Source: Desulfocapsa sp. (lineage in GTDB: Bacteria; Desulfobacterota; Desulfobulbia; Desulfobulbales; Desulfocapsaceae). From it: 64,000 bases of DNA. The position numbers and the translations under genes were made by a program. Numbering within the stretch: position 1 is the stretch's first letter; each line of letters begins with the position of its first letter. The stretch is taken from the NCBI GenBank assembly GCA_024763035.1, contig JANTGG010000003.1, positions 20,574 through 84,573 on the forward strand, written 5' to 3'. The notes under the pieces were generated by a model. That model made no database searches. It saw nothing but the letters and a program-made list of their open reading frames with translations, and was not told where the DNA came from. This document shows positions 1 through 64,000 of the stretch, piece by piece.

Positions 1-157
1 TATCTTCCCGTATACCGTTACGAAGCAGTGTCTCCCCCGCTTCCGAGACGACAATCCAGTCCGGAATATCCGGCTGCACATAGAGCACACAATCATCACC
101 CTGTAGACGCTGCCAACCGGAGGCGTCTCTTTTTCCCATACCACTGCACATTTTCAT
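1..157 (-). CDS. N-terminal fragment of a protein running off the left edge (PqqD-like N-terminus possible)
   Basis: Reverse-strand reading from ATG at 157: MKMCSGMGKRDASGWQRLQGDDCVLYVQPDIPDWIVVSEAGETLLRNGIRED..., open to the window edge; overlap/close coupling with the downstream 167-766 gene. Family call is weak. Confidence 0.45.
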   Translation of the reverse strand, partial: MKMCSGMGKRDASGWQRLQGDDCVLYVQPDIPDWIVVSEAGETLLRNGIRED

Positions 158-166
158 GAATATTCC

Positions 167-766
167 CTACGCTCCTTTTACGGATGAATCAAAATCTATG
201 GGAGGAGGAGTGGACTGCTCTGTCCGCTCCCGATAAACAGACAGCACCAGAAAAGAGGCAAGGGGCTGGGTAAACAAGACAGCAACGGCAATGGAACTGC
301 CAAGGGACATAAGCAGCAGGTAGAACACCACCAACACAATCTGATCACTCACAGGCGTTCTGACAGCCATCCGCCAGGATTCTTTTACAGCATCAAGCAG
401 CCCCATATTCCGGTCAGTCATAAGCGGCATAACATAGATAGTGGCAAAAACAATAAAAGCCGCCACCGCAAACCCGGGAAGAATCAGGAGCATAAAACCA
501 ATGCTGGTGGCAATCATGGCGAGCAGACCAAAAACAAAAAGGGGAAGAAAGAGACGCATCTCTGAAAAGAGATCACCCATCTTCGGTTCCCGCCCCTCAC
601 GCAGAGCCAGCAGCAGGGACTGCATATAACCGGCAGAAGTCACTGGTGCCAGGATGCCGAAACTGAAGATAATGACCACGATCTGTACCAGAGTCAGCAA
701 AATAACGGGCACAATAAACTGCAGGGTGGTCTCCCAGGCAAGCTGTAAGTGCTGTTTAAAATCCAT
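167..766 (-). CDS. multi-pass membrane protein of unknown function
   Basis: 199 aa ORF with several hydrophobic segments (FIVPVILLTLVQIVVIIFSFGIL, LFVFGLLAMIATSIGFMLLILPGFAVAAFIVF). Confidence 0.7.
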   Translation of the reverse strand: MDFKQHLQLAWETTLQFIVPVILLTLVQIVVIIFSFGILAPVTSAGYMQSLLLALREGREPKMGDLFSEMRLFLPLFVFGLLAMIATSIGFMLLILPGFAVAAFIVFATIYVMPLMTDRNMGLLDAVKESWRMAVRTPVSDQIVLVVFYLLLMSLGSSIAVAVLFTQPLASFLVLSVYRERTEQSTPPPIDFDSSVKGA

Positions 767-804
767 GGAATCTCTCCTCTCTAATTAATCGTATTACGGG
801 CCAA

Positions 805-2169
805 TTACCCCAAAAAGGCGTCAAGACCATCCACAAGGGTTGAAACCGGTATAATCTCCAGTCCCTTAATTGTTTGCCGGGGCATATTTGCCCTGGGGAT
901 CACAGCTTTTTTGAAACCGTGTTTTGCCGCCTCTTTCAAACGCGCCTCACCGTTTGCCACCGGTCGTATCTCCCCGCTCAGTCCAATTTCGCCGAAGTAG
1001 AGTACGTCATGGGGAATCGCTCTGTCCCGCAGACTGGACACAATCCCCATCACCGCCGCCAGATCCGTACTGGTTTCAAGCACCCGGATGCCGCCGACAA
1101 CATTCACATACACCTCGTCACTTGCTGTTCCCAGACCGCCGTGTTTGGTGAGTACGGCAAGGAGCATGGCGATCCTGTTTTGATCCATACCAACCGCAAG
1201 CCGTCTCGGATTTCCCGACTGACTCTCGGTTACCAGTGCCTGAATCTCCACCAGCAGCGGTCGTGTCCCCTCCCAGATAACCGTTACAACGGATCCGGAA
1301 GATGGCGCATCGGAACGGGAGAGAAACATGGCAGAAGGATTTTTCACCTCTTTCAAGCCCTTATCGGTCATGGCAAAAAAACCAAGCTCTCCCACACTGC
1401 CGAAACGGTTTTTATCAGCCCGCAGAATACGGTAACGGGCATCATCTGTGGAAGAGAGCACCACCTGGGCATCCACAATATGCGAAAGTGTCATGGGCCC
1501 TGCCAGGGACTGATCTTTGGTTACATGGCCCACCATAAAAATAGAAGTGTTCGTCTCTTTTGCGTATTGGGTGAGCGCTGCTGCAGATTCACGTACCTGC
1601 GAAATCGACCCGGGCGCGGATTCGGAAGCACTGGTATACACCACCTGAATGGAATCAATAACCACAATCTGCGGTTTTTCCCTATCCAGCACTTCACAGA
1701 TAACTTCAACGGAGGTTTCCGCCAGCATCTTTATTTTGTCCACAGGCAGTCCCAGGCGATAGGCACGATCCGCTATCTGCTGGGGGGATTCCTCTCCGGA
1801 AACATAGAGCACTGAAACATCATCTCTACCGCAATGGGCAAGGGTCTGCAGGAGAAGGGTGGATTTTCCCGCCCCCGGTGCACCGCCGATAAGCACCACC
1901 GACCCGCAGACAATCCCCTGCCCCAGTACCCGGTCAAATTCTGTAATTCCCGTGGAAAGTCTTTCTGCCTGAGAGCGGTCAACTTCGGAGAGAAGCTGGA
2001 CCGATGCCTTCCTGCCGCTATATCCCCGTTTCGCGGAATGTGTTTTTCCTCCCAGCCGAATTTCCTTGACGGTATTCCATTCCCCGCAATTACTGCACTG
2101 CCCCAGCCAGCGACTGAAATCGGCACCACAATCCGTACAGACAAATGCTGTTTCCTTCTTTTTTGCCAT
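805..2169 (-). CDS. radA: DNA repair protein RadA/Sms
   Basis: N-terminal CxxC...CxxC zinc motif (FVCTDCGADFSRWLGQCSNCGEWNT), Walker A GGAPGAGKSTLLLQ, KNRFGSVGELG-type RadA motif, Lon-like C-terminus. Confidence 0.97.
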   Translation of the reverse strand: MAKKKETAFVCTDCGADFSRWLGQCSNCGEWNTVKEIRLGGKTHSAKRGYSGRKASVQLLSEVDRSQAERLSTGITEFDRVLGQGIVCGSVVLIGGAPGAGKSTLLLQTLAHCGRDDVSVLYVSGEESPQQIADRAYRLGLPVDKIKMLAETSVEVICEVLDREKPQIVVIDSIQVVYTSASESAPGSISQVRESAAALTQYAKETNTSIFMVGHVTKDQSLAGPMTLSHIVDAQVVLSSTDDARYRILRADKNRFGSVGELGFFAMTDKGLKEVKNPSAMFLSRSDAPSSGSVVTVIWEGTRPLLVEIQALVTESQSGNPRRLAVGMDQNRIAMLLAVLTKHGGLGTASDEVYVNVVGGIRVLETSTDLAAVMGIVSSLRDRAIPHDVLYFGEIGLSGEIRPVANGEARLKEAAKHGFKKAVIPRANMPRQTIKGLEIIPVSTLVDGLDAFLG

Positions 2170-2333
2170 ACCCCCTGACCACAGATGAATTACTAATCAA
2201 GCCGACTCTACCACACCTTCACCCGAAAAAACAATCCGCCCCTTTACTCTTTGCCAAAAAGATTTACTATTGAAGGCAGTTAAACGGCAACACCTACTCT
2301 AACAACCACACCATCCTCAGCGAGAATTCTCCA

Positions 2334-3116
2334 ATGGAACCTGTACAAAAACCTCTGCCCGCGGCAAAATGGATCCCTCTCAGCTATTCCTTTTCCTTTC
2401 TGATGCGATCCAGAAAACTCCTCTTCTGGAGTATGCTCCTCGTTCTTTTCACCATCTTTGTTACCTGGATAGGCTACATCTTCACCGTTGATTTTGTGGA
2501 CGGTCTCACCGGCAGCTTTTTCCTCAATCAACCGGAGGCTGTCGGTGTATGGGGCTGGACAAAATACTCAGGCTGGCTGGTCCTGGAGTGGGTGTTTCTC
2601 ATTGTCAGTCGTGTCGCCGCCTTTTATCTCGCCTTTCTCACAGCCTATACCCTCTCTGCTCCGGGATACGTCTTTTTGAGTACTGCCGCTGAAAAAATAC
2701 ATGAAGGCAGATACTTTGAGGCGGATGCCGCCCTCACGCTGAAGGGGGTTCTTATTGATCTATTGGAAGGGGTAAAAATTGGACTTTTCGGAGTGATTGT
2801 GACCATTGGTGCCATTGCCGCCAACTTCATCCCCGTGATCGGACAGGTGCTTGTGCTGCTTCTCTACACCTATTACTCAACACTGATGTTTGTGGACTAT
2901 CCCTCTTCCCGCAGACGCTGGAGTCTTGGGAAAAAGATAGGATGGATACGGAAACACAACACCCCGGCACTGCGTCTGGGAATTCTACCGGCACTGGTCA
3001 GCCTGATTCCACTGTTTAATATCTTTTTCATGGCAATGATCTTTCCGTTGATGACCGTGCATATGACACTCAACTTCACTGCCATCGAACAGCATTCACG
3101 TCCATCGGAACAGTAA
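2334..3116 (+). CDS. EI24/CysZ-like multi-pass membrane protein
   Basis: 260 aa, several TM segments, pattern GLFGVIVTIGAIAANFIPVIGQVLVLLLYTYYSTLMFVDYP resembling EI24/CysZ proteins. Confidence 0.6.
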   Translation: MEPVQKPLPAAKWIPLSYSFSFLMRSRKLLFWSMLLVLFTIFVTWIGYIFTVDFVDGLTGSFFLNQPEAVGVWGWTKYSGWLVLEWVFLIVSRVAAFYLAFLTAYTLSAPGYVFLSTAAEKIHEGRYFEADAALTLKGVLIDLLEGVKIGLFGVIVTIGAIAANFIPVIGQVLVLLLYTYYSTLMFVDYPSSRRRWSLGKKIGWIRKHNTPALRLGILPALVSLIPLFNIFFMAMIFPLMTVHMTLNFTAIEQHSRPSEQ

Positions 3117-3140
3117 AGAAACGGAAGCGCCGCGTAAGGA

Positions 3141-4316
3141 TTACCCTGCTGTCCCGGCAGAAGCTCTGTTAAAAGACGGCTCAGCCACTGTTTTCGCAAC
3201 AGCGGCCACCTTCCGTTTTTTTCTGCTCACCGAACGTCTCTCGGGAACAAGGGTGTAACAGAGCAGAGGCTCGGTACGGTTTTTCATGTGCACCAGCTGT
3301 CGACTGCCCACATGAATGGACGACGGCAGATGTTTGAAGGTTCGCTCCCCCACAACAACTTCTCTCTCCCCTGCCTCTTTTTCCAGACGGGCTCCTGTAT
3401 TTACAGTATCTCCAATAACGGTATAGTCCTTACGATGTCTCGATCCGACACTTCCGAGGATGGCGGTACCGGTGTTAATACCAATGCCGATTTTAAAAAC
3501 AGGCTTGCCGAGCTTTGCCCGTTTTTTCATCAGGATTGCGGTGGCATTATTCATCTCAAAAGCTGCCCGAACCGCTGCCTTAGCCCCCCGTGCTTCACTG
3601 GAAGCGTGACCAAAAACTGCCATAATCTGATCCCCCACCAGCTTATCAAGCATACCGTCATATTTAAAGACGATCTCCACCATCACAGAAAAATATTCAT
3701 TCAGCATGGCGAGTACATCTTCCGGTTCCATCTGTTCGGAGATGGCAGTGAAGTAGCGGATATCGGCAAACATGATGGTGACAATCCGCCGTTCATCCTT
3801 TAAAAGCCGTCCATCCTGGGAATTGACAAGTTTCTCGACAAAATCCTTCCCCACATAGCGGCTGAGATGATTACGAAGCCGGGTGTCCCTTTCCAGCAGT
3901 TCGTACGATTCGGATAAACTCTTGGCAAACTCCTGGAGCTGAAGAGATCGATCCTGAACATCTCGGTTCGCTTGATTCAGTTGATTGACAAGGGCATTAA
4001 AGTTCCCTGCGATATCAGCAACTTCCCCGCTGGCATTGAGCTGCAGAGGAGTAAGAATCTCACCGGTACCAACCTGGGAAGTCTCCTGGGCAAGGGATGC
4101 CAACTGGTCCGTGTAACGACGCAGAAAGGTAAAACCGATAAGCATGGAAAACAGAATAATGGCAGAACCCAGTACCATCAGCTGACTGACCTTACCGATC
4201 TCCGTGGTCACCAGATACATGGTCATTAAAAAAGGCAGAACTCCCATCAACGCCAGACCAATTTTCAGCCTGCGGTAAAATGTGAGACTCTCAGCTTTCG
4301 TCTTTTTTCTGCTCAT
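3141..4316 (-). CDS. membrane-anchored adenylate/guanylate cyclase with HAMP-like linker
   Basis: Two N-terminal TMs, then VTIMFADIRYFTAISEQMEPEDVLAMLNEYFSVMVEIVFKYDGMLDKLVGDQIMAVFG class III cyclase signature. Confidence 0.9.
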   Translation of the reverse strand: MSRKKTKAESLTFYRRLKIGLALMGVLPFLMTMYLVTTEIGKVSQLMVLGSAIILFSMLIGFTFLRRYTDQLASLAQETSQVGTGEILTPLQLNASGEVADIAGNFNALVNQLNQANRDVQDRSLQLQEFAKSLSESYELLERDTRLRNHLSRYVGKDFVEKLVNSQDGRLLKDERRIVTIMFADIRYFTAISEQMEPEDVLAMLNEYFSVMVEIVFKYDGMLDKLVGDQIMAVFGHASSEARGAKAAVRAAFEMNNATAILMKKRAKLGKPVFKIGIGINTGTAILGSVGSRHRKDYTVIGDTVNTGARLEKEAGEREVVVGERTFKHLPSSIHVGSRQLVHMKNRTEPLLCYTLVPERRSVSRKKRKVAAVAKTVAEPSFNRASAGTAG

Positions 4317-4560
4317 TCAACCGGCACCTGCTTTTACTGCATTTTTTTCACATCCCCATATTTGAGAACACCCCAAAGCGTATTTTATCACTCCAATTCC
4401 CATAATGCAAAAAACAATCCTGAAGGTACAAATCCCTCTGTCCAGATCGACCATTTTTTCTCTTTTCCTTAGCCGCCTGAAGGATATTTTGTTAAAGTGG
4501 ACATCATTATCAAGTCAAAACTTGTGATAATTGAGAGTGGAGGTCTGCTAATCTAAACCT

Positions 4561-4803
4561 TTAATAGAGAGATTTTCTTTTATGCAGCGATGCCCTGGAC
4601 TGTTCTTTTCTCCCCTCCATCACTTTCTGCAGTTGACAAAGCTCTGCGTTGGCCTGTCGTAGCTCTTCTTTTATTTTTTCCTGCTCTTTATTATTCATCG
4701 TCTCAAGCAGCTGCTGATTAAGCGATTCCACTTTCTTCTGACTTTTGTAGAGATCTTTTGCAAGCAAACGAAGCAACATCCTGAACTCCTTTTTCTGTTC
4801 CAC
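4561..4803 (-). CDS. small coiled-coil hypothetical protein
   Basis: 80 aa, heptad-rich E/K/Q sequence; intergenic context on both sides. Confidence 0.45.
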   Translation of the reverse strand: MEQKKEFRMLLRLLAKDLYKSQKKVESLNQQLLETMNNKEQEKIKEELRQANAELCQLQKVMEGRKEQSRASLHKRKSLY

Positions 4804-4967
4804 TGTTTTACAACCATTACAATATGGTCAGGGATTCCTCCTCTATAGTACAGATAAGCATTTGACAGTACAAAAAATCACGGGTATTATTTTTTTGAGT
4901 ATATGCTCACACTGTGAGTCTATTTCCCCGTTTTTCACCTATTCCATCCAACAAGGAGGCGTATTCC

Positions 4968-5318
4968 ATGGCTGAATATCTGTTTATTCTGCATACCGAT
5001 GACAACGAAAAAGCGACCCGCTGCTTTCAATTTGCTAAAATTGCCCATGAAAAAGGACACCAGGTAAATATTTTTCTGGTTGACTCGGGAGTCAATTGGG
5101 CAGTAAAAGACAGGGACGGTTCCGGCAAGACAACAACCGGCGACTGTCCCGCCGACTATCTGCCGTACCTGGAAACAAATAACGTTACCACGGGTGTCTG
5201 TACCCCCTGTGCCAAAGGGCGGGATCTTGACGAGGGCGCATTTCTGCAGAATATGAAACTTGATACCGGTGGTAATTTAATCGATATGGCTGCAACCGCC
5301 GCAGTTTTTAATTTTTAG
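4968..5318 (+). CDS. DsrE-family protein
   Basis: MAEYLFILHTDDNEKATRCFQFAKIAHEKGHQVNIFLVDSGVNW; start chosen at the second ATG of ORF 4914..5318. Confidence 0.8.
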   Translation: MAEYLFILHTDDNEKATRCFQFAKIAHEKGHQVNIFLVDSGVNWAVKDRDGSGKTTTGDCPADYLPYLETNNVTTGVCTPCAKGRDLDEGAFLQNMKLDTGGNLIDMAATAAVFNF

Positions 5319-5466
5319 CGTCAACACAAAGAACTCCTGATTTCAGGACTGCTGTAATCCTGGCTGACAAAAACAGACATATCGGGAACTCTCTTTCCCG
5401 ATATGTACAGCCTGCCTGAGTTTCCGGTGTACTGTTGTCTGGTGCTGACAAAGATACTGGTCAGGT

Positions 5467-6726
5467 TTGCAGATCTCACTTTCCCCATTTACAGCACTTC
5501 TGATCGCTGCCACCCTCTCTATTACCGTGCCGGCATCTGCCGCCACCGATCAGGAGAAGATCCAAAACAGTATTGAACTTGATGCCGCTCAGGAACGTGA
5601 GCAGGGAGATGCAGAAGATCCCCTTGCCAGCCGGCAATCTGATAAAACTAACAATCCCAGCCTGCAAAGCATAAAACCCAACTCATTCTCCACCTATACC
5701 AGCCTCCGCTTTCGCTACCGGCAAACCACCCATGAAACCATCTTTGCAGACGGAGGCACCCGGGCAGGTATAAACGGTGAGTATCAGATTTTCCCCGACT
5801 ACTGGGTGATTGGACGGGGAGAAGTGGGTTTTAAGCTCTTTGACAAAATCGACCAGATCTTTGATCCGGGCGGGCAGGGAAATGATCGAAATGGAGAAGA
5901 CATATTCCTTCGACTCGGCTATGTTGGTCTTGAAACACCCTCTACCTTTCTCACATTCGGGAAAAACTGGTCGACTTATTACCAGATTGCCTCATTTACC
6001 GACCGTTTCCAGGGGACAGGAGCAGGCGCCAGCGGGACATTTAATGCCGGAACAGATGGCGGTGCCAGCGGTACCGGTCGTGCCGATGAGGTTTTTCAGA
6101 CCCGTCTCCATATCGGAAACCCCAGGGGGCTTCTCTCCCGCTACAAACCCTTCAATCTCAACCTGCAGTTTCAGCCCGGAGAAAAAATTCCCCATGCCCA
6201 ATCAACTCGCTACCAGTATTCTGCCGGTTTCAGTGCTATCCTTGAGCGACAGGATAACCTGAAGATCGGTATTGCCGCAAACTACGCAGCAATAGCTTCT
6301 GAGGATCTGTCATCTCTTGAAAGTATAGGGATACAAGGTGATGACCTCTCTGTGCTCCTCGGGTTCCAGTGGTTTGGTAAAAAATGGTATGCAGCGACTA
6401 CCTTCTCCTGGCTGGATAACCACATGACCACACAGAACGGAATCTATTTTAAGGCCTGGGGATCGGAGGGATATGGTCATTACCACATCTGGGACAAGGT
6501 GTGGCTTGTGGGCGGCTGGAATTACCTTGAACCTCAGCATGGTGAAGAACAGGCAGGTTCCTATGTACTCAGATACGTGGTACTGGGTCTGCGGTATACC
6601 TTTAAAGATTTCCAGCGCATGATCTATGCGAATATCCGTTTTGACTCAAGCCGGTTAAGCAGTACCAGTAATGAAGAGTTGAGTAATGTCTATACCATCG
6701 GAGTCAAATGGGATTTTGACTGGTAG
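5467..6726 (+). CDS. outer-membrane porin-like beta-barrel protein
   Basis: TTG-start ORF with signal peptide (SPFTALLIAATLSITVPASAA), alternating amphipathic strands, C-terminal aromatic (KWDFDW). Confidence 0.75.
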   Translation: MQISLSPFTALLIAATLSITVPASAATDQEKIQNSIELDAAQEREQGDAEDPLASRQSDKTNNPSLQSIKPNSFSTYTSLRFRYRQTTHETIFADGGTRAGINGEYQIFPDYWVIGRGEVGFKLFDKIDQIFDPGGQGNDRNGEDIFLRLGYVGLETPSTFLTFGKNWSTYYQIASFTDRFQGTGAGASGTFNAGTDGGASGTGRADEVFQTRLHIGNPRGLLSRYKPFNLNLQFQPGEKIPHAQSTRYQYSAGFSAILERQDNLKIGIAANYAAIASEDLSSLESIGIQGDDLSVLLGFQWFGKKWYAATTFSWLDNHMTTQNGIYFKAWGSEGYGHYHIWDKVWLVGGWNYLEPQHGEEQAGSYVLRYVVLGLRYTFKDFQRMIYANIRFDSSRLSSTSNEELSNVYTIGVKWDFDW

Positions 6727-6739
6727 CCCCGCACACCTC

Positions 6740-7870
6740 TTATACGAGCTCAGCCATCACCCGATTGGCAAACATTCTTCCCCTGGTGCTGAGATGCAGA
6801 CGACCTGCACGGCAGGACAAGAGCCCATCCCCCAGTAAGGATTTCAGAATATCCCCGTAATACTCTTCAACACTGATACCATAACGCTTCTCAAGGGAAC
6901 GGAGAGAGATACCTGCTGTCATTCTCAGTCCCATAATGACGGTCTCCCGAAAGGATGCCTCCCGGTCAAGTTTCTCTTCCCAGATAACTGGCGAGATGCC
7001 CTTTTCCATCAAAGAACAATAGTCTGCAGGATTGTCAGCATTGCGCATCCTTCGCCCCTGTCGTCCCGATACGGCTCCCGCCCCGACACCGATATAGTCT
7101 TCATTTTTCCAGTAAATCCTATTGTGCCTACACTGACTGCCCTGCAGACTGTAGTTGGAGATCTCATACCGTTCAAAAGCGGCAGTTGCAGTGTGCTGCA
7201 CGGTGAGTCCATCCATCTCGCTGACAATATCCTCAGCCGGCAGCAGAATCTCTCCTCGTGCAACCCGATCCGCCATTGGAGTTCCCTCTTCCAGGGTCAG
7301 CTGATAGAGGGAAAGGTGTCTGATAGCAAGGGAAAACCCCTTCTCCAGGCTGAACTGCCAGCTTTTACCGCTCTGTCCGGGAAGTCCGTACATCAGATCG
7401 ATGCTGATATTTTTAAATCCGGATTCACCTGCGAGCTGGACTGCCCCGATTGCCTCATCGGCGGTATGAATGCGCCCGATTATTTTCAGCTCTTTGTCCA
7501 CAAAGGACTGTACCCCGAAAGAGATGCGGTTGATTCCGGATGTTCTCAGCCTTGCCAACATATCTCCATCCACTGTACCGGGATTTGCCTCCATGGAGAT
7601 CTCGGCACCTGCTGCCACAGAAAAGGAGGAGAAACAGACAGCAAGTATCTGCTGCATCATCTCAAGGGGGAGGGCTGTGGGAGTACCGCCGCCAAAAAAA
7701 ATCGTCTGCAACCTTTCCTCACCAGCCCCCCTGCCCACTTCTGTAATCTCACAACAAAGAGCCTTGGTATAGCGGCGATACAGATCTGCAAGACCGGAGT
7801 ACGAGTTGAAGGAGCAATAGCCGCATTTTGCAGGGCAAAAGGGAATATGGATATAAAGAGCAGATGCCAT
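6740..7870 (-). CDS. hemW: radical SAM heme chaperone / coproporphyrinogen III oxidase-like HemW
   Basis: LYIHIPFCPAKCGYCSFNSY (CxxxCxxC), FFGGGTPTAL, SFGVQSF motifs. Confidence 0.95.
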   Translation of the reverse strand: MASALYIHIPFCPAKCGYCSFNSYSGLADLYRRYTKALCCEITEVGRGAGEERLQTIFFGGGTPTALPLEMMQQILAVCFSSFSVAAGAEISMEANPGTVDGDMLARLRTSGINRISFGVQSFVDKELKIIGRIHTADEAIGAVQLAGESGFKNISIDLMYGLPGQSGKSWQFSLEKGFSLAIRHLSLYQLTLEEGTPMADRVARGEILLPAEDIVSEMDGLTVQHTATAAFERYEISNYSLQGSQCRHNRIYWKNEDYIGVGAGAVSGRQGRRMRNADNPADYCSLMEKGISPVIWEEKLDREASFRETVIMGLRMTAGISLRSLEKRYGISVEEYYGDILKSLLGDGLLSCRAGRLHLSTRGRMFANRVMAELV

Positions 7871-7907
7871 GATGGAAATATCAGCCTTATCCGTTGAACG
7901 ACAGATG

Positions 7908-8645
7908 TCAGGACTGGTGCAGAGTGTCCATGGTTTTACTGCACTGAAGGCTGATTTCAGACATCAGCCCATGATCGGCAAAGGAGTAACTGCCGTCACC
8001 GATGATAATATGATCAAGCAGCTGGATCTGCATTATGCTTCCAAGGAGGGAAAGGGTTCTGGTCAGCTGCAGATCCTGAGCGGACGGGCTAAGGGAACCG
8101 GAAGGATGATTATGGGCAATAATAAGGGCTGAGGCATTCAGTTCCAATGCCCTTTTCACCAGTTCCCTGGGATAGACGGTGTTGACATTCACCGTGCCTT
8201 CAGCCACGGTTTCACTCTTGATAATACCATGGGCAGAATCGAGATAGATAACAGTGAAGACCTCTTTTTTCAAACCGCGAAGGGCATGAACCAGGTAGTC
8301 ACGCACCTCGGAAGACGAATGCAGATAACGTTTTCCGACAAGTCGTTCCTTCAGATAACGACCGGCAACCGCCTGCACAAAACGAACAGCCAGTCCGTTT
8401 TTCGGACCAATCCCTCTGACCTCCTGCAATGCGGAGAGCGGTGCTTCCAGTACTGCAGCCAGACTGCCGAAATGTTCAAGGGCATCACGTGCCGGTTCTT
8501 TACAATCGCTTCTCGGTGTTCCAAAAGAGAGCAGCAGTTCAAGAACCTCTGCATCGGAAAAACCGGCAATGCCGCGATCAAGGAAACGTTCACGAAGACG
8601 CTGCCTGTGTCCCGTCCCTTTTTTCTGCCACTCTTCTTTATCCAT
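7908..8645 (-). CDS. radC: RadC/JAB-domain DNA repair family protein
   Basis: HhH N-terminus and JAMM motif IIAHNHPSGSLSPSAQD. Confidence 0.95.
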   Translation of the reverse strand: MDKEEWQKKGTGHRQRLRERFLDRGIAGFSDAEVLELLLSFGTPRSDCKEPARDALEHFGSLAAVLEAPLSALQEVRGIGPKNGLAVRFVQAVAGRYLKERLVGKRYLHSSSEVRDYLVHALRGLKKEVFTVIYLDSAHGIIKSETVAEGTVNVNTVYPRELVKRALELNASALIIAHNHPSGSLSPSAQDLQLTRTLSLLGSIMQIQLLDHIIIGDGSYSFADHGLMSEISLQCSKTMDTLHQS

Positions 8646-8660
8646 GGACCGTCAGTTCAG

Positions 8661-10085
8661 CTACTTGTTCAGCTCCCTTGCAAACAGTTCATTGGCTACC
8701 TTCGGATTGGCCTTGCCCTTGGTCTGCTGCATCAACTGTCCCACAAAATACCCCATGAGTTTGCTCTTACCGCCCTTAAAATCCGCCGCCTGCTCCGGAT
8801 TGTCGAGAATAATCTGCTGAACCATTGTCAGCAGCTCTCCTTCGTCGGATACCTGGATAAGATTCTTCTCCTTCACCACCTCTTCAGGATCTTTCCCCGA
8901 TGCCATCATCTCCAGGAAAACCGTCTTGGCGATCTTTCCCGAAATTGTCCCCTTATCAATCATCTGTAGAAGTGCTCCCAGCTGTTCCGGCTGAATCCTG
9001 CAGGTGGTCACATCCTCCCCTTTGAGTTCACGGAGAAGTTCAGTCATCATCCAGTTGGAAACTTTTTTGGCATTGCCGCAGCTTGTAACAGCAGCTTCAA
9101 AATAATCGGCAAGATCACGGGACGCCGTGAGGATGGAAGCATCGTACTCCGGAAGCTCATATTCACTGACAAAGCGCTCCCTGCGGGCATCAGGCAGCTC
9201 CGGCAGACTCTCTCTGATCTTCTCAACCCATTCTTTTTCTATGACCACCGGGATAAGATCCGGACAGGGAAAATACCGGTAATCATGGGCCTCCTCCTTA
9301 CTGCGCATGGACTCGGTTCTGTTCCTGTTCGCATCCCAGAGAAGCGTTGCCTGGCTAATCTGTCCTCCGTCAAGGAGTATATCCCGCTGCCGGCGTACCT
9401 CGTATTCCAGGGCTGCCTGCACGTTTTTAAAGGAGTTCATATTCTTGAGCTCCGTGCGTGTACCAAGCTCTTCCTGTCCCACCGGTCTCAGTGATATGTT
9501 GGCGTCACAGCGAAAACTCCCTTCCTGCATATTGCCGTCACAGATATCAAGATAACGAAGGATGGCATGTATCTTCCGCAGATAGGCATACGCCTCATCC
9601 GGGGAACGCATATCCGGCTCGGAGACAATTTCCAGAAGGGGTGTACCGGTGCGGTTCAGATCCACATAGGAAACCGGCTCCCGATCATCATGCATCAACT
9701 TTCCTGCATCTTCCTCCATGTGCATCCGGGTAATACCGATCACCTTTGTTTCCCCATCCACTTCTATCTCCACCTTACCGAACTCAACAATGGGAAGATC
9801 AAATTGTGACGTCTGATACCCCTTGGGCAGATCGGGATAAAAGTAATTCTTTCTGGCAAACTGATTAAAACTGTTAATGGTGGAGTCCGTTGCCAATCCC
9901 ATCTTGATGGAATATTCAACGACCTTCCTGTTCAGTACCGGCAAAACACCCGGCATACCAAGACAGACCGGGCAGGTGTGGCTGTTGGGCGGTGCACCGA
10001 ATTCTGTGGAACAGCCGCAAAATATTTTGGATTTTGTTTTCAGCTGGGCATGGATCTCAAGCCCGATTACAGTTTCAAATTCCAT
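8661..10085 (-). CDS. gatB: Asp-tRNA(Asn)/Glu-tRNA(Gln) amidotransferase subunit B
   Basis: [30 protein letters not shown]...[33 protein letters not shown]. Confidence 0.98.
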
Positions 10086-10118
10086 TGTTCACTCACTTCC
10101 TTGCAAATTGATAAGACT

Positions 10119-10664
10119 TCAGGCCCTCTCGGCCTTATTTACCCACTCCCTTACCTTCAGGAGCTCCTCACGCCACTCAGCACTCACACGCAGTTTCAAA
10201 AAGACCCGAAGCAGATCCATCATCACCCGAATCAACTCCTCAAAAAGAAAGATCCGTTCGAGAATCATGCCCTCCTGTTCTTCCGGGTTATTCTTATTGC
10301 CAGACTCTGTGCCGCCGGTCTTGGGAAGCTTCACATTACGAAACTCCATGAGGGCTGCAGCCATGGTAAAATTCCACTCGTAATCGTTGTATGCCAGCTG
10401 TATCCTGGCCTGTTCCAGTTTTTTGCCCATGGTCAACCCGGTACGGGCCTCCTGCAGTTCCGTCTGCAGTCCCCGGCAAATAAGCTTCTCATTGGACTCC
10501 CCTTCCCCGTATTCAAGAAGCATGTGCTTCTCAAATACGACCACGATATCACCTTCACCGGGCAGGGCAACAACACCGCCCCGCTCTTCACTCTTCCACC
10601 AGAGCCAGGTGAGAAATTCCTGTCCTATAAACCGTTTTTCAACGATAAGATCCACTAAATCCAT
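10119..10664 (-). CDS. hypothetical protein paired with rdgC-like gene
   Basis: 181 aa ORF directly downstream of the RdgC-like ORF on the same strand; no recognised motif. Confidence 0.6.
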   Translation of the reverse strand: MDLVDLIVEKRFIGQEFLTWLWWKSEERGGVVALPGEGDIVVVFEKHMLLEYGEGESNEKLICRGLQTELQEARTGLTMGKKLEQARIQLAYNDYEWNFTMAAALMEFRNVKLPKTGGTESGNKNNPEEQEGMILERIFLFEELIRVMMDLLRVFLKLRVSAEWREELLKVREWVNKAERA

Positions 10665-10679
10665 TGTGTTCCCCCGATC

Positions 10680-11285
10680 CTATAAAAAGACGTCTGCAGT
10701 GATCGCCGCAAGTTTATCCAGCTCATCCTCTTCCAGCAGATGTTCCCCGCATAAATAGGGAATCTGCTGCACCAGCGTCAGATCGAAACTGTCTTTAAAG
10801 AGGTCTTCCAGGTATGCCTGCGCCTTCTGATTGGTGGAGAAAAAGAGCAGTGTGGAATTTTCAAGATTCCAGCACAGGTCATAGACCGCCGGGACGGGCA
10901 ATGCCTTTCGCATAAGTTCGTTCTGGATCCGCTCTTTGATCTCTGTCTTCTGCGATTTGGCAATTTTAGGAATCTGTTTTTCCTTTTTTATCCGCTCTTC
11001 TTCCTTCTGCACATATTTCTTTAAAATTGCAGCTGAAACCTTGCGTTCGTCAAGCCGCATGGAAAGGGTCACGTAATTTCCGGCTGCGTAGGAGGCAAAA
11101 TCAAATTCACTGTCAAACATATTCAACACCGATACCCAGCCCAGAGAAAATTCCTCGTAGGTATCATCAATGTCTCGAAAGGCAAAGGAAACCACCCTTT
11201 CTGCTATAAAATCCCATATATTTTCAGGCAGTTCACCTTCCACACTGAAGCGGACGAAACTGGCAGTGCCGTTTAGAAACCCCAT
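10680..11285 (-). CDS. RdgC-like recombination-associated protein (short)
   Basis: Overall RdgC layout (SLGWV, YVTLSMRLDERKVSAAILKKYVQKEEERIKKEK...ERIQNELMRKALPVPAVYDLCWNLENSTLLFFSTNQKAQAYLEDLFKDSF), 201 aa. Confidence 0.65.
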   Translation of the reverse strand: MGFLNGTASFVRFSVEGELPENIWDFIAERVVSFAFRDIDDTYEEFSLGWVSVLNMFDSEFDFASYAAGNYVTLSMRLDERKVSAAILKKYVQKEEERIKKEKQIPKIAKSQKTEIKERIQNELMRKALPVPAVYDLCWNLENSTLLFFSTNQKAQAYLEDLFKDSFDLTLVQQIPYLCGEHLLEEDELDKLAAITADVFL

Positions 11286-11586
11286 CTTTTACTCCATGAT
11301 CTGAAAAACAAAAAACTGATACACTCTGCAGGAACACCATTCACCCCCGGCAATTCGAAGCATCCCCTGTACATTAAAAAGAACCTGGGAGATATCTTAA
11401 TACAAAAAATCTCACTTTACTCTTAAATATGATATGGATGCAAATATTGTTGATTGCCCTCTCATGAGCTCTTCAGGCGATGAAAACTGACAGGATGCAC
11501 CATGAAATCGAAATGATGTTAATGCGGGAAGGAACCGTTTTTTTCTTGACATGAGAAAAATGAAATTGTATAAAAGCTTGCTTCAA

Positions 11587-11662
11587 GGGTCGTTAACTCA
11601 GTCGGTAGAGTATCTGCCTTTTAAGCAGAGAGTCGTGCGTTCGAGTCGCACACGACCCACCA
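11587..11662 (+). tRNA. tRNA-Lys(UUU)
   Basis: Acceptor GGGTCGT/ACGACCC, anticodon arm TCTGC-CTTTTAA-GCAGA, T-arm GTTCGAGTC, encoded CCA. Confidence 0.96.
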
Positions 11663-11679
11663 CATATACATAACAGATT

Positions 11680-11757
11680 GTCCCCATCGTCTAGTCAGGT
11701 CCAGGACACTGGGTTTTCATCCCAGCAACGCCGGTTCGAATCCGACTGGGGACGCCA
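11680..11757 (+). tRNA. tRNA-Glu(UUC)
   Basis: Acceptor GTCCCCA/TGGGGAC, anticodon arm CTGGG-TTTTCAT-CCCAG, GGTTCGAATCC, encoded CCA. Confidence 0.96.
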
Positions 11758-11762
11758 TGTTA

Positions 11763-11802
11763 AAAGCACCAAGGATATCCTTTATCCTTGGTGCTTTTTT
11801 TG
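11763..11802 (+). terminator. Rho-independent terminator after tRNA-Lys/Glu
   Basis: AAAGCACCAAGGATA-TCCT-TTATCCTTGGTGCTTTTTTT stem-loop plus T-run. Confidence 0.9.
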
Positions 11803-11855
11803 TGCTCACTCCAGAGCCACCATACATATACAGCCTGAAAGAAACAGGTAAGCGA

Positions 11856-13235
11856 CTAATTCTTGAAACTATGAATGGGAGCCGGAATTCGACCTCCCCA
11901 GGCAATGAAACGTGATGACTTATTCACATTTCGCACTTCCATCACAGGGCTCTCACCAAACAGTCCGCCAAAGCTCACGATATCCCCTGCCTTCTTCCCG
12001 GGTACGGGAATAAGTCTGGCGGCAGTAGTTTTGTTATTGATCATGCCCACTGCCATCTCATCGGCGATGATTGCTGCTATGGTATCACTATCCACATCGC
12101 CGGGAATGGGAACCATATCAAGCCCCACTGAGCAGACACAGGTCATTGCTTCGAGTTTTTCGATGGTCAGCTGCCCTTTAGCCACAGCATCGGCAAGAAC
12201 AGCGTCCTCCATCACCGGTATAAACGCACCGCTTAAGCCCCCCACACTCTTGGAGGCAAAGATCCCCCCCTTTTTCACAGCATCATTAAGAAGGGCGACG
12301 ATTGCCGTCGAACCGGGAGCCCCGATTGCATCAACACCTATGATCGAGAGAATCTCACCAACAGAATCACCAACCTTGGGTGTGGGAGCAAGGGAAAGAT
12401 CCACGACACCGAATGCCACACCAAGTTCCCTGGAAACCTGCCTCCCGATCAGCTCCCCACACCTGGTTACCCGAAAGGTGATCTGTTTTATCTCTTCTGC
12501 AATATCATCAAGACAAAGGTTTTCTTTTCCTTTTGATCTGATGGTCTTCTCAAGGGAGCGGGCAATCACTCCGGGCCCTGATACGCCGACGTTTAAAACC
12601 ACATCGGCCTCCTCCACTCCATGAATAGCTCCAGCCATAAAAGGATTATCACCTGGCTGATTGCAGAAAACCACAAATTTTGCTGCCCCGAACCCACCCT
12701 GATCCGCTGTCTGTTCAGCAAGTTGAGAAACGGTTGTTCCCATCATTGCGATGGCATCCATATTAATCCCCTTGTTGGAGGAACCAACATTTATAGAGGC
12801 ACAGAGCCTGCTTGTCCCGGCAAGTGCCCGTGGAACTGAACGGATAAAAGCAAGATCAGTTGCAGTCATCCCCTTTTCCACCTGAGCAGAAAAACCGCCA
12901 AGTATATCAACACCTGCCTGTTCTGCCGCCGAGTCAAGGCTTCCTGCCAGCTGCACAAACTCGTCCTCACTGAAACCAGCACCTACAAAGGCAGCAGGCG
13001 TCACAGAGATACGTTTATTCATAACAGGGATGCCATATCTGGTGGCAACCTCATTGCAGGTGTCAACAAAGGCATCGGCATGAAGGGCAATCTTTTTCTC
13101 AACATTTTTGCAGGTCTGTTCTGCACTCCCCGCCCGGCAATCAAGAAGATTAATCCCCATGGTTACAGTCCTTACATCGAGATTCTCCTTCTGAATCATC
13201 TCGACTGTCGACAATATCTGGTCACTGCGAAGCAT
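11856..13235 (-). CDS. UPF0210 (PFL/DUF711) family protein
   Basis: MLRSDQILSTVEMIQKENLDVRTVTMGINLLDC, ... GGLSGAFIPVMEDAVL; 459 aa full-length. Confidence 0.9.
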   Translation of the reverse strand: MLRSDQILSTVEMIQKENLDVRTVTMGINLLDCRAGSAEQTCKNVEKKIALHADAFVDTCNEVATRYGIPVMNKRISVTPAAFVGAGFSEDEFVQLAGSLDSAAEQAGVDILGGFSAQVEKGMTATDLAFIRSVPRALAGTSRLCASINVGSSNKGINMDAIAMMGTTVSQLAEQTADQGGFGAAKFVVFCNQPGDNPFMAGAIHGVEEADVVLNVGVSGPGVIARSLEKTIRSKGKENLCLDDIAEEIKQITFRVTRCGELIGRQVSRELGVAFGVVDLSLAPTPKVGDSVGEILSIIGVDAIGAPGSTAIVALLNDAVKKGGIFASKSVGGLSGAFIPVMEDAVLADAVAKGQLTIEKLEAMTCVCSVGLDMVPIPGDVDSDTIAAIIADEMAVGMINNKTTAARLIPVPGKKAGDIVSFGGLFGESPVMEVRNVNKSSRFIAWGGRIPAPIHSFKN

Positions 13236-13236
13236 A

Positions 13237-13827
13237 TCACACCTCCACTACGCCGCTGCACGGCGTAGCAATCTCATGGGTCGCTTTGAAGATATCGTTG
13301 TGCTGAAGGACGATATCGAGTTTTTCTTTCCTGCCAAGTTCGCGTAGATCCGAACGCAGCAGAGACATACTTGCAACCGGAGTCAGATCCACCTGAAAGA
13401 TCATGGTGTACAGGCTATGTTCCCGGGTTGTATTCAAATCAAGGATATTGATATCCCTTCTATGAAAAAAGTGCCCCATGATACTCACCAGTCCCTTCCG
13501 GTTTTCTCCCTGTGCTGTAACAACAAATGTCTCAGCGGGCAGGTTGTTTTTCTCTATTTCCAGGGGCACATCCATCTCCTTTATGGTGATTTCAAGTTTT
13601 GTCTCAGAAGCGATATGGGAAAAACCTGCTATAACATCCTCAGGAGTCACCACATCCTCGAACTCGGCTATAAGAATCATTGAAAAATATCCACCAAGAA
13701 CCGACTGGTTTAAATCGGCAAGATCACCGTCCAACTCAAGAACAGCTCTACTGATATCTGCAACAATCCCGGGTCTGTCCTTGGACATTACCGATATAAC
13801 TAACTGTTTTTTCATTATATTCAGCAC
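13237..13827 (-). CDS. ACT-domain regulatory protein (UPF0237/GcvR-like)
   Basis: LVISVMSKDRPGIVADISRAVLELDGDLADLNQSVLGGYFSMI; two ACT-like repeats; adjacent to UPF0210 gene. Confidence 0.85.
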   Translation of the reverse strand: MLNIMKKQLVISVMSKDRPGIVADISRAVLELDGDLADLNQSVLGGYFSMILIAEFEDVVTPEDVIAGFSHIASETKLEITIKEMDVPLEIEKNNLPAETFVVTAQGENRKGLVSIMGHFFHRRDINILDLNTTREHSLYTMIFQVDLTPVASMSLLRSDLRELGRKEKLDIVLQHNDIFKATHEIATPCSGVVEV

Positions 13828-15446
13828 TCCAACATATCAATCTGCCATTTTTGACCATTCATTTTCCGTTTAAATACGGTCGGATGGGGATGCTTGTCCA
13901 GACTCTTGTAATCGATGGTATAATGCAAACCCCTGGATTCTTTTCTCTCCATTGCCGACTGAATAATCAGCAGGGCATTGAGAGCAATGTTCCTCAGCTC
14001 AATCATATTAGGGGTAATAATATACTCATGGTAAAACTGATCAATTTCCTGAAAGATTACTGCCATTCGTTTTTTGGCAAGCTCCAGTCGTTTCTCAGAT
14101 CGGACGATCCCGACATAATTCCACATGGTCCGACGAATAACATCCCAGTTATGATTAATCAGAATTTCTTCACTGAGTTTTCGGGCATTACCACTTTTCC
14201 AGACATCGACATCCGGCAATTCAAAAGATTGCAAGCGGTCCCAGCTCTTCTGACAATAGTCGGCGGCGCGGTCTGCAAAAACCACAGCCTCCAAAAGTGA
14301 ATTACTGGCCAATCGATTCCCACCATGCAGACCGGTACTTGCAGTTTCTCCCAGGGCCATCAATCCAGGAATGGAAGTTCGTCCGTTTCTATCTGTCCGC
14401 ACACCCCCACACATGTAATGCGCTGCAGGAACAACCGGAATAGGCTGCTTACTGATATCAATTCCACGACTCAGGCATCGATTAAAAATTGTTGGGAATC
14501 GCTTCATCAGAAATTCAGCATCCCGAAAACTGATATCGAGATAGACACAATCTTCACCTGTCTCCTTCAGTTCACTGTCTATTGCCCTTGCCACAGTGTC
14601 ACGGGTGGCAAGATCTTCCCTGGGATCATACTTCTTCATAAACGGCACCCCATCCCTCCCGACAAGGACTGCCCCCTCACCCCTAACTGCCTCTGATATA
14701 AGGAAGTTTTTCTCCTGTGGATGATACAGGCAGGTTGGATGGAATTGAACGAACTCCATATTCTCCATTTCTGCCCCTGCCCTGAAAGCCATGGCAAGCC
14801 CGTCCCCGGTTGCGATATCCGGATTAGTCGTATAAAGGTATACTTTCCCGACCCCACCACTGCAGAGAGCAGTCACCTTTGCCCGATAGGGCTCAACACT
14901 CTCCCCTTCCATTACATACGCCCCGACACACCGCGACCCCATATTGGAACCACAAGCTTCCGGGACCATCAACAGGTCAACAGCAATGTGATTTTCCAGA
15001 AGCGTTATATTTTCAGTCGCCCGGGCACTCTCAAGCAACGCCCTCTCAATCTCCCTGCCGGTGAGATCATAGGAATGCGCAACCCTACGATGACTATGCC
15101 CCCCTTCCCTGCCCAAAGAATACCCCGAAGTTGTTGCACCATCCTTCACAAAATCCACACCGATCCTCACCAGTTCACGAACACGAGCAGGACCGTCACT
15201 GACGACAAGGTCCACAACGGATTCATCACACAAGCCCGCCCCGGAGAGAAGGGTGTCATTGATATGGGACGCCATACTGTCATCTTCTTCCAACACAGCA
15301 GCTATGCCACCCTGAGCAAGATTGGTGGCAGTATCCACATCCCTCTTTTTGGTGACCATCACCACCGTGCCCATCTCTGCACACTTCAAAGCAAAGGAGA
15401 GTCCGGCAATACCACTTCCAATTATCAAAAAATCACTTTTCACCAC
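13821..15446 (-). CDS. nadB: L-aspartate oxidase
   Basis: KSDFLIIGSGIAGLSFALKCAEMG FAD motif, AQGGIAAV, HSHRRVAHSYDLTG, AAHYMCGGV; GTG start near 15446 (longer ORF extends upstream through parS). Confidence 0.95.
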   Translation of the reverse strand: MVKSDFLIIGSGIAGLSFALKCAEMGTVVMVTKKRDVDTATNLAQGGIAAVLEEDDSMASHINDTLLSGAGLCDESVVDLVVSDGPARVRELVRIGVDFVKDGATTSGYSLGREGGHSHRRVAHSYDLTGREIERALLESARATENITLLENHIAVDLLMVPEACGSNMGSRCVGAYVMEGESVEPYRAKVTALCSGGVGKVYLYTTNPDIATGDGLAMAFRAGAEMENMEFVQFHPTCLYHPQEKNFLISEAVRGEGAVLVGRDGVPFMKKYDPREDLATRDTVARAIDSELKETGEDCVYLDISFRDAEFLMKRFPTIFNRCLSRGIDISKQPIPVVPAAHYMCGGVRTDRNGRTSIPGLMALGETASTGLHGGNRLASNSLLEAVVFADRAADYCQKSWDRLQSFELPDVDVWKSGNARKLSEEILINHNWDVIRRTMWNYVGIVRSEKRLELAKKRMAVIFQEIDQFYHEYIITPNMIELRNIALNALLIIQSAMERKESRGLHYTIDYKSLDKHPHPTVFKRKMNGQKWQIDMLEC

Positions 15447-15458
15447 AACCCCCTTCAG

Positions 15459-15474
15459 TGTTTCACGTGAAACA
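15459..15474. promoter_or_regulatory. parS centromere-like site
   Basis: Perfect 16-bp palindrome TGTTTCACGTGAAACA, matching the canonical bacterial chromosomal parS, upstream of parA-parB. Confidence 0.96.
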
Positions 15475-15702
15475 TATGCAAACCAGATTGAAAAACAGTG
15501 TGCCCAATGTATCGCTGACGGCGGTGAAAGGCAAGGACTTGGTCTTTTTACCTGGTTTTTTTTCTTTTCAGGAGAATAACATTGTGACTTGTTCGGAAAT
15601 ACGATAAAAATGAGTGTCAGAAAACGTATCGCCATCACACTATCGGGTGCAAGCTGTACTTTGCAAATCAACCAAAAGCAGATATCTGTTTACGGGGAAC
15701 AC

Positions 15703-16479
15703 ATGGAAAAAGGCAAGATTGTAGCAGTCGCAAACCAGAAGGGCGGAGTTGGCAAAACCACATCCGCCGTCAGCCTGGCATCTGCCCTGGCTAGAAAGAA
15801 GAAAAAAGTCCTGCTCGTGGATTCCGACCCACAGGGAAACGCCTCTTCCGGATCAGGGGTGAATTTACGGGAAGTGGAAAAACACCTCTACCACTCCTAC
15901 ATGGAGGATCTGCCTGTTACTGAGATTTGCGTCACCCCGCAATCCAAGTGGAAACTTACTGTCATCCCCTCATCCATTGATCTGGCAGCAGCAGAAATGG
16001 AGCTTTTTCCCAGGGAGGAGCGGGAATTCGTACTCAAAAAACTCCTTGAGCCTGCTCAAAAAAAGTATGACTATATACTTATAGACTGTCCTCCATCCCT
16101 GGGGCTTCTGACAATTAACAGTCTAACCGCGGCAAACTCTGTTCTTATCCCCATGCAATGCGAATATTTTGCCATGGAAGGGCTTGCTCAACTTGTAAAA
16201 ACCATTCGTTCTGTCAAAAAATCACTCAACAGGGAGCTTTACATAGAAGGACTCCTTTTAACGATGTTTGACAAACGCAACAGGCTGACATTTCAGGTTG
16301 CCGATGAAATTGAAAAGCATTTTGGAGACCAGTTGTTTAAAACGGTTATCCCTCGTAATGTGCGCTTGAGTGAATGCCCAAGTCATGGTCAATCTGTGAT
16401 AGAGTATGACATTAAATCAACCGGGGCAAAAGCCTACATCAAGCTTGCCAATGAGTTTGTGAAAAGGCAGAAAAAGTAA
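15703..16479 (+). CDS. parA: ParA/Soj chromosome partitioning ATPase
   Basis: MEKGKIVAVANQKGGVGKTTSAVSLASALA deviant Walker A; start at internal ATG 15703. Confidence 0.97.
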   Translation: MEKGKIVAVANQKGGVGKTTSAVSLASALARKKKKVLLVDSDPQGNASSGSGVNLREVEKHLYHSYMEDLPVTEICVTPQSKWKLTVIPSSIDLAAAEMELFPREEREFVLKKLLEPAQKKYDYILIDCPPSLGLLTINSLTAANSVLIPMQCEYFAMEGLAQLVKTIRSVKKSLNRELYIEGLLLTMFDKRNRLTFQVADEIEKHFGDQLFKTVIPRNVRLSECPSHGQSVIEYDIKSTGAKAYIKLANEFVKRQKK

Positions 16480-16512
16480 AAAGGCACTTTATTTTTCAGT
16501 AAGGAAAGAGAT

Positions 16513-17382
16513 ATGGCAAAGAAAAAAGGCCTGGGAAGGGGAGTAGACCTTCTCTTTAATCAGGAAGAGGATGAGGAAAAGTTTTTTGAGTGTGATATTG
16601 AGCAAATTGTTCCCAATCTCTACCAACCAAGACAACACTTTGATCCGGACAGTCTGCAGGAACTTGCCGACTCAATTTCCCAAAACGGGGTTATCCAGCC
16701 ATTGGTCGTTGTGGCAAATCCTGAAGGAGCCTATGAACTCATAGCAGGGGAGAGAAGGTTACGAGCCTCCAAACTGGCAGGACTGAAAGAAGTCCCGGTT
16801 GTCCTTCGGGATGTGTCCAGCGAAGAAGAACTCCTGGAGCTGGCTCTTATTGAAAATGTCCAGCGTCAGGATTTGAATCCCCTTGAAGAAGCTGAAGCCT
16901 ATGAAAAACTTATCCAGCAGTTTTCCTACACCCAGGAACAGGCTGCTGCCAAGGTAGGCAAGCAGAGATCCACCGTGGCAAACCGTCTACGACTCCTGCA
17001 ACTTCCCGATTTCATTAAGGATGATATCTGCAAACAACGCCTTTCAGAAGGGCATGCCCGAGCCTTGCTCCGTTTAACTGATGATGAGATTGCCATGAAA
17101 GAGGCAAGAGATCTGATTATCTCCAAAGGGATGTCTGTTCGTCAGGCAGAAAAACTGACCAGCAGAATGAAACAGACAAGCAAGACGGCGGGGAACAGCA
17201 AGGCAAAAGAAACACCAGTTATCCCGCAATCCTTCTCCCATTCACTTCTCACCCGTGTAAGCAACAAACTGCACTCCAAGGTTCAACTGGTTCAAAACGG
17301 AACACGGGGTAAACTCGAAATCGAATACTACTCGGTGGACGATCTGGAGCGGCTGGTTGCCCTGATCGCAGGTGAAGAATAA
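16513..17382 (+). CDS. parB: ParB/Spo0J partition protein
   Basis: MAKKKGLGRGVDLLF, NLYQPRQHFD, ELIAGERRLRASKLAG, ENVQRQDLNPLEEA. Confidence 0.97.
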   Translation: MAKKKGLGRGVDLLFNQEEDEEKFFECDIEQIVPNLYQPRQHFDPDSLQELADSISQNGVIQPLVVVANPEGAYELIAGERRLRASKLAGLKEVPVVLRDVSSEEELLELALIENVQRQDLNPLEEAEAYEKLIQQFSYTQEQAAAKVGKQRSTVANRLRLLQLPDFIKDDICKQRLSEGHARALLRLTDDEIAMKEARDLIISKGMSVRQAEKLTSRMKQTSKTAGNSKAKETPVIPQSFSHSLLTRVSNKLHSKVQLVQNGTRGKLEIEYYSVDDLERLVALIAGEE

Positions 17383-17474
17383 CAGAGTGTGTTGTTGTAC
17401 ATATAAAATATATCTACTCCAACATTCTTCATTTACCCCGCTAAGCACTTCCTTAACTCTTTGGGAGAAAACAC

Positions 17475-17768
17475 ATGGCATTACTTCAATTAACAATGAT
17501 TCCAATGGGTGAGGGCGTCAGTGTAGGTGATTATGTCAGCCTGATCCAAAAAAGTCTGGAGAAGGAAGGGGCCCGTTACCACTTGAACGATATGGGCACC
17601 GTCATCGAGGGAGATGTTCAGGAACTGCTGGGTCTCCTGGCACGAATTTACGAAACACCCTTTGAACACGGAGCTGTGAGGGTAGTTACCCAGATCGTCA
17701 TCGATGACAGACGGGACAAGGAAATTCATATCGGCGATAAAATAGAAGCTGTTTCACAGCGCCTGTGA
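17475..17768 (+). CDS. MTH1187/UPF0045-family thiamine-binding-like protein
   Basis: 97 aa: LTMIPMGEGVSVGDYVSLIQKSLEKEGARYHLNDMGTVIEGD. Confidence 0.8.
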   Translation: MALLQLTMIPMGEGVSVGDYVSLIQKSLEKEGARYHLNDMGTVIEGDVQELLGLLARIYETPFEHGAVRVVTQIVIDDRRDKEIHIGDKIEAVSQRL

Positions 17769-17844
17769 CAATCTCCATACGCACCCTGTCACCCTCTCTC
17801 TTCTCCATGGTAGTATATATAAACCCTTCACTGAATAAACCCTT

Positions 17845-18003
17845 ATGAAAGCACAGTCAAAAAAAAGTGGGATCAAACTTTCCACAACCCTTCTCTTTGT
17901 ATTTTTCCTGTCCCTGCTCCTGTTCGGACTCAACGTCAAGGAACCGCAACGTGTCATGGAACAGGCCTGGAATATCTGCCTGGAATGTATCGGGATAGGC
18001 TGA
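17845..18003 (+). CDS. 52-aa single-TM CxxC protein (CD1871A-like)
   Basis: Below ORF-track cutoff: MKAQSKKSGIKLSTTLLFVFFLSLLLFGLNVKEPQRVMEQAWNICLECIGIG*; TM helix, C-terminal CLEC; followed by a 4Fe-4S NapH-like gene. Confidence 0.75.
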   Translation: MKAQSKKSGIKLSTTLLFVFFLSLLLFGLNVKEPQRVMEQAWNICLECIGIG

Positions 18004-18257
18004 CACCAGTGAAAAAATTTCAGGAAATATTTCACTGTTCGCAAGCTCTTAAGAGCTAATAGAAAACATACCAGAACAAACCGAAAAAAGGAATAAAGGA
18101 CGTTTTTTCTGACACTTAAGCTTTACAGTGGCAGTACTGTTTACCAAAAAAACGGCATTGCCACTCTGCTTTGCTAACTTTTACTCTTGTCTGTAAGCCG
18201 TTACTTTCAGCACGGTTCCGTCATTAAACTATCTCAGCACCTAAAAGAGACAACACC

Positions 18258-19169
18258 ATGGAAGCACTCCGCAAACTTATACAACTTATCGCCACACTGC
18301 TCACCAACAGTTATTTTCTTTTTCCTGTCACTCATAATATCTACCAGGGACCTGCGAAGGTTATCTGTGCACCAGGTCTGAACTGCTACTCCTGTCCGGC
18401 ATCCACGACCTATTGTCCCATCGGTGCCATTCAACAGCTGCTGCTCAGTGTGCGGTTTTCTCTGGAAACAGGATCGCTTTTTTTCAGCTCCTACGTTGTC
18501 GGGACCGTGGGCTTGATAGGCACAGCAACAGGGCGAATAACCTGCGGATGGCTCTGCCCGTTCGGACTGGTTCAGGAACTCCTCTACAAGCTGCCTGTTA
18601 AAACGAAGGTTGAACTTCCCTATCTGCTGAGATACGTAAAATACCTTATGCTTGTTTTTTTCGTTGTTCTTATGCCGTTACTGCTTGTCAATGAATGGGG
18701 AATGGGGCTGCCATGGTTCTGTAAATATGTGTGCCCGGCAGGTACTCTCGAAGCTGGTATTCCAATGATCTTTCTTCAGCCGGATCTGCGGGCAACAATA
18801 GGTTTTTTATTTTACAACAAGCTCGCCTGGATGATTATTTTTCTCCTTTGGAGTGTTGTCACCTCCAGACCTTTTTGTAAAACCACCTGTCCTCTCGGTG
18901 CTTTTTACGGTCTCTTCAACAAAGTCTCCCTTATAAAACTGGAACTGAACGAAACACTCTGTACAAAATGCGGTCACTGCGCAGATGTATGCCCCATGGG
19001 TATCCAGTTTAACGAGGCAGTCGGCAGCCCCGAGTGCATTATGTGTATGCGCTGTATGAGAGAAGGATGCGATTTTGGTGCTATCACACTCACCTGCGGT
19101 GGTATGCATCTTCTTGCAGACAACCGACGGGACAGGAAAAAAGACAAATTTATTGAGCAGGAACTCTAA
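18258..19169 (+). CDS. 4Fe-4S binding membrane protein (NapH/NosR/YccM-like)
   Basis: Multi-TM with CGWLCPFGLVQELLYKLP, CKYVCPAGTLEA, CKTTCPLGAFYGLF and two ferredoxin motifs CTKCGHCADVCP / CIMCMRCMREGC. Confidence 0.88.
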   Translation: MEALRKLIQLIATLLTNSYFLFPVTHNIYQGPAKVICAPGLNCYSCPASTTYCPIGAIQQLLLSVRFSLETGSLFFSSYVVGTVGLIGTATGRITCGWLCPFGLVQELLYKLPVKTKVELPYLLRYVKYLMLVFFVVLMPLLLVNEWGMGLPWFCKYVCPAGTLEAGIPMIFLQPDLRATIGFLFYNKLAWMIIFLLWSVVTSRPFCKTTCPLGAFYGLFNKVSLIKLELNETLCTKCGHCADVCPMGIQFNEAVGSPECIMCMRCMREGCDFGAITLTCGGMHLLADNRRDRKKDKFIEQEL

Positions 19170-19348
19170 TGTTCCTCTTTTTAATTGTTGCCGCTGGTAT
19201 GCTGAATGGCAGCAGATCCTCTTTCGACAGAAGAAAAACATGGAAATGAATAGTGGACTGAGCTAATTTAGCAAAAGCGGAGATTGACCAATACAAATAC
19301 CGGTGATAAACGAGACACCGGTACCAACTCTTTCCAGGTTATTTTCAC

Positions 19349-19819
19349 ATGAACAGCGTTTCCCGCAAGACCAGCATAACAGTTTTTCTAACCCTCCTGA
19401 TTATTGCCTTCGGCACTACTGCTTTCGCCAAAATGTACTCCATAAAGGGGGACAGGGTGCAGGTAAGGTCCGGAGCCGGCACAAAATATTCCGTAAAATG
19501 GGAATATGGAAACGGCTTCCCCCTGAAGAGACTTTCCACGAGGGGAAAATGGATCAAGGTCAAGGACTTTGAAGGCGATACGGGATGGGTACATTCCAAT
19601 TATCTCAATACCGAAAACCATATGATCGTAAAGGTCAACAAGGGAAAGAAGAAAAAAATCAATATTCGCAGCGGTCCTTCCACAAAGTATAAGAAGGTTG
19701 GTCAGGCCTACTACGGAGTTGTTTTCAAAACACTGGAGCAGAAGAAAGGCTGGGCAAAAGTTCAACATGAATCAGGATTGACCGGATGGGTGAAACGCAG
19801 CCTGCTCTGGGGATTTTAG
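19349..19819 (+). CDS. secreted tandem bacterial SH3-domain protein
   Basis: Signal peptide then two SH3b repeats (VQVRSGAGTKYSVKWEYGNGFPL..., INIRSGPSTKYKKVGQAYYGVVFK...). Confidence 0.85.
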   Translation: MNSVSRKTSITVFLTLLIIAFGTTAFAKMYSIKGDRVQVRSGAGTKYSVKWEYGNGFPLKRLSTRGKWIKVKDFEGDTGWVHSNYLNTENHMIVKVNKGKKKKINIRSGPSTKYKKVGQAYYGVVFKTLEQKKGWAKVQHESGLTGWVKRSLLWGF

Positions 19820-20008
19820 TGCGGTATTCTTTAAAAATCGTAATAAAAAAGAGACAGATACAGTCTGTGCTTCCCCCTTCAAGCTCTACCCCCTGCCGGC
19901 TCCCATAAGACGGCTGTTTTTTATGACCCCTGTTCCTGTTAACAGGGGTGCGCTGACATTTGCAGCAGACCACGCTGCAATCATCAGCAAAGGAGAGAGT
20001 AGAGACCA

Positions 20009-21154
20009 GTGCATACACGACATGCTCAATCACTGCGGGCAAAGATTGTCTATACCGCCTGGAGCAATATCCCCAGGCTTGCTCTCCTCCTCCTGCTTGT
20101 CCTGATCGTTATTCTCACAGGGCGCATCAAACAGGAGAGCACAGCGATCAACAGGGAAAAATCTGCAACACCCACCCAGGAAAAACCCACCATCAATGTT
20201 GTCACCCTTTCCCTCACTCCTGCTGTAATATGTGACCGTATCAGTCTTCCGGGATCACTGGTGCCGTGGGTCACACTCCCCTTACTCGCCAAAATTCGCG
20301 GCGAGGTTACCGAAGTTCCTGTCCTGGAAGGGCAGGTGGTGAAAGAGGGCGACATCATTGCCAAAATAGAGAGTGCAGATTATCGCATCGCAAGAGATCG
20401 GGCTGCTGCTGCTCATACCCTTGCCATGGCAGAATTTAATCGGTCAAAAAAGGTGTATGCCAAGGGAACAATTTCCGAGGCGGATTTTGAATCGAAGAAG
20501 GCTGCCTTGCTGACCGCAAAGGCAGATCTGGAGAACGCAGAGCTTCTCCTCTCCCGCTGTACCATCACAGCCCCCATTGAGGGGGTAATCCGCTCACTCA
20601 ATGCAAAAGTTGGTCTCCTGCTCTCTGTGGCAGACCCGGTTGCAGAAATCCTGCAGATTAATCAGCTGAAGGCAATCATAGGCATACCCGAATCAGATGT
20701 CACAGCAGTCACCCGGCTGAACACTGTGGAACTGTACATTCAGGCCCTGAACAACAAAAAGATTCCTGCGAAAAAATATTTTCTGCCCCCGTCCCCGGAA
20801 CCGGCAGCCAGAGTATATAACCTGGAACTGCAGGTGGATAACAGAGAGGGATTGCTCTTTCCCGGTATGTTCGTACGGGCAGATATCATCAAGCAGACCA
20901 TTGATAAGGCACTGAGTGTTCCGTTTTACAGTGTGATTTCCAGAAACGGGGAACAGTTTGTCTTCGTGGAACATGATGGTGTTGCCGAAAAACGGTCTGT
21001 CCATCTGGGAATTATGGAAAAATGGATGGTGGAAATCACCGACGGTCTGCATGCTGCCGACAGACTGGTCGTTGAGGGGCACCGCAGCGTTGAAGACGGT
21101 CAGAAGGTACGGGTGGTCAGAAATATACACGATCCCGGAGAGCTGCCTCAATGA
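20009..21154 (+). CDS. RND efflux periplasmic adaptor (HlyD/MFP)
   Basis: IRGEVTEVPVLEGQVVKEGDIIAKIESADYRIARDRAAA... STITAPIEGVIRSLNAKVG-type barrel-sandwich hybrid. Confidence 0.9.
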   Translation: MHTRHAQSLRAKIVYTAWSNIPRLALLLLLVLIVILTGRIKQESTAINREKSATPTQEKPTINVVTLSLTPAVICDRISLPGSLVPWVTLPLLAKIRGEVTEVPVLEGQVVKEGDIIAKIESADYRIARDRAAAAHTLAMAEFNRSKKVYAKGTISEADFESKKAALLTAKADLENAELLLSRCTITAPIEGVIRSLNAKVGLLLSVADPVAEILQINQLKAIIGIPESDVTAVTRLNTVELYIQALNNKKIPAKKYFLPPSPEPAARVYNLELQVDNREGLLFPGMFVRADIIKQTIDKALSVPFYSVISRNGEQFVFVEHDGVAEKRSVHLGIMEKWMVEITDGLHAADRLVVEGHRSVEDGQKVRVVRNIHDPGELPQ

Positions 21155-24100
21155 TAATCTCCGACACAGCGGTCAGGAAGAGTACAACCGTCTCCGTTCT
21201 GTCGCTGCTCCTTATCATCTTCGGAGTATACTGCTACAAGGTTCTGCCCCGGGAATCCGATCCGGATATCACCATCCCCAACGTTTTTGTTTCCACCAGT
21301 TATCGGGGAGTTTCCCCTGCCGATATGGAAACAGCCGTAACCATCGAAATCGAAAAAAAACTTAAAGGTCTCGACGGTCTGAAAAAAATCCAATCGGTGA
21401 GCTCGGAAGGGCTCTCCTCCATTAATATCGAGTTTGTCACCGGTACTGATATCGACAAGGCCCTGCAGGATGTAAAAGACAAGGTTGATGAAGCGGCAGG
21501 CAATCTGCCCGGAGATCTGGAGGAAGACCCTTCGGTTTTTGAGGTCAACTTTTCCGAGATGCCCATCGTGGTGTTTTCACTGAGCGGCACCTGCGGCCTT
21601 CCTTTACTAAAAGATATTGCCGATGACCTGAAAGACGAAATAGAGGGGGTTTCCGGGGTTTTGGAAGCCGACATCAGCGGCGGTCTGGAGCGGGAAATTC
21701 GGGTGGAAGTGCTTTCAGAAAAACTTGCCTATTACGGTCTCAGTATCGGATCACTGGAAAATATCGTCCGCAGTGAAAACCAGAACACCTCCGGCGGCAG
21801 TATTGAACTGGGTGACGGTCGTTTTCAGCTGCGGGTTCCCGGAGAATTCACCACACCCGAGGAAATATACGGTCTGGTGGTAAGCAACCGAAACGGTTCT
21901 CCGGTCTACCTGAGAGATGTTGCCCGGGTGGTGGACAGTTTTAAGGAAGAGTCCAGCCGCTCCCGTCTCAATGGTCGGGAATCTGTAAATATTTCTGTGA
22001 AGAAACGCAGCGGTGAGAATATCATCTCCATCGCCGACGCAGTGGATAAGATCATCAAAAATGCCCAGCCAAGCTGGCCGACAGGAACCGAAATCACCAA
22101 GGTGCTGGACAAATCCCGTGATATAGAATTGATGGTGAAGGATCTTGAAAACAATATCCTCTCCGGTCTGGTACTTGTCCTGGTGGTAATCTTTTTTATT
22201 CTCGGTATCAGGAATGCCCTGCTGGTCAGCCTCGCCATTCCGTTTTCCATGCTCCTCTCTTTTATCATCCTCTACCTTCTGGGGATCACCCTCAACATGG
22301 TGGTGCTTTTCAGTCTCACCCTGGCCCTTGGCATGCTAGTTGATAATGCCATTGTCATTGTGGAGAATATCTACCGTTTTATGGAACAGGGCGTGGGTCG
22401 CTTTGACGCAGCAATGCAGGCAACCTCCGAAGTCGCCTATCCCGTCATCGGTTCTACCCTTACCACCATCGCCGCCTTCTCCCCCATGCTCTTCTGGCCG
22501 GGAATCATGGGTGAATTTATGGGCTACCTTCCCCTCACCCTTATCGTTACCCTCTCCTCCAGTCTCTTCGTGGCAATGGTGATCAACCCCGCCATGGCCT
22601 CCCTTTTTATGAAAACCAAAGGGGATGATGTCGTGATCAGAAAAAGTGCGGAGGAGGTGGCAGCTGCCGTGGAAAAACCCATAGCAGTCAAGGGATTCTT
22701 TCTTGTCCGCTATGCGGCAATAATGAACTCTGCCCTGAACAGACCGCTCACTGTCATGGGTCTGGCTGTCTGTATCCTCATCCTGATGATTCAGGGCTGG
22801 CTGCTGGTGATCGGTCTTGCAAAACCTGTGGAATTCTTCCCGGAAGTGGAACCCAAAGGCATCTACGTGAACGTAGATGTACCAGAAGGTGCCGATCTTA
22901 ACTACACCGACACCATCATCAAACGGGTGGAACGCAGTATTGCCGGCACAACAGATGAACAGGAAAGTCCGGCTGCAGCCCTTGCTCCGAAGCAATACAG
23001 AAGCCCGAACGGAACAGACTATTTTGGACCCAGTGATCTCAAAAATATTCAACATGTATACACACAGGCTGTGCTCTCCGATGCAGACGGATCTGCATTT
23101 AATCCAAATACTCCCAACCATGTGGGCATCCGCTTTCTTGAAATTACAGATCGTGCACGCTCGTCACATGAAACTGTCGCCGCCATCAGGGAAAGAATAA
23201 AGGATATTCCCGGTGCAAAACTCACCATTGCCATGGAAGAAGAAGGACCTCCCACCGGTGCCCCCATCAATATCGAGATATCCGGAAATAATTTCACGAT
23301 CCTGGGAGAGATTGCCAAAAAGATAAAAGATATCCTCAGCCAGCTTCCCCATGTTGAAGATGTGCGTGATGATTATGTGGAGGGCATTCCTTCGGTTCAG
23401 GTGCTCATCGACCGTCAAAAAGCTGCTTTTTTTGGGCTCACCACAAACTCCATCGGCTTTGCCCTGAAAAGTGCCTATAACGGTCTGGAGGTCTCATCGT
23501 TTCGTGAAGGTGACGACGATTACGACATAACCGTGCAGCTGCCAAAAGAAGACAGACAGGTTGTGGATATCCTCCACGAACTGCTGCTGCCCACACCTTC
23601 GGGACAGATGGTGCCCCTCTCCACCATCGCCGGGATCAGGTTTTCCGGGTCCATGGGAAGTATCACCCGAATTAACAATCAGCGGGTGGTAACGGTGAAG
23701 GCAAATGTGGATGAAACAAAAATCCCGGGAGCCGTCGCCCGGGAGCAGGCGGCAAAGATCCTTGAGAACCTGCCGATACCTGCCGGATATGGTATTACAT
23801 TTACCGGGGAGTTTGAGTTTCAAAAAGAGTCGCAGGACTTTCTCACCAGGGCCTTTATGGTGGCTCTGCTCCTTATTTTTCTCATCCTGGTTGCCATGTT
23901 CGACTCCATCAGCCAGCCTTTTATCATCATGACCTCGGTGCTCCTCTCTTTAGGTGGCGCTTTTTTCGGTCTGACTCTGTTCTCCTCACCCTTTGGTATT
24001 ATCATGACCGGGGTAGGGGTGATATCCCTTGCAGGAGTAGTGGTCAACAACGCCATCGTCCTTATCGATTACACCAATAAACTTCGTCAGCGGGGATACG

Positions 24101-24459
24101 CTTTAAGAGAAGCTGTGGTATCAGCCGGTGCCACCCGCCTGCGTCCTGTGCTGCTCACCGCTGTCACCACCATCCTCGGTCTTATTCCGATGGTCACCGG
24201 AGTCTCGTTTGATTTCCAGTCCTGGAACATCTCCTGGGTCAGCGAATCCAGTCAGTGGTGGCGTTCCATGGCTGTGGTTGTCATTTTCGGTCTGGTGGTT
24301 GCCACCTTTCTCACCCTGATTGTTGTTCCCACCCTCTACTATGTTCTAGAAAAGCTGCCTGACATCTACAGCGCGGTCAAACGCCGCATCAGTGACACAT
24401 ACTGGAAGGCTTATCCGTGGCTGGCAGGGGAAACACGGGGCAGGGACAGCAACAGATGA
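21151..24459 (+). CDS. RND-family (AcrB-like) transporter
   Basis: 1102 aa; VLPRESDPDITIPNVFVSTSYRGVSPADMETAVTIEIEKKLKGLDGL, LVDNAIVIVENI, GVVVNNAIVLIDY; overlaps the stop of the adaptor gene (ATGA). Confidence 0.95.
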   Translation: MIISDTAVRKSTTVSVLSLLLIIFGVYCYKVLPRESDPDITIPNVFVSTSYRGVSPADMETAVTIEIEKKLKGLDGLKKIQSVSSEGLSSINIEFVTGTDIDKALQDVKDKVDEAAGNLPGDLEEDPSVFEVNFSEMPIVVFSLSGTCGLPLLKDIADDLKDEIEGVSGVLEADISGGLEREIRVEVLSEKLAYYGLSIGSLENIVRSENQNTSGGSIELGDGRFQLRVPGEFTTPEEIYGLVVSNRNGSPVYLRDVARVVDSFKEESSRSRLNGRESVNISVKKRSGENIISIADAVDKIIKNAQPSWPTGTEITKVLDKSRDIELMVKDLENNILSGLVLVLVVIFFILGIRNALLVSLAIPFSMLLSFIILYLLGITLNMVVLFSLTLALGMLVDNAIVIVENIYRFMEQGVGRFDAAMQATSEVAYPVIGSTLTTIAAFSPMLFWPGIMGEFMGYLPLTLIVTLSSSLFVAMVINPAMASLFMKTKGDDVVIRKSAEEVAAAVEKPIAVKGFFLVRYAAIMNSALNRPLTVMGLAVCILILMIQGWLLVIGLAKPVEFFPEVEPKGIYVNVDVPEGADLNYTDTIIKRVERSIAGTTDEQESPAAALAPKQYRSPNGTDYFGPSDLKNIQHVYTQAVLSDADGSAFNPNTPNHVGIRFLEITDRARSSHETVAAIRERIKDIPGAKLTIAMEEEGPPTGAPINIEISGNNFTILGEIAKKIKDILSQLPHVEDVRDDYVEGIPSVQVLIDRQKAAFFGLTTNSIGFALKSAYNGLEVSSFREGDDDYDITVQLPKEDRQVVDILHELLLPTPSGQMVPLSTIAGIRFSGSMGSITRINNQRVVTVKANVDETKIPGAVAREQAAKILENLPIPAGYGITFTGEFEFQKESQDFLTRAFMVALLLIFLILVAMFDSISQPFIIMTSVLLSLGGAFFGLTLFSSPFGIIMTGVGVISLAGVVVNNAIVLIDYTNKLRQRGYALREAVVSAGATRLRPVLLTAVTTILGLIPMVTGVSFDFQSWNISWVSESSQWWRSMAVVVIFGLVVATFLTLIVVPTLYYVLEKLPDIYSAVKRRISDTYWKAYPWLAGETRGRDSNR

Positions 24460-24469
24460 GTCGTTAGCA

Positions 24470-25282
24470 ATGAGACAGCAAGACCAGAAAAACACTCCCT
24501 TTTCCTCCGCCTGCAACATACAGAGACCGGCAGCCGGCGAGGCTCATATCTATTCCCTGACAGTACCGGACAATCTGGAAAATATCCTCCCCGCAGAAGA
24601 TGAACTCACGCAGCTTCTGCTCCCTGAAGAGCTGCAACGCTATAACCGATACCTGGTACAGAAGAAGAAAACCGAATTTTTCCTGACAAGGAAGTTTCTC
24701 AAGGGACTGTTTACAGTCATGCTCGACAAATCCTGCAGACAACTGGAACTCAAACCGGACGCCACCGGCAAACCCCACCTGCTGGTTGACAGTCAACCAG
24801 CCCCCCTCTCCTTTAACCTTTCCCACACAACAGGACTGATCTCCTGTATCATCAGTGAATGTAAAACGGTTGGACTTGATATTGAACGTCTGGCTGCTGC
24901 GCGTGATGATCTGGTTGAACGTTTTTTCCATCCCCATGAGATTTCCGCCTACAGACAGCTCTCCCAAACGCATAAAGCCGAACGCTTCTGTACCCTGTGG
25001 ACCCTTAAAGAAGCATACCTGAAGGCCGTTTCCCAAGGCCTGTACACAGCCCTTGATTCATTCTGGTTCTCTCTCACCGATACCCGGGGTGCCGGAAAAG
25101 CAGAAATTCACCTTGCGGAACCGCAGGAAGAGGCATCTTCTGCTCACTTTCAATTCTTTCTCCATCGCCCGACAGATTCTCATGTTCTGGCTGCTGCCGT
25201 TAACATGCCACAATCTGTCCATATCTCCAGGCATCACTTCCTCCTCAGCCATAATCTCTCTTTCATCCCCGCAACCGCTTAA
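24470..25282 (+). CDS. 4'-phosphopantetheinyl transferase (Sfp-type)
   Basis: GKPHLLVDSQPAPLSFNLSHTTGLISCIISECKTVGLDIERL and FCTLWTLKEAYLKAVSQGL (W-KEAYLKA) motifs. Confidence 0.95.
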   Translation: MRQQDQKNTPFSSACNIQRPAAGEAHIYSLTVPDNLENILPAEDELTQLLLPEELQRYNRYLVQKKKTEFFLTRKFLKGLFTVMLDKSCRQLELKPDATGKPHLLVDSQPAPLSFNLSHTTGLISCIISECKTVGLDIERLAAARDDLVERFFHPHEISAYRQLSQTHKAERFCTLWTLKEAYLKAVSQGLYTALDSFWFSLTDTRGAGKAEIHLAEPQEEASSAHFQFFLHRPTDSHVLAAAVNMPQSVHISRHHFLLSHNLSFIPATA

Positions 25283-25582
25283 ACGCCCCCCACAGGATCC
25301 TGACAAACCGCACAGTAACAGCCTGAAATTCACTTCAGATACAATTACGAAACTCACCCCACACTGCCATATTTTGTGAAAATGGTGAAATTACAGGAAG
25401 GATCACCTCCTGTCACCTTCGGAGAAGGTGGAACATTTTTTGTTATCCTGCCCGGATAAAGCCAATAAGAGGTTGAAGAAAGGGCAGTGATATAATATAT
25501 CTGTAGTAGAGATGATTTTTTCATTTTCCTGTGAATACAAATAAATACAGACACATTGTGATTTTTATAAAACCCGGTCGGA

Positions 25583-25898
25583 ATGCCTGCTCATGAGAGA
25601 AAAAACAGCATCATTTTTTTATTATGCTGCATCGCAGTGTCTGCCCTCGTGCCCATCAATGACCGGGAGGGTGGTCTGGGAATACGCACCGTTTACCGGG
25701 GGTACGGAGTCTCAGCAGCTTATCGACATCGTCAACCAGAAAGACTATCCTGCCAACATTGACGGCAATGAAAAATTTGGTCAGCCCATGGTCAGTGTAG
25801 CGGGCAGGACTGATTACGGTAATTTAGTGCCCTACCCATGGAAACCGGCATCCCCGCCAGAGCAACAGGAAACCATCGGCAGCCATTTTGGGTACTGA
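25583..25898 (+). pseudogene. small secreted protein, apparently frameshifted
   Basis: Frame from ATG 25583 encodes a signal-peptide-like start (MPAHERKNSIIFLLCCIAVSALVPIND), while the protein-like remainder (GRVVWEYAPFTGGTESQQLIDIVNQKDYPANIDG...) is in another frame to 25898. Confidence 0.4.
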
Positions 25899-25901
25899 TT
25901 A

Positions 25902-26726
25902 ATGGATAGATATGTAAAACCACACACTCCCTTCTGGATCCTTCTTCTCGTGTTCTGTGTGCTCCTGCCAGCAGCGGGGCAGGCGATGACAGAGCGGGAA
26001 AGGGTGGAAAAGGGCATGCAAATCGCCACTGAAAGTTACCGGCGGGAAAGCGGATTTGTTGATTTTTTTGCCGAACTCACCCTGATTCAAGAAAACGGGG
26101 AAGGAAAAAACATCTATAGGCATATCCGCCTCTGGGGACTTGAGCGTGAAGATGAAGGCGACAAAAGCATCTCCGTCTTTGTTGATCCGCCTGACGTGAA
26201 GGGCTTTGCCAGACTCACTCACTCACACTCCGACAGACCGGACGACCACTGGCTGTATATCCCCGAAAAACGCAGGGTCAAACGTCTGTCACCAATGAGT
26301 CAGTTAAGCCGGTTTATGGGATCTCAGTTTTCCTTTGAAGATCTGCGTTTGTACCGGGCGGAAAAGGTGGAAAAGTATAACTATCGTTACCTGCGTGACG
26401 AACTGTATAAGGGCATGAATTGCTTCGTGGTGGAACGGTTTTCACGAAAAGAATATTCCAACTATTCCCGTCAGGTTATCTGGGTCGACAAAAAAGAGTA
26501 CAGAATATTCAAGATCGACTTTTACAACAAACAGAATCAGCTTCTGAAGACACTCACCAAATCAAAATATAAGCTCTATGAAGGTCGGTTCTGGTGTATG
26601 GGAGAGATGAAAATGGCCAACTGCCTGAACGGAAAAACCACGCTGGTGCTCTGGAACAACTACAAGTTCGGTCTCGGACTGACAGAGAGTAATTTTACCC
26701 GAAAAAGCCTGAAAAGAATAAAATAG
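25902..26726 (+). CDS. LolA-like outer membrane lipoprotein-sorting protein
   Basis: Signal peptide; DFFAELTLIQENGEGKNIYRHIRLW...SISVFVDPPDVKGFARLTHSH...DHWLYIPEKRRVKRLSPMSQLSRFMGSQFSFEDL, typical of LolA-like proteins encoded with RND lipid exporters. Confidence 0.85.
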   Translation: MDRYVKPHTPFWILLLVFCVLLPAAGQAMTERERVEKGMQIATESYRRESGFVDFFAELTLIQENGEGKNIYRHIRLWGLEREDEGDKSISVFVDPPDVKGFARLTHSHSDRPDDHWLYIPEKRRVKRLSPMSQLSRFMGSQFSFEDLRLYRAEKVEKYNYRYLRDELYKGMNCFVVERFSRKEYSNYSRQVIWVDKKEYRIFKIDFYNKQNQLLKTLTKSKYKLYEGRFWCMGEMKMANCLNGKTTLVLWNNYKFGLGLTESNFTRKSLKRIK

Positions 26727-26828
26727 AGTCAGGCAATAAGGTGTTCAGCAGGCACTGAATAGTATTTGCCTGTACATTGTGTTTCGAAAACTTCAAAGCA
26801 CCAACAGCTGATCGATGAGGTCGATTGC

Positions 26829-29800
26829 ATGAGCGATAACAATCCCGTCTCCAACACCACAGGTACTCCCTCACTTTCCGCAGGCGATCCGCTGACATTT
26901 CCCCCAGACGCACCCGAAACCCTGCGTGATGTTCTGGAAACCGCAGCATCCGACAACCCGGAAGCCGGGATTGTGTTCATTGCGGACAATGGTTCCGAAC
27001 GGGAAATCGGTGTAGACACGCTTCTCACTGATGCACTTTCCATCCTTGCCGGGCTGCAGGCACAGGGATTAAAAGCCGGAGACTACCTCACCCTCCAGCT
27101 TGATGACAAATACGAGTTTCTCCAGCTATTCTGGGCATGTATCCTGGGTGGAATTATTCCCACACCCATTGCTCCCACCGTCTCTTTAGACCCATCACAC
27201 AAAACATTCTCAAAATTCCTGAAAATTTATACCCTCCTCGACTGTCCCGTTCTGGTACTCGATGATATCTCAACAGACCTGGAAACGGTACTCAAGCGAG
27301 TGGTTGCCAAACAGGAAAAGAAGGTCAACGAGCCAAACACGAACAAAAATCATACCATTCAGATTCACAGTCCGGAGACCCTGCGTCTTGACGCCGCCCA
27401 TGCAATCCCCCACGATTCCCTGCCGGAGGATCTTGCCTTTTTACAGTTCACCTCCGGCAGCACCGGTAATCCAAAAGGCGTTATGCTGACCCACGCCAAC
27501 CTGGTGGCCAATATGTACTCCATTCTTCAGGGTGGCGAATTCACAAAGAAAGATTCCACTATCAGCTGGATGCCCCTCTATCACGATATGGGTCTGATAG
27601 GCGCCCACCTCGCCATGCTCCTCGGTGGCTGCAAAACGTATCAAATGCGGCCATTTACCTTTATCAAACGCCCGCTGCTGTGGCTGAAAAAAATTGCAGA
27701 ACATCGTATCACCTCCACCGTCAGTCCAAATTTCGGCTACAAATGGGTGCTTGAAAAGGTAAAAGACAAACAGCTGGAAAAACTTGATCTCAGCTGCCTG
27801 CGGCTGATCTTCAACGGTGCCGAACCCATATCCGTTGATGTTATGAACACCTTTCTTGAACACCTTGGTGCTCTCAGCAAACTCGATGCCAGAGCCATGT
27901 TTCCGGTATACGGAATGGCGGAGGCAAGCCTCGCTGTCACCTTTCCCCCTCCGGCTGAGCTGCCTGTCCACCTCTCCATAAGCCGCTCCCGTCTCGGGAT
28001 TGGCGACAAAATCCGTTTTGTTGACGATTCCGCCAGGGATGCTGTCCGCATCATAGACGAGGGACGCCCGGTTCCGGGGGTGGAGCTGCGTATTACCGGT
28101 GATGATGACACACTACTTGATGAACAGTATATCGGACATATTCAAATACAGGGACCAAATGTCACCTCCGGCTATTTTCGCAATCCAAAAGCCAACAAAG
28201 AGACCTTCTGCGACGGCTGGCTGCGTACCGGAGATCTGGGTTTTCTACACAATGGACGTCTCACGGTAACGGGTAGATCCAAAGATATTATCTTTGTGAA
28301 CGGGCAGAATTTTTATGCCCACGATCTGGAAGAGATTGTCGCCCATCATCCTGGAATCGACAGTAACGGGATTGCCGTAGTGGGTTACAGGGATGAGGAC
28401 AGCGATGAAGAACGTATTGTTCTCTTTATGACCCTTGCCAAAGGAGGGGCTGCAGGGAAGGCGGAAGATCCCCTTGAAGCTGCCAAACCCCTTATCCTCG
28501 AGGTGGGTCAGGAGATCAATGAGATATTTGGTTTCTATCCCCACTTTATTTCCCTTATCAAACGTCACGACATTCCCAAAACCAGCAGCGGTAAAATACA
28601 GAGACACATTCTTCTGGCAAACTTCCACAAGGGGGACTTTGACAAAACCACCCTTTACTACCTCACTCTCCTTGCCGGTCCCAACAGGCTGCATCCTCCA
28701 CAGGGGAAGGAAAAGAAAGAAAGTAAACCAGCCGGTAAGATCGCTGATTTTCTCGGGCATGCACTCTCCCCCACCACCAAATGCGAAGATATGCTGCGTG
28801 ACATCTGGTCGGAATCGCTTGGCATTCCATCTCACCGGATCAACCGGGATCACTCCTTTGCAGAACTTGGCGGAACATCCATTAAGGCCATTGAAATTAT
28901 CGGCAAACTGGAAGATCAACTGGGATTCGCACTGCCCCAGCATATTTTTGCCAAAGCCAACACCATCGCCGCCATCGTGGAATATATCCATGAGTATCAA
29001 AGCGACTTTTCCTGCGCGTCTGTTGTCAGCAATGCCGAACGCAAGGCGTATCAGCGATCTGCCGACAGCGATATTGCCATCATCGGCATGAGCTGCCGTT
29101 TCCCCGGAGCTGAGGACAGTGAACAGTTCTGGCAGAATCTGAGCGGGGGAGTGGACTCCATCAGCGAGGTTCCCCCCGAACGCTGGGATGTACGAAAACA
29201 CTACAGCAGAGGCGGCAGCGAAAAGAACAAAAGCTGCTCCAAATGGGGAGGGTTTCTTGATAATATCCGTCTCTTTGACGCCGGCTTTTTCAAAATCCCC
29301 CCCGAAGAGGCCGATCACCTCGACCCCCAGCAACGACTCTTCCTCGAGGTCGCCTGGGAGACCATGTCCTGCGGCGGATACCCCAATGTGACCCACAATC
29401 ATACCGGTGTCTTTGTGGGAGCAAGCTTTATCGGCTACACCGAAGAGTTTATCCGTGGCGGCAGTAAGATCACCATCCGTCCGAGTACAGCCACAGGCAA
29501 CCTTCTGAACATGATCGCAGCCCGGGTCTCCCATTTCTTCGATCTTAAAGGACCTGCTATCAGTCTGGACACAGCCTGTTCATCCTCCCTTGCCGCCATC
29601 CATCTTGCCTGCCAGAGTCTGCGTGCCGGCGAGTGCGATCGTGCCCTTGCCGGAGGCATCAGCCTGAACCTGAACGAAACCCCCTATATCTTTTTCAGTG
29701 AGGCAGGGGCTCTGTCTCCAGACGGTGTATGCCGTGTCTTTGACGAAGAGGCAAACGGATTTGTACCGGGCGAGGGTGTGGGTGCTGTTCTGCTGAAACC

Positions 29801-32800
29801 GTATCAGCAGGCAGTGGAAGACGGTGACAATGTACTTGCAATAATTAAAGGTTCTGCCCTGAACAATGACGGTCACTCCATGGGACTGATGGCTCCCAAT
29901 CCCCATTCACAGGCGGATGTTGTCAGACAGGCGTACGCAAACTCAGGCGTCCATCCGGACAAGGTCTCCTATGTGGAGGCCCACGGCACCGCAACCCAGA
30001 TCGGTGATGCCATAGAGGTGAGGAGTCTCAGCCAGGTATTCAGCGATATTGAACCCCAGCAATGTGCCATCGGCTCGGTAAAAAGTAATATCGGTCATCT
30101 TCTTGCCGCATCCGGTATTGCCGGTCTGATAAAGGTCATTCTCAGCCTGCAGCACCGGCAGCTTGTCCCTTCTTTGCACTGCAGACAGGAAAAGAAATCC
30201 ATTAAGTTCGGGCAGACACCGTTTTTTGTCAACAAGACCCTGCAGCCCTGGACTCCACGGGTGGCAGGAGAACCGCTTATCGCCGGAATCAACTCCTTCG
30301 GCTTCGGTGGTACCAACTGTCATCTGATTGTTCAGGAAGCACCATTTACCGGGATTATAGAAGAAACCGAAGCACCGGAAGGGCAGGGGCCTGTCCTCAT
30401 CACCCTTTCCGCCCATCATCAGGATGCCCTTGACCAGAAGATCCAGTATCTGCTCAAGTACCTGACACAGAATCCCGGCAGTTCAATGCACGATGTCAGC
30501 TACACCCTCAATGCCAGGAAATCACATTTTCCTCAGCACAGATGGGCAATGATCACCGACTCAAGAACTGCTGCCATGGAACAGCTGCAGTCATTCAAGC
30601 GGGATGAATCCCCACAGACACTGCGACGCCGCAACATTTACTATGCTTCCCGTAAGAGGAAAACCGTCCTCAAAACGGTCTTTATGTTCAGCGGGCAGGG
30701 TGCTCAATATACCGCCATGGGCAAGGTACTGTATGAGAACGAGCCCATGTTCAAAGAGGCGGTTGATCTTTGTCAGGAGCTGATCGTCTCATATTTTGAC
30801 CATAATCTGGTGGACCTTATCTGCGGCGAACTGTCCCAGGAGGAATTAAACAAAACCGCCATCACCCAGCCGGTAACCTTTGTTATGGATCTTGCCCTTG
30901 CCATGTTCTGGCAGGGACTGGGGCTGAAACCGGCAGCAGTCATGGGACACAGTGTGGGCGAATATGTTGCTGCTGTCATTGCGGGCATCGTCTCCCTTGA
31001 AGATGCACTGAAGATGGTTGTTGTCCGCGGTCGCCTGATGGCACAACTCCCCGCAGGCGGCGGCATGGCAGCTGTTTTTGCCTCCGAAAAGAACGTTCAG
31101 GAAGTTCTCGCCGAAGGCTTCCAGCTCGACATTGCCGCCTATAACGGACCGGATAATATTGTTCTTTCCGGCAACCTGGAAATACTGGATAAGTGTCTTG
31201 ATACCCTGAAACTGCACGGAATCGACTCCTTTAAACTTCAGGTCTCCCACGCTTTTCATTCGGAAGCCGTTGATCCCATGATCGACCACTTCAGCAAGGT
31301 TATCGCCGGGATCACTTTCCAGGAGCCCATTATTCCGTTCGTCTCGAATCTCAGTGGAGAGCTGATCACAGGGGACAAGATCAACCGGGAATACTGGCTC
31401 GCCCATGTACGTCAGCCGGTGAACTTTGTAAAAGGAATGGAGACTTTATATGGAAACGGATACCGGGATTTTCTGGAAATCGGTGCCAGAGATCAGCTGG
31501 CAGTGCTTGCCTCAAAGATCATTCCCGATGACGCCAGAATCCGTTCCTCCCTGCCCAATCCACGGAAAAATTCAGACCAGTACACCCATCTTTTGGGAAT
31601 CCTCGGAGAGATGTACACCCTCGGATTTGTGCCCGACTGGCGGGATCATTACGAAGGAAAATCAAACAGCCGTCTGCTGCAGTTTCCCAACTACCCCTTT
31701 CAGAGACAGGTGCACTGGATCAGTCTTGATCAGGCGGTCTACCCCTTTGAAGAGATGATCAAACGGACCGGTCCGGACAGATTTTCACTGAACCTCGATA
31801 AAGAATCCCCTCTGCTGCAGGATAATCGCATCAACGACAATCCGGTTATGCCGGCAGCAGGTCAGTGTGAACTGCTGCTCTCCTGTTTTTCCAGAGCATA
31901 CGGCTATTCTGCCAACTGGATTCGCTCCATAGCTTTTACCGGTCCCTGGGTTTCCGGAAAACCTGTGGACGTCCTCTTCGAGAAAAAAGGTGAGGAAAAG
32001 AGTTTTCAGGTGGTCACCGGTAAAAAGAGACGGGCGTCTGATAAAGCACCCAGGGTTTTCACTTCCGGCACCCTGGGCGTACTGGAAGCAAATGTGAAAA
32101 ACCGGATAAATATTGAAAAAATCATCGCCCGCTGCCCACGCAGAGACGAACCGGGGATCCTCTACGACAACCTTCGCAAGCACGGACTGAACCATGGCAC
32201 CTACTTCCAGAACCTGAAGAAAGTCTACGGTGGTGACCAGGAAGCCATCGCCGAAATCAGTCTGAACGAAGCAACATCAGCCGATGCTGTCTGTGTTCTT
32301 CATCCCGGTATCCTTGATGCGGTGTTCCAGGCAGTGGGCAGCTGTGTATCCGGCGGTGGAGCCTTTCTTCCCCTTGCTGTGAATGATCTGATTATCTACA
32401 AACGACCAAGCCTCACCGGTTCTTTTGCCCACATTCGTCACGTTGATTCCCGAAGTGACGATCTCTTCAACTTTGATGTGGATATTGTCAATCAAAGCGG
32501 AAAGATATGTATTGAAATGAAAGGACTGAGCATGGTTCGCCTGAAGAAAGAACAGGAATCCCATGAATCCTTTTTCTTCAAGCTGGACTGGCAGATTCAC
32601 CAACCCGCCGACACCAAACCTGCCCCACTGGATGGCGCCTGGCTGATACTTGGAAACAGCAAAGATACAGGTAATGGACTACGGGAAAGTTTTCATGAAA
32701 AGGGGCTGGACGTCATCACCCCTGAGACATTTATTGAATCCTTTGATGAAGGTAAACTGGACGATTACCTGCAGCTGTTTGCCGCCCTGAAAAAAGAAGA

Positions 32801-34919
32801 CACGGAACTCACAGGTATTCTTCACTGTGGTGATTGCTCCCTGCCGGCTCACCACACGGAACCGGCAAACCTTGAGGAACTTTCCACACCGGTGCATACC
32901 CTCTTTGTACTCTTCCAGGCACTGCACGAAAGTTCCCTGCGCCACCTTGCATTCTACCGGCTCTCCCTGAACGCCCAGGTGGTTGAACCAGACGAAATAC
33001 TATCTGATATGTCACGGACCCTGGTTACCGGCTTCCTCCGCTCGGCAGCCAAAGAGATGGGTACCATGCAAATCAGAAATATCGATTTCTCCGCCGAGCA
33101 CTCAAAGGCAGTTATCGCCTCCCTGACCCTTGCCGAAATCAGCAGTGGAGGTCCTCTGGAGACAGCTTACCGGGCAGGGAAACGGTACATAAACACGCTG
33201 ATTCCATGGCAGCCGAAAAACAGCAGGGCAGACAAACTGGAATGTATCCCGGATCACATCTACTGGATTGTGGGCGGACTGCAGGGCGTGGGCGCAGAAT
33301 GTGCCATTCATCTGGTTGAAAGCGGTGTAACACGTCTTGCCATCAGTGGTCGCACACCGCTGCCTGCGCGTGAAGAGTTTGAGGCCTGCATAAGCGGAGA
33401 CGACAAGAAGCTTGCAGCGAAAGTGGAACTTATCCAGAACCTCGAAGCAGAAGGATGTGAAGTCCTTTACCAGAGCGGGGATGCCTCGGATTCGGACTCC
33501 ATGCTGGATCAATACGTGCAAATTAAACAAAAATGGGGAGCAGTGCATGGTGTTGTCCATTCCGCCCTGCATCTCGAGGATAGTCTTATCAGCCGGAAAA
33601 AATGGGAATCCTTTGTCCGGGTAATCGCACCGCGGGTGTGGGGTGCGATACTGCTTGACCGGCTCACCCGTCAGGAACCCCTGGAATTTTTTATGCTCTT
33701 TTCCTCCCTTGCCGGCATCACAGGCAATATCGGGCAGAGCGATTACACCGCATCCAACTGTTTTATGGATAATTTTGTCAAAACCGGTAATCGTCAGGGA
33801 CCGGGCAGGGGACGTTCCATGCAGTGGGGACAATGGTCTCTTGGCAAGCAGGCAAGTCCTGTTGTTCAGGACTTTATGAGCCGCAACAGCCTGCGTCCTA
33901 TCCATGTGGATGAGGGGATGCGTGCCTTTGACAGTCTGCTTGCAGAAGATATGCCGGAAGCACTGGCATTCGTTCCACACGCCACCGGTTCTCCCGTCGC
34001 CGCCGCCATGACCCTGAATGCCATCCGGGAAAAAACGGCAGGTGAAGAGCCTCCGGCAGCAACAGAACCGAAACAGCAAACAGAACGAGGAGTCGATCCC
34101 CCCGCTGAAAAACCTGTGTCAGGGGAAGGTAAAGCAAATCTGGAACAGTATCTTATTACCCTTGCTGCCAAAAAACTGGAACTTGAGCCGGAGGAATTTG
34201 AGCCGGATACGAACTTTCTGGAGCTTGGCGCAGATTCCATGATCGCCATTGCCCTGATCCGCCATATCGAAGAGACCCTGGAACTCGAACTCTACCCGAC
34301 GCTTCTCTTTGAATATCCTAGTATTACAGAGCTGTGCGAATATCTGCAGACACTGGTTCCCGATACATTCATGGTTTCTCTGCCCGATGACAGAACAAGC
34401 GAAGCCACTTCAGGGGGAGGATCTGTCCCCGAGATGGATCTCTCCACCTTTATCATCGAACTTGCCGCCGAAAAACTGGAACTTGATCCCGAAGATCTTG
34501 ATCCGGATGCCAATTTTCTGGAACTCGGTGCAGACTCCATGATTGCCATCGCCCTTATCCGCGATGTAGAGCAGACACTTGCTGTGGAGCTCTATCCAAC
34601 CCTGCTCTTTGAGTACCCCACCATCAATGAATTTGTCGGCTACCTGAAAGGAGTGGTGCCCGTCGAAAAACTTGAAAATATCACCTTCGACACAAAAAAG
34701 AGCAGTGAACAGGAGGAGGATACTGTAAAACCAGCCGGGATCGATCCTGAGCCCGAAGAGACTGAAGAAGATTTCAGCAATCTTTCCACCGATGTTGTCA
34801 TGCAGATGTTTCAGAAGCAGCAGGCATGGTTCCAGGAGCAGTTCAAGGTTCAACACGAGGAAATGGATAAACTGCGCCAGCTGATAGAGGAAAAGGTATC
34901 CAACGAAGAAAGCAGCTGA
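26829..34919 (+). CDS. FAAL-primed modular polyketide synthase: FAAL-ACP-KS-AT-DH(degenerate)-KR-ACP-ACP
   Basis: FAAL: FLQFTSGSTGNPKGVMLTHANL, WMPLYHDMGLIG; ACP: LGGTSIKAIEI; KS: DTACSSSLAAIHLACQ, VEAHGTATQIGD, KSNIGHLLAASG; AT: GHSVGEYVAA, HAFH; DH region LQDNRINDNPVMPAAG; KR: VGGLQGVGAE, FSSLAG, DYTASN; two C-terminal ACPs LGADSMIAIALIR. Start placed at ATG 26829. Confidence 0.96.
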   Translation: MSDNNPVSNTTGTPSLSAGDPLTFPPDAPETLRDVLETAASDNPEAGIVFIADNGSEREIGVDTLLTDALSILAGLQAQGLKAGDYLTLQLDDKYEFLQLFWACILGGIIPTPIAPTVSLDPSHKTFSKFLKIYTLLDCPVLVLDDISTDLETVLKRVVAKQEKKVNEPNTNKNHTIQIHSPETLRLDAAHAIPHDSLPEDLAFLQFTSGSTGNPKGVMLTHANLVANMYSILQGGEFTKKDSTISWMPLYHDMGLIGAHLAMLLGGCKTYQMRPFTFIKRPLLWLKKIAEHRITSTVSPNFGYKWVLEKVKDKQLEKLDLSCLRLIFNGAEPISVDVMNTFLEHLGALSKLDARAMFPVYGMAEASLAVTFPPPAELPVHLSISRSRLGIGDKIRFVDDSARDAVRIIDEGRPVPGVELRITGDDDTLLDEQYIGHIQIQGPNVTSGYFRNPKANKETFCDGWLRTGDLGFLHNGRLTVTGRSKDIIFVNGQNFYAHDLEEIVAHHPGIDSNGIAVVGYRDEDSDEERIVLFMTLAKGGAAGKAEDPLEAAKPLILEVGQEINEIFGFYPHFISLIKRHDIPKTSSGKIQRHILLANFHKGDFDKTTLYYLTLLAGPNRLHPPQGKEKKESKPAGKIADFLGHALSPTTKCEDMLRDIWSESLGIPSHRINRDHSFAELGGTSIKAIEIIGKLEDQLGFALPQHIFAKANTIAAIVEYIHEYQSDFSCASVVSNAERKAYQRSADSDIAIIGMSCRFPGAEDSEQFWQNLSGGVDSISEVPPERWDVRKHYSRGGSEKNKSCSKWGGFLDNIRLFDAGFFKIPPEEADHLDPQQRLFLEVAWETMSCGGYPNVTHNHTGVFVGASFIGYTEEFIRGGSKITIRPSTATGNLLNMIAARVSHFFDLKGPAISLDTACSSSLAAIHLACQSLRAGECDRALAGGISLNLNETPYIFFSEAGALSPDGVCRVFDEEANGFVPGEGVGAVLLKPYQQAVEDGDNVLAIIKGSALNNDGHSMGLMAPNPHSQADVVRQAYANSGVHPDKVSYVEAHGTATQIGDAIEVRSLSQVFSDIEPQQCAIGSVKSNIGHLLAASGIAGLIKVILSLQHRQLVPSLHCRQEKKSIKFGQTPFFVNKTLQPWTPRVAGEPLIAGINSFGFGGTNCHLIVQEAPFTGIIEETEAPEGQGPVLITLSAHHQDALDQKIQYLLKYLTQNPGSSMHDVSYTLNARKSHFPQHRWAMITDSRTAAMEQLQSFKRDESPQTLRRRNIYYASRKRKTVLKTVFMFSGQGAQYTAMGKVLYENEPMFKEAVDLCQELIVSYFDHNLVDLICGELSQEELNKTAITQPVTFVMDLALAMFWQGLGLKPAAVMGHSVGEYVAAVIAGIVSLEDALKMVVVRGRLMAQLPAGGGMAAVFASEKNVQEVLAEGFQLDIAAYNGPDNIVLSGNLEILDKCLDTLKLHGIDSFKLQVSHAFHSEAVDPMIDHFSKVIAGITFQEPIIPFVSNLSGELITGDKINREYWLAHVRQPVNFVKGMETLYGNGYRDFLEIGARDQLAVLASKIIPDDARIRSSLPNPRKNSDQYTHLLGILGEMYTLGFVPDWRDHYEGKSNSRLLQFPNYPFQRQVHWISLDQAVYPFEEMIKRTGPDRFSLNLDKESPLLQDNRINDNPVMPAAGQCELLLSCFSRAYGYSANWIRSIAFTGPWVSGKPVDVLFEKKGEEKSFQVVTGKKRRASDKAPRVFTSGTLGVLEANVKNRINIEKIIARCPRRDEPGILYDNLRKHGLNHGTYFQNLKKVYGGDQEAIAEISLNEATSADAVCVLHPGILDAVFQAVGSCVSGGGAFLPLAVNDLIIYKRPSLTGSFAHIRHVDSRSDDLFNFDVDIVNQSGKICIEMKGLSMVRLKKEQESHESFFFKLDWQIHQPADTKPAPLDGAWLILGNSKDTGNGLRESFHEKGLDVITPETFIESFDEGKLDDYLQLFAALKKEDTELTGILHCGDCSLPAHHTEPANLEELSTPVHTLFVLFQALHESSLRHLAFYRLSLNAQVVEPDEILSDMSRTLVTGFLRSAAKEMGTMQIRNIDFSAEHSKAVIASLTLAEISSGGPLETAYRAGKRYINTLIPWQPKNSRADKLECIPDHIYWIVGGLQGVGAECAIHLVESGVTRLAISGRTPLPAREEFEACISGDDKKLAAKVELIQNLEAEGCEVLYQSGDASDSDSMLDQYVQIKQKWGAVHGVVHSALHLEDSLISRKKWESFVRVIAPRVWGAILLDRLTRQEPLEFFMLFSSLAGITGNIGQSDYTASNCFMDNFVKTGNRQGPGRGRSMQWGQWSLGKQASPVVQDFMSRNSLRPIHVDEGMRAFDSLLAEDMPEALAFVPHATGSPVAAAMTLNAIREKTAGEEPPAATEPKQQTERGVDPPAEKPVSGEGKANLEQYLITLAAKKLELEPEEFEPDTNFLELGADSMIAIALIRHIEETLELELYPTLLFEYPSITELCEYLQTLVPDTFMVSLPDDRTSEATSGGGSVPEMDLSTFIIELAAEKLELDPEDLDPDANFLELGADSMIAIALIRDVEQTLAVELYPTLLFEYPTINEFVGYLKGVVPVEKLENITFDTKKSSEQEEDTVKPAGIDPEPEETEEDFSNLSTDVVMQMFQKQQAWFQEQFKVQHEEMDKLRQLIEEKVSNEESS

Positions 34920-34977
34920 TACCGGTGATACCCGGTAACCTATATAAACCACTCAAGGTGTTAACAAGGGGTTTTCA

Positions 34978-36249
34978 GTGAAAAGAAGATTGACAGGGCC
35001 CGAACGGGCACTCTGGCTGCGAGGGGTTATCTCCGCAAATATTGTCATGGCGGCAAAAGTTTCCGGCAACATAAGCGCCGAAGAGCTTCGTAAATGCTGG
35101 CCCGTCCTGATAAAAAAACACCCTCTGGCAGGAGTGCGCCTGCAGCTGGAAGAGCCGAATATCTTTTTTGTCTCGGAAGGAACAGCAGAGATTCCGGTTC
35201 GCGAACTGACCGGGGACAGTGAGGAGTGCTGGCAGAGAGAAATTCTCACCGAAATGGAGACTCCCTTTGACTACTCCTCCAATCTCCCTCTGCTTAAATC
35301 GCTTATTGTCCATCAGGGTGATTTCACCTACCTGATTGTCTGCGGACACCACACAATCTGTGACGGACTGGCCCTCTCCTTTCTCCTTCGCGACATACTC
35401 CTCTGTCTTTCCGGACAGGAGGAGAAGATTCAGGCAAGTCAGGGGATAGTCTTTGATAACAGCTCTCTTCCAGACACTATAACCATGCCTAGGTGGCTCC
35501 GGGCAGCTGTTGCTGCTGCAAATTTCGTCTGCGGAAAACTGCTGCCGCCCCTCAGCAACCCCAAAAAAGTGACCATGCCCGCCACCACACTGCTCTTCTG
35601 GGATATTGATAAAGAACAGTACGGTGCCCTTCGCAAGGCATGCAAGAAAAACAGGGTCGCCGAACATTCAGCCATCACCGCTCTTTTTCAGGCAGCCCAG
35701 TATCAGTTGCAGGGTGATTCCAACCCCATCCACAAACAGGTCTACACTCCTGTCAGTGTCCGTAACAAATTGAAAAAAAAGGCCACAAACGATTTTGCCA
35801 TGTACGCCTCGGATGCGGTTATCTCCTGTCCCCATGATCCGGATAAAGACTTCTGGGACAACTGCCGGGAAGTCCAGGCACGAATCAAGGAAAACATCAG
35901 CGACCAGAAGGTACTGGGGCAGATTCTGCTTGCCAGCGCAGTGCATCCCAACCTGCTTGACCGGATAATGGTGCCGCGGGTACACAGTACAAAACTCAAA
36001 TCCGGTTTTATCCTCTCCAATCTGGGTCGCCTGCCCCTGCAGAGAACCTACGGGGGTCTCACCCTGGAAGGATTCCGCGGTCCATTTGGCTATATCCCCC
36101 ACACGGAAAAATCCATAGCCATGGTTTCATTCAAAGGGCAGACATCCATCGTCATGGGCTATCGTACATCTGTTATTTCCACCGAAGAAATGATCCGTTT
36201 TAAAGAAAAAGCGGCTGAGCTTTTGCAAAAGTATACAGAAGAGCGGTAG
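34978..36249 (+). CDS. stand-alone condensation/PapA-like acyltransferase
   Basis: HHTICDG (HHxxxDG) active-site motif; LTGPERALWL N-terminus; KLKSGFILSNLGRL; no A or PCP domain. Confidence 0.85.
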   Translation: MKRRLTGPERALWLRGVISANIVMAAKVSGNISAEELRKCWPVLIKKHPLAGVRLQLEEPNIFFVSEGTAEIPVRELTGDSEECWQREILTEMETPFDYSSNLPLLKSLIVHQGDFTYLIVCGHHTICDGLALSFLLRDILLCLSGQEEKIQASQGIVFDNSSLPDTITMPRWLRAAVAAANFVCGKLLPPLSNPKKVTMPATTLLFWDIDKEQYGALRKACKKNRVAEHSAITALFQAAQYQLQGDSNPIHKQVYTPVSVRNKLKKKATNDFAMYASDAVISCPHDPDKDFWDNCREVQARIKENISDQKVLGQILLASAVHPNLLDRIMVPRVHSTKLKSGFILSNLGRLPLQRTYGGLTLEGFRGPFGYIPHTEKSIAMVSFKGQTSIVMGYRTSVISTEEMIRFKEKAAELLQKYTEER

Positions 36250-36393
36250 TATACAGAAATCCCTTTTTTAGTGCCTTACTCCTGAAAAGCTGTAATAAAA
36301 AACAAGAAAATAAATGACCTCAAACCTCGAATGGTAATGACAGCAACAAGGCACTTATGCCGGCTTACCGTTCATCACCGGTGTTAGGACATT

Positions 36394-39300
36394 ATGACAG
36401 CACACACCATTGGTACCGACACAGCAGCTATCAAATACGCACCCCTCACCTTCTCTCAACAGTCACTTTGGATGCTGGAGCAGGTGGGAGAGGGCAAATG
36501 CACATACAATGTTGGATGGGTACTGCACTTCAAGGGGGAACTCGACCTCTCTGTTCTGAACGACTCCTTCCACCACCTGATTACACGGCACTGCTCCCTG
36601 CGCACCGTTTTCTCGGCAGAAGGTGCCGAACCCATGCAGGTCATCCTGCCAACTATTCCCTTTCATATCCCCTCCCGTTCACTCCTCGACCTTCCCCGGG
36701 ACGAACAGAGAGAAGAAATTGAAAAAGCATTCGGCAGGGAAGTAAACACCCCCTTCGACCTGGCAAACGGTCCTCTGCTCCGCTGTACACTCCTGCATAC
36801 CGCCCCTGACGAACACTACCTGGTTATGGGAATCCACCATATTATAACCGATGGCTGGTCCATGGTGGTTCTTTTAAAAGAGCTTGCCCATATCTACCAG
36901 CACCTCAGTCAGGGAAAAGAACCGGAGCTGCCGGAACTGCCGCTCAGCTATGAGGAATACTCCGTACAGCAGGCAGCAGCATCCCCGGAGAGTGTTTCCC
37001 CGAAAGGTTTTGCGTACTGGCAGAAGCAGCTTGCTGCTCCCCTTGCCAAGGTGGAACTGCCCACAGACTTTCCCCGCACCACCCCTCTTGTGGAGCACGG
37101 CGGACGTTGTTTTTTCCAAATATCCGGGGAAACCGAGCAAAAGATCAAAGAGGCGTGCAAAAAAGAAAAAGTCACACCGTACATGTACCTCTTAACAGTC
37201 TTCAAGGTACTGCTCCACCGCTACACCGCCCAGAACGATCTGATGGTGGGAACGCCCGTTGCCAATCGTGGGCAGCGGGAACTCTTTAATATGTTCGGTT
37301 TTTTTGTCAATGTGCTGGTACTGCGCAGTGATTACGGCGGAGATATCAGCTTTTCCGAAGCACTGTCCCGCGAAAAAGAGACCGTTATCTCCGGAATGCG
37401 CCATATGGACGTGCCGTTGGGCAGTCTGGTGAAAAAGATTCAGCCTGCCCGCAGTTCAGGGTTTTCCCAGATCTTTCAGGTGATGTTTGTGATGCAGAAC
37501 GTGCCCATCCCGGAGTATTCATTCGGTGATGTGGTGATGACTCCCACCAACGTCAACTATCTGGATATCCCTGAATACGGTTGGATACACGCAGACACCG
37601 GCTGGTCGGAGTTTGATCTGACGCTGGAACTCAGCACTCACGACTCCGGTATGGTCGGTGCCTTTGAATACAACTCCACTCTCTTTAAACGCTCAAGCAT
37701 CGAAACACTGCAGCAACGTTTTAGCCTCCTGCTGGATTCCGTGCTTAACGACTCTTCCACAAAACTTTCCGCCCTTGACTTCCTGCTGCCCGAAGAAAAA
37801 ACCCTGCTCAAAGAGTGGAACAATACTGCGGTGGAGTTTGATACAAGAAAAACGATCATTGATCTCTTCGCTGAACAGGTGCAGCGCACTCCCGACGCAG
37901 TTGCCCTTGTCTTTGAAGGTGCGGAACTCAGCTATCGGGAGCTTGACCAGCAGTCCAACAGGCTTGCCAGGTATTTACGGGAAAATGGCGTCACCACAGA
38001 CATTCTGGTCGCCATCTGTCTGGAACGGTCTCTGGAGATGGTTATTTCCCTGCTTGCAGTGCTGAAAAGCGGCGGGGCGTATGTTCCCCTGGACGCCTCG
38101 TACCCCGAAGATCGACTGGCATATATGCTAAAAGACAGCAATGCCCCGGTCATCATCAGTTCCAGTCGTCTCCTTGCCAGACTGCCCGAACATACAGCTG
38201 TTGTTGTCGATGTGGATGCACCGCAGGAATGGCCCGCCGACATCTCCCCCCTGTCTCCTGCAGCAGAAACCACTCCCGACTCCCTCGCCTATGTGATCTA
38301 CACCTCCGGTTCCACCGGAAAACCCAAAGGGGTCATGATTTCCCGCCGGGCAATAAGCAATCACATGCATTGGATTATTACAGAGCATGTTATCTGCGAA
38401 CAGGACGCCGTTTTACAAAAAACCCCCTTCAGTTTTGATGCCTCGGTATGGGAATTTTATGCCACTCTGCTCACCGGCGGACGACTGGTTATCGCCAAAC
38501 CCGGTGGTCACCAGGATCCGGAATATATGTGTCGAACCATTCAGGAACAGGGTGTGAGCATCCTGCAGCTGGTCCCCTCCGTCCTTGGTCTGATGCTGGA
38601 GCAGCAGGCGTTTAAACAGTGCAGTTCCCTGCGCCGTGTTTTCTGCGGTGGTGAACCCTTAGCTGTAAAACTTGTGGAGAAATTTTACACACTGCTCGAA
38701 AACGCCCGCCTGATAAACCTCTACGGTCCCACAGAAGCCACCATTGATGCCACATCCAGCCTCTGCCTTCCGAACACCGGGCAGGTGAGCATCGGCAAGC
38801 CGGTGGCAAACTGCCAGGCGTACGTACTGGACGCCAATCGCTGTCTCCTGCCCGTGGGGGTGCCAGGAGAACTGTACCTTGCAGGAGCAGGACTTGCCCG
38901 CGGCTATCTGAACAAACCTGAATTAACTGAAGCCGCCTTTGTTGAAATACAACTGGACGGTCACGATTCCCCCATCCGTCTCTACAAAACCGGAGATCTT
39001 GTCTGCTGGCTTGAGGACGGAAACCTGCAGTATATCGGACGCAGCGATCACCAGATCAAGCTGCGCGGCTTCCGCATAGAACTGGGTGAGATCGAAGATG
39101 CCATCACCGCCTCCGCACTGGTACAGGAAAATGTGGTTGTGGTGGATGGGGAGGGCAGCAGCAGGCGTCTGGTCGCCTATATCCGCACAAATGAAAGAGA
39201 ACCTGTTGCCGACAGGATTCAGGAAATACTGCACAGAAGCCTGCCCGATTATATGGTTCCAGATATCATCGTCGAACTCGAATCCATGCCCCACAGTGCC

Positions 39301-42300
39301 AGCGGCAAGATCGACCGCCACGCTCTGCCCGCACCGGATCAGCCTGCCCAGCCGGATTATCTTCCCCCGGCAACGCCTCTGGAAACTGAAATGACAGAAA
39401 TCTGGCAGGAGTTACTGGGAGTGAGCCGGGTGGGAGTAAGCGATAATTTCTTTGATCTGGGAGGTCATTCGCTCCTTGCCATGCAGCTGGTCTCACGCCT
39501 GCGAGACAGTTTCGGGGTGGAAATCAACCTGCGTCTGATCTTCGAGACTCCCACCCCGGCAGCTCTGGTAAAGCTTATTGAACAGACACAGGAGCAGGAG
39601 GAACAACCGGCAATCACCCCCCTTGCACCCGGTGCTCCTCTGCAGCTCTCCTTTATGCAGCAGCGCCTCTGGTTTCTGGATCAGATGGAAGGGGACAGCT
39701 CTGTCTACAGCATGCCTGCCGCCTTTCATATTGAGGGGAATGTCAACAGGGATGCCCTGCAAAAAAGTTTCCTCACCCTGACCGGGCGCCATGACAGTCT
39801 GCGTATGTCCTTTCCGGATATACAGGGAGAGGCAGCTGTCCGATTGATAGAACCCTACAGTCCCCTGACACATATTGATCTCAGCCAACTCCGGGAAAAG
39901 GATCAAAAAGATGAAATCCGCAGGCAAATCATCCGGCATCTGGAGAAGCCCTTTGATTTGGCAGCCGGCAGACTGCTTCGCGTGCAGCTGCTTCGTCTCT
40001 CTTCGCAACACCATATTCTCCTGTTTAATATGCACCATATCATCTCAGACGGCTGGTCTCTTGGCGTGCTGGTTGGAGAGCTGAAGGAACTCTATGAATC
40101 ATTTACAGAGAACAGAACTCCCTCCCTCCCCATGCTGCCCATCCAGTATCAGGATTTTGCCGGCTGGCAGCGTGAGTGGCTGAAAGGGGACAGCATTCAT
40201 AAACAACTGGACTACTGGAAGCAGCAGCTGACAGGTTGTCCACCGCTCCTCAACCTGCCAACCGATCGTCCACGACCGGACGTACAGACGCATCACGGGG
40301 ATCATTTTCTGCAAAACCTTGATGCTGAACTGGCTGACGGTCTCTCCAGTCTGGGAAAAAAAGAGGGCGTCAGTCTTTTTATGACCCTGCTTGGCGGATT
40401 TTCTCTCCTGCTCAGCCGCTACAGCGGTCAATCTGATATCTGTGTGGGAACACCCGTTGCCGGACGGGGTAATTCACAACTTGAGAAGCTGATCGGCTTT
40501 TTTGCCAATACCCTGGTACTGCGTACCCGGCTGGCAAAAGACAACACTGTGGCAGACATGCTGGCGCAGGTCCGGGAAACCTGCCTGGATGCCTATGCCA
40601 ACCAGGACACACCTTTTGAACAGGTAGTGGAGCACCTTAATCCCGAACGAAGTATGGGACACAGTCCGCTTTTTCAGGTCATGCTGGTTCTGCAGAACAC
40701 TCCCATGCAGAAACTTGCCCTCTCCGATGTATCCATGAGCCCCATGGATCTGCAGCTCTCCACCGCCAAATTCGACATCACACTCAGTGTTGAGGAAAAA
40801 ACAGAGGGACTGGCACTGGACTGGGAGTACAACACCGATCTGTTCAACCGGGAAACCGTGGAACGTATGGCGGACCATTTTCAGATCCTTCTGCAGGGAA
40901 TCGCTGCCGGTAAGCAGCAGAAAATTGGTACACTCCCCATGCTCTCGACCGCAGAACAGGCAGTCCTGCGACAATGGAACAACACCCGTGCTCCGTTTCC
41001 CATGGAAAAGACCCTGGTCGATCTCTTTGAGGATATGGCAGCAGCACACCCGCAATCAGACGCTGTGGTTTTTGAGGATAGCCGGCTGCGTTACGATGAG
41101 CTCGATCAGCTGAGTAACCACCTTGCCCACAGACTTGTGGAAGCGGGTGTCGGAGCAGATGTCCTCGTTGTGGTCTGTCTGGAACGCTCCCCTGCGATGA
41201 TCGTCTCCATCCTCGCCGTGTGGAAGGCGGGAGGCGGATATGTGCCGGTTGATCCCGGATACCCTGAAGAACGACTTTCCTATATGTTTGACGACAGTCG
41301 GGCAGCGGTCATCATCACCACAGAAACACTGCTTCCAGACCTGCCGGAATCCCGGGCTGCTGTACTCTGTGTGGATCTTGACAAACTGCACAGTGCCCCG
41401 GCACCACCAGCAATACCCCGCAACCCCAACAGTCTTGCATATATGATCTACACCTCCGGCTCCACCGGAAAGCCAAAAGGGGTGTGCTGCGGACACAGCG
41501 GAGTGATCAACCTCTTTAGCGATTTTCAAAAAAGAGCCCCCATTGAAGCCGAAACAGCGTGCAGTTTCTGGACAAGTCTCAGTTTTGATGTGTCTGTCTA
41601 TGAAATGTTCACCCCTTTAACGCTTGGTGCCAGCCTGCATATCGTCCCGGAGGAGGTGCGCAGCGATGGTGCTGCATTCTGCCGCTGGCTGGACAGTGCA
41701 AAAATAGCCAGTGCCTATATACCTCCCTTTATGCTCAGTGATTTTGCCGCCTGGCTGAAAGAAAATCCGGGACAGTCCAGTCTGCACAGGATGCTGGTGG
41801 GAGTAGAACCCATTGAGGAGGAGCTGCTCGCCTCCTTTATGCAGCAGATCCCCGGTCTGCAGGTCATTAACGGCTACGGTCCCACCGAGGCAACCATCTG
41901 TTCCACCCTCTATTCGGTGGATGGACAAACATTTGGCAGGGGCAGAACTCCCATCGGCAAAGCGGTGCAGAACAGCGATCTCTATGTTCTTGACTCCAAC
42001 CGGCAACAGGTTCCAATAAATGTTCCGGGAGAGTTGTATATCGGCGGTACTGGACTTGCCCGAGGCTACTGGCAGCGGGATGATCTCACCGCGAAAAGTT
42101 TTCTCAGCAGCCCCTTCTTTATGGACGGAGGTTCCCCCAGATTGTACCGCACCGGGGACATGGTCCGATGGCGGGAAGACGGGAACCTTGAGTTTATGGG
42201 ACGCATCGACAACCAGGTAAAAGTACGCGGCTTTCGCATTGAACTTGGTGAAGTTGAATCTGCAGTCATGCAGTCCGGTGTGGTGCATGATACCGTGGTT

Positions 42301-43959
42301 GTTGCACGAAAGGTGGGGGCAGGTACAAAACAACTGGTCGCCTATGTGGCAACCGGCTCTCCTGTGGCTGACGGGAAGGCTGCAGAACAGTTACGGGAAT
42401 TTCTCAGCACCCGCCTCCCCGAATATATGGTTCCTTCCGTTATTGTGGAACTGGAGGCTCTCCCCCTTGGTCCCAACGGGAAGCTGGATCGAAAAGCCCT
42501 GCCCGAACCGGGACAGGTAGCCGGAAAGAAATATGCTGCTCCCGAAACTGCCCTGGAACAGGAACTGGCAGGGATGTGGCAGGAGTTACTGGAAGTAGAT
42601 CGTATTGGTCTTGATGACAATTTCTTTGACCTCGGCGGTCATTCACTGCTCACCGTGCGTATTATTGCAGGAATAAGGGAAAGCCGGAACAGAACGGTGA
42701 GTCTCGATGATTTTTTCAAAAACCCAACCATTCGGGGACTGGCAGCAGTAGTTTCCGGTGACAGCAGCACCGATACTCCACTTGACCTCGCACAGGAGGC
42801 AGTGCTTGCCCCTGAAATAAGCGGCAGGGGAGATGAGGGGTCAACAACACTTGCGGCAGCTGAAAATATCTTTATCACAGGAGTTACCGGCTTTGTGGGT
42901 GCATTTCTTCTTAAAGAGCTTCTTAACAGTACCACAGCAGACATCCACTGCCTGGTTCGGGCACAGTCTGCAGAACAGGGGCTCGCCAGAATCTGTGACG
43001 GATTACAATCATATAAACTCTGGGATGCGAGGGATAAAGGGAGAATCCTTGCCGTTCCCGGTGATCTGGCGGAACCGGGGCTTGGCATTGAAACGGAACG
43101 CCTGCGGCAGCTGGAATCTGATATTGATACTATCTTTCATAACGGAGCACTGGTTCACCACATGCTGCCCTATGAAAATTTAAAGGCTGCCAATGTGGAA
43201 GGAACCCATGAGGTGCTGCGTCTGGCGACCTGCGGAAAAAGCAAAGCTGTTCATTTTATCTCAACTCTGAACGTCTTCTCCTCATCAATCGGCCATATCA
43301 CCTGCTCTGAAACCACTCCCATAGAAAAGGAAATCCACTATCCCTCTGCCGGCTATCCCGCCAGTAAATGGGTTTCGGAAAAACTGATCGCCATGGCCGG
43401 GAAACGGGCAGTACCTGTCAGTATCTATCGTCTGGGACTGGTTGCAGCAGACAGTACAAGCGGTGCCTGCGGCGGCAGTGACCATATGGATCTTTTTGTC
43501 CGCACATGTGTCAAACTCGGATGCTATCCGGGTGGTCTCCCGCCTGCTCAGGTTATTCCGGTGAACATTCTGGCATCTTCCATCGTCGCCCTTGCCGGCA
43601 ATCCGGAGATGTCCGGGAAGGTGTTTCATCTCTTTAACCCGGAAACGGTTTCACCGGACTGGATCCTGGCACAATACCGGCGTGATGGACAGGAACTTGA
43701 AAAAATAGCCGCCGATGAGTGGTTCGCTCTGGTCGAAAAAACAATGGACGGCAGCGCCCCCCTGCCCATTATGCCCTACCTCCCCATGTACCGGGAAATC
43801 GTTCAGGCACACCGGGATCAGGAAACGGATCAACCTGCCCTCTACGAGTGTGAAACGACCTGTGAACAATTACAAAAATGCGGTCTCGAATATACTCCCA
43901 TGACGGGTGATGTGCTCAATCACTACTTCTCCTTTCTCAAAGAGAGGGGACTGTTATGA
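36394..43959 (+). CDS. NRPS: C-A-PCP-C-A-PCP-thioester reductase (TD)
   Basis: HHIITDG and HHIISDG C motifs; two A domains (YVIYTSGSTGKPKGVM, YMIYTSGSTGKPKGVC; YGPTEAT; YKTGDLV/YRTGDMV); PCPs DNFFDLGGHSLLAM / DNFFDLGGHSLLTV; C-terminal NAD(P)-dependent reductase IFITGVTGFVGAFLLKELL with YPASKW. Confidence 0.97.
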   Translation: MTAHTIGTDTAAIKYAPLTFSQQSLWMLEQVGEGKCTYNVGWVLHFKGELDLSVLNDSFHHLITRHCSLRTVFSAEGAEPMQVILPTIPFHIPSRSLLDLPRDEQREEIEKAFGREVNTPFDLANGPLLRCTLLHTAPDEHYLVMGIHHIITDGWSMVVLLKELAHIYQHLSQGKEPELPELPLSYEEYSVQQAAASPESVSPKGFAYWQKQLAAPLAKVELPTDFPRTTPLVEHGGRCFFQISGETEQKIKEACKKEKVTPYMYLLTVFKVLLHRYTAQNDLMVGTPVANRGQRELFNMFGFFVNVLVLRSDYGGDISFSEALSREKETVISGMRHMDVPLGSLVKKIQPARSSGFSQIFQVMFVMQNVPIPEYSFGDVVMTPTNVNYLDIPEYGWIHADTGWSEFDLTLELSTHDSGMVGAFEYNSTLFKRSSIETLQQRFSLLLDSVLNDSSTKLSALDFLLPEEKTLLKEWNNTAVEFDTRKTIIDLFAEQVQRTPDAVALVFEGAELSYRELDQQSNRLARYLRENGVTTDILVAICLERSLEMVISLLAVLKSGGAYVPLDASYPEDRLAYMLKDSNAPVIISSSRLLARLPEHTAVVVDVDAPQEWPADISPLSPAAETTPDSLAYVIYTSGSTGKPKGVMISRRAISNHMHWIITEHVICEQDAVLQKTPFSFDASVWEFYATLLTGGRLVIAKPGGHQDPEYMCRTIQEQGVSILQLVPSVLGLMLEQQAFKQCSSLRRVFCGGEPLAVKLVEKFYTLLENARLINLYGPTEATIDATSSLCLPNTGQVSIGKPVANCQAYVLDANRCLLPVGVPGELYLAGAGLARGYLNKPELTEAAFVEIQLDGHDSPIRLYKTGDLVCWLEDGNLQYIGRSDHQIKLRGFRIELGEIEDAITASALVQENVVVVDGEGSSRRLVAYIRTNEREPVADRIQEILHRSLPDYMVPDIIVELESMPHSASGKIDRHALPAPDQPAQPDYLPPATPLETEMTEIWQELLGVSRVGVSDNFFDLGGHSLLAMQLVSRLRDSFGVEINLRLIFETPTPAALVKLIEQTQEQEEQPAITPLAPGAPLQLSFMQQRLWFLDQMEGDSSVYSMPAAFHIEGNVNRDALQKSFLTLTGRHDSLRMSFPDIQGEAAVRLIEPYSPLTHIDLSQLREKDQKDEIRRQIIRHLEKPFDLAAGRLLRVQLLRLSSQHHILLFNMHHIISDGWSLGVLVGELKELYESFTENRTPSLPMLPIQYQDFAGWQREWLKGDSIHKQLDYWKQQLTGCPPLLNLPTDRPRPDVQTHHGDHFLQNLDAELADGLSSLGKKEGVSLFMTLLGGFSLLLSRYSGQSDICVGTPVAGRGNSQLEKLIGFFANTLVLRTRLAKDNTVADMLAQVRETCLDAYANQDTPFEQVVEHLNPERSMGHSPLFQVMLVLQNTPMQKLALSDVSMSPMDLQLSTAKFDITLSVEEKTEGLALDWEYNTDLFNRETVERMADHFQILLQGIAAGKQQKIGTLPMLSTAEQAVLRQWNNTRAPFPMEKTLVDLFEDMAAAHPQSDAVVFEDSRLRYDELDQLSNHLAHRLVEAGVGADVLVVVCLERSPAMIVSILAVWKAGGGYVPVDPGYPEERLSYMFDDSRAAVIITTETLLPDLPESRAAVLCVDLDKLHSAPAPPAIPRNPNSLAYMIYTSGSTGKPKGVCCGHSGVINLFSDFQKRAPIEAETACSFWTSLSFDVSVYEMFTPLTLGASLHIVPEEVRSDGAAFCRWLDSAKIASAYIPPFMLSDFAAWLKENPGQSSLHRMLVGVEPIEEELLASFMQQIPGLQVINGYGPTEATICSTLYSVDGQTFGRGRTPIGKAVQNSDLYVLDSNRQQVPINVPGELYIGGTGLARGYWQRDDLTAKSFLSSPFFMDGGSPRLYRTGDMVRWREDGNLEFMGRIDNQVKVRGFRIELGEVESAVMQSGVVHDTVVVARKVGAGTKQLVAYVATGSPVADGKAAEQLREFLSTRLPEYMVPSVIVELEALPLGPNGKLDRKALPEPGQVAGKKYAAPETALEQELAGMWQELLEVDRIGLDDNFFDLGGHSLLTVRIIAGIRESRNRTVSLDDFFKNPTIRGLAAVVSGDSSTDTPLDLAQEAVLAPEISGRGDEGSTTLAAAENIFITGVTGFVGAFLLKELLNSTTADIHCLVRAQSAEQGLARICDGLQSYKLWDARDKGRILAVPGDLAEPGLGIETERLRQLESDIDTIFHNGALVHHMLPYENLKAANVEGTHEVLRLATCGKSKAVHFISTLNVFSSSIGHITCSETTPIEKEIHYPSAGYPASKWVSEKLIAMAGKRAVPVSIYRLGLVAADSTSGACGGSDHMDLFVRTCVKLGCYPGGLPPAQVIPVNILASSIVALAGNPEMSGKVFHLFNPETVSPDWILAQYRRDGQELEKIAADEWFALVEKTMDGSAPLPIMPYLPMYREIVQAHRDQETDQPALYECETTCEQLQKCGLEYTPMTGDVLNHYFSFLKERGLL

Positions 43960-45278
43960 CAGCCCAGTTTGCGGGCAGTGCAGAAGAGGCAGCCGCACAG
44001 CACAACCGTCAATGCGGAGGGACGGAACAGCTGTTTAAGGATGTGGTGGCTGTGACCGTTATCGACTTTGAAGGAGCAGTTGATTTTCAACATCTGAACC
44101 GTGCCTTAAACCGGGTGCTGAAAGAAAACCCTCTTCTCGCCTGCCGTATGAGCGGCAGGGGGCGGAACTTCTTTTTTCGTCACGATAAAGAGATAGAAAA
44201 TATTTTAAACAAAAAGAGTGTTGCTGATGAGAAGGGAAAATGTTCCTTTATTGAACAGACTCTCTCTATAAAGTTTCCTGCCGGTGACCCCCTGATTACC
44301 TGTACACTGCTCTTCACCACGGACAGTCAGCACTATACACTGGTGGCAGCGTTCAGCCATTCCATTTATGACGGTGTCTCCCTCAGCCACTTTGTCAACA
44401 CGCTCCTGGCTGCCTACGGGACGGAACACACCGCTCACTACAGCATCTGCCGTCCGCTGGAAGAACAGATACTGCGAAAAAAAACCTTTAGCGATTTGAA
44501 AGCATTCCTGCAAAGGGAATTAACATTTAGAAGGGCAGGGCGGGCAGGGTTCCCCTTCCAGGAGACGGCACCCCCGGCAAAAAGATCCACAAAATCAATA
44601 TACAAACGAATATCCAAGGAGTTAACAAAAAACATAGCCCTTGCCAGCCGCAAGGCGCGCACAACTCCCCACGGAGCCATCATGGCAGCCATGCTCTTTG
44701 CCCTGGCAAAACAGCTACCGGAGAACAGGAAAGCTTTTACCATGGCAAACAATGTGGATATGCGGGCAGCCAACAAGATTCCCATGGAACAGATGGGCGT
44801 GTATGTGTCGGTTATCAACAGTCTTGTTCCCGTTGAACACAATACGGAATTCTGGAAACTTGCCAAGGAGTGCCGAAAGAATTTAAGCCGGGACGGTAAA
44901 AAGAATATGCCGGGAATGGCTGCATTTATCTATGCAAAGCTTGCAAAATTCACCCCGAAATGGATAGAAAACAAGGTAAAAAAAGGTTCCACCATGGGAC
45001 GGGTAAATGACCTCTGCATCTCCAACCTCGGCACTGTCAAGATAACAGAAGCGGAGAACGGACTCAGGGTAAAAAACATTATCTCCAATGTGGCAATCCA
45101 TGAAATAGGGGCTGATTTTGGTTTAATTCCCATCGATTTCAGGGGTCGTACGGGGTTTAATCTCCTCTACACGGCTCCACTCACCTCCACCCCGATGGCT
45201 GAAACACTAATGGCTGATTTTTTGAATCTGCTGGAACAATGCACAAAAATGCACTCATTCCATCCCCTGCGCCAGTAG
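43956..45278 (+). CDS. second stand-alone condensation/PapA-like acyltransferase
   Basis: FSHSIYDGVSLSHFVNTLL (HxxxDG with first His replaced), ATG overlaps NRPS stop (ATGA-type coupling). Confidence 0.8.
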   Translation: MTAQFAGSAEEAAAQHNRQCGGTEQLFKDVVAVTVIDFEGAVDFQHLNRALNRVLKENPLLACRMSGRGRNFFFRHDKEIENILNKKSVADEKGKCSFIEQTLSIKFPAGDPLITCTLLFTTDSQHYTLVAAFSHSIYDGVSLSHFVNTLLAAYGTEHTAHYSICRPLEEQILRKKTFSDLKAFLQRELTFRRAGRAGFPFQETAPPAKRSTKSIYKRISKELTKNIALASRKARTTPHGAIMAAMLFALAKQLPENRKAFTMANNVDMRAANKIPMEQMGVYVSVINSLVPVEHNTEFWKLAKECRKNLSRDGKKNMPGMAAFIYAKLAKFTPKWIENKVKKGSTMGRVNDLCISNLGTVKITEAENGLRVKNIISNVAIHEIGADFGLIPIDFRGRTGFNLLYTAPLTSTPMAETLMADFLNLLEQCTKMHSFHPLRQ

Positions 45279-45326
45279 CTCACCCCAAACCACACAGTTC
45301 AGTACAATCGCAACAGAGCCGCAAAG

Positions 45327-47015
45327 TCATCCCAGCAGCATCTCCAGTTTTTCCTGCATATCTGCCAGACGCACAGGTTTTGCAATAAAAGCATCGGGTT
45401 TATTTTCCAGATCCTCATCCAGCGGCAGATCATCTTCTGAATACCCGCTTATCAGAAGAATGGGGATGGTGGGATCGATTTTCCGTATTTCCTGCATCGC
45501 CTCCACACCGTCCATCTCGGGCATGAGAATATCAAGAACGATGGCTCTCAGTTCTGTACCCCTGCGCACAAGCTCAACAGCCTCTATACCGTTTGCAGCT
45601 GTATAAACTGTGAACCCGAACTGTTCCAGCATCATCTGACCGGCAAGCAGAATAATAGGCTCGTCGTCAGCAAAGAGAATATTACCACCCATATTCGGCT
45701 TCGCCTCAACCGAGTTGCTCTCCTTCACAACATCTGTTACCTGCTTTGCCACAGGATTCAGCAGGGGAAACAGTACCCTGACGGTCGTTCCTTTGCCAAG
45801 GGTGGAATCAACAATAATTGCCCCGTGGTGCGCCTGCAGAATCCCCACAGTGAGGGCGAGACCTAGCCCCCTGCCGACAAATTTGGTGGTGTAGAAGGGT
45901 TCAAATATCTGGGACAAATTGCCGGCACTGATCCCGTGTCCGTTATCCTGAATCTGGAAATAGACATACATTCCTTCTTTCAGCTCTGCATCCTGAAAAG
46001 GCAGAGGAAATGAATCGACAGTGTAATGTTCCACTCCAAAAGTCACTTCGACCACTCCGCCCTCATTATCCAGAGACTCTATGGCATTGGTGAGGACACT
46101 CTCGATGACCTCTTTAATCTGGGTATCATCTCCGGAACAGTACAGGGAGTGATCGGGTGGAGAAAACCTGAGGGTGATGGATGTATCAAACTGCCCTTTC
46201 AACCCCGTTACACACTCCCGAACAAGATCGGAGAGAGACAACTCCTGCAGTTGCAAGGGTTTCTGCCCGACATAGGTGAGCATCATGGAACCGATACGGG
46301 ATGCTCCACTTGCAGCCTGAGCAGCATTAACCACCATCCTGTACTCATCAGAATCATCGGGGAGGGTGAGCGCCATCAGCTCGAGATTTCCCTGCACTGC
46401 CATCATGGCGTTGTTAAAACGATGGGCTATGGCTCCCGCCATGGTCTTCAAACTGTCCAGTTTTTTGAGCTGTTCCTGCTGCCTGATAACTTCCCTTCGT
46501 TCCTCCTCCCGTTTTATTTTCTTGGTGATATCAATAAAAATACCGTCAAAAACGATCTCATCTTCACGCAGGGTGGGAATGGAGTGACCCTCAAACCAGA
46601 TAATTTCACCGGATGGTTTGACATAGCGTCCCTTCCAGGTCCAGGGGATCTGTTTTTCAATCACCTCACGGATAGAATCAAACCAGAGCTGCTGGTCCTC
46701 CTCGTGGATATTTGCTGAAAAGGTCTGAAAATACAGCTCGGGGTCTTCAATAAACTCCAATCCGAAGATATCAAGCATCTTTGGACTGACATAGTGTACC
46801 CCGTTCTCACCACTCTTTTTTGCGTAAAACTGAAAAACAACACCGGGAACATTTTCGGTGATCGCCTGCATCTGTTCCTTTTGCTCCCTCAGATGCCGCG
46901 TCCGCTCCGCAACCTGCTCTTCAAGTTTATCCTTTACCCGGGCAAGCTTACGACTCTGCTCTTCCAGGTACGTTATTTTATCCCGTAAGCGGGTATTTGA
47001 TCTTCGTTCGTCCAT
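45327..47015 (-). CDS. PAS-containing hybrid sensor histidine kinase with receiver
   Basis: Coiled coil + PAS/PAC, H-box GAIAHRFNNAMMAVQGNLELM, N/G boxes (DNGHGI, GRGLGLALTVGI), REC domain with LDILMPEMDG. Start at internal ATG 47015. Confidence 0.92.
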   Translation of the reverse strand: MDERRSNTRLRDKITYLEEQSRKLARVKDKLEEQVAERTRHLREQKEQMQAITENVPGVVFQFYAKKSGENGVHYVSPKMLDIFGLEFIEDPELYFQTFSANIHEEDQQLWFDSIREVIEKQIPWTWKGRYVKPSGEIIWFEGHSIPTLREDEIVFDGIFIDITKKIKREEERREVIRQQEQLKKLDSLKTMAGAIAHRFNNAMMAVQGNLELMALTLPDDSDEYRMVVNAAQAASGASRIGSMMLTYVGQKPLQLQELSLSDLVRECVTGLKGQFDTSITLRFSPPDHSLYCSGDDTQIKEVIESVLTNAIESLDNEGGVVEVTFGVEHYTVDSFPLPFQDAELKEGMYVYFQIQDNGHGISAGNLSQIFEPFYTTKFVGRGLGLALTVGILQAHHGAIIVDSTLGKGTTVRVLFPLLNPVAKQVTDVVKESNSVEAKPNMGGNILFADDEPIILLAGQMMLEQFGFTVYTAANGIEAVELVRRGTELRAIVLDILMPEMDGVEAMQEIRKIDPTIPILLISGYSEDDLPLDEDLENKPDAFIAKPVRLADMQEKLEMLLG

Positions 47016-47196
47016 GGCTATATATTGAGTTACTCCTGAATCATACAGCAGAAAAAAAACACCTGCTTCCTGAATACCTGTGTATATACGACAACAAAAC
47101 ACAATCAAACACCGGTGATGTCTGCCCTTACAGCTTTCCAAGGGTAAAGCACTGATTACATACCCATATCATCGCATACATATTGCCCATCCCCAA

Positions 47197-47234
47197 ATAA
47201 AAAAAGCCCACAGCAACATTAATTGCTGTGGGCT
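47197..47234 (-). terminator. Rho-independent terminator for the tRNA-Ser genes
   Basis: Minus-strand CAGCCCACAGCAATTAATGTTGCTGTGGGCTTTTTTT. Confidence 0.85.
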
Positions 47235-47241
47235 GAATAAC

Positions 47242-47333
<92 letters not shown>

Positions 47334-47337
47334 AAAC

Positions 47338-47423
47338 TGGCGGAGGAAGTAGGATTCGAACCCACGGTACTTTCGTACAACGGTTTTCAAGACCGCCGCC
47401 TTAAACCACTCGGCCATTCCTCC
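47338..47423 (-). tRNA. tRNA-Ser(UGA)
   Basis: Acceptor GGAGGAA/TTCCTCC, anticodon loop CTTGAAA in GCGGT...ACCG stem, long variable arm, encoded CCA. Confidence 0.93.
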
Positions 47424-47552
47424 AGTCGTGATGACTTTCTACCATCTGAAAATAAAAGTGTCAATGATTTGAGAACGGGAGAGGTGGTCGACGGATACTT
47501 TTGTTTACCAATTTGTAAAAACAACACCACCAAAACCCACCAAAATAAAAAT

Positions 47553-47568
47553 TGTACATTTTTGTACA
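47553..47568. promoter_or_regulatory. TGT-N10-ACA palindrome (candidate NifA-type upstream activator site)
   Basis: TGTACATTTTTGTACA inside AAATTGTACA-TTTT-TGTACAATTT, 77 bp upstream of the NifA-like start. Confidence 0.45.
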
Positions 47569-47644
47569 ATTTTGTCGATTAATCTTTCCAAAGATGGTAA
47601 AGCAGTGACTGCAAAATAAAAATTATTCGGGATATGTACACCTA

Positions 47645-49210
47645 ATGGAAAGACGAAAAGATATAAATGCACAGCTCGAGGATCTGAGTTGTCTCTACGA
47701 GATCACCAAAAGCCTTGCCTCATCCACCAATCTGAAAGAATGTCTGGACTACACCATGGAAACCCTTGATTCCATGAAACAGATGGAAAACGGCACGGTA
47801 ACCATCATTAATCCCCTGACCGGAAAACTGGAAATAGAGGTTGCCCACGGTATCAATGCAGAGGGAAGGAAACGCGGAAAATATCAGATTGGTGAAGGAG
47901 TAACCGGTCGTGTGGTTGCCTCTGGCGACCCGGTTATCATTCCACATATCGCCGATGAACCGATGTTTCTAAACAAAACGAGGGCACGGGGAGATATCAG
48001 CAACCAGATGCGCTCCTTTCTTTGTGTACCCATCCGGGACGGTAAACAGGTTATCGGTGCCTTGTCTGTTGATTGCCTCTATGAAAACGGCATTTCCGAC
48101 AAAGCAGAGGCAGATCTTCGCTTTCTCATCATCCTGAGCAGCCTTATTGCCCAGACCACCCACCGGATTCAGACAGTGAATCGGGAACAGGAAGAACTGA
48201 TCGTAGAAAACCTGAAACTCAAACGCGAGCTTTCAGAAAAAAACAAGATTGTCGGAATAATCGGCAATTCAAGTCGCATGCAGGAAGTGTATGAAATGAT
48301 TAACAGGGTGGTGGATTCCAACGCCACAGTGCTCCTGCGCGGCGAATCCGGTACAGGAAAAACCCTGGTGGCTAAGGCCCTGCACTATAACTCCAAACGC
48401 AAACAGAATCCTTTTGTGGTGGTAAACTGTTCCGCACTGCCGGAAACACTGCTGGAGAGCGAACTCTTCGGTCACGAAAAAGGAGCATTCACCGGTGCCA
48501 CTGAACAGAAGATAGGGCGCTTTGAACAGGCTGAGGGAGGGACACTCTTTCTTGATGAAATTGGAGAAATCAGTCACGCCGTACAGATTAAACTGCTCAA
48601 TGTGGTGCAGGAACGTACGTTCACCCGTCTCGGTTCCGGTAAGCCTATCACCTGCGACGTTCGACTTGTGGCAGCAACAAACCGCGATCTTGAAAAGGCA
48701 GTAAAAGAAAATTCCTTTCGGGAAGACCTCTATTATCGCCTGAACGTTTTTCCTGTGTACATGCCTGCACTTCGGGAACGGCGAACAGATATCCTTCTCC
48801 TTGCCGAATATTTCCTGGAAAAATATGCCAAAGAAAACAACAAGTCCATTCAGAGAATATCCACCCCTGCTATTGACCTTCTTATCCAGTATCACTGGCC
48901 TGGAAATGTCCGTGAGCTGCAGAACTGCATGGAACGTTCAGTGCTGATTTGCGATGATGAAACCATAAAGGGGATCCATCTGCCGCCCACTCTGCAGACA
49001 TCGGACTCCATTGATTCCGGAAAAAATCTCCTTTCCCTCTCTGCAGCAGTGGAAAATTTTGAAAAAGATCTTATCATTGAAGGACTGAAGAAAAACAGAG
49101 GAAATCAAACAAAAACAGCAAAGTACATGGATACCAGTTTGCGCATTATCAACTACAAGATCCATCAGTACAATATTGACCCGAAAAAATTTAAACTCAG
49201 CGCCAAATGA
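47645..49210 (+). CDS. nifA: NifA-like sigma-54-dependent activator (GAF-AAA+-HTH)
   Basis: N-terminal [42 protein letters not shown]-terminal Fis-type HTH. Confidence 0.85.
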
Positions 49211-49776
49211 AACTTCTGCTCCATGTCTGCTGCGGTCCCTGCACCGTCTACCCTTTAAAAAAGCTGCGGGAGGCAGATATTACGGTAAGCGGGTATTTTT
49301 ATAATCCCAATATCCACCCCTACCGTGAATTTCGCAGACGTTTGAACTCCTTACAGGATTTTGCAAAAGAAACACAATTCAACCTTGAAGTTGACTCGAA
49401 ATACGGACTTACTGACTATTTACGGCAGGTTGTGTTCCATGAACAGGAACGCTGTAAAATCTGTTATGCAATGCGTCTTGAAAAAACGGCAGAACAGGCA
49501 TCATTATCGGGTGCCGATGCCTTTTCCACCACGCTTTTATACAGTAAATATCAGAACCATCGTGCCATCATTACTATCGGGGAATCAATGGCGAAAAAGT
49601 ATGGGGTCGAATTTTACTATGAAGATTTTCGCACAGGCTGGCAGGAGGGAATAGATGAATCCATCGCCATGGATCTCTACCGCCAGCCCTACTGCGGTTG
49701 TATCTACTCCGAGCAGGAACGATACGATAAAAAGTTACAGAAGAAATTACGAAAAGAACGAAAACAACAATCCTGA
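49207..49776 (+). CDS. queH: epoxyqueuosine reductase QueH
   Basis: [64 protein letters not shown]. Confidence 0.93.
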
Positions 49777-49802
49777 TTTCACCATCAGGGGAGGGAAGTC
49801 AC

Positions 49803-50474
49803 ATGGTCAGTATACTGGTACTTGCAACAACAAATAAGAATAAAGTAAAAGAATTTCAGGAGATAGTGGGGGACTTTCCCATTGAGATCAAATCGGTTGC
49901 CGATTTTGGTCCCATCCCCGAGTGCATTGAAGACGGAGAAACATTCGACGATAATGCCTATAAAAAAGCACTGCACACCGCAAAGATTTTGGGCCTGCCC
50001 GCCATAGCCGACGATTCCGGACTGGAAGTGGAGGCTCTTAACGGAGCACCCGGTGTCTATTCTGCACGATACGCCGGAGAATCGGCCACAGATGAAGATA
50101 ACTGCAACAAGCTCCTGCAGGAACTAAAAGGTGAAACAAACAGAAAAGCTGCCTTTAAATGCGTCCTCTCCATCGCTGTTCCTTCAGGACCGGCGCTGAC
50201 CTATGAGGGGAGCTGTGAAGGGGTAATTCTTGAGGAAAAGAGAGGGGAATCCGGTTTTGGTTATGATCCGCTCTTTCTCTTCGAACCCTTCAATAAAACG
50301 TTTGCCGAATGTAGTTCAGAGGAAAAAAACAAGGTGAGTCACCGGGGTAAGGCACTGGCAGAACTGAGTGAAGAGTTCGATAAGGTTTTAATCTGGCTGA
50401 ATCAGCGACTGGCAGAAGAGAAGCCTCCTAAACCGGACCATAGTGAATTTGAAAATAACGACTGGTCTGAATAA
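49803..50474 (+). CDS. rdgB: XTP/dITP pyrophosphatase (RdgB/HAM1)
   Basis: LVLATTNKNKVKEFQEIV, AIADDSGLEVEALNGAPGVYSARYAGE, GFGYDPLFLF, SHRGKAL. Confidence 0.96.
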   Translation: MVSILVLATTNKNKVKEFQEIVGDFPIEIKSVADFGPIPECIEDGETFDDNAYKKALHTAKILGLPAIADDSGLEVEALNGAPGVYSARYAGESATDEDNCNKLLQELKGETNRKAAFKCVLSIAVPSGPALTYEGSCEGVILEEKRGESGFGYDPLFLFEPFNKTFAECSSEEKNKVSHRGKALAELSEEFDKVLIWLNQRLAEEKPPKPDHSEFENNDWSE

Positions 50475-50509
50475 TACCCCACAGGGTTGTCGCTTAAAAC
50501 CTAGATATA

Positions 50510-50776
50510 TGCAAAAGGGGACTGCAAAAGTCCCCTATGGGAATAGGGGGCCCGAAAGCTCCGGTAAAAGTCGGCAAAGAGTTCGAGCTTGAGCAATACA
50601 GTTCTGTGAGCAGTATTGTTTCCAGGACAACGACACAGCTTGGGCAAGCAAACAGATGCCAAGACAGGTTGACGAAATAATGCAACAACCTGAAAAAAGT
50701 TAAGCAAAGATTTGCCCCCTTTTACCTCACCCGGTAAAACCTGCTGCGATCGCTCGGGCTGAGCCCGGGTTTTAAT
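50510..50776 (+). ncRNA. candidate structured RNA/element of unknown class
   Basis: Noncoding stretch with GGGGACT-GCAAA-AGTCCCC, CAATAC...GTATTG, GCTTG-GG-CAAGC, TTTTACC...GGTAAAA hairpins and a terminal GCTCGGGCTGAGCCCGGGTTTT terminator-like hairpin. Confidence 0.35.
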
Positions 50777-50790
50777 TAAAAACAATTAAC

Positions 50791-52257
50791 TTAGTCAGAT
50801 GTGCAAACTGATTGCTCTTCTAGGATATTAGTAAATTCAGTAGCTTCAACTATCACAAAATCATTGGACTCAATGGGAACATACGAACTGAGGACATCTA
50901 TATCATTCATTGTAATTTCCAGTGTAGAAGGTGTTACAAGCAATTTAGATGGTAGAACAAGCTGGCAAGCATTTATTGTACCGTTTTCACTAACTTTCAT
51001 AATCCACTCGTTTCTTGGGTAATCAGAAGACAACTTACCGGAATATCCAGCCATAATGAATCCTTCATCAGCGGTTTGTTTACATTTACCATTTATTGAT
51101 TGGTATCTCTGGTTAGCACCATAGCTGTTTTTCCATTCAACATTTCCGTCAGTATCAAATTTTATCATTTCCACATTGCCTTGAAAAGTTACACTTCTTG
51201 GCGGCACTGTTAAGAGTGCCATCTCTTTTCTCGTAATAAAATAAAGCAAGATCCCATGGTCTTTAGTTATAATGAGGGGATTAGTGACGAAAAAAGGTAG
51301 TATCCAGCCAGCCAGATACTGTAGTTGACCAAAAGCTATTTTCTTCTGCCATTTTATATTGGCCTGACTATCCATTTTTATCAAATTGATACTGTTCTCT
51401 GCATTCCCGAAATTACGAGAATTACTCTGGGTGACGGTAATTATGAAATCACCATCAGGCTCTTGGGTTATCCCGGCAATTCTATCTTCACTGTTGATAT
51501 CTATTTGCCAGATGATTTCACCTTTATGGTCAAGTTGCACAAGTGCTGTCTCATTTTTAAGATAATCATCTTTTATAAGAGAAAGGATATAACCAAGATT
51601 GTTCTCCTGCAGCATCAGTACGTTACGGCCGATGAAATTATTATTCCATAATACCTCACCGTCGCTGTCAAGCTGCATGACCCATGCGTCACCCCATTCC
51701 TTTCCTGCAGCAAGAAAGCCGCCGTTTTTTAGGAGGATAAATTTCTGGGCGTAGACATTATCCCCGTTCATGCTGTATTCTTTTGCCCAGATGATTTCTT
51801 TTTCCTGGTTCAATTTGGCAACCCGCAAGCTTGTAGAGTGTTGGTCATAATACGTTTTACCGCAATTGTGTATGACGAAACCACCATCATCCAGTGCTGA
51901 AATATGATTGAAATCATTGCCTTTTATTCTCTCATAGGGTGGGTAGGTTTCGAAAAAATGTTTTTCACTGGTAATATTACCAGACGGATTTAACTGAAAT
52001 ATTGATGTCAATCTTGTGTAATTATCGTATTCGTCATAAAAAGTTGATTTTGCCAAGGCTATATTGTTGCCATTCCGGGTTGTCTCAATATCTCTAAAAA
52101 AAGTTTTAACAATGTCGTCAGAAGATACCCTAGAAGTCTCTATTCCATATTTTTTAATCCATGCATCAGTTTGTAAGTCAGAACTAAAAGCTGATAAAGG
52201 TATTGCCAGTAAGATAACGCTTATTAATATTAAGGTGAAAGGGTTCATTTTCTTCAT
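50791..52257 (-). CDS. secreted protein with beta-propeller-like WxxxYG repeats, unknown function
   Basis: Signal peptide MKKMNPFTLILISVILLAIPLSAFS; repeated 'I(V)WAKEYS..., GGFLAAGKEWGDAWVMQLDSDGEVLW', 'GGFVIHNCGKTY' repeats. Confidence 0.7.
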   Translation of the reverse strand: MKKMNPFTLILISVILLAIPLSAFSSDLQTDAWIKKYGIETSRVSSDDIVKTFFRDIETTRNGNNIALAKSTFYDEYDNYTRLTSIFQLNPSGNITSEKHFFETYPPYERIKGNDFNHISALDDGGFVIHNCGKTYYDQHSTSLRVAKLNQEKEIIWAKEYSMNGDNVYAQKFILLKNGGFLAAGKEWGDAWVMQLDSDGEVLWNNNFIGRNVLMLQENNLGYILSLIKDDYLKNETALVQLDHKGEIIWQIDINSEDRIAGITQEPDGDFIITVTQSNSRNFGNAENSINLIKMDSQANIKWQKKIAFGQLQYLAGWILPFFVTNPLIITKDHGILLYFITRKEMALLTVPPRSVTFQGNVEMIKFDTDGNVEWKNSYGANQRYQSINGKCKQTADEGFIMAGYSGKLSSDYPRNEWIMKVSENGTINACQLVLPSKLLVTPSTLEITMNDIDVLSSYVPIESNDFVIVEATEFTNILEEQSVCTSD

Positions 52258-52471
52258 TTGTTTTCCTCCTAAAATATATGTAGTATCACTGCTGTCCGGT
52301 TAAGGATATAGATACGACCTGAAAAGCTACTTTTGTGTATAGTGTTATTATCCGTAACAGCCTAACATAAAAGGAATTATAATCAAGTCTGGTATTTGAG
52401 AAATTCATAACAAAGAAAATTGGGTCAAGTCTTTGCTTGAGTCTTGTCGTTTTTAAACTGTACAAAAAAAT

Positions 52472-52531
52472 ATGGTGAGACCTTCACGTATAGAATACTC
52501 CAATGCATGGTAGCATGTGATGAACCGAGGC
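52472..52531 (+). pseudogene. 5' fragment of a REP-associated tyrosine transposase (RAYT, Y1_Tnp)
   Basis: Reads MVRPSRIEYSNAW*HVMNRGR*, the characteristic RAYT N-terminus (RPxRIEYxxAWYHVMNRG) with the Tyr codon changed to TAG. Confidence 0.65.
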
Positions 52532-52714
52532 AGGTGAGGGAGTGCAAATAAGGAACATACCCCAATTAAATGCGTTTTACTGCATCGTAACGATGCAAAG
52601 TCTACCTGAAAACCGGTCCATTATTATAGTGTTCCTCGCGTTTCTGCTTCAGTATATAATTCTATAACAATTCAAGATTGCAAAACAATTTCCTTACTGG
52701 CAGATTTGCGTGTA

Positions 52715-53197
52715 TAATAAATTTGCTGTTACAACTGGCACAGATATTACGATCCTGCTACCGGGCGGTATATCTCCGCTGATCCTATTGGGCTGGATGG
52801 GGGGATTAATCTGTACGCTTATGTCACAAATGATCCGGTTAATTTGGTTGATCCGTGGGGGTTAATCTCCTGCAACGATACTCGCTACAATGGGATTAGT
52901 GACTGTATAGATCAATATAGACGTGACCTAGAGGTATGCAAGTGTAGTAATGAAAACGAACAAGTTTGTAAATTGAAGGCTAAATTAAGATACGAAGATT
53001 GTTTAGACAATGCTTATGGTCGGTGTAATGAAGATCTGAACGGAGATGGTAAAGTTGATAAGTATGATAAGATGTTATGGCTTTTTATGAGAGGATTATA
53101 TAATTTAACAACACCTCCAGGAACTTCTACTCCCCCAGGATATGGGAGTGATGGGCCAGGCTCCATTGATAATGTTCCCGTACCACCTCAAACGTAA
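52715..53197 (+). CDS. displaced RHS C-terminal tip (toxin-like) #1
   Basis: In-frame [44 protein letters not shown] core end followed by a unique Cys-rich tail with [12 protein letters not shown]; stop codon closely upstream; no upstream RHS repeats. Start codon uncertain. Confidence 0.75.
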
Positions 53198-53213
53198 CCT
53201 GAGGTTAGGATTT

Positions 53214-53453
53214 ATGAAAGAAAGAAAAAAGAGCAAACAGCCAGATGATTATTACGTTAATTTTAAGGGTGCTAAGCTAAACCCACTTGAATCCAACAGG
53301 GTTGGTGTTGGCATAATATTTGCTTTATTAGGAATTGTTATATCGTTTTTTTTACCTATCGAAGCTAAAAGTATTTTTAGTTATTGCCTGATAGCAATAT
53401 TTTTTTCCGTTGGATATTTTATAATTGCTCCGAGAATTTTTAAGAAAAAGTGA
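53214..53453 (+). CDS. small two-TM membrane protein, putative immunity partner of RHS tip #1
   Basis: MKERKKSKQPDDYYVNFKGAKLNPLESNRVGVGIIFALLGIVISFFLPIEAKSIFSYCLIAIFFSVGYFIIAPRIFKKK; 16 bp downstream of the RHS tip. Confidence 0.5.
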   Translation: MKERKKSKQPDDYYVNFKGAKLNPLESNRVGVGIIFALLGIVISFFLPIEAKSIFSYCLIAIFFSVGYFIIAPRIFKKK

Positions 53454-53530
53454 TCCAATTGAATTGAAGAGGTAACATGGAAAAAGAAAAGAATGGGGGA
53501 CAGACCCCGATTGATTTAGGTCGTCGCTTC

Positions 53531-53885
53531 CTCTCGTCCTCCGCTTGCGGCAAACCAAGGGCAACCCTCCGGTTTACCAACCAATTTCCCACGCAGCCAA
53601 GCTAAATGTCGCATAATGCCTATCGATTATGTTTGGTGGCCGTTGAAGCAGCACAGCAAATAAATACACTCCCCAAACACCCTACCAGCAAAACCCTGTA
53701 ACTTGCCTAAGCCACTAAATATAAACGACATTATGCGGTGGACTATTTGTCACTCTGTTTGCGGCTTTTTGCAAACAGAGTGACAGACAGGGAACAGAAC
53801 ATTGCGCCCCGGAGTAACCACCCAACTGCGAACGTACGGGCGGGTGGGCGTTCATAAGCGGTGTAGTGGAAGTCCTGGCTGGCAA
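53531..53885. repeat. long structured repeat, copy R1
   Basis: Shares collinear blocks with R3 and R4: CCGC..GCGGCAAA..AAGGGCAACC, CGCATAATGCC...TTATGTTTGGTGG, GACATTATGCGG, GTTTGCGGCTTTTTGCAAAC..., GGAACAGAACATTGCGCC..GAGTAACCACCCAAC. Confidence 0.85.
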
Positions 53886-53984
53886 CAGAATAGGGGACAG
53901 ACCCCAATAAAATGAACAGCACATCCCCGCTCTCGTCCTCCGCCCCAGCGGCAAAATAAGGGCAGGAGCCAGCAAATCAATCGG

Positions 53985-54013
53985 AATCAATCGGGGACAG
54001 ACCCCGATTGATT
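53985..54013. repeat. REP-like hairpin (GGGGACAGACCCC)
   Basis: AATCAATCGGGG-acaga-CCCCGATTGATT, 12-bp perfect stem; related motifs at 53495-53508, 53893-53905, 56862-56873. Confidence 0.75.
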
Positions 54014-54040
54014 TGCAAACAGCTCTTTAGGGGGAGAAGG

Positions 54041-54553
54041 CGCATCATAATATCTTGGCACAGATACTATGATTCTAGCACGGGGAGGTACATGACTCCT
54101 GACCCGATTGGGTTGGGTGGGGGGATTAATCTATATGCTTATGTGGGTGGGAATCCGGTTAATTGGATTGACCCTTGGGGGCTTGATTACGATGGTGCTG
54201 TCTATGATGCTTTTCGTGCACTTAATACAGGTGCGAAAGGTCCATCACCAGAAAGGATGGCTGAACTTAGAGCACGTTATGAGGAAGGAAGAAAAAGGCA
54301 GGATCAATATAATGAACAACTCCAGGAAGAATCTGCATGTGTGATTGAATGTATGGGGCCAAGTCTTAGAGATGCTGCAACAGCAGATTTGATACAAAGA
54401 ATGACGTTTAAAGCTATTGCTTCATTGGCTGGGCCGGAAGTTGCAGTGCCTTTGGCGTGGACAGAAGTTGCACTCCTAACCAAGGATGTTCAAGATTTGT
54501 CGGAAAAGTTAAAAAAATGCATTGAGGATTGCCTCTGTGAAGAACAACAGTAA
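54041..54553 (+). CDS. displaced RHS C-terminal tip (toxin-like) #2
   Basis: [45 protein letters not shown] followed by a unique ~130-aa tail; no upstream RHS repeats; start uncertain (ORF track 54008). Confidence 0.75.
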   Translation, partial: RIIISWHRYYDSSTGRYMTPDPIGLGGGINLYAYVGGNPVNWIDPWGLDYDGAVYDAFRALNTGAKGPSPERMAELRARYEEGRKRQDQYNEQLQEESACVIECMGPSLRDAATADLIQRMTFKAIASLAGPEVAVPLAWTEVALLTKDVQDLSEKLKKCIEDCLCEEQQ

Positions 54554-54737
54554 CCTACTGAAAATTATAAGAATATTTGTTGCGATGTCATTGCTGTTCT
54601 ACGTTTTTCGGGTATACAAGATTCGTGCAATTTCAGGAGAGTGGCATTTGAATATTTTTGCTTATTATGGAAATGAGCAATTATTGATGTTGGGAGTAGT
54701 GATGTTGATTGCTTATTTTGTGGGTAACAGATATTAG
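54522..54737 (+). CDS. small two-TM protein, putative immunity partner of RHS tip #2
   Basis: Overlaps the end of RHS tip #2; LLKIIRIFVAMSLLFYVFRVYKIRAISGEWHLNIFAYYGNEQLLMLGVVMLIAYFVGNRY. Confidence 0.5.
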   Translation: MRIASVKNNSNLLKIIRIFVAMSLLFYVFRVYKIRAISGEWHLNIFAYYGNEQLLMLGVVMLIAYFVGNRY

Positions 54738-54892
54738 AATGCAAGAAACTGAGACTGGGGAACAAAAGAAGGACAAAAGGCGGTCGGACCAAGATAACTA
54801 TCTGAAACAATTAAATATGAACGATAAAAAAAGGCTGTTTTTGCTCTTAGACCACCCTTTTTGATGCCGAAAAGACCACTTTAAGGAACGGC

Positions 54893-55003
54893 CCGGGCTC
54901 CCTCTCTGTCCACCGCTCCAGCGGCAAACTAAGGGCAAGGCTACGATTTACCGACCAGTTTCCCACGCATCCAAGCGCAATGTTATGTTTGGTGGCCGTG
55001 GGA
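54893..55003. repeat. long structured repeat, truncated copy R2
   Basis: CCGCTCCAGCGGCAAACTAAGGGCAA...CCAAGCGCAATGTTATGTTTGGTGGCCG; lacks the CGCATAATGCCTTCAG segment of R3. Confidence 0.7.
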
Positions 55004-55236
55004 CGAAGAATAAAACAACACACAAGCCCGTCTCAGATATGACCCCAAAATATAATCATATCTCTCCGGTGCATATTGATATTGAATAATCCCCAAGTTG
55101 AGGAACCGGTAAGAAACCAACGCAACATATCGGCCTCACCATCCAAGATTGCAAAAGTCCGAGTAGCGACCGTCGTGAGAGAGATAGGGGACGCTCATAA
55201 GATTATAAGTTTATCTGCAGTATGGGCTTCTTTTTG

Positions 55237-55790
55237 TCTTCCGCTCCAGCGGCAAACTAAGGGCAACCCTTCGGTTTAGCTGCCAATTACCCACGTAGCC
55301 AAGCGCAATGTCGCATAATGCCTTCAGTTATGTTTGGTGGTCCACCTTGCAGCACAGCACTAAATAAAACCACCCAACTCCCCAGCAGCAACACCCATAA
55401 CCCACCAAAGCCACTAAACATAATTGATATTATGCGGTAGACTGGCTGGCGCTTTGTTTGCGGCTTTTTGCAAACAGAGTGACAGACAGGGAACAGAACA
55501 TTGCGCCCCAGAGTAACCACCCAACAGCGAACGTACGGGCGGGTGGGCGTTCTAAGCGGTGTAGTGGAAGGCCTGGCTGGTAATGCGGTGGGTGGGTGGT
55601 GGAGCATTGTCAGGCAGGGCTGTAACGAAACCGCTTCCCTTGCGCAGTCCGGGCAGTTTCGGTCTGCGCCAAATATCCAAACCAACTTCAATCTATCTCA
55701 GAACCCGGACAAGGCAGCGGTCCGACAAAGCACTCGAAAACTAAGAGTCACAACCCAGTCCCTGGCGGACCGCTGCCGTAAGGAAAGGTT
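55237..55790. repeat. long structured repeat, copy R3 (most complete)
   Basis: Contains all blocks seen in R1 plus the distal GGCAGCGGTCCG...CGGACCGCTGCC stem shared with R4. Confidence 0.85.
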
Positions 55791-55832
55791 GGGGGCTAGC
55801 TGGGAATCTGAGTGCTAGCAGGCAAAATCCAT

Positions 55833-56303
55833 TTATTTCAGAGATGCTTTACGTTCCATCTCCTCAACAAACGCCTTGGCATCAACGATCTGAATCCCAT
55901 GAAAATGTTTTAAGGAAAGAAGGTGGTTGTCACCTGAGACCACGTAGTATGCTTTGGCTTCCAAAGCACAGCCAAGAAATTTATTGTCATCAGGATCATC
56001 TGTAATCCGATCTGTCTTATAACGATCCTTTGTCACGACAAAAGCTTTCTCTCGGATCAGTTCTATAATTCCATCAACCTCTTTCGGCTTGAGGTGAAGT
56101 TGTTTGTGGATATGGGGCTTCTGGAGAGTCTCTTCTATCTCCTGCAGGATCTCTCCGGAGACTGCCAGGTCAAACGCACCGGAAAGCCAGAGGTGCTGTA
56201 ATGTTGCAACAGAACCATATGACGAGAAAAGGCCACTTACAAACAGGTTGGTATCAAGGACTGCTCTAATGCGTTGTTTTTTGATCACTTCGTACTTCCT
56301 CAA
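55833..56303 (-). CDS. PIN-domain putative toxin (COG1569-like)
   Basis: IRAVLDTNLFVSGLFS...AVSGEILQEIEETL...ITDDPDDNKFLGCALEAKAYYVVSGDNHLLSLKHFHGIQIVDAKAFVE. Confidence 0.88.
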   Translation of the reverse strand: MRKYEVIKKQRIRAVLDTNLFVSGLFSSYGSVATLQHLWLSGAFDLAVSGEILQEIEETLQKPHIHKQLHLKPKEVDGIIELIREKAFVVTKDRYKTDRITDDPDDNKFLGCALEAKAYYVVSGDNHLLSLKHFHGIQIVDAKAFVEEMERKASLK

Positions 56304-56772
56304 CAGCCTTGTCCACTATCTGCAGTATTTCATCTTCGGAATAGTCTTTGTTTTTTGAACGAAGGCGGTCAAGGGTGCTCTGCATCCGTGATTCCCACGA
56401 ATCCTTATCCTGTTGTGGTTTAATTATGCTTTCAACCTTGCTTTTTATAAGTAGAGCATCGATCATATTTTTAATCATCTCTCTGTCTTCAGGTGGCATC
56501 TTCTCAACTTCTTTGAATTTCTCAAAAAGTACCAGGTCTTTAAGGGTGCTGATTCCATCTTTGGGAGCATTATCAAAAATCAGATAATCCGAGCTGATTT
56601 GCAAGGCATCTGCGATTTTCCGTAATGTATCAGCAGATGGTACAATTCTTTCATTTTCATATTTGCTCAATAATTTACAATTTACTCCTGATAGTGCCTC
56701 AAGGGCAGCTTGGGATAATCCTTTTTCAGTTCTCAGTTTCTTTATTTTTGTTCCAAGTGTCATGTGTACCAC
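56266..56772 (-). CDS. XRE-family HTH protein, candidate antitoxin/regulator of the PIN gene
   Basis: LGTKIKKLRTEKGLSQAALEALSGVNCKLLSKYENERIVPSADTLRKIADALQISSDYLIF; overlaps the PIN ORF start. Confidence 0.85.
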   Translation of the reverse strand: MVHMTLGTKIKKLRTEKGLSQAALEALSGVNCKLLSKYENERIVPSADTLRKIADALQISSDYLIFDNAPKDGISTLKDLVLFEKFKEVEKMPPEDREMIKNMIDALLIKSKVESIIKPQQDKDSWESRMQSTLDRLRSKNKDYSEDEILQIVDKAVEEVRSDQKTTH

Positions 56773-56861
56773 CGTTAGTTTTTCTTTTTACTATAATACT
56801 CAGACTTGATTTATAACACTTATTTCCAGAAATTAAACTTTCAGGTAAACCGAAAAATAAT

Positions 56862-57070
56862 GGGGGACAGACCCGAATGGCGCTAGTTTATGGGTGTTTT
56901 ATTGGTTTCATAACAATCTGGTAATCGAATCTTGAACGTATTGAGGGCCTTATACAATACCCCGGAAATACAGGAAACAAAGATCAAGAAGCTTTAACAA
57001 ACTCAGCATCTGTGAATCACTGAAATATCAATATTTCTTGCTTAAACTGGCGCCATTCGGGACAAACCCC
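56862..57070. mobile_element. MITE-like ~200-bp element
   Basis: Terminal inverted repeats CCCGAATGGCGCTAGTTTA (56871-56890) and TTAAACTGGCGCCATTCGGG (57042-57061); no ORF inside. Confidence 0.6.
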
Positions 57071-57078
57071 AATAAAAG

Positions 57079-57125
57079 GTGGCCGTTGAAGCAGCACAAC
57101 AAATAAACCCACTCCCCAAACACCC
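57079..57125. repeat. long structured repeat, copy R4 left part (split by IS)
   Basis: GGTGGCCGTTGAAGCAGCACAACAAATAAACCCACTCCCCAAACACCC matches R1 53636-53684. Confidence 0.85.
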
Positions 57126-58768
57126 CATAGCCGTCAGGCTAAGACCTAATTCCCAATGGGGACAACCTCTCCAGCGCTACTCACGGTGAATGCTCCGAAG
57201 AGAATTTCAGGAGAGTAGTTCCCTGATTTATTTTTTTCCAGCAGGTGTTTCCTGCGACTCAACAGCAAGAACTCCGCCAGATATCTTTCAGTTGAAACCG
57301 TACCGCCGGTGATCATTTTCCTCAACCTGTCGATGTAGAAGACTATTGTTTTCATAGCCTTGTAAAAACTCAGGTTTTTTCCGTACAATTGTCTCAACAT
57401 CTTGCTGACGAACCACAGGATGCGCCAGCTTGTTACAATGATGAAGAGTTTAGCCCAGATATAACATTCCAGGCGTTCCTGTTTTACTTTTTTGACCTTG
57501 TCTATTTTCCAAATGGATTTCCACACCTTGAATGTCAGTTCAATCTGCCATCGGAGAGTATACACTTTCCAGGCGGTATCAATTGTAATTGCATCCTCAG
57601 AAGCGGAGGTGATAAACAGGGTCAGTTGAGCACGGGCCTTTGATCCATCACTTAACTGTCGTCCCTGATTTTTCGCATTTTTGTTCAGTTTGCGCATCCG
57701 CTCCTGGTATACAGACTCGGGCAACAGGTAGATAAATAAGCGTACCTGAAGGTCAAGATTCGCTCCAAGGAATACAGATTCTTCAATTCTCTGGACATCG
57801 AACTTTCGCATATTCATGGCTATTTCTGCAAAATCCAGCTCGATTATCTTATCACCCTGCTGCTGGTACACTTTTCTATTTGGGTGCAACCTGGCCAAAA
57901 AATGACCAAGTTGTTCAAGAATCCCATTTAATGCATCCAAGTGCATATATGCAAGATCCCGGACAACGAGATCGCCGTCGCCAACCACCTCAAGCGTCAG
58001 CATAGAATTCACGGCGTCCTGATCGTTGAAGGCATTCAGGCTGAGATCAACCACTTTCCCGGACAGAAGATCGTACTCAAGCTGAATTCTGACATTTGCC
58101 CTGGAACCACTGCCGCCACTTCCGGGAAAAACATCGGCCATGGACTCATCAACCTGGAAGCAGACAGAATCCTTTATCAGGATTCTGTCGAATTCCTTGC
58201 ATTGAATCAGTGACTCCGTCTCTGACAACTGCTTATGCAGCAATTCCCCAAGGGAGGCTTTCAAGAATGTAACAGCATATTTATTGAACCGCTCATCCAA
58301 TGCCTGCTTTGTGATTTCAATGTCATGGTCCAATTCAAGCTTGGTCGTAAGGTCGTTGAGGCTTTCGTAGGCCAGGCTGTCGGAATTGAATACGACAAGC
58401 GAAAGAAACGTAAATCCATCCAACCTGCTCTCTCGCTGGACAAATTTTGATTGGCGCGCTAACAGCTCAATTTCTTCCTGAGTGAAATGATTTTCGAACT
58501 GTCCTTCCAATGACTTTTCAAGCTGCTGGATTTCTAGCTTTTTTAATCTCCTAATGGTTGTAATTGCTTGAAATATAGGTTTTTTCAGGCTAATATGTAA
58601 GACATAAATCAATCACCACTACAAACACGATGGGGGCGTGTAACACCCCCATCAAAAAAAGGTGCCATTATGAGGCTGGGGAGCGAGAGAGATAAGCAGC
58701 TCAGGTTTTGTCGCTCCCGGTGTTTGCACATGATTACAGCATGTTAACCTCTTAGCCTGACGGCTATG
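57126..58768 (-). mobile_element. IS4-family insertion sequence, 1643 bp
   Basis: Perfect 19-bp IRs CATAGCCGTCAGGCTAAGA / TCTTAGCCTGACGGCTATG; 10-bp direct repeats CCAAACACCC at 57116-57125 and 58769-58778; single intact transposase ORF. Confidence 0.95.
57146..58612 (-). CDS. IS4-family DDE transposase
   Basis: IKDSVCFQVDESMADVFPGSGGSG, VVRDLAYMHLDALN, YTLRWQIELTFKVWKS (YREK-type motif). Confidence 0.95.
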   Translation of the reverse strand: MIYVLHISLKKPIFQAITTIRRLKKLEIQQLEKSLEGQFENHFTQEEIELLARQSKFVQRESRLDGFTFLSLVVFNSDSLAYESLNDLTTKLELDHDIEITKQALDERFNKYAVTFLKASLGELLHKQLSETESLIQCKEFDRILIKDSVCFQVDESMADVFPGSGGSGSRANVRIQLEYDLLSGKVVDLSLNAFNDQDAVNSMLTLEVVGDGDLVVRDLAYMHLDALNGILEQLGHFLARLHPNRKVYQQQGDKIIELDFAEIAMNMRKFDVQRIEESVFLGANLDLQVRLFIYLLPESVYQERMRKLNKNAKNQGRQLSDGSKARAQLTLFITSASEDAITIDTAWKVYTLRWQIELTFKVWKSIWKIDKVKKVKQERLECYIWAKLFIIVTSWRILWFVSKMLRQLYGKNLSFYKAMKTIVFYIDRLRKMITGGTVSTERYLAEFLLLSRRKHLLEKNKSGNYSPEILFGAFTVSSAGEVVPIGN

Positions 58769-59174
58769 CCAAACACCCCACCATAAAAATCCTGTAACTT
58801 ACCGAATCCAATAAATATAAACAACATTATGCGGTGGACTGTCTGGCGCTTTGTTTGCGGCTTTTTGCAAACAAAGTGACGGACAGGGAACAGAACATTG
58901 CGCCCCAGAGTAACCACCCAACTTCGAGCGTACGAGTGGGCACTCTAAGCGGTGTAGTGGAAGTCCTGGCTGGTAATGCGGTGGGCGGATGGTGGAGCAT
59001 TGTCAGGCAGGGCTGTAACGAACTTCCCTTACGCAGTCCGGGCTTTTTCGGTCTGCGCCAAACCTCCAAACCAGCTACAATCCACCCCTGAACCCGGACA
59101 CGGCAGCGGTCCGACGAAGCACCCGGCACTCAGAACCACAACCCAAGCCCAGGCGGACCGCTGCCGTGAGGAAA
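58769..59174. repeat. long structured repeat, copy R4 right part
   Basis: Continues from the TSD: CCAAACACCCCACC..CCTGTAACTTACCGAATCCAATAAATATAAACAACATTATGCGG... through GGCAGCGGTCCG..CGGACCGCTGCC. Confidence 0.85.
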
Positions 59175-59197
59175 GACCATGATCCAGCTGGAATTGT

Positions 59198-59587
59198 CTA
59201 AGTTAAAGTAGTAACAAACGAAGAAGCACAAATATCAGGGTCATTTGTGATAATTTGCATGTCAAAATGTCTTGCCGTGGCAGCAATCAAACGATCATGA
59301 AGTTCCGGAATGTCCATGATCTCAGATGCAGCTTTGAGAATTTCTAAACTGAGTGGTTCAAATTGATAGTTATCACTCTGCATGAGATCTTCAATATGAA
59401 GTAGCCCTACAGGGATTCTATTTTTTTCAAAAAGATACAAAACTTCCATCAAGACAATCGCCGGAATAATGATGGTTGCCTTCCCTTTGTCAGCTGCCTG
59501 AAATGCTTTATGTCTTTTATCGTTGATAACTTTCTTACCCATCATGAATTTGACAAGGGCTTGGGTATCTGTCACGAAATTACTCAT
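59198..59587 (-). CDS. VapC-like PIN-domain toxin
   Basis: MSNFVTDTQALVKFMMGKK...IIPAIVLMEVLYLFEK...IPELHDRLIAATARHFDMQIITNDPDICA. Start at internal ATG. Confidence 0.88.
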   Translation of the reverse strand: MSNFVTDTQALVKFMMGKKVINDKRHKAFQAADKGKATIIIPAIVLMEVLYLFEKNRIPVGLLHIEDLMQSDNYQFEPLSLEILKAASEIMDIPELHDRLIAATARHFDMQIITNDPDICASSFVTTLT

Positions 59588-59822
59588 TCTCAAACTTTCT
59601 TTCGAAGTGTTTCCATGAATCACTTCGAAGTTTCTTCACATCAGACAAGTCAAAAGGATAATCTGCCAGTATTCCCTGTAGTTGTATATTTACCCTCTTT
59701 GTAGATTGCTGTTTTTTATGGTGCACAAAATCAATAAAGTCAGACACAGAGTGTAACTCAGCCCCTGAAAGTCTGATTAATTTAGAGTAAATCCCATGCT
59801 TGATTAAGGCTGCTTCATTCAT
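59580..59822 (-). CDS. putative antitoxin partner of the VapC-like gene
   Basis: 80-aa ORF immediately upstream and overlapping the PIN ORF start by 8 bp. Confidence 0.65.
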   Translation of the reverse strand: MNEAALIKHGIYSKLIRLSGAELHSVSDFIDFVHHKKQQSTKRVNIQLQGILADYPFDLSDVKKLRSDSWKHFERKFENE

Positions 59823-59835
59823 AGAAAAGTCTCCT

Positions 59836-60210
59836 TTATGCAGAAATAGTATGTGTTCCCGGTGTGGTAGCCAGACGTTTAAATTGATTTTTTAGAATAA
59901 AAGCGTCTATAATCTCCTTTATAGTTCCCCTATCATGCTCTGGAAGTCGATCTATTTCTTCAAGCCGTTGTAACAGTTCTCGGTCTCCAATTTTTACTGC
60001 GGGCAAATCATCACGCTCATCTAACACAAGATAATCCATAGAAATATTAAATAGTCTTGCTATCTTTGCAACAACGTCTGTTTTAGGTTCATGGAGATTG
60101 CGCTCATAGCCTGAAATTTGTTTTTGATGAATTTTTAATTGGTTGGCTAACTGAGCTTGCGACCACCCACGTTCCTGCCGAAGTTGTTTTATCTTATCTC
60201 CAATGGACAT
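59836..60210 (-). CDS. XRE-family HTH regulator
   Basis: MSIGDKIKQLRQERGWSQAQLANQLKIHQKQISGYERNLHEPKTDVVAKIARLFNISMDYLVL; start at internal ATG 60210. Confidence 0.88.
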   Translation of the reverse strand: MSIGDKIKQLRQERGWSQAQLANQLKIHQKQISGYERNLHEPKTDVVAKIARLFNISMDYLVLDERDDLPAVKIGDRELLQRLEEIDRLPEHDRGTIKEIIDAFILKNQFKRLATTPGTHTISA

Positions 60211-60447
60211 AACCATAGCTCCCTTCAATTTGTCAAAGTAATCATATTTGTACTCAATATCTATATAATTATCTTGATACATGCTCAGGTCAAGTCTTTT
60301 GTGTTGACAGTGTAGTTATTCGTTGTATTTTATGGAGTACGTTTAGTCCCATTATTTTTCTCGGCAAAATTAGTCAGTCAACAGGCTTCAAACCTCGGAA
60401 TCACTCGCAGGGGCAGGATATACAGGTATGTTTTTAAGAATACGGTG

Positions 60448-60918
60448 TTAGGTTTTATAAGCGCTGCGATATTTTATCTGCATACCATTGAGGAAATTTC
60501 GCAGTATCTGATCCTTACATACCCGGTAATGTTTATGTCCGGGTTTTCTGAAAAAGGCACTGAGTTCATGTTTGCTCATACGAAAATCCGCCAGATCCAG
60601 AATGGCAAGAACCGCATCAGACTTTAACTTCAGAGCAATATTCAGTTTCCTGAAAATCAAATTGTTAGTCAGGCGTTTTTCTGCTTGTGGGAGTGGTCCT
60701 TCCTTTTTCCCCCTTCGCTCAATTATAAAACCGTTTAAAAAAGCGGCGAGTTCTTTATCTTTTAATTCTTTGTATTCAGGCTCACCATCCTTCTTTAACC
60801 ATTTTTTTACATCATCAAGGGTCACCTGCGGGTCAGTAAGACCGAATATTTTTCCCATTTCAGGATCACTTATATCAAAGGTATAGCGTATACGGCGGAG
60901 AATATCGTTGTTGCTCAT
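60448..60918 (-). CDS. DUF1456 (YehS-like) family protein
   Basis: MSNNDILRRIRYTFDISDPEMGKIFGL...DDVKKWLKKDGEPEYKELKDKELAAFLNGFIIERRGKKEGPLP; two repeats. Confidence 0.92.
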   Translation of the reverse strand: MSNNDILRRIRYTFDISDPEMGKIFGLTDPQVTLDDVKKWLKKDGEPEYKELKDKELAAFLNGFIIERRGKKEGPLPQAEKRLTNNLIFRKLNIALKLKSDAVLAILDLADFRMSKHELSAFFRKPGHKHYRVCKDQILRNFLNGMQIKYRSAYKT

Positions 60919-62030
60919 TTTTCATCCACTTCCACAGGAAAACCGGAGTCCTCGACCTGTGAACTGTAGAGATTTATGGCAGCTATGGTCAGTGCAATAA
61001 TGGAAGGACCAATAATAATCCCCCAAAATCCAAAGCTTGCGATTCCACCGAGAATAGAAAGAAGGATAAGGATTTCGTTCATGGTGTATTCAAAGCCGAA
61101 CAATTTTTTGAGATAACTGATAAAGATCAGGCGAAGAATATTATCGATAAAAAATCCCATCACCACCCAGACAACGATCAAAATCACTGCCACATGAATA
61201 TAGTTTCCGGCTAGAAGTTCTAGGGCAACCACCGGCACATAAACAAGGGCTGCTCCGACTATGGGAATAATGGAACAAAACCCGGCTAATACCCCAAGAT
61301 AGACGGCATCATAACCGTCTATAAACGCCATCAGAATACCAAAGGTAATGCCCTGTGCCACCATATTAAAAAGTGTTCCGTAAAATACCACTGACACTGT
61401 ACCGGTACATTCCCGATAGAGATATTTTTCATGGGCAAAACTTGTGGGCATCACCCGGGCGGTAAAATAGAGTATCTGCCTGCCATTGAGGTTAAAGAGA
61501 AAGTAAAAAATCATAATCCAGACTATCTGTACCACCACCCCTCCGGCACCTGATGCCATTCCGTTCACAGTCTTATACACTGCCTCCATGGAGACACCTT
61601 TCAGGGCTGAGAAACCTTCTGATTTTAGTGTTTCCAGAAATTTATGAAGGACAGGGATGGAGTCAGTAAAGGCAACACCTCTGTTTATCAGCTGCATGGT
61701 GACTTCCTTCACATGTTCAATATCAATACCCGACATCTGTGTATAGGTTTGGGAAAGAAAGTACACAAAGGGAGCAAAAATCATGCAAAGGAAAAAAAGG
61801 GTGAGAAGGGTGGCACTTATAAAACGGCTCTGTTTTCGAATACAGGCAGGAAAAATATCTCTAGCAAACAGGTCAACAAGTGCTGTAAACGCATGACTGG
61901 TACAAAGAGCAAGTACAGCTGCCACAAGAATATAATGGAGATAAGAGGAAAAAACGTAGAGTGAAGATGTTAAAAGTGCGAGGGTGAGGTATGAAAGAAA
62001 GCGAAGTCCTTCATCGGGTTTTTTTGTCAT
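60915..62030 (-). CDS. AI-2E family transporter/permease
   Basis: 371 aa multi-TM; FGILMAFIDGYDAVYLGVLAGFCSIIPIVGAALVYVPV, FGFWGIIIGPSIIAL. Confidence 0.88.
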   Translation of the reverse strand: MTKKPDEGLRFLSYLTLALLTSSLYVFSSYLHYILVAAVLALCTSHAFTALVDLFARDIFPACIRKQSRFISATLLTLFFLCMIFAPFVYFLSQTYTQMSGIDIEHVKEVTMQLINRGVAFTDSIPVLHKFLETLKSEGFSALKGVSMEAVYKTVNGMASGAGGVVVQIVWIMIFYFLFNLNGRQILYFTARVMPTSFAHEKYLYRECTGTVSVVFYGTLFNMVAQGITFGILMAFIDGYDAVYLGVLAGFCSIIPIVGAALVYVPVVALELLAGNYIHVAVILIVVWVVMGFFIDNILRLIFISYLKKLFGFEYTMNEILILLSILGGIASFGFWGIIIGPSIIALTIAAINLYSSQVEDSGFPVEVDEK

Positions 62031-62039
62031 AGTAACCTT

Positions 62040-63062
62040 TTATTCTACTTTTAATTCCCTGGTTAAAAGATCTTTAACCGCTGTGGAACAATCTTTATCC
62101 TCGTAAAGTATCTGATAAACCTGATCAAGAATAGGCATCTCAACACCCATACGCTGCACCAGATCATGAACAGACTTAGTTGTTTTCACTCCTTCTGCAA
62201 CCATTTCCATTTCATCGAGAATCTGCGGCAGTTTTTTCCCTTCACCAAGTTTCAGCCCCACCGTCCTGTTTCGACTGAGATCACCGGTGCAGGTAAGCAC
62301 AAGATCGCCCAATCCTGAAAGACCGGAAAAAGTGGCTATATCGGCTCCCATTTTCACTCCCATACGGGTAATTTCTGCCAACCCTCTGGTGATAAGGGCT
62401 GCCCGACTGTTTAATCCATATCCAAGTCCATCACTTATTCCTGAGGCAATGGCAACAATATTTTTAAGCGCTGCACTTATCTCAAGACCTATCATATCCC
62501 GGGCAGCATACACTCTGAACCGTTCACTGCCGAAAATTTTCTGTAATTTTTTCGCCTTATCAAGCTCATCACAGCCGATGGTCACCAGGGTGGGCAGTCC
62601 CATCCCCACCTCTTTGGCGAAAGATGGCCCTGAGAGAACAGAAAGGGTTATATTTTTGGTTTTTATATCGTCCTTAAGGGTTTCCCTCATAACCTGGGTC
62701 ATGGTCATGAGCGAGCTGTTTTCAATCCCTTTAACAGCAGAGACAACAAAACAGTTTTTTGCAAGATGGGGAGCAAGCTGTTCAAAAACAGAACGGTAAC
62801 CGTGGGAGGGGACAACCATACAAACAACTGCCGCCCCTTCAACGGCTTTTTTCAGATCAGATTCCACCTGCAGTGTCCCGGGAAAAAGAAAGCCGGGCAG
62901 GTATTTTTTATTTTCCCGCTCTCTGGCAAGAACTGCCAGATGCTCCTTATTGTGTCCCCAAAGAACAGTATCCTGTCCTTTTCCGGAAAGAACACCGGCA
63001 ATGGCCGTACCCCAGGAACCGGATCCAATAACTGCAATTTTTACAGAATAAGTATTACTCAT
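62040..63062 (-). CDS. gpsA: NAD(P)H-dependent glycerol-3-phosphate dehydrogenase
   Basis: VKIAVIGSGSWGTAIAGVLSGKG, SGPSFAKEVGMGLPT, AALKNIVAIASGISDGLGYGLNSRAALITRGL; start at internal ATG 63062. Confidence 0.97.
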   Translation of the reverse strand: MSNTYSVKIAVIGSGSWGTAIAGVLSGKGQDTVLWGHNKEHLAVLARERENKKYLPGFLFPGTLQVESDLKKAVEGAAVVCMVVPSHGYRSVFEQLAPHLAKNCFVVSAVKGIENSSLMTMTQVMRETLKDDIKTKNITLSVLSGPSFAKEVGMGLPTLVTIGCDELDKAKKLQKIFGSERFRVYAARDMIGLEISAALKNIVAIASGISDGLGYGLNSRAALITRGLAEITRMGVKMGADIATFSGLSGLGDLVLTCTGDLSRNRTVGLKLGEGKKLPQILDEMEMVAEGVKTTKSVHDLVQRMGVEMPILDQVYQILYEDKDCSTAVKDLLTRELKVE

Positions 63063-64000
63063 CGGCAGATTGTTCCATATCTCCTTCTTCCATTTCCTCT
63101 TCCGCTTCAGGTGCCACCAGATCCATTGCCACAACCTTTTCATTATCCGCCAGGTTGATCAAACGAACTCCCTGTGTTGTTCTGCCGATAATCCGTACAT
63201 TTTCAAGGGGCATGCGAATCATTTTCCCGGAGTTGGCAATAAGCATAACTTCAGTTTCATCATCCACCTGCATGGAACCAACCACCTTCCCGTTTCGCTC
63301 ACTTGCCTTAATGGCAAGAATCCCTTTACCGCCACGTTTCTGAATACGATGTTCCGAAACATCAGTCCGTTTCCCGTAACCGTTTTCAGTAACAGTCAAA
63401 ATGGAATCTGCAGAAGAGACAACAATTGCACCCACAACCACATCCCCTTCATTCAGCTTGATACCCCTGACACCAGCAGCGGTTCTGCCCATGGTACGAA
63501 CATCGGATTCATGGAAATGTATGGATGCCCCGTTTTCAGAGACAAGGAATATGGTATCATCACCGCTCAGGATATGAGCTGCAATGATCTCGTCATTCTC
63601 ATTAATGGTGAGAGCTTTTTTTCCACGTTTTCTGGGTTTAACAAATTCCTGCAGACTGGTTTTCTTCACCCTTCCCAATCGGGTAACCATAAGAATGGTT
63701 TTATCGCTGCTCTCCTCGTTAAGTTCGGAAATGGGCAGAATGGCTGCCAGTTTTTCATCTTCTGCAAGGTTGAGCAGATTCACTATCGCCTTGCCTCGTG
63801 CTGTTCGTCCGGCGAGGGGCAGCTGATAGACCTTTCTCCAGAAAATTTTTCCAAAATTGGTAAAAAAGAGGAAGGTATCAAGGGTGGATGCCACATACAG
63901 GTTGGAGACAAAATCCTCCTCAATGTTTTTCACACCAAAAACACCCTTCCCGCCGCGATGCTGTGATCGATAGAGGGTAACTGGGTTTCGCTTGATATAG
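63055..64000 (-). CDS. gyrA: DNA gyrase subunit A, C-terminal part (5' end beyond window)
   Basis: Repeated beta-pinwheel blades with GyrA-box-like IFLVSENGASIHFHESDVRTMGRTAAGVRGI; upstream codons stay open to 64000 (..LYRSQHRGGKGVFGVKNIEEDFVSNLYVAST). Confidence 0.95.
   Translation of the reverse strand, partial: YIKRNPVTLYRSQHRGGKGVFGVKNIEEDFVSNLYVASTLDTFLFFTNFGKIFWRKVYQLPLAGRTARGKAIVNLLNLAEDEKLAAILPISELNEESSDKTILMVTRLGRVKKTSLQEFVKPRKRGKKALTINENDEIIAAHILSGDDTIFLVSENGASIHFHESDVRTMGRTAAGVRGIKLNEGDVVVGAIVVSSADSILTVTENGYGKRTDVSEHRIQKRGGKGILAIKASERNGKVVGSMQVDDETEVMLIANSGKMIRMPLENVRIIGRTTQGVRLINLADNEKVVAMDLVAPEAEEEMEEGDMEQSADE

Follow-up and report, generated by a model that had tools for sequence, protein, structure and literature searches.

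A repeat of about 560 bp, here called R, was found to carry two arms that are inverted mimics of the host dif site and that pair with each other, with covariation among genomes. In many genomes R marks modules of toxin-antitoxin (TA) genes and orphan Rhs tips. Genes for a pair of Xer-like recombinases stand immediately ahead of orphan Rhs tips, with an R hairpin in between at some loci. We lean towards the reading that R, as a forked hairpin of single-stranded DNA, rebuilds the host dif site from one strand, and that cassettes are joined R to R by Xer-type exchange.

In the window, by which we mean the whole 64,000-nt stretch of Desulfocapsa sp. DNA that was analysed, copies R1, R2, R3 and R4 lie within 53.5-59.2 kb, and a fifth, partial copy is found elsewhere in the host genome; across genomes, many copies are decayed. 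An earlier sequence-only reading had described inverted motif pairs in R1 and R3 and a right site in R4. Re-reading of the sequence located both pairs with an offset of 1-2 nt, each of the form CGCATAA-N-TTATGTTT..GTGG with a spacing of ~75-80 nt, and the R4 site as the sole arm left in that copy. The copies and their parts are as follows.

53528..53885, + strand: R1, comprising the left and middle of the ~560-bp repeat (repeat families, BLAST)
53606..53637, + strand: R1 left arm (dif weight matrix, 32.5 bits), with XerC box 53606-53616, 10-nt centre and XerD box 53627-53637; sequence ATGTCGCATAA-tgcctatcga-TTATGTTTGGT
53711..53737, + strand: R1 right arm, inverted (sequence, covariance model); on the - strand CGCATAA-TGTCGT-TTATATTTAGT
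53743..53790, + strand: R1 hairpin B of the fork (inverted repeat, fold)
54897..55010, + strand: R2, decayed, without XerC box and right half (repeat comparison, sequence)
55225..55790, + strand: R3, full-length element (repeat families, fold)
55303..55311, + strand: R3 helix P1, left strand GCGCAATGT (fold)
55308..55338, + strand: R3 left arm (dif weight matrix, 32.5 bits), with XerC box 55308-55318, 9-nt centre and XerD box 55328-55338; sequence ATGTCGCATAA-tgccttcag-TTATGTTTGGT
55410..55436, + strand: R3 right arm, inverted (dif weight matrix, 21.5 bits); on the - strand CGCATAA-TATCAA-TTATGTTTAGT
55442..55489, + strand: R3 hairpin B (fold)
55498..55506, + strand: R3 helix P1, right strand ACATTGCGC (fold)
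57078..57125, + strand: R4 left remnant (BLAST, repeat comparison)
57126-58767: IS4-type element (DDE_Tnp_1) splitting R4, with ends TAGCCGTCAGGCTAAG / CTTAGCCTGACGGCTA
58769..59177, + strand: R4 right part, including the right arm at 58807-58836 (BLAST, repeat comparison)

The IS4-type insertion, also delimited as 57146-58612, severs the left remnant of R4 from its right part. The sequence CCAAACACCCC stands on both sides of the IS4-type element and resembles an 11-bp target duplication. Palindromic GGGGACAGACCCC repeats of REP-like appearance surround R copies (window positions 53494, 53889, 53991 and 56861, and locus L050) and truncate R4 on its left side.

The resemblance to Xer core sites suspected from the motifs extends to the genome's own dif, aacgTCGCATAATGTATATTATGTTTAGTtttt, which lies next to recJ (named by reading of the protein); the dif of relatives is AATGTCGCATAATGTATATTATGTWTAGT-like and usually occurs in one copy per genome. 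The full XerC box ATGTCGCATAA and the XerD half TTATGTTTAGT of the R arms match the host dif, and the left arms combine ATGTCGCATAA with the XerD box TTATGTTTGGT. A weight matrix derived from the chromosomal dif of relatives (22 distinct sites, R left out) had three matches of at least 17 bits in the window, all of them R arms (32.5, 32.5 and 21.5); over 60 Markov copies of the window such matches numbered 7 in total (maximum 21.5), and there were none in the reversed window. Over 632 kb, the R arms rank top together with dif, and the R3 right arm is one of two sites in the genome with at most 3 mismatches from an E. coli-type dif pattern. The pattern ATGTCGCATAA-N4-12-TTATGT occurs three times in the 3.3-Mb host genome, every time within an R copy, and what it marks among the matches listed for 251 genomes is mainly dif, once per genome, along with R-type sites and a small number of others; the reversed pattern had no match in the host genome or in the 251 genomes. 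For the extra ATGTCGCATAA sites of six genomes (G086, G184, G187, G189, G182 and G138), an R-type inverted partner was not found. In genomes of family f12 (L167, L169, L170, L177), extra dif-like ATGTCGCATAA-N6/7-TTATGT sites stand beside short terminator-like hairpins, likewise without an R-type partner.

In folds, the left and right arms pair as one hairpin, A, on which a helix P1 (GCAATGT/ACATTGC) is stacked, and a second hairpin, B, branches from the right strand. The outer four bases of the XerC box come from P1, so the left strand of hairpin A and P1 is a complete, continuous dif strand, ATGTCGCATAA-N7-11-TTATGTTTRGT, the complement of which lies partly in the right arm and partly on the far side of P1. 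In one genome (G088) the stem runs on without a break and has no hairpin B, and in R1 of the window P1 has decayed to AATGT/ACATT. The centre measures 7-11 nt on the left and 5-7 nt on the right in nearly all copies; copies with a short loop (families f5 and f6) fold as ssDNA with z of about -6 and one extrahelical base. R centres begin with TGCC or GGCC, and dif centres with TGT or TAT.

A covariance model was built from 11 R copies. Of the cells in the alignment of 31 copies, which was fitted to this model and hence leans towards pairing, 93.6% pair; 10 pairs and 49 cells have changed on both sides, a compensatory level that was reached by none of 500 shuffles, and all slid controls were far lower. 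CGCATAA/TTATGCG and TTATG/CATAA are near-invariant, and covariation is seen in the distal stem and in the pairs immediately internal to the XerC box. Because the stem sequence is fixed exactly at the Xer positions, we infer that Xer-type recombinases probably recognise the R stem as a double strand, beyond an RNA role alone.

In the window, R belongs to an island between rdgB and an AI-2E-type gene (50.5-60.9 kb), which is missing from the same gene neighbourhood in two congeners (G008 and G004); in a third comparison (G003) the contig passes into other genes and then ends. For a short element after tRNA-Pro in G257, the relatives are too divergent to delimit an empty site. The island carries the following coding features.

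52736..53197, + strand: orphan Rhs C-terminal tip 1 (Rhs end motif, 11 residues, in reading frame)
54008..54553, + strand: orphan Rhs C-terminal tip 2, with the conserved element AGCTCTTTAGGGGGAGAAGG ahead of it
55833..56772, - strand: TA pair of a PIN_3 protein (55833-56303) and an HTH protein (56266-56772), 3' end facing R3 (Pfam)
59198..60282, - strand: TA genes PIN (59198-59623), DUF2281-like (59580-59822) and HTH (59836-60282), 3' end facing R4 (Pfam)

The same arrangement recurs in other genomes. The right neighbour of R copies lies almost always on the - strand with its 3' end towards R and is a TA gene in about half of the copies (PIN, ParE, YoeB, HicA, DUF4160), these counts having been made by eye from ORF tables and the scanned proteins having been picked for a toxin-like look. 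Contig 445 of G133 holds a TA-R-TA-R-TA array in which the toxin stop codons are at most ~30 bp from the R end, and G089 has a pair similar to it. About a dozen copies have orphan Rhs tips on their left, in + orientation, and in G195 a full Rhs protein of 2,572 aa is followed by a small ORF resembling the DUF4279 gene of G167 and then by R. Some copies adjoin housekeeping genes (ComM, ThiD, DnaJ), R sits 3' of the genes on both its sides, and no phage genes were found beside R copies in the neighbourhoods examined. In G075 and G058 a common TA module is 91% identical, the adjoining R copies are 77% identical and the left neighbours differ, a pattern that suggests modular exchange. A Y1/RAYT-like transposase gene was recognised, by reading, in the R loop region of one locus (L174, G108:C18) and just left of R in another (L156:1122-1529, G133).

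Orphan Rhs tips are familiar from polymorphic toxin arrays as arrayed, truncated Rhs C-termini with small downstream ORFs. The tips described here have the same truncated C-termini, small ORFs and arrays; unlike the known ones, they are accompanied by a conserved hairpin and an Xer-like recombinase pair. A common 5' element, AGCTCTTTRGGGGGAGAAGG, stands about 15-25 bp before orphan tips, both in the window (~54022-54042) and in four genomes with the recombinase pair (L193-L196, L198), and this element or the start of the tip is possibly a second recombination site. Rhs tips begin with PGQYYD or WHRYYD, two similar sequences.

It was an R match in another order (G388) that led to these recombinases; a search for Xer or IntI homologues near other copies had been suggested by the sequence-only reading. 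Of 251 genomes of the order, 10 have homologues of the pair; these include the R-bearing G003, G005 and G138 as well as congeners of further genomes that carry R. The Rhs tip motif follows 172-980 bp downstream on the same strand at 14 of the 16 loci with the pair; of the remaining two, one contig ends too soon and one has an R hairpin instead of the tip. R-type hairpins lie on contigs with the pair in G388, G256 (two) and G228, and in four cases the contig of a pair also carries an R-type hairpin or a fragment of R. In G388, two tandem Xer-like tyrosine recombinases are followed ~110 bp on by the R match and then by an Rhs tip. On contig 257 of G003, a stretch of 7.2 kb contains R and a PIN/HTH TA pair as well as the recombinase pair and an Rhs tip. 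The host genome itself lacks the dedicated pair, by the homologue search of 251 genomes; it encodes XerC and XerD, its best tyrosine recombinases, and IntI was not found in the host MAG, which is 92% complete (integrase_gron reached no more than 150 bits, the cut-off being 265). Three findings had been named beforehand as speaking against recombination sites, namely an unrelated genomic dif, invariable sites and no associated recombinase, and none was encountered: the dif is related to the R arms in sequence, the island is absent in two congeners and, in relatives, recombinases are associated.

Near some of the Rhs-tip recombinases, short palindromes of two inverted XerC boxes were observed (L194, L196, L198 and L205:5682-5711); in three of these (L194, L196 and L205) an inverted XerD-like pair (CATAA..TTATG) comes next. 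Such a palindrome (ACGTCGCATAA...TTATGCGACGT) lies nearby in G197 and G228, and a near-identical one, with ACGTCGCACAA in one arm, occurs in G030, where the recombinase is present in nine copies and perhaps belongs to an active element.

With the covariance model, the R hairpin was detected in 28 of 258 genomes of the order, distributed over 17 genera, and in one genome (G388) outside the order among 395 of the phylum; in the order it sits for the most part in islands. Phage and plasmid collections gave no R match, and pattern searches in IMG/VR returned three phage contigs with single dif-like sites, the R-type inverted partner being absent in the stretches read. L106 (IMGVR_UViG_2508501000_000001) is an inovirus-like contig with the dif-like site CGCATAATTTGTATTATGTTAAGTGG and ORFs that are secretin-like, Zot-like and coat-like by reading. 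R together with an Rhs tip and a TA module was also seen on a contig labelled Sulfurovum (L056, CAMZLC010000084.1), by horizontal transfer or misbinning.

The architecture of R is that of the attP(+) of CTX phage, not that of the integron attC. In CTX, attP1 (12 nt centre) and attP2 (7 nt) are inverted, ~90 bp apart, and form a forked hairpin (PMC3089051). R similarly has two inverted dif-like sequences, ~75-90 nt apart in the two systems, that pair within one strand as a forked hairpin (PMC3089051; PMC4439123), with complete XerC and XerD boxes flanking an asymmetric centre that is longer on one strand (12/7 nt in CTX, 7-11/5-7 nt in R). Unlike attP(+), R is not carried by a phage or satellite integrating at dif and is scattered over chromosomal islands together with TA and Rhs modules; its centres match each other and not dif, so that the XerC-side pairing with host dif fails (TGCC/GGCC versus TGT/TAT), some of its stems have extrahelical bases, which the CTX stem lacks (PMC4792948), and the conserved element is longer. 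With integron cassettes R shares gene-hairpin arrays, the position of the hairpin at the 3' end of genes, the frequency of TA genes, an imperfect stem and the better folding of one strand (PMC4792948). It is set apart from attC by the dif boxes in its stem, its length of up to ~560 bp, the unconserved AAC/GTT core triplet (G-C 14, U-A 12, C-G 3) and a genome with XerC and XerD but no IntI found, which bears out the description of the sites as unlike canonical integrons. The ATT/AAT proposed in place of GTT/AAC holds for R1 and R3 but not for the family, where the pair varies (T-A, G-C, C-G). The pdif sites or dif modules of Acinetobacter are likewise Xer-type sites around accessory genes including TA modules (PMC6449649); they are, however, ordinary 28-bp double-strand sites flanking the module, whereas R consists of two inverted, imperfect sites in one hairpin at one module end. 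No 28-bp 11-6-11 dif-like site was found at both module ends, and only the R right arm has a 6-nt centre, without the outer XerC bases. A literature search, covering few subscription papers, yielded no description of such a system or of a hairpin or recombinase at Rhs tips.

In regard to the mechanism, the R strand would become single during replication or transfer and fold into the stem, which would be bound by the host XerC/XerD or by the dedicated recombinase pair. Exchange of one strand at the XerC end of the centre, by analogy with XerC on CTX attP(+) and IntI on attC, could then join a cassette (TA or Rhs tip) with its R to another R-type site, and replication would resolve the junction. 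Since R centres begin alike and differ from dif in their first bases, R by R would be the likelier exchange than R by dif under the pairing rule of CTX (PMC3089051). Thus, of the earlier proposal of Xer-type sites in a cassette-collecting system, the dif mimicry, the TA/Rhs context and the recombinase linkage are observed, and the recombination itself is what we infer; in the MAG contigs analysed, no recombination product, excised circle or strain-level change was seen. Homology breakpoints mostly coincide with the limits of the R element or with those of the variable loop, and do not map to the XerC cleavage point. Centres that do not match the TGT of dif, a genome without its own recombinase pair, decayed copies, housekeeping neighbours and a + strand that also folds well as RNA were likewise counted against shuffling.

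This last property belongs to the reading of R as a large structured non-coding RNA, or a 3'-end or terminator element, from the + strand, its likeness to dif being incidental or inherited. The + strand folds beyond its own shuffles (z -2.55 for R3 and -3.1 for R1) and beyond the - strand (-0.23), wobble pairs favour it by 24 to 10, and the position 3' of genes on both sides would also fit. However, an RNA role leaves the most conserved positions, the paired XerC and XerD boxes, unexplained, Rfam gave no match to R at gathering or permissive thresholds, and terminator-like sites are not in excess, so we take this origin to be unlikely, if worth keeping in mind. It is quite unlikely that R is a transposon-like repeat of the non-autonomous kind, for instance mobilised by an HUH transposase (RAYT, for example) or borne with islands by homologous recombination, in which the mimicry of dif reflects a former or secondary function: the orientation towards neighbouring genes is fixed, terminal inverted repeats were not recognised in R, and covariation preserves the dif stem and not the ends, although the multiple copies, discrete ends, decayed fragments and the Y1-type genes recognised by reading within or close to R (G108, G133) could be expected of such an element.

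The shared CTX architecture could also mean that R is the remnant attP of filamentous phages or satellites integrating at dif, kept by chance. This seems highly improbable, as R has no match in the phage or plasmid collections and no adjoining phage genes, and its copies lie far from dif, with mismatching centres. Scarcely credible is a divergent attC in a cluster without integrase, for which the TA-rich gene-hairpin arrays, the imperfect stem and the extrahelical bases of some copies would speak; the conserved boxes belong to dif, and neither a conserved triplet nor, in the host genome, IntI was found. A look-alike of the canonical integron attC (TAACAAGGCGC...GCGGCGTTA), with an inner arm resembling R hairpin B, was seen at L012/L040 (G028:C116).

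Returning to the reading of R as a dif-rebuilding hairpin, a broader form of it can be put forward tentatively, namely that Desulfobulbales-type bacteria and at least one other order possess a chromosomal system analogous to integrons, in which Xer-like pairs and/or XerCD may shuffle TA and Rhs-tip cassettes through dif-mimicking ssDNA hairpins. The integration of CTX has been described as unique in its resemblance to cassette recombination, and as 'not a complete system' (PMC4792948); chromosomal cassette hairpins that mimic dif, some with extrahelical bases, together with Xer-like recombinases, would fill this gap between Xer and integrons. If true, such a system would stand beside integrons as a counterpart that is either independent of them or ancestral, and would be a mechanism devoted to the exchange of Rhs toxin tips, the diversification of which would thereby gain a specific explanation, testable by one plasmid assay.
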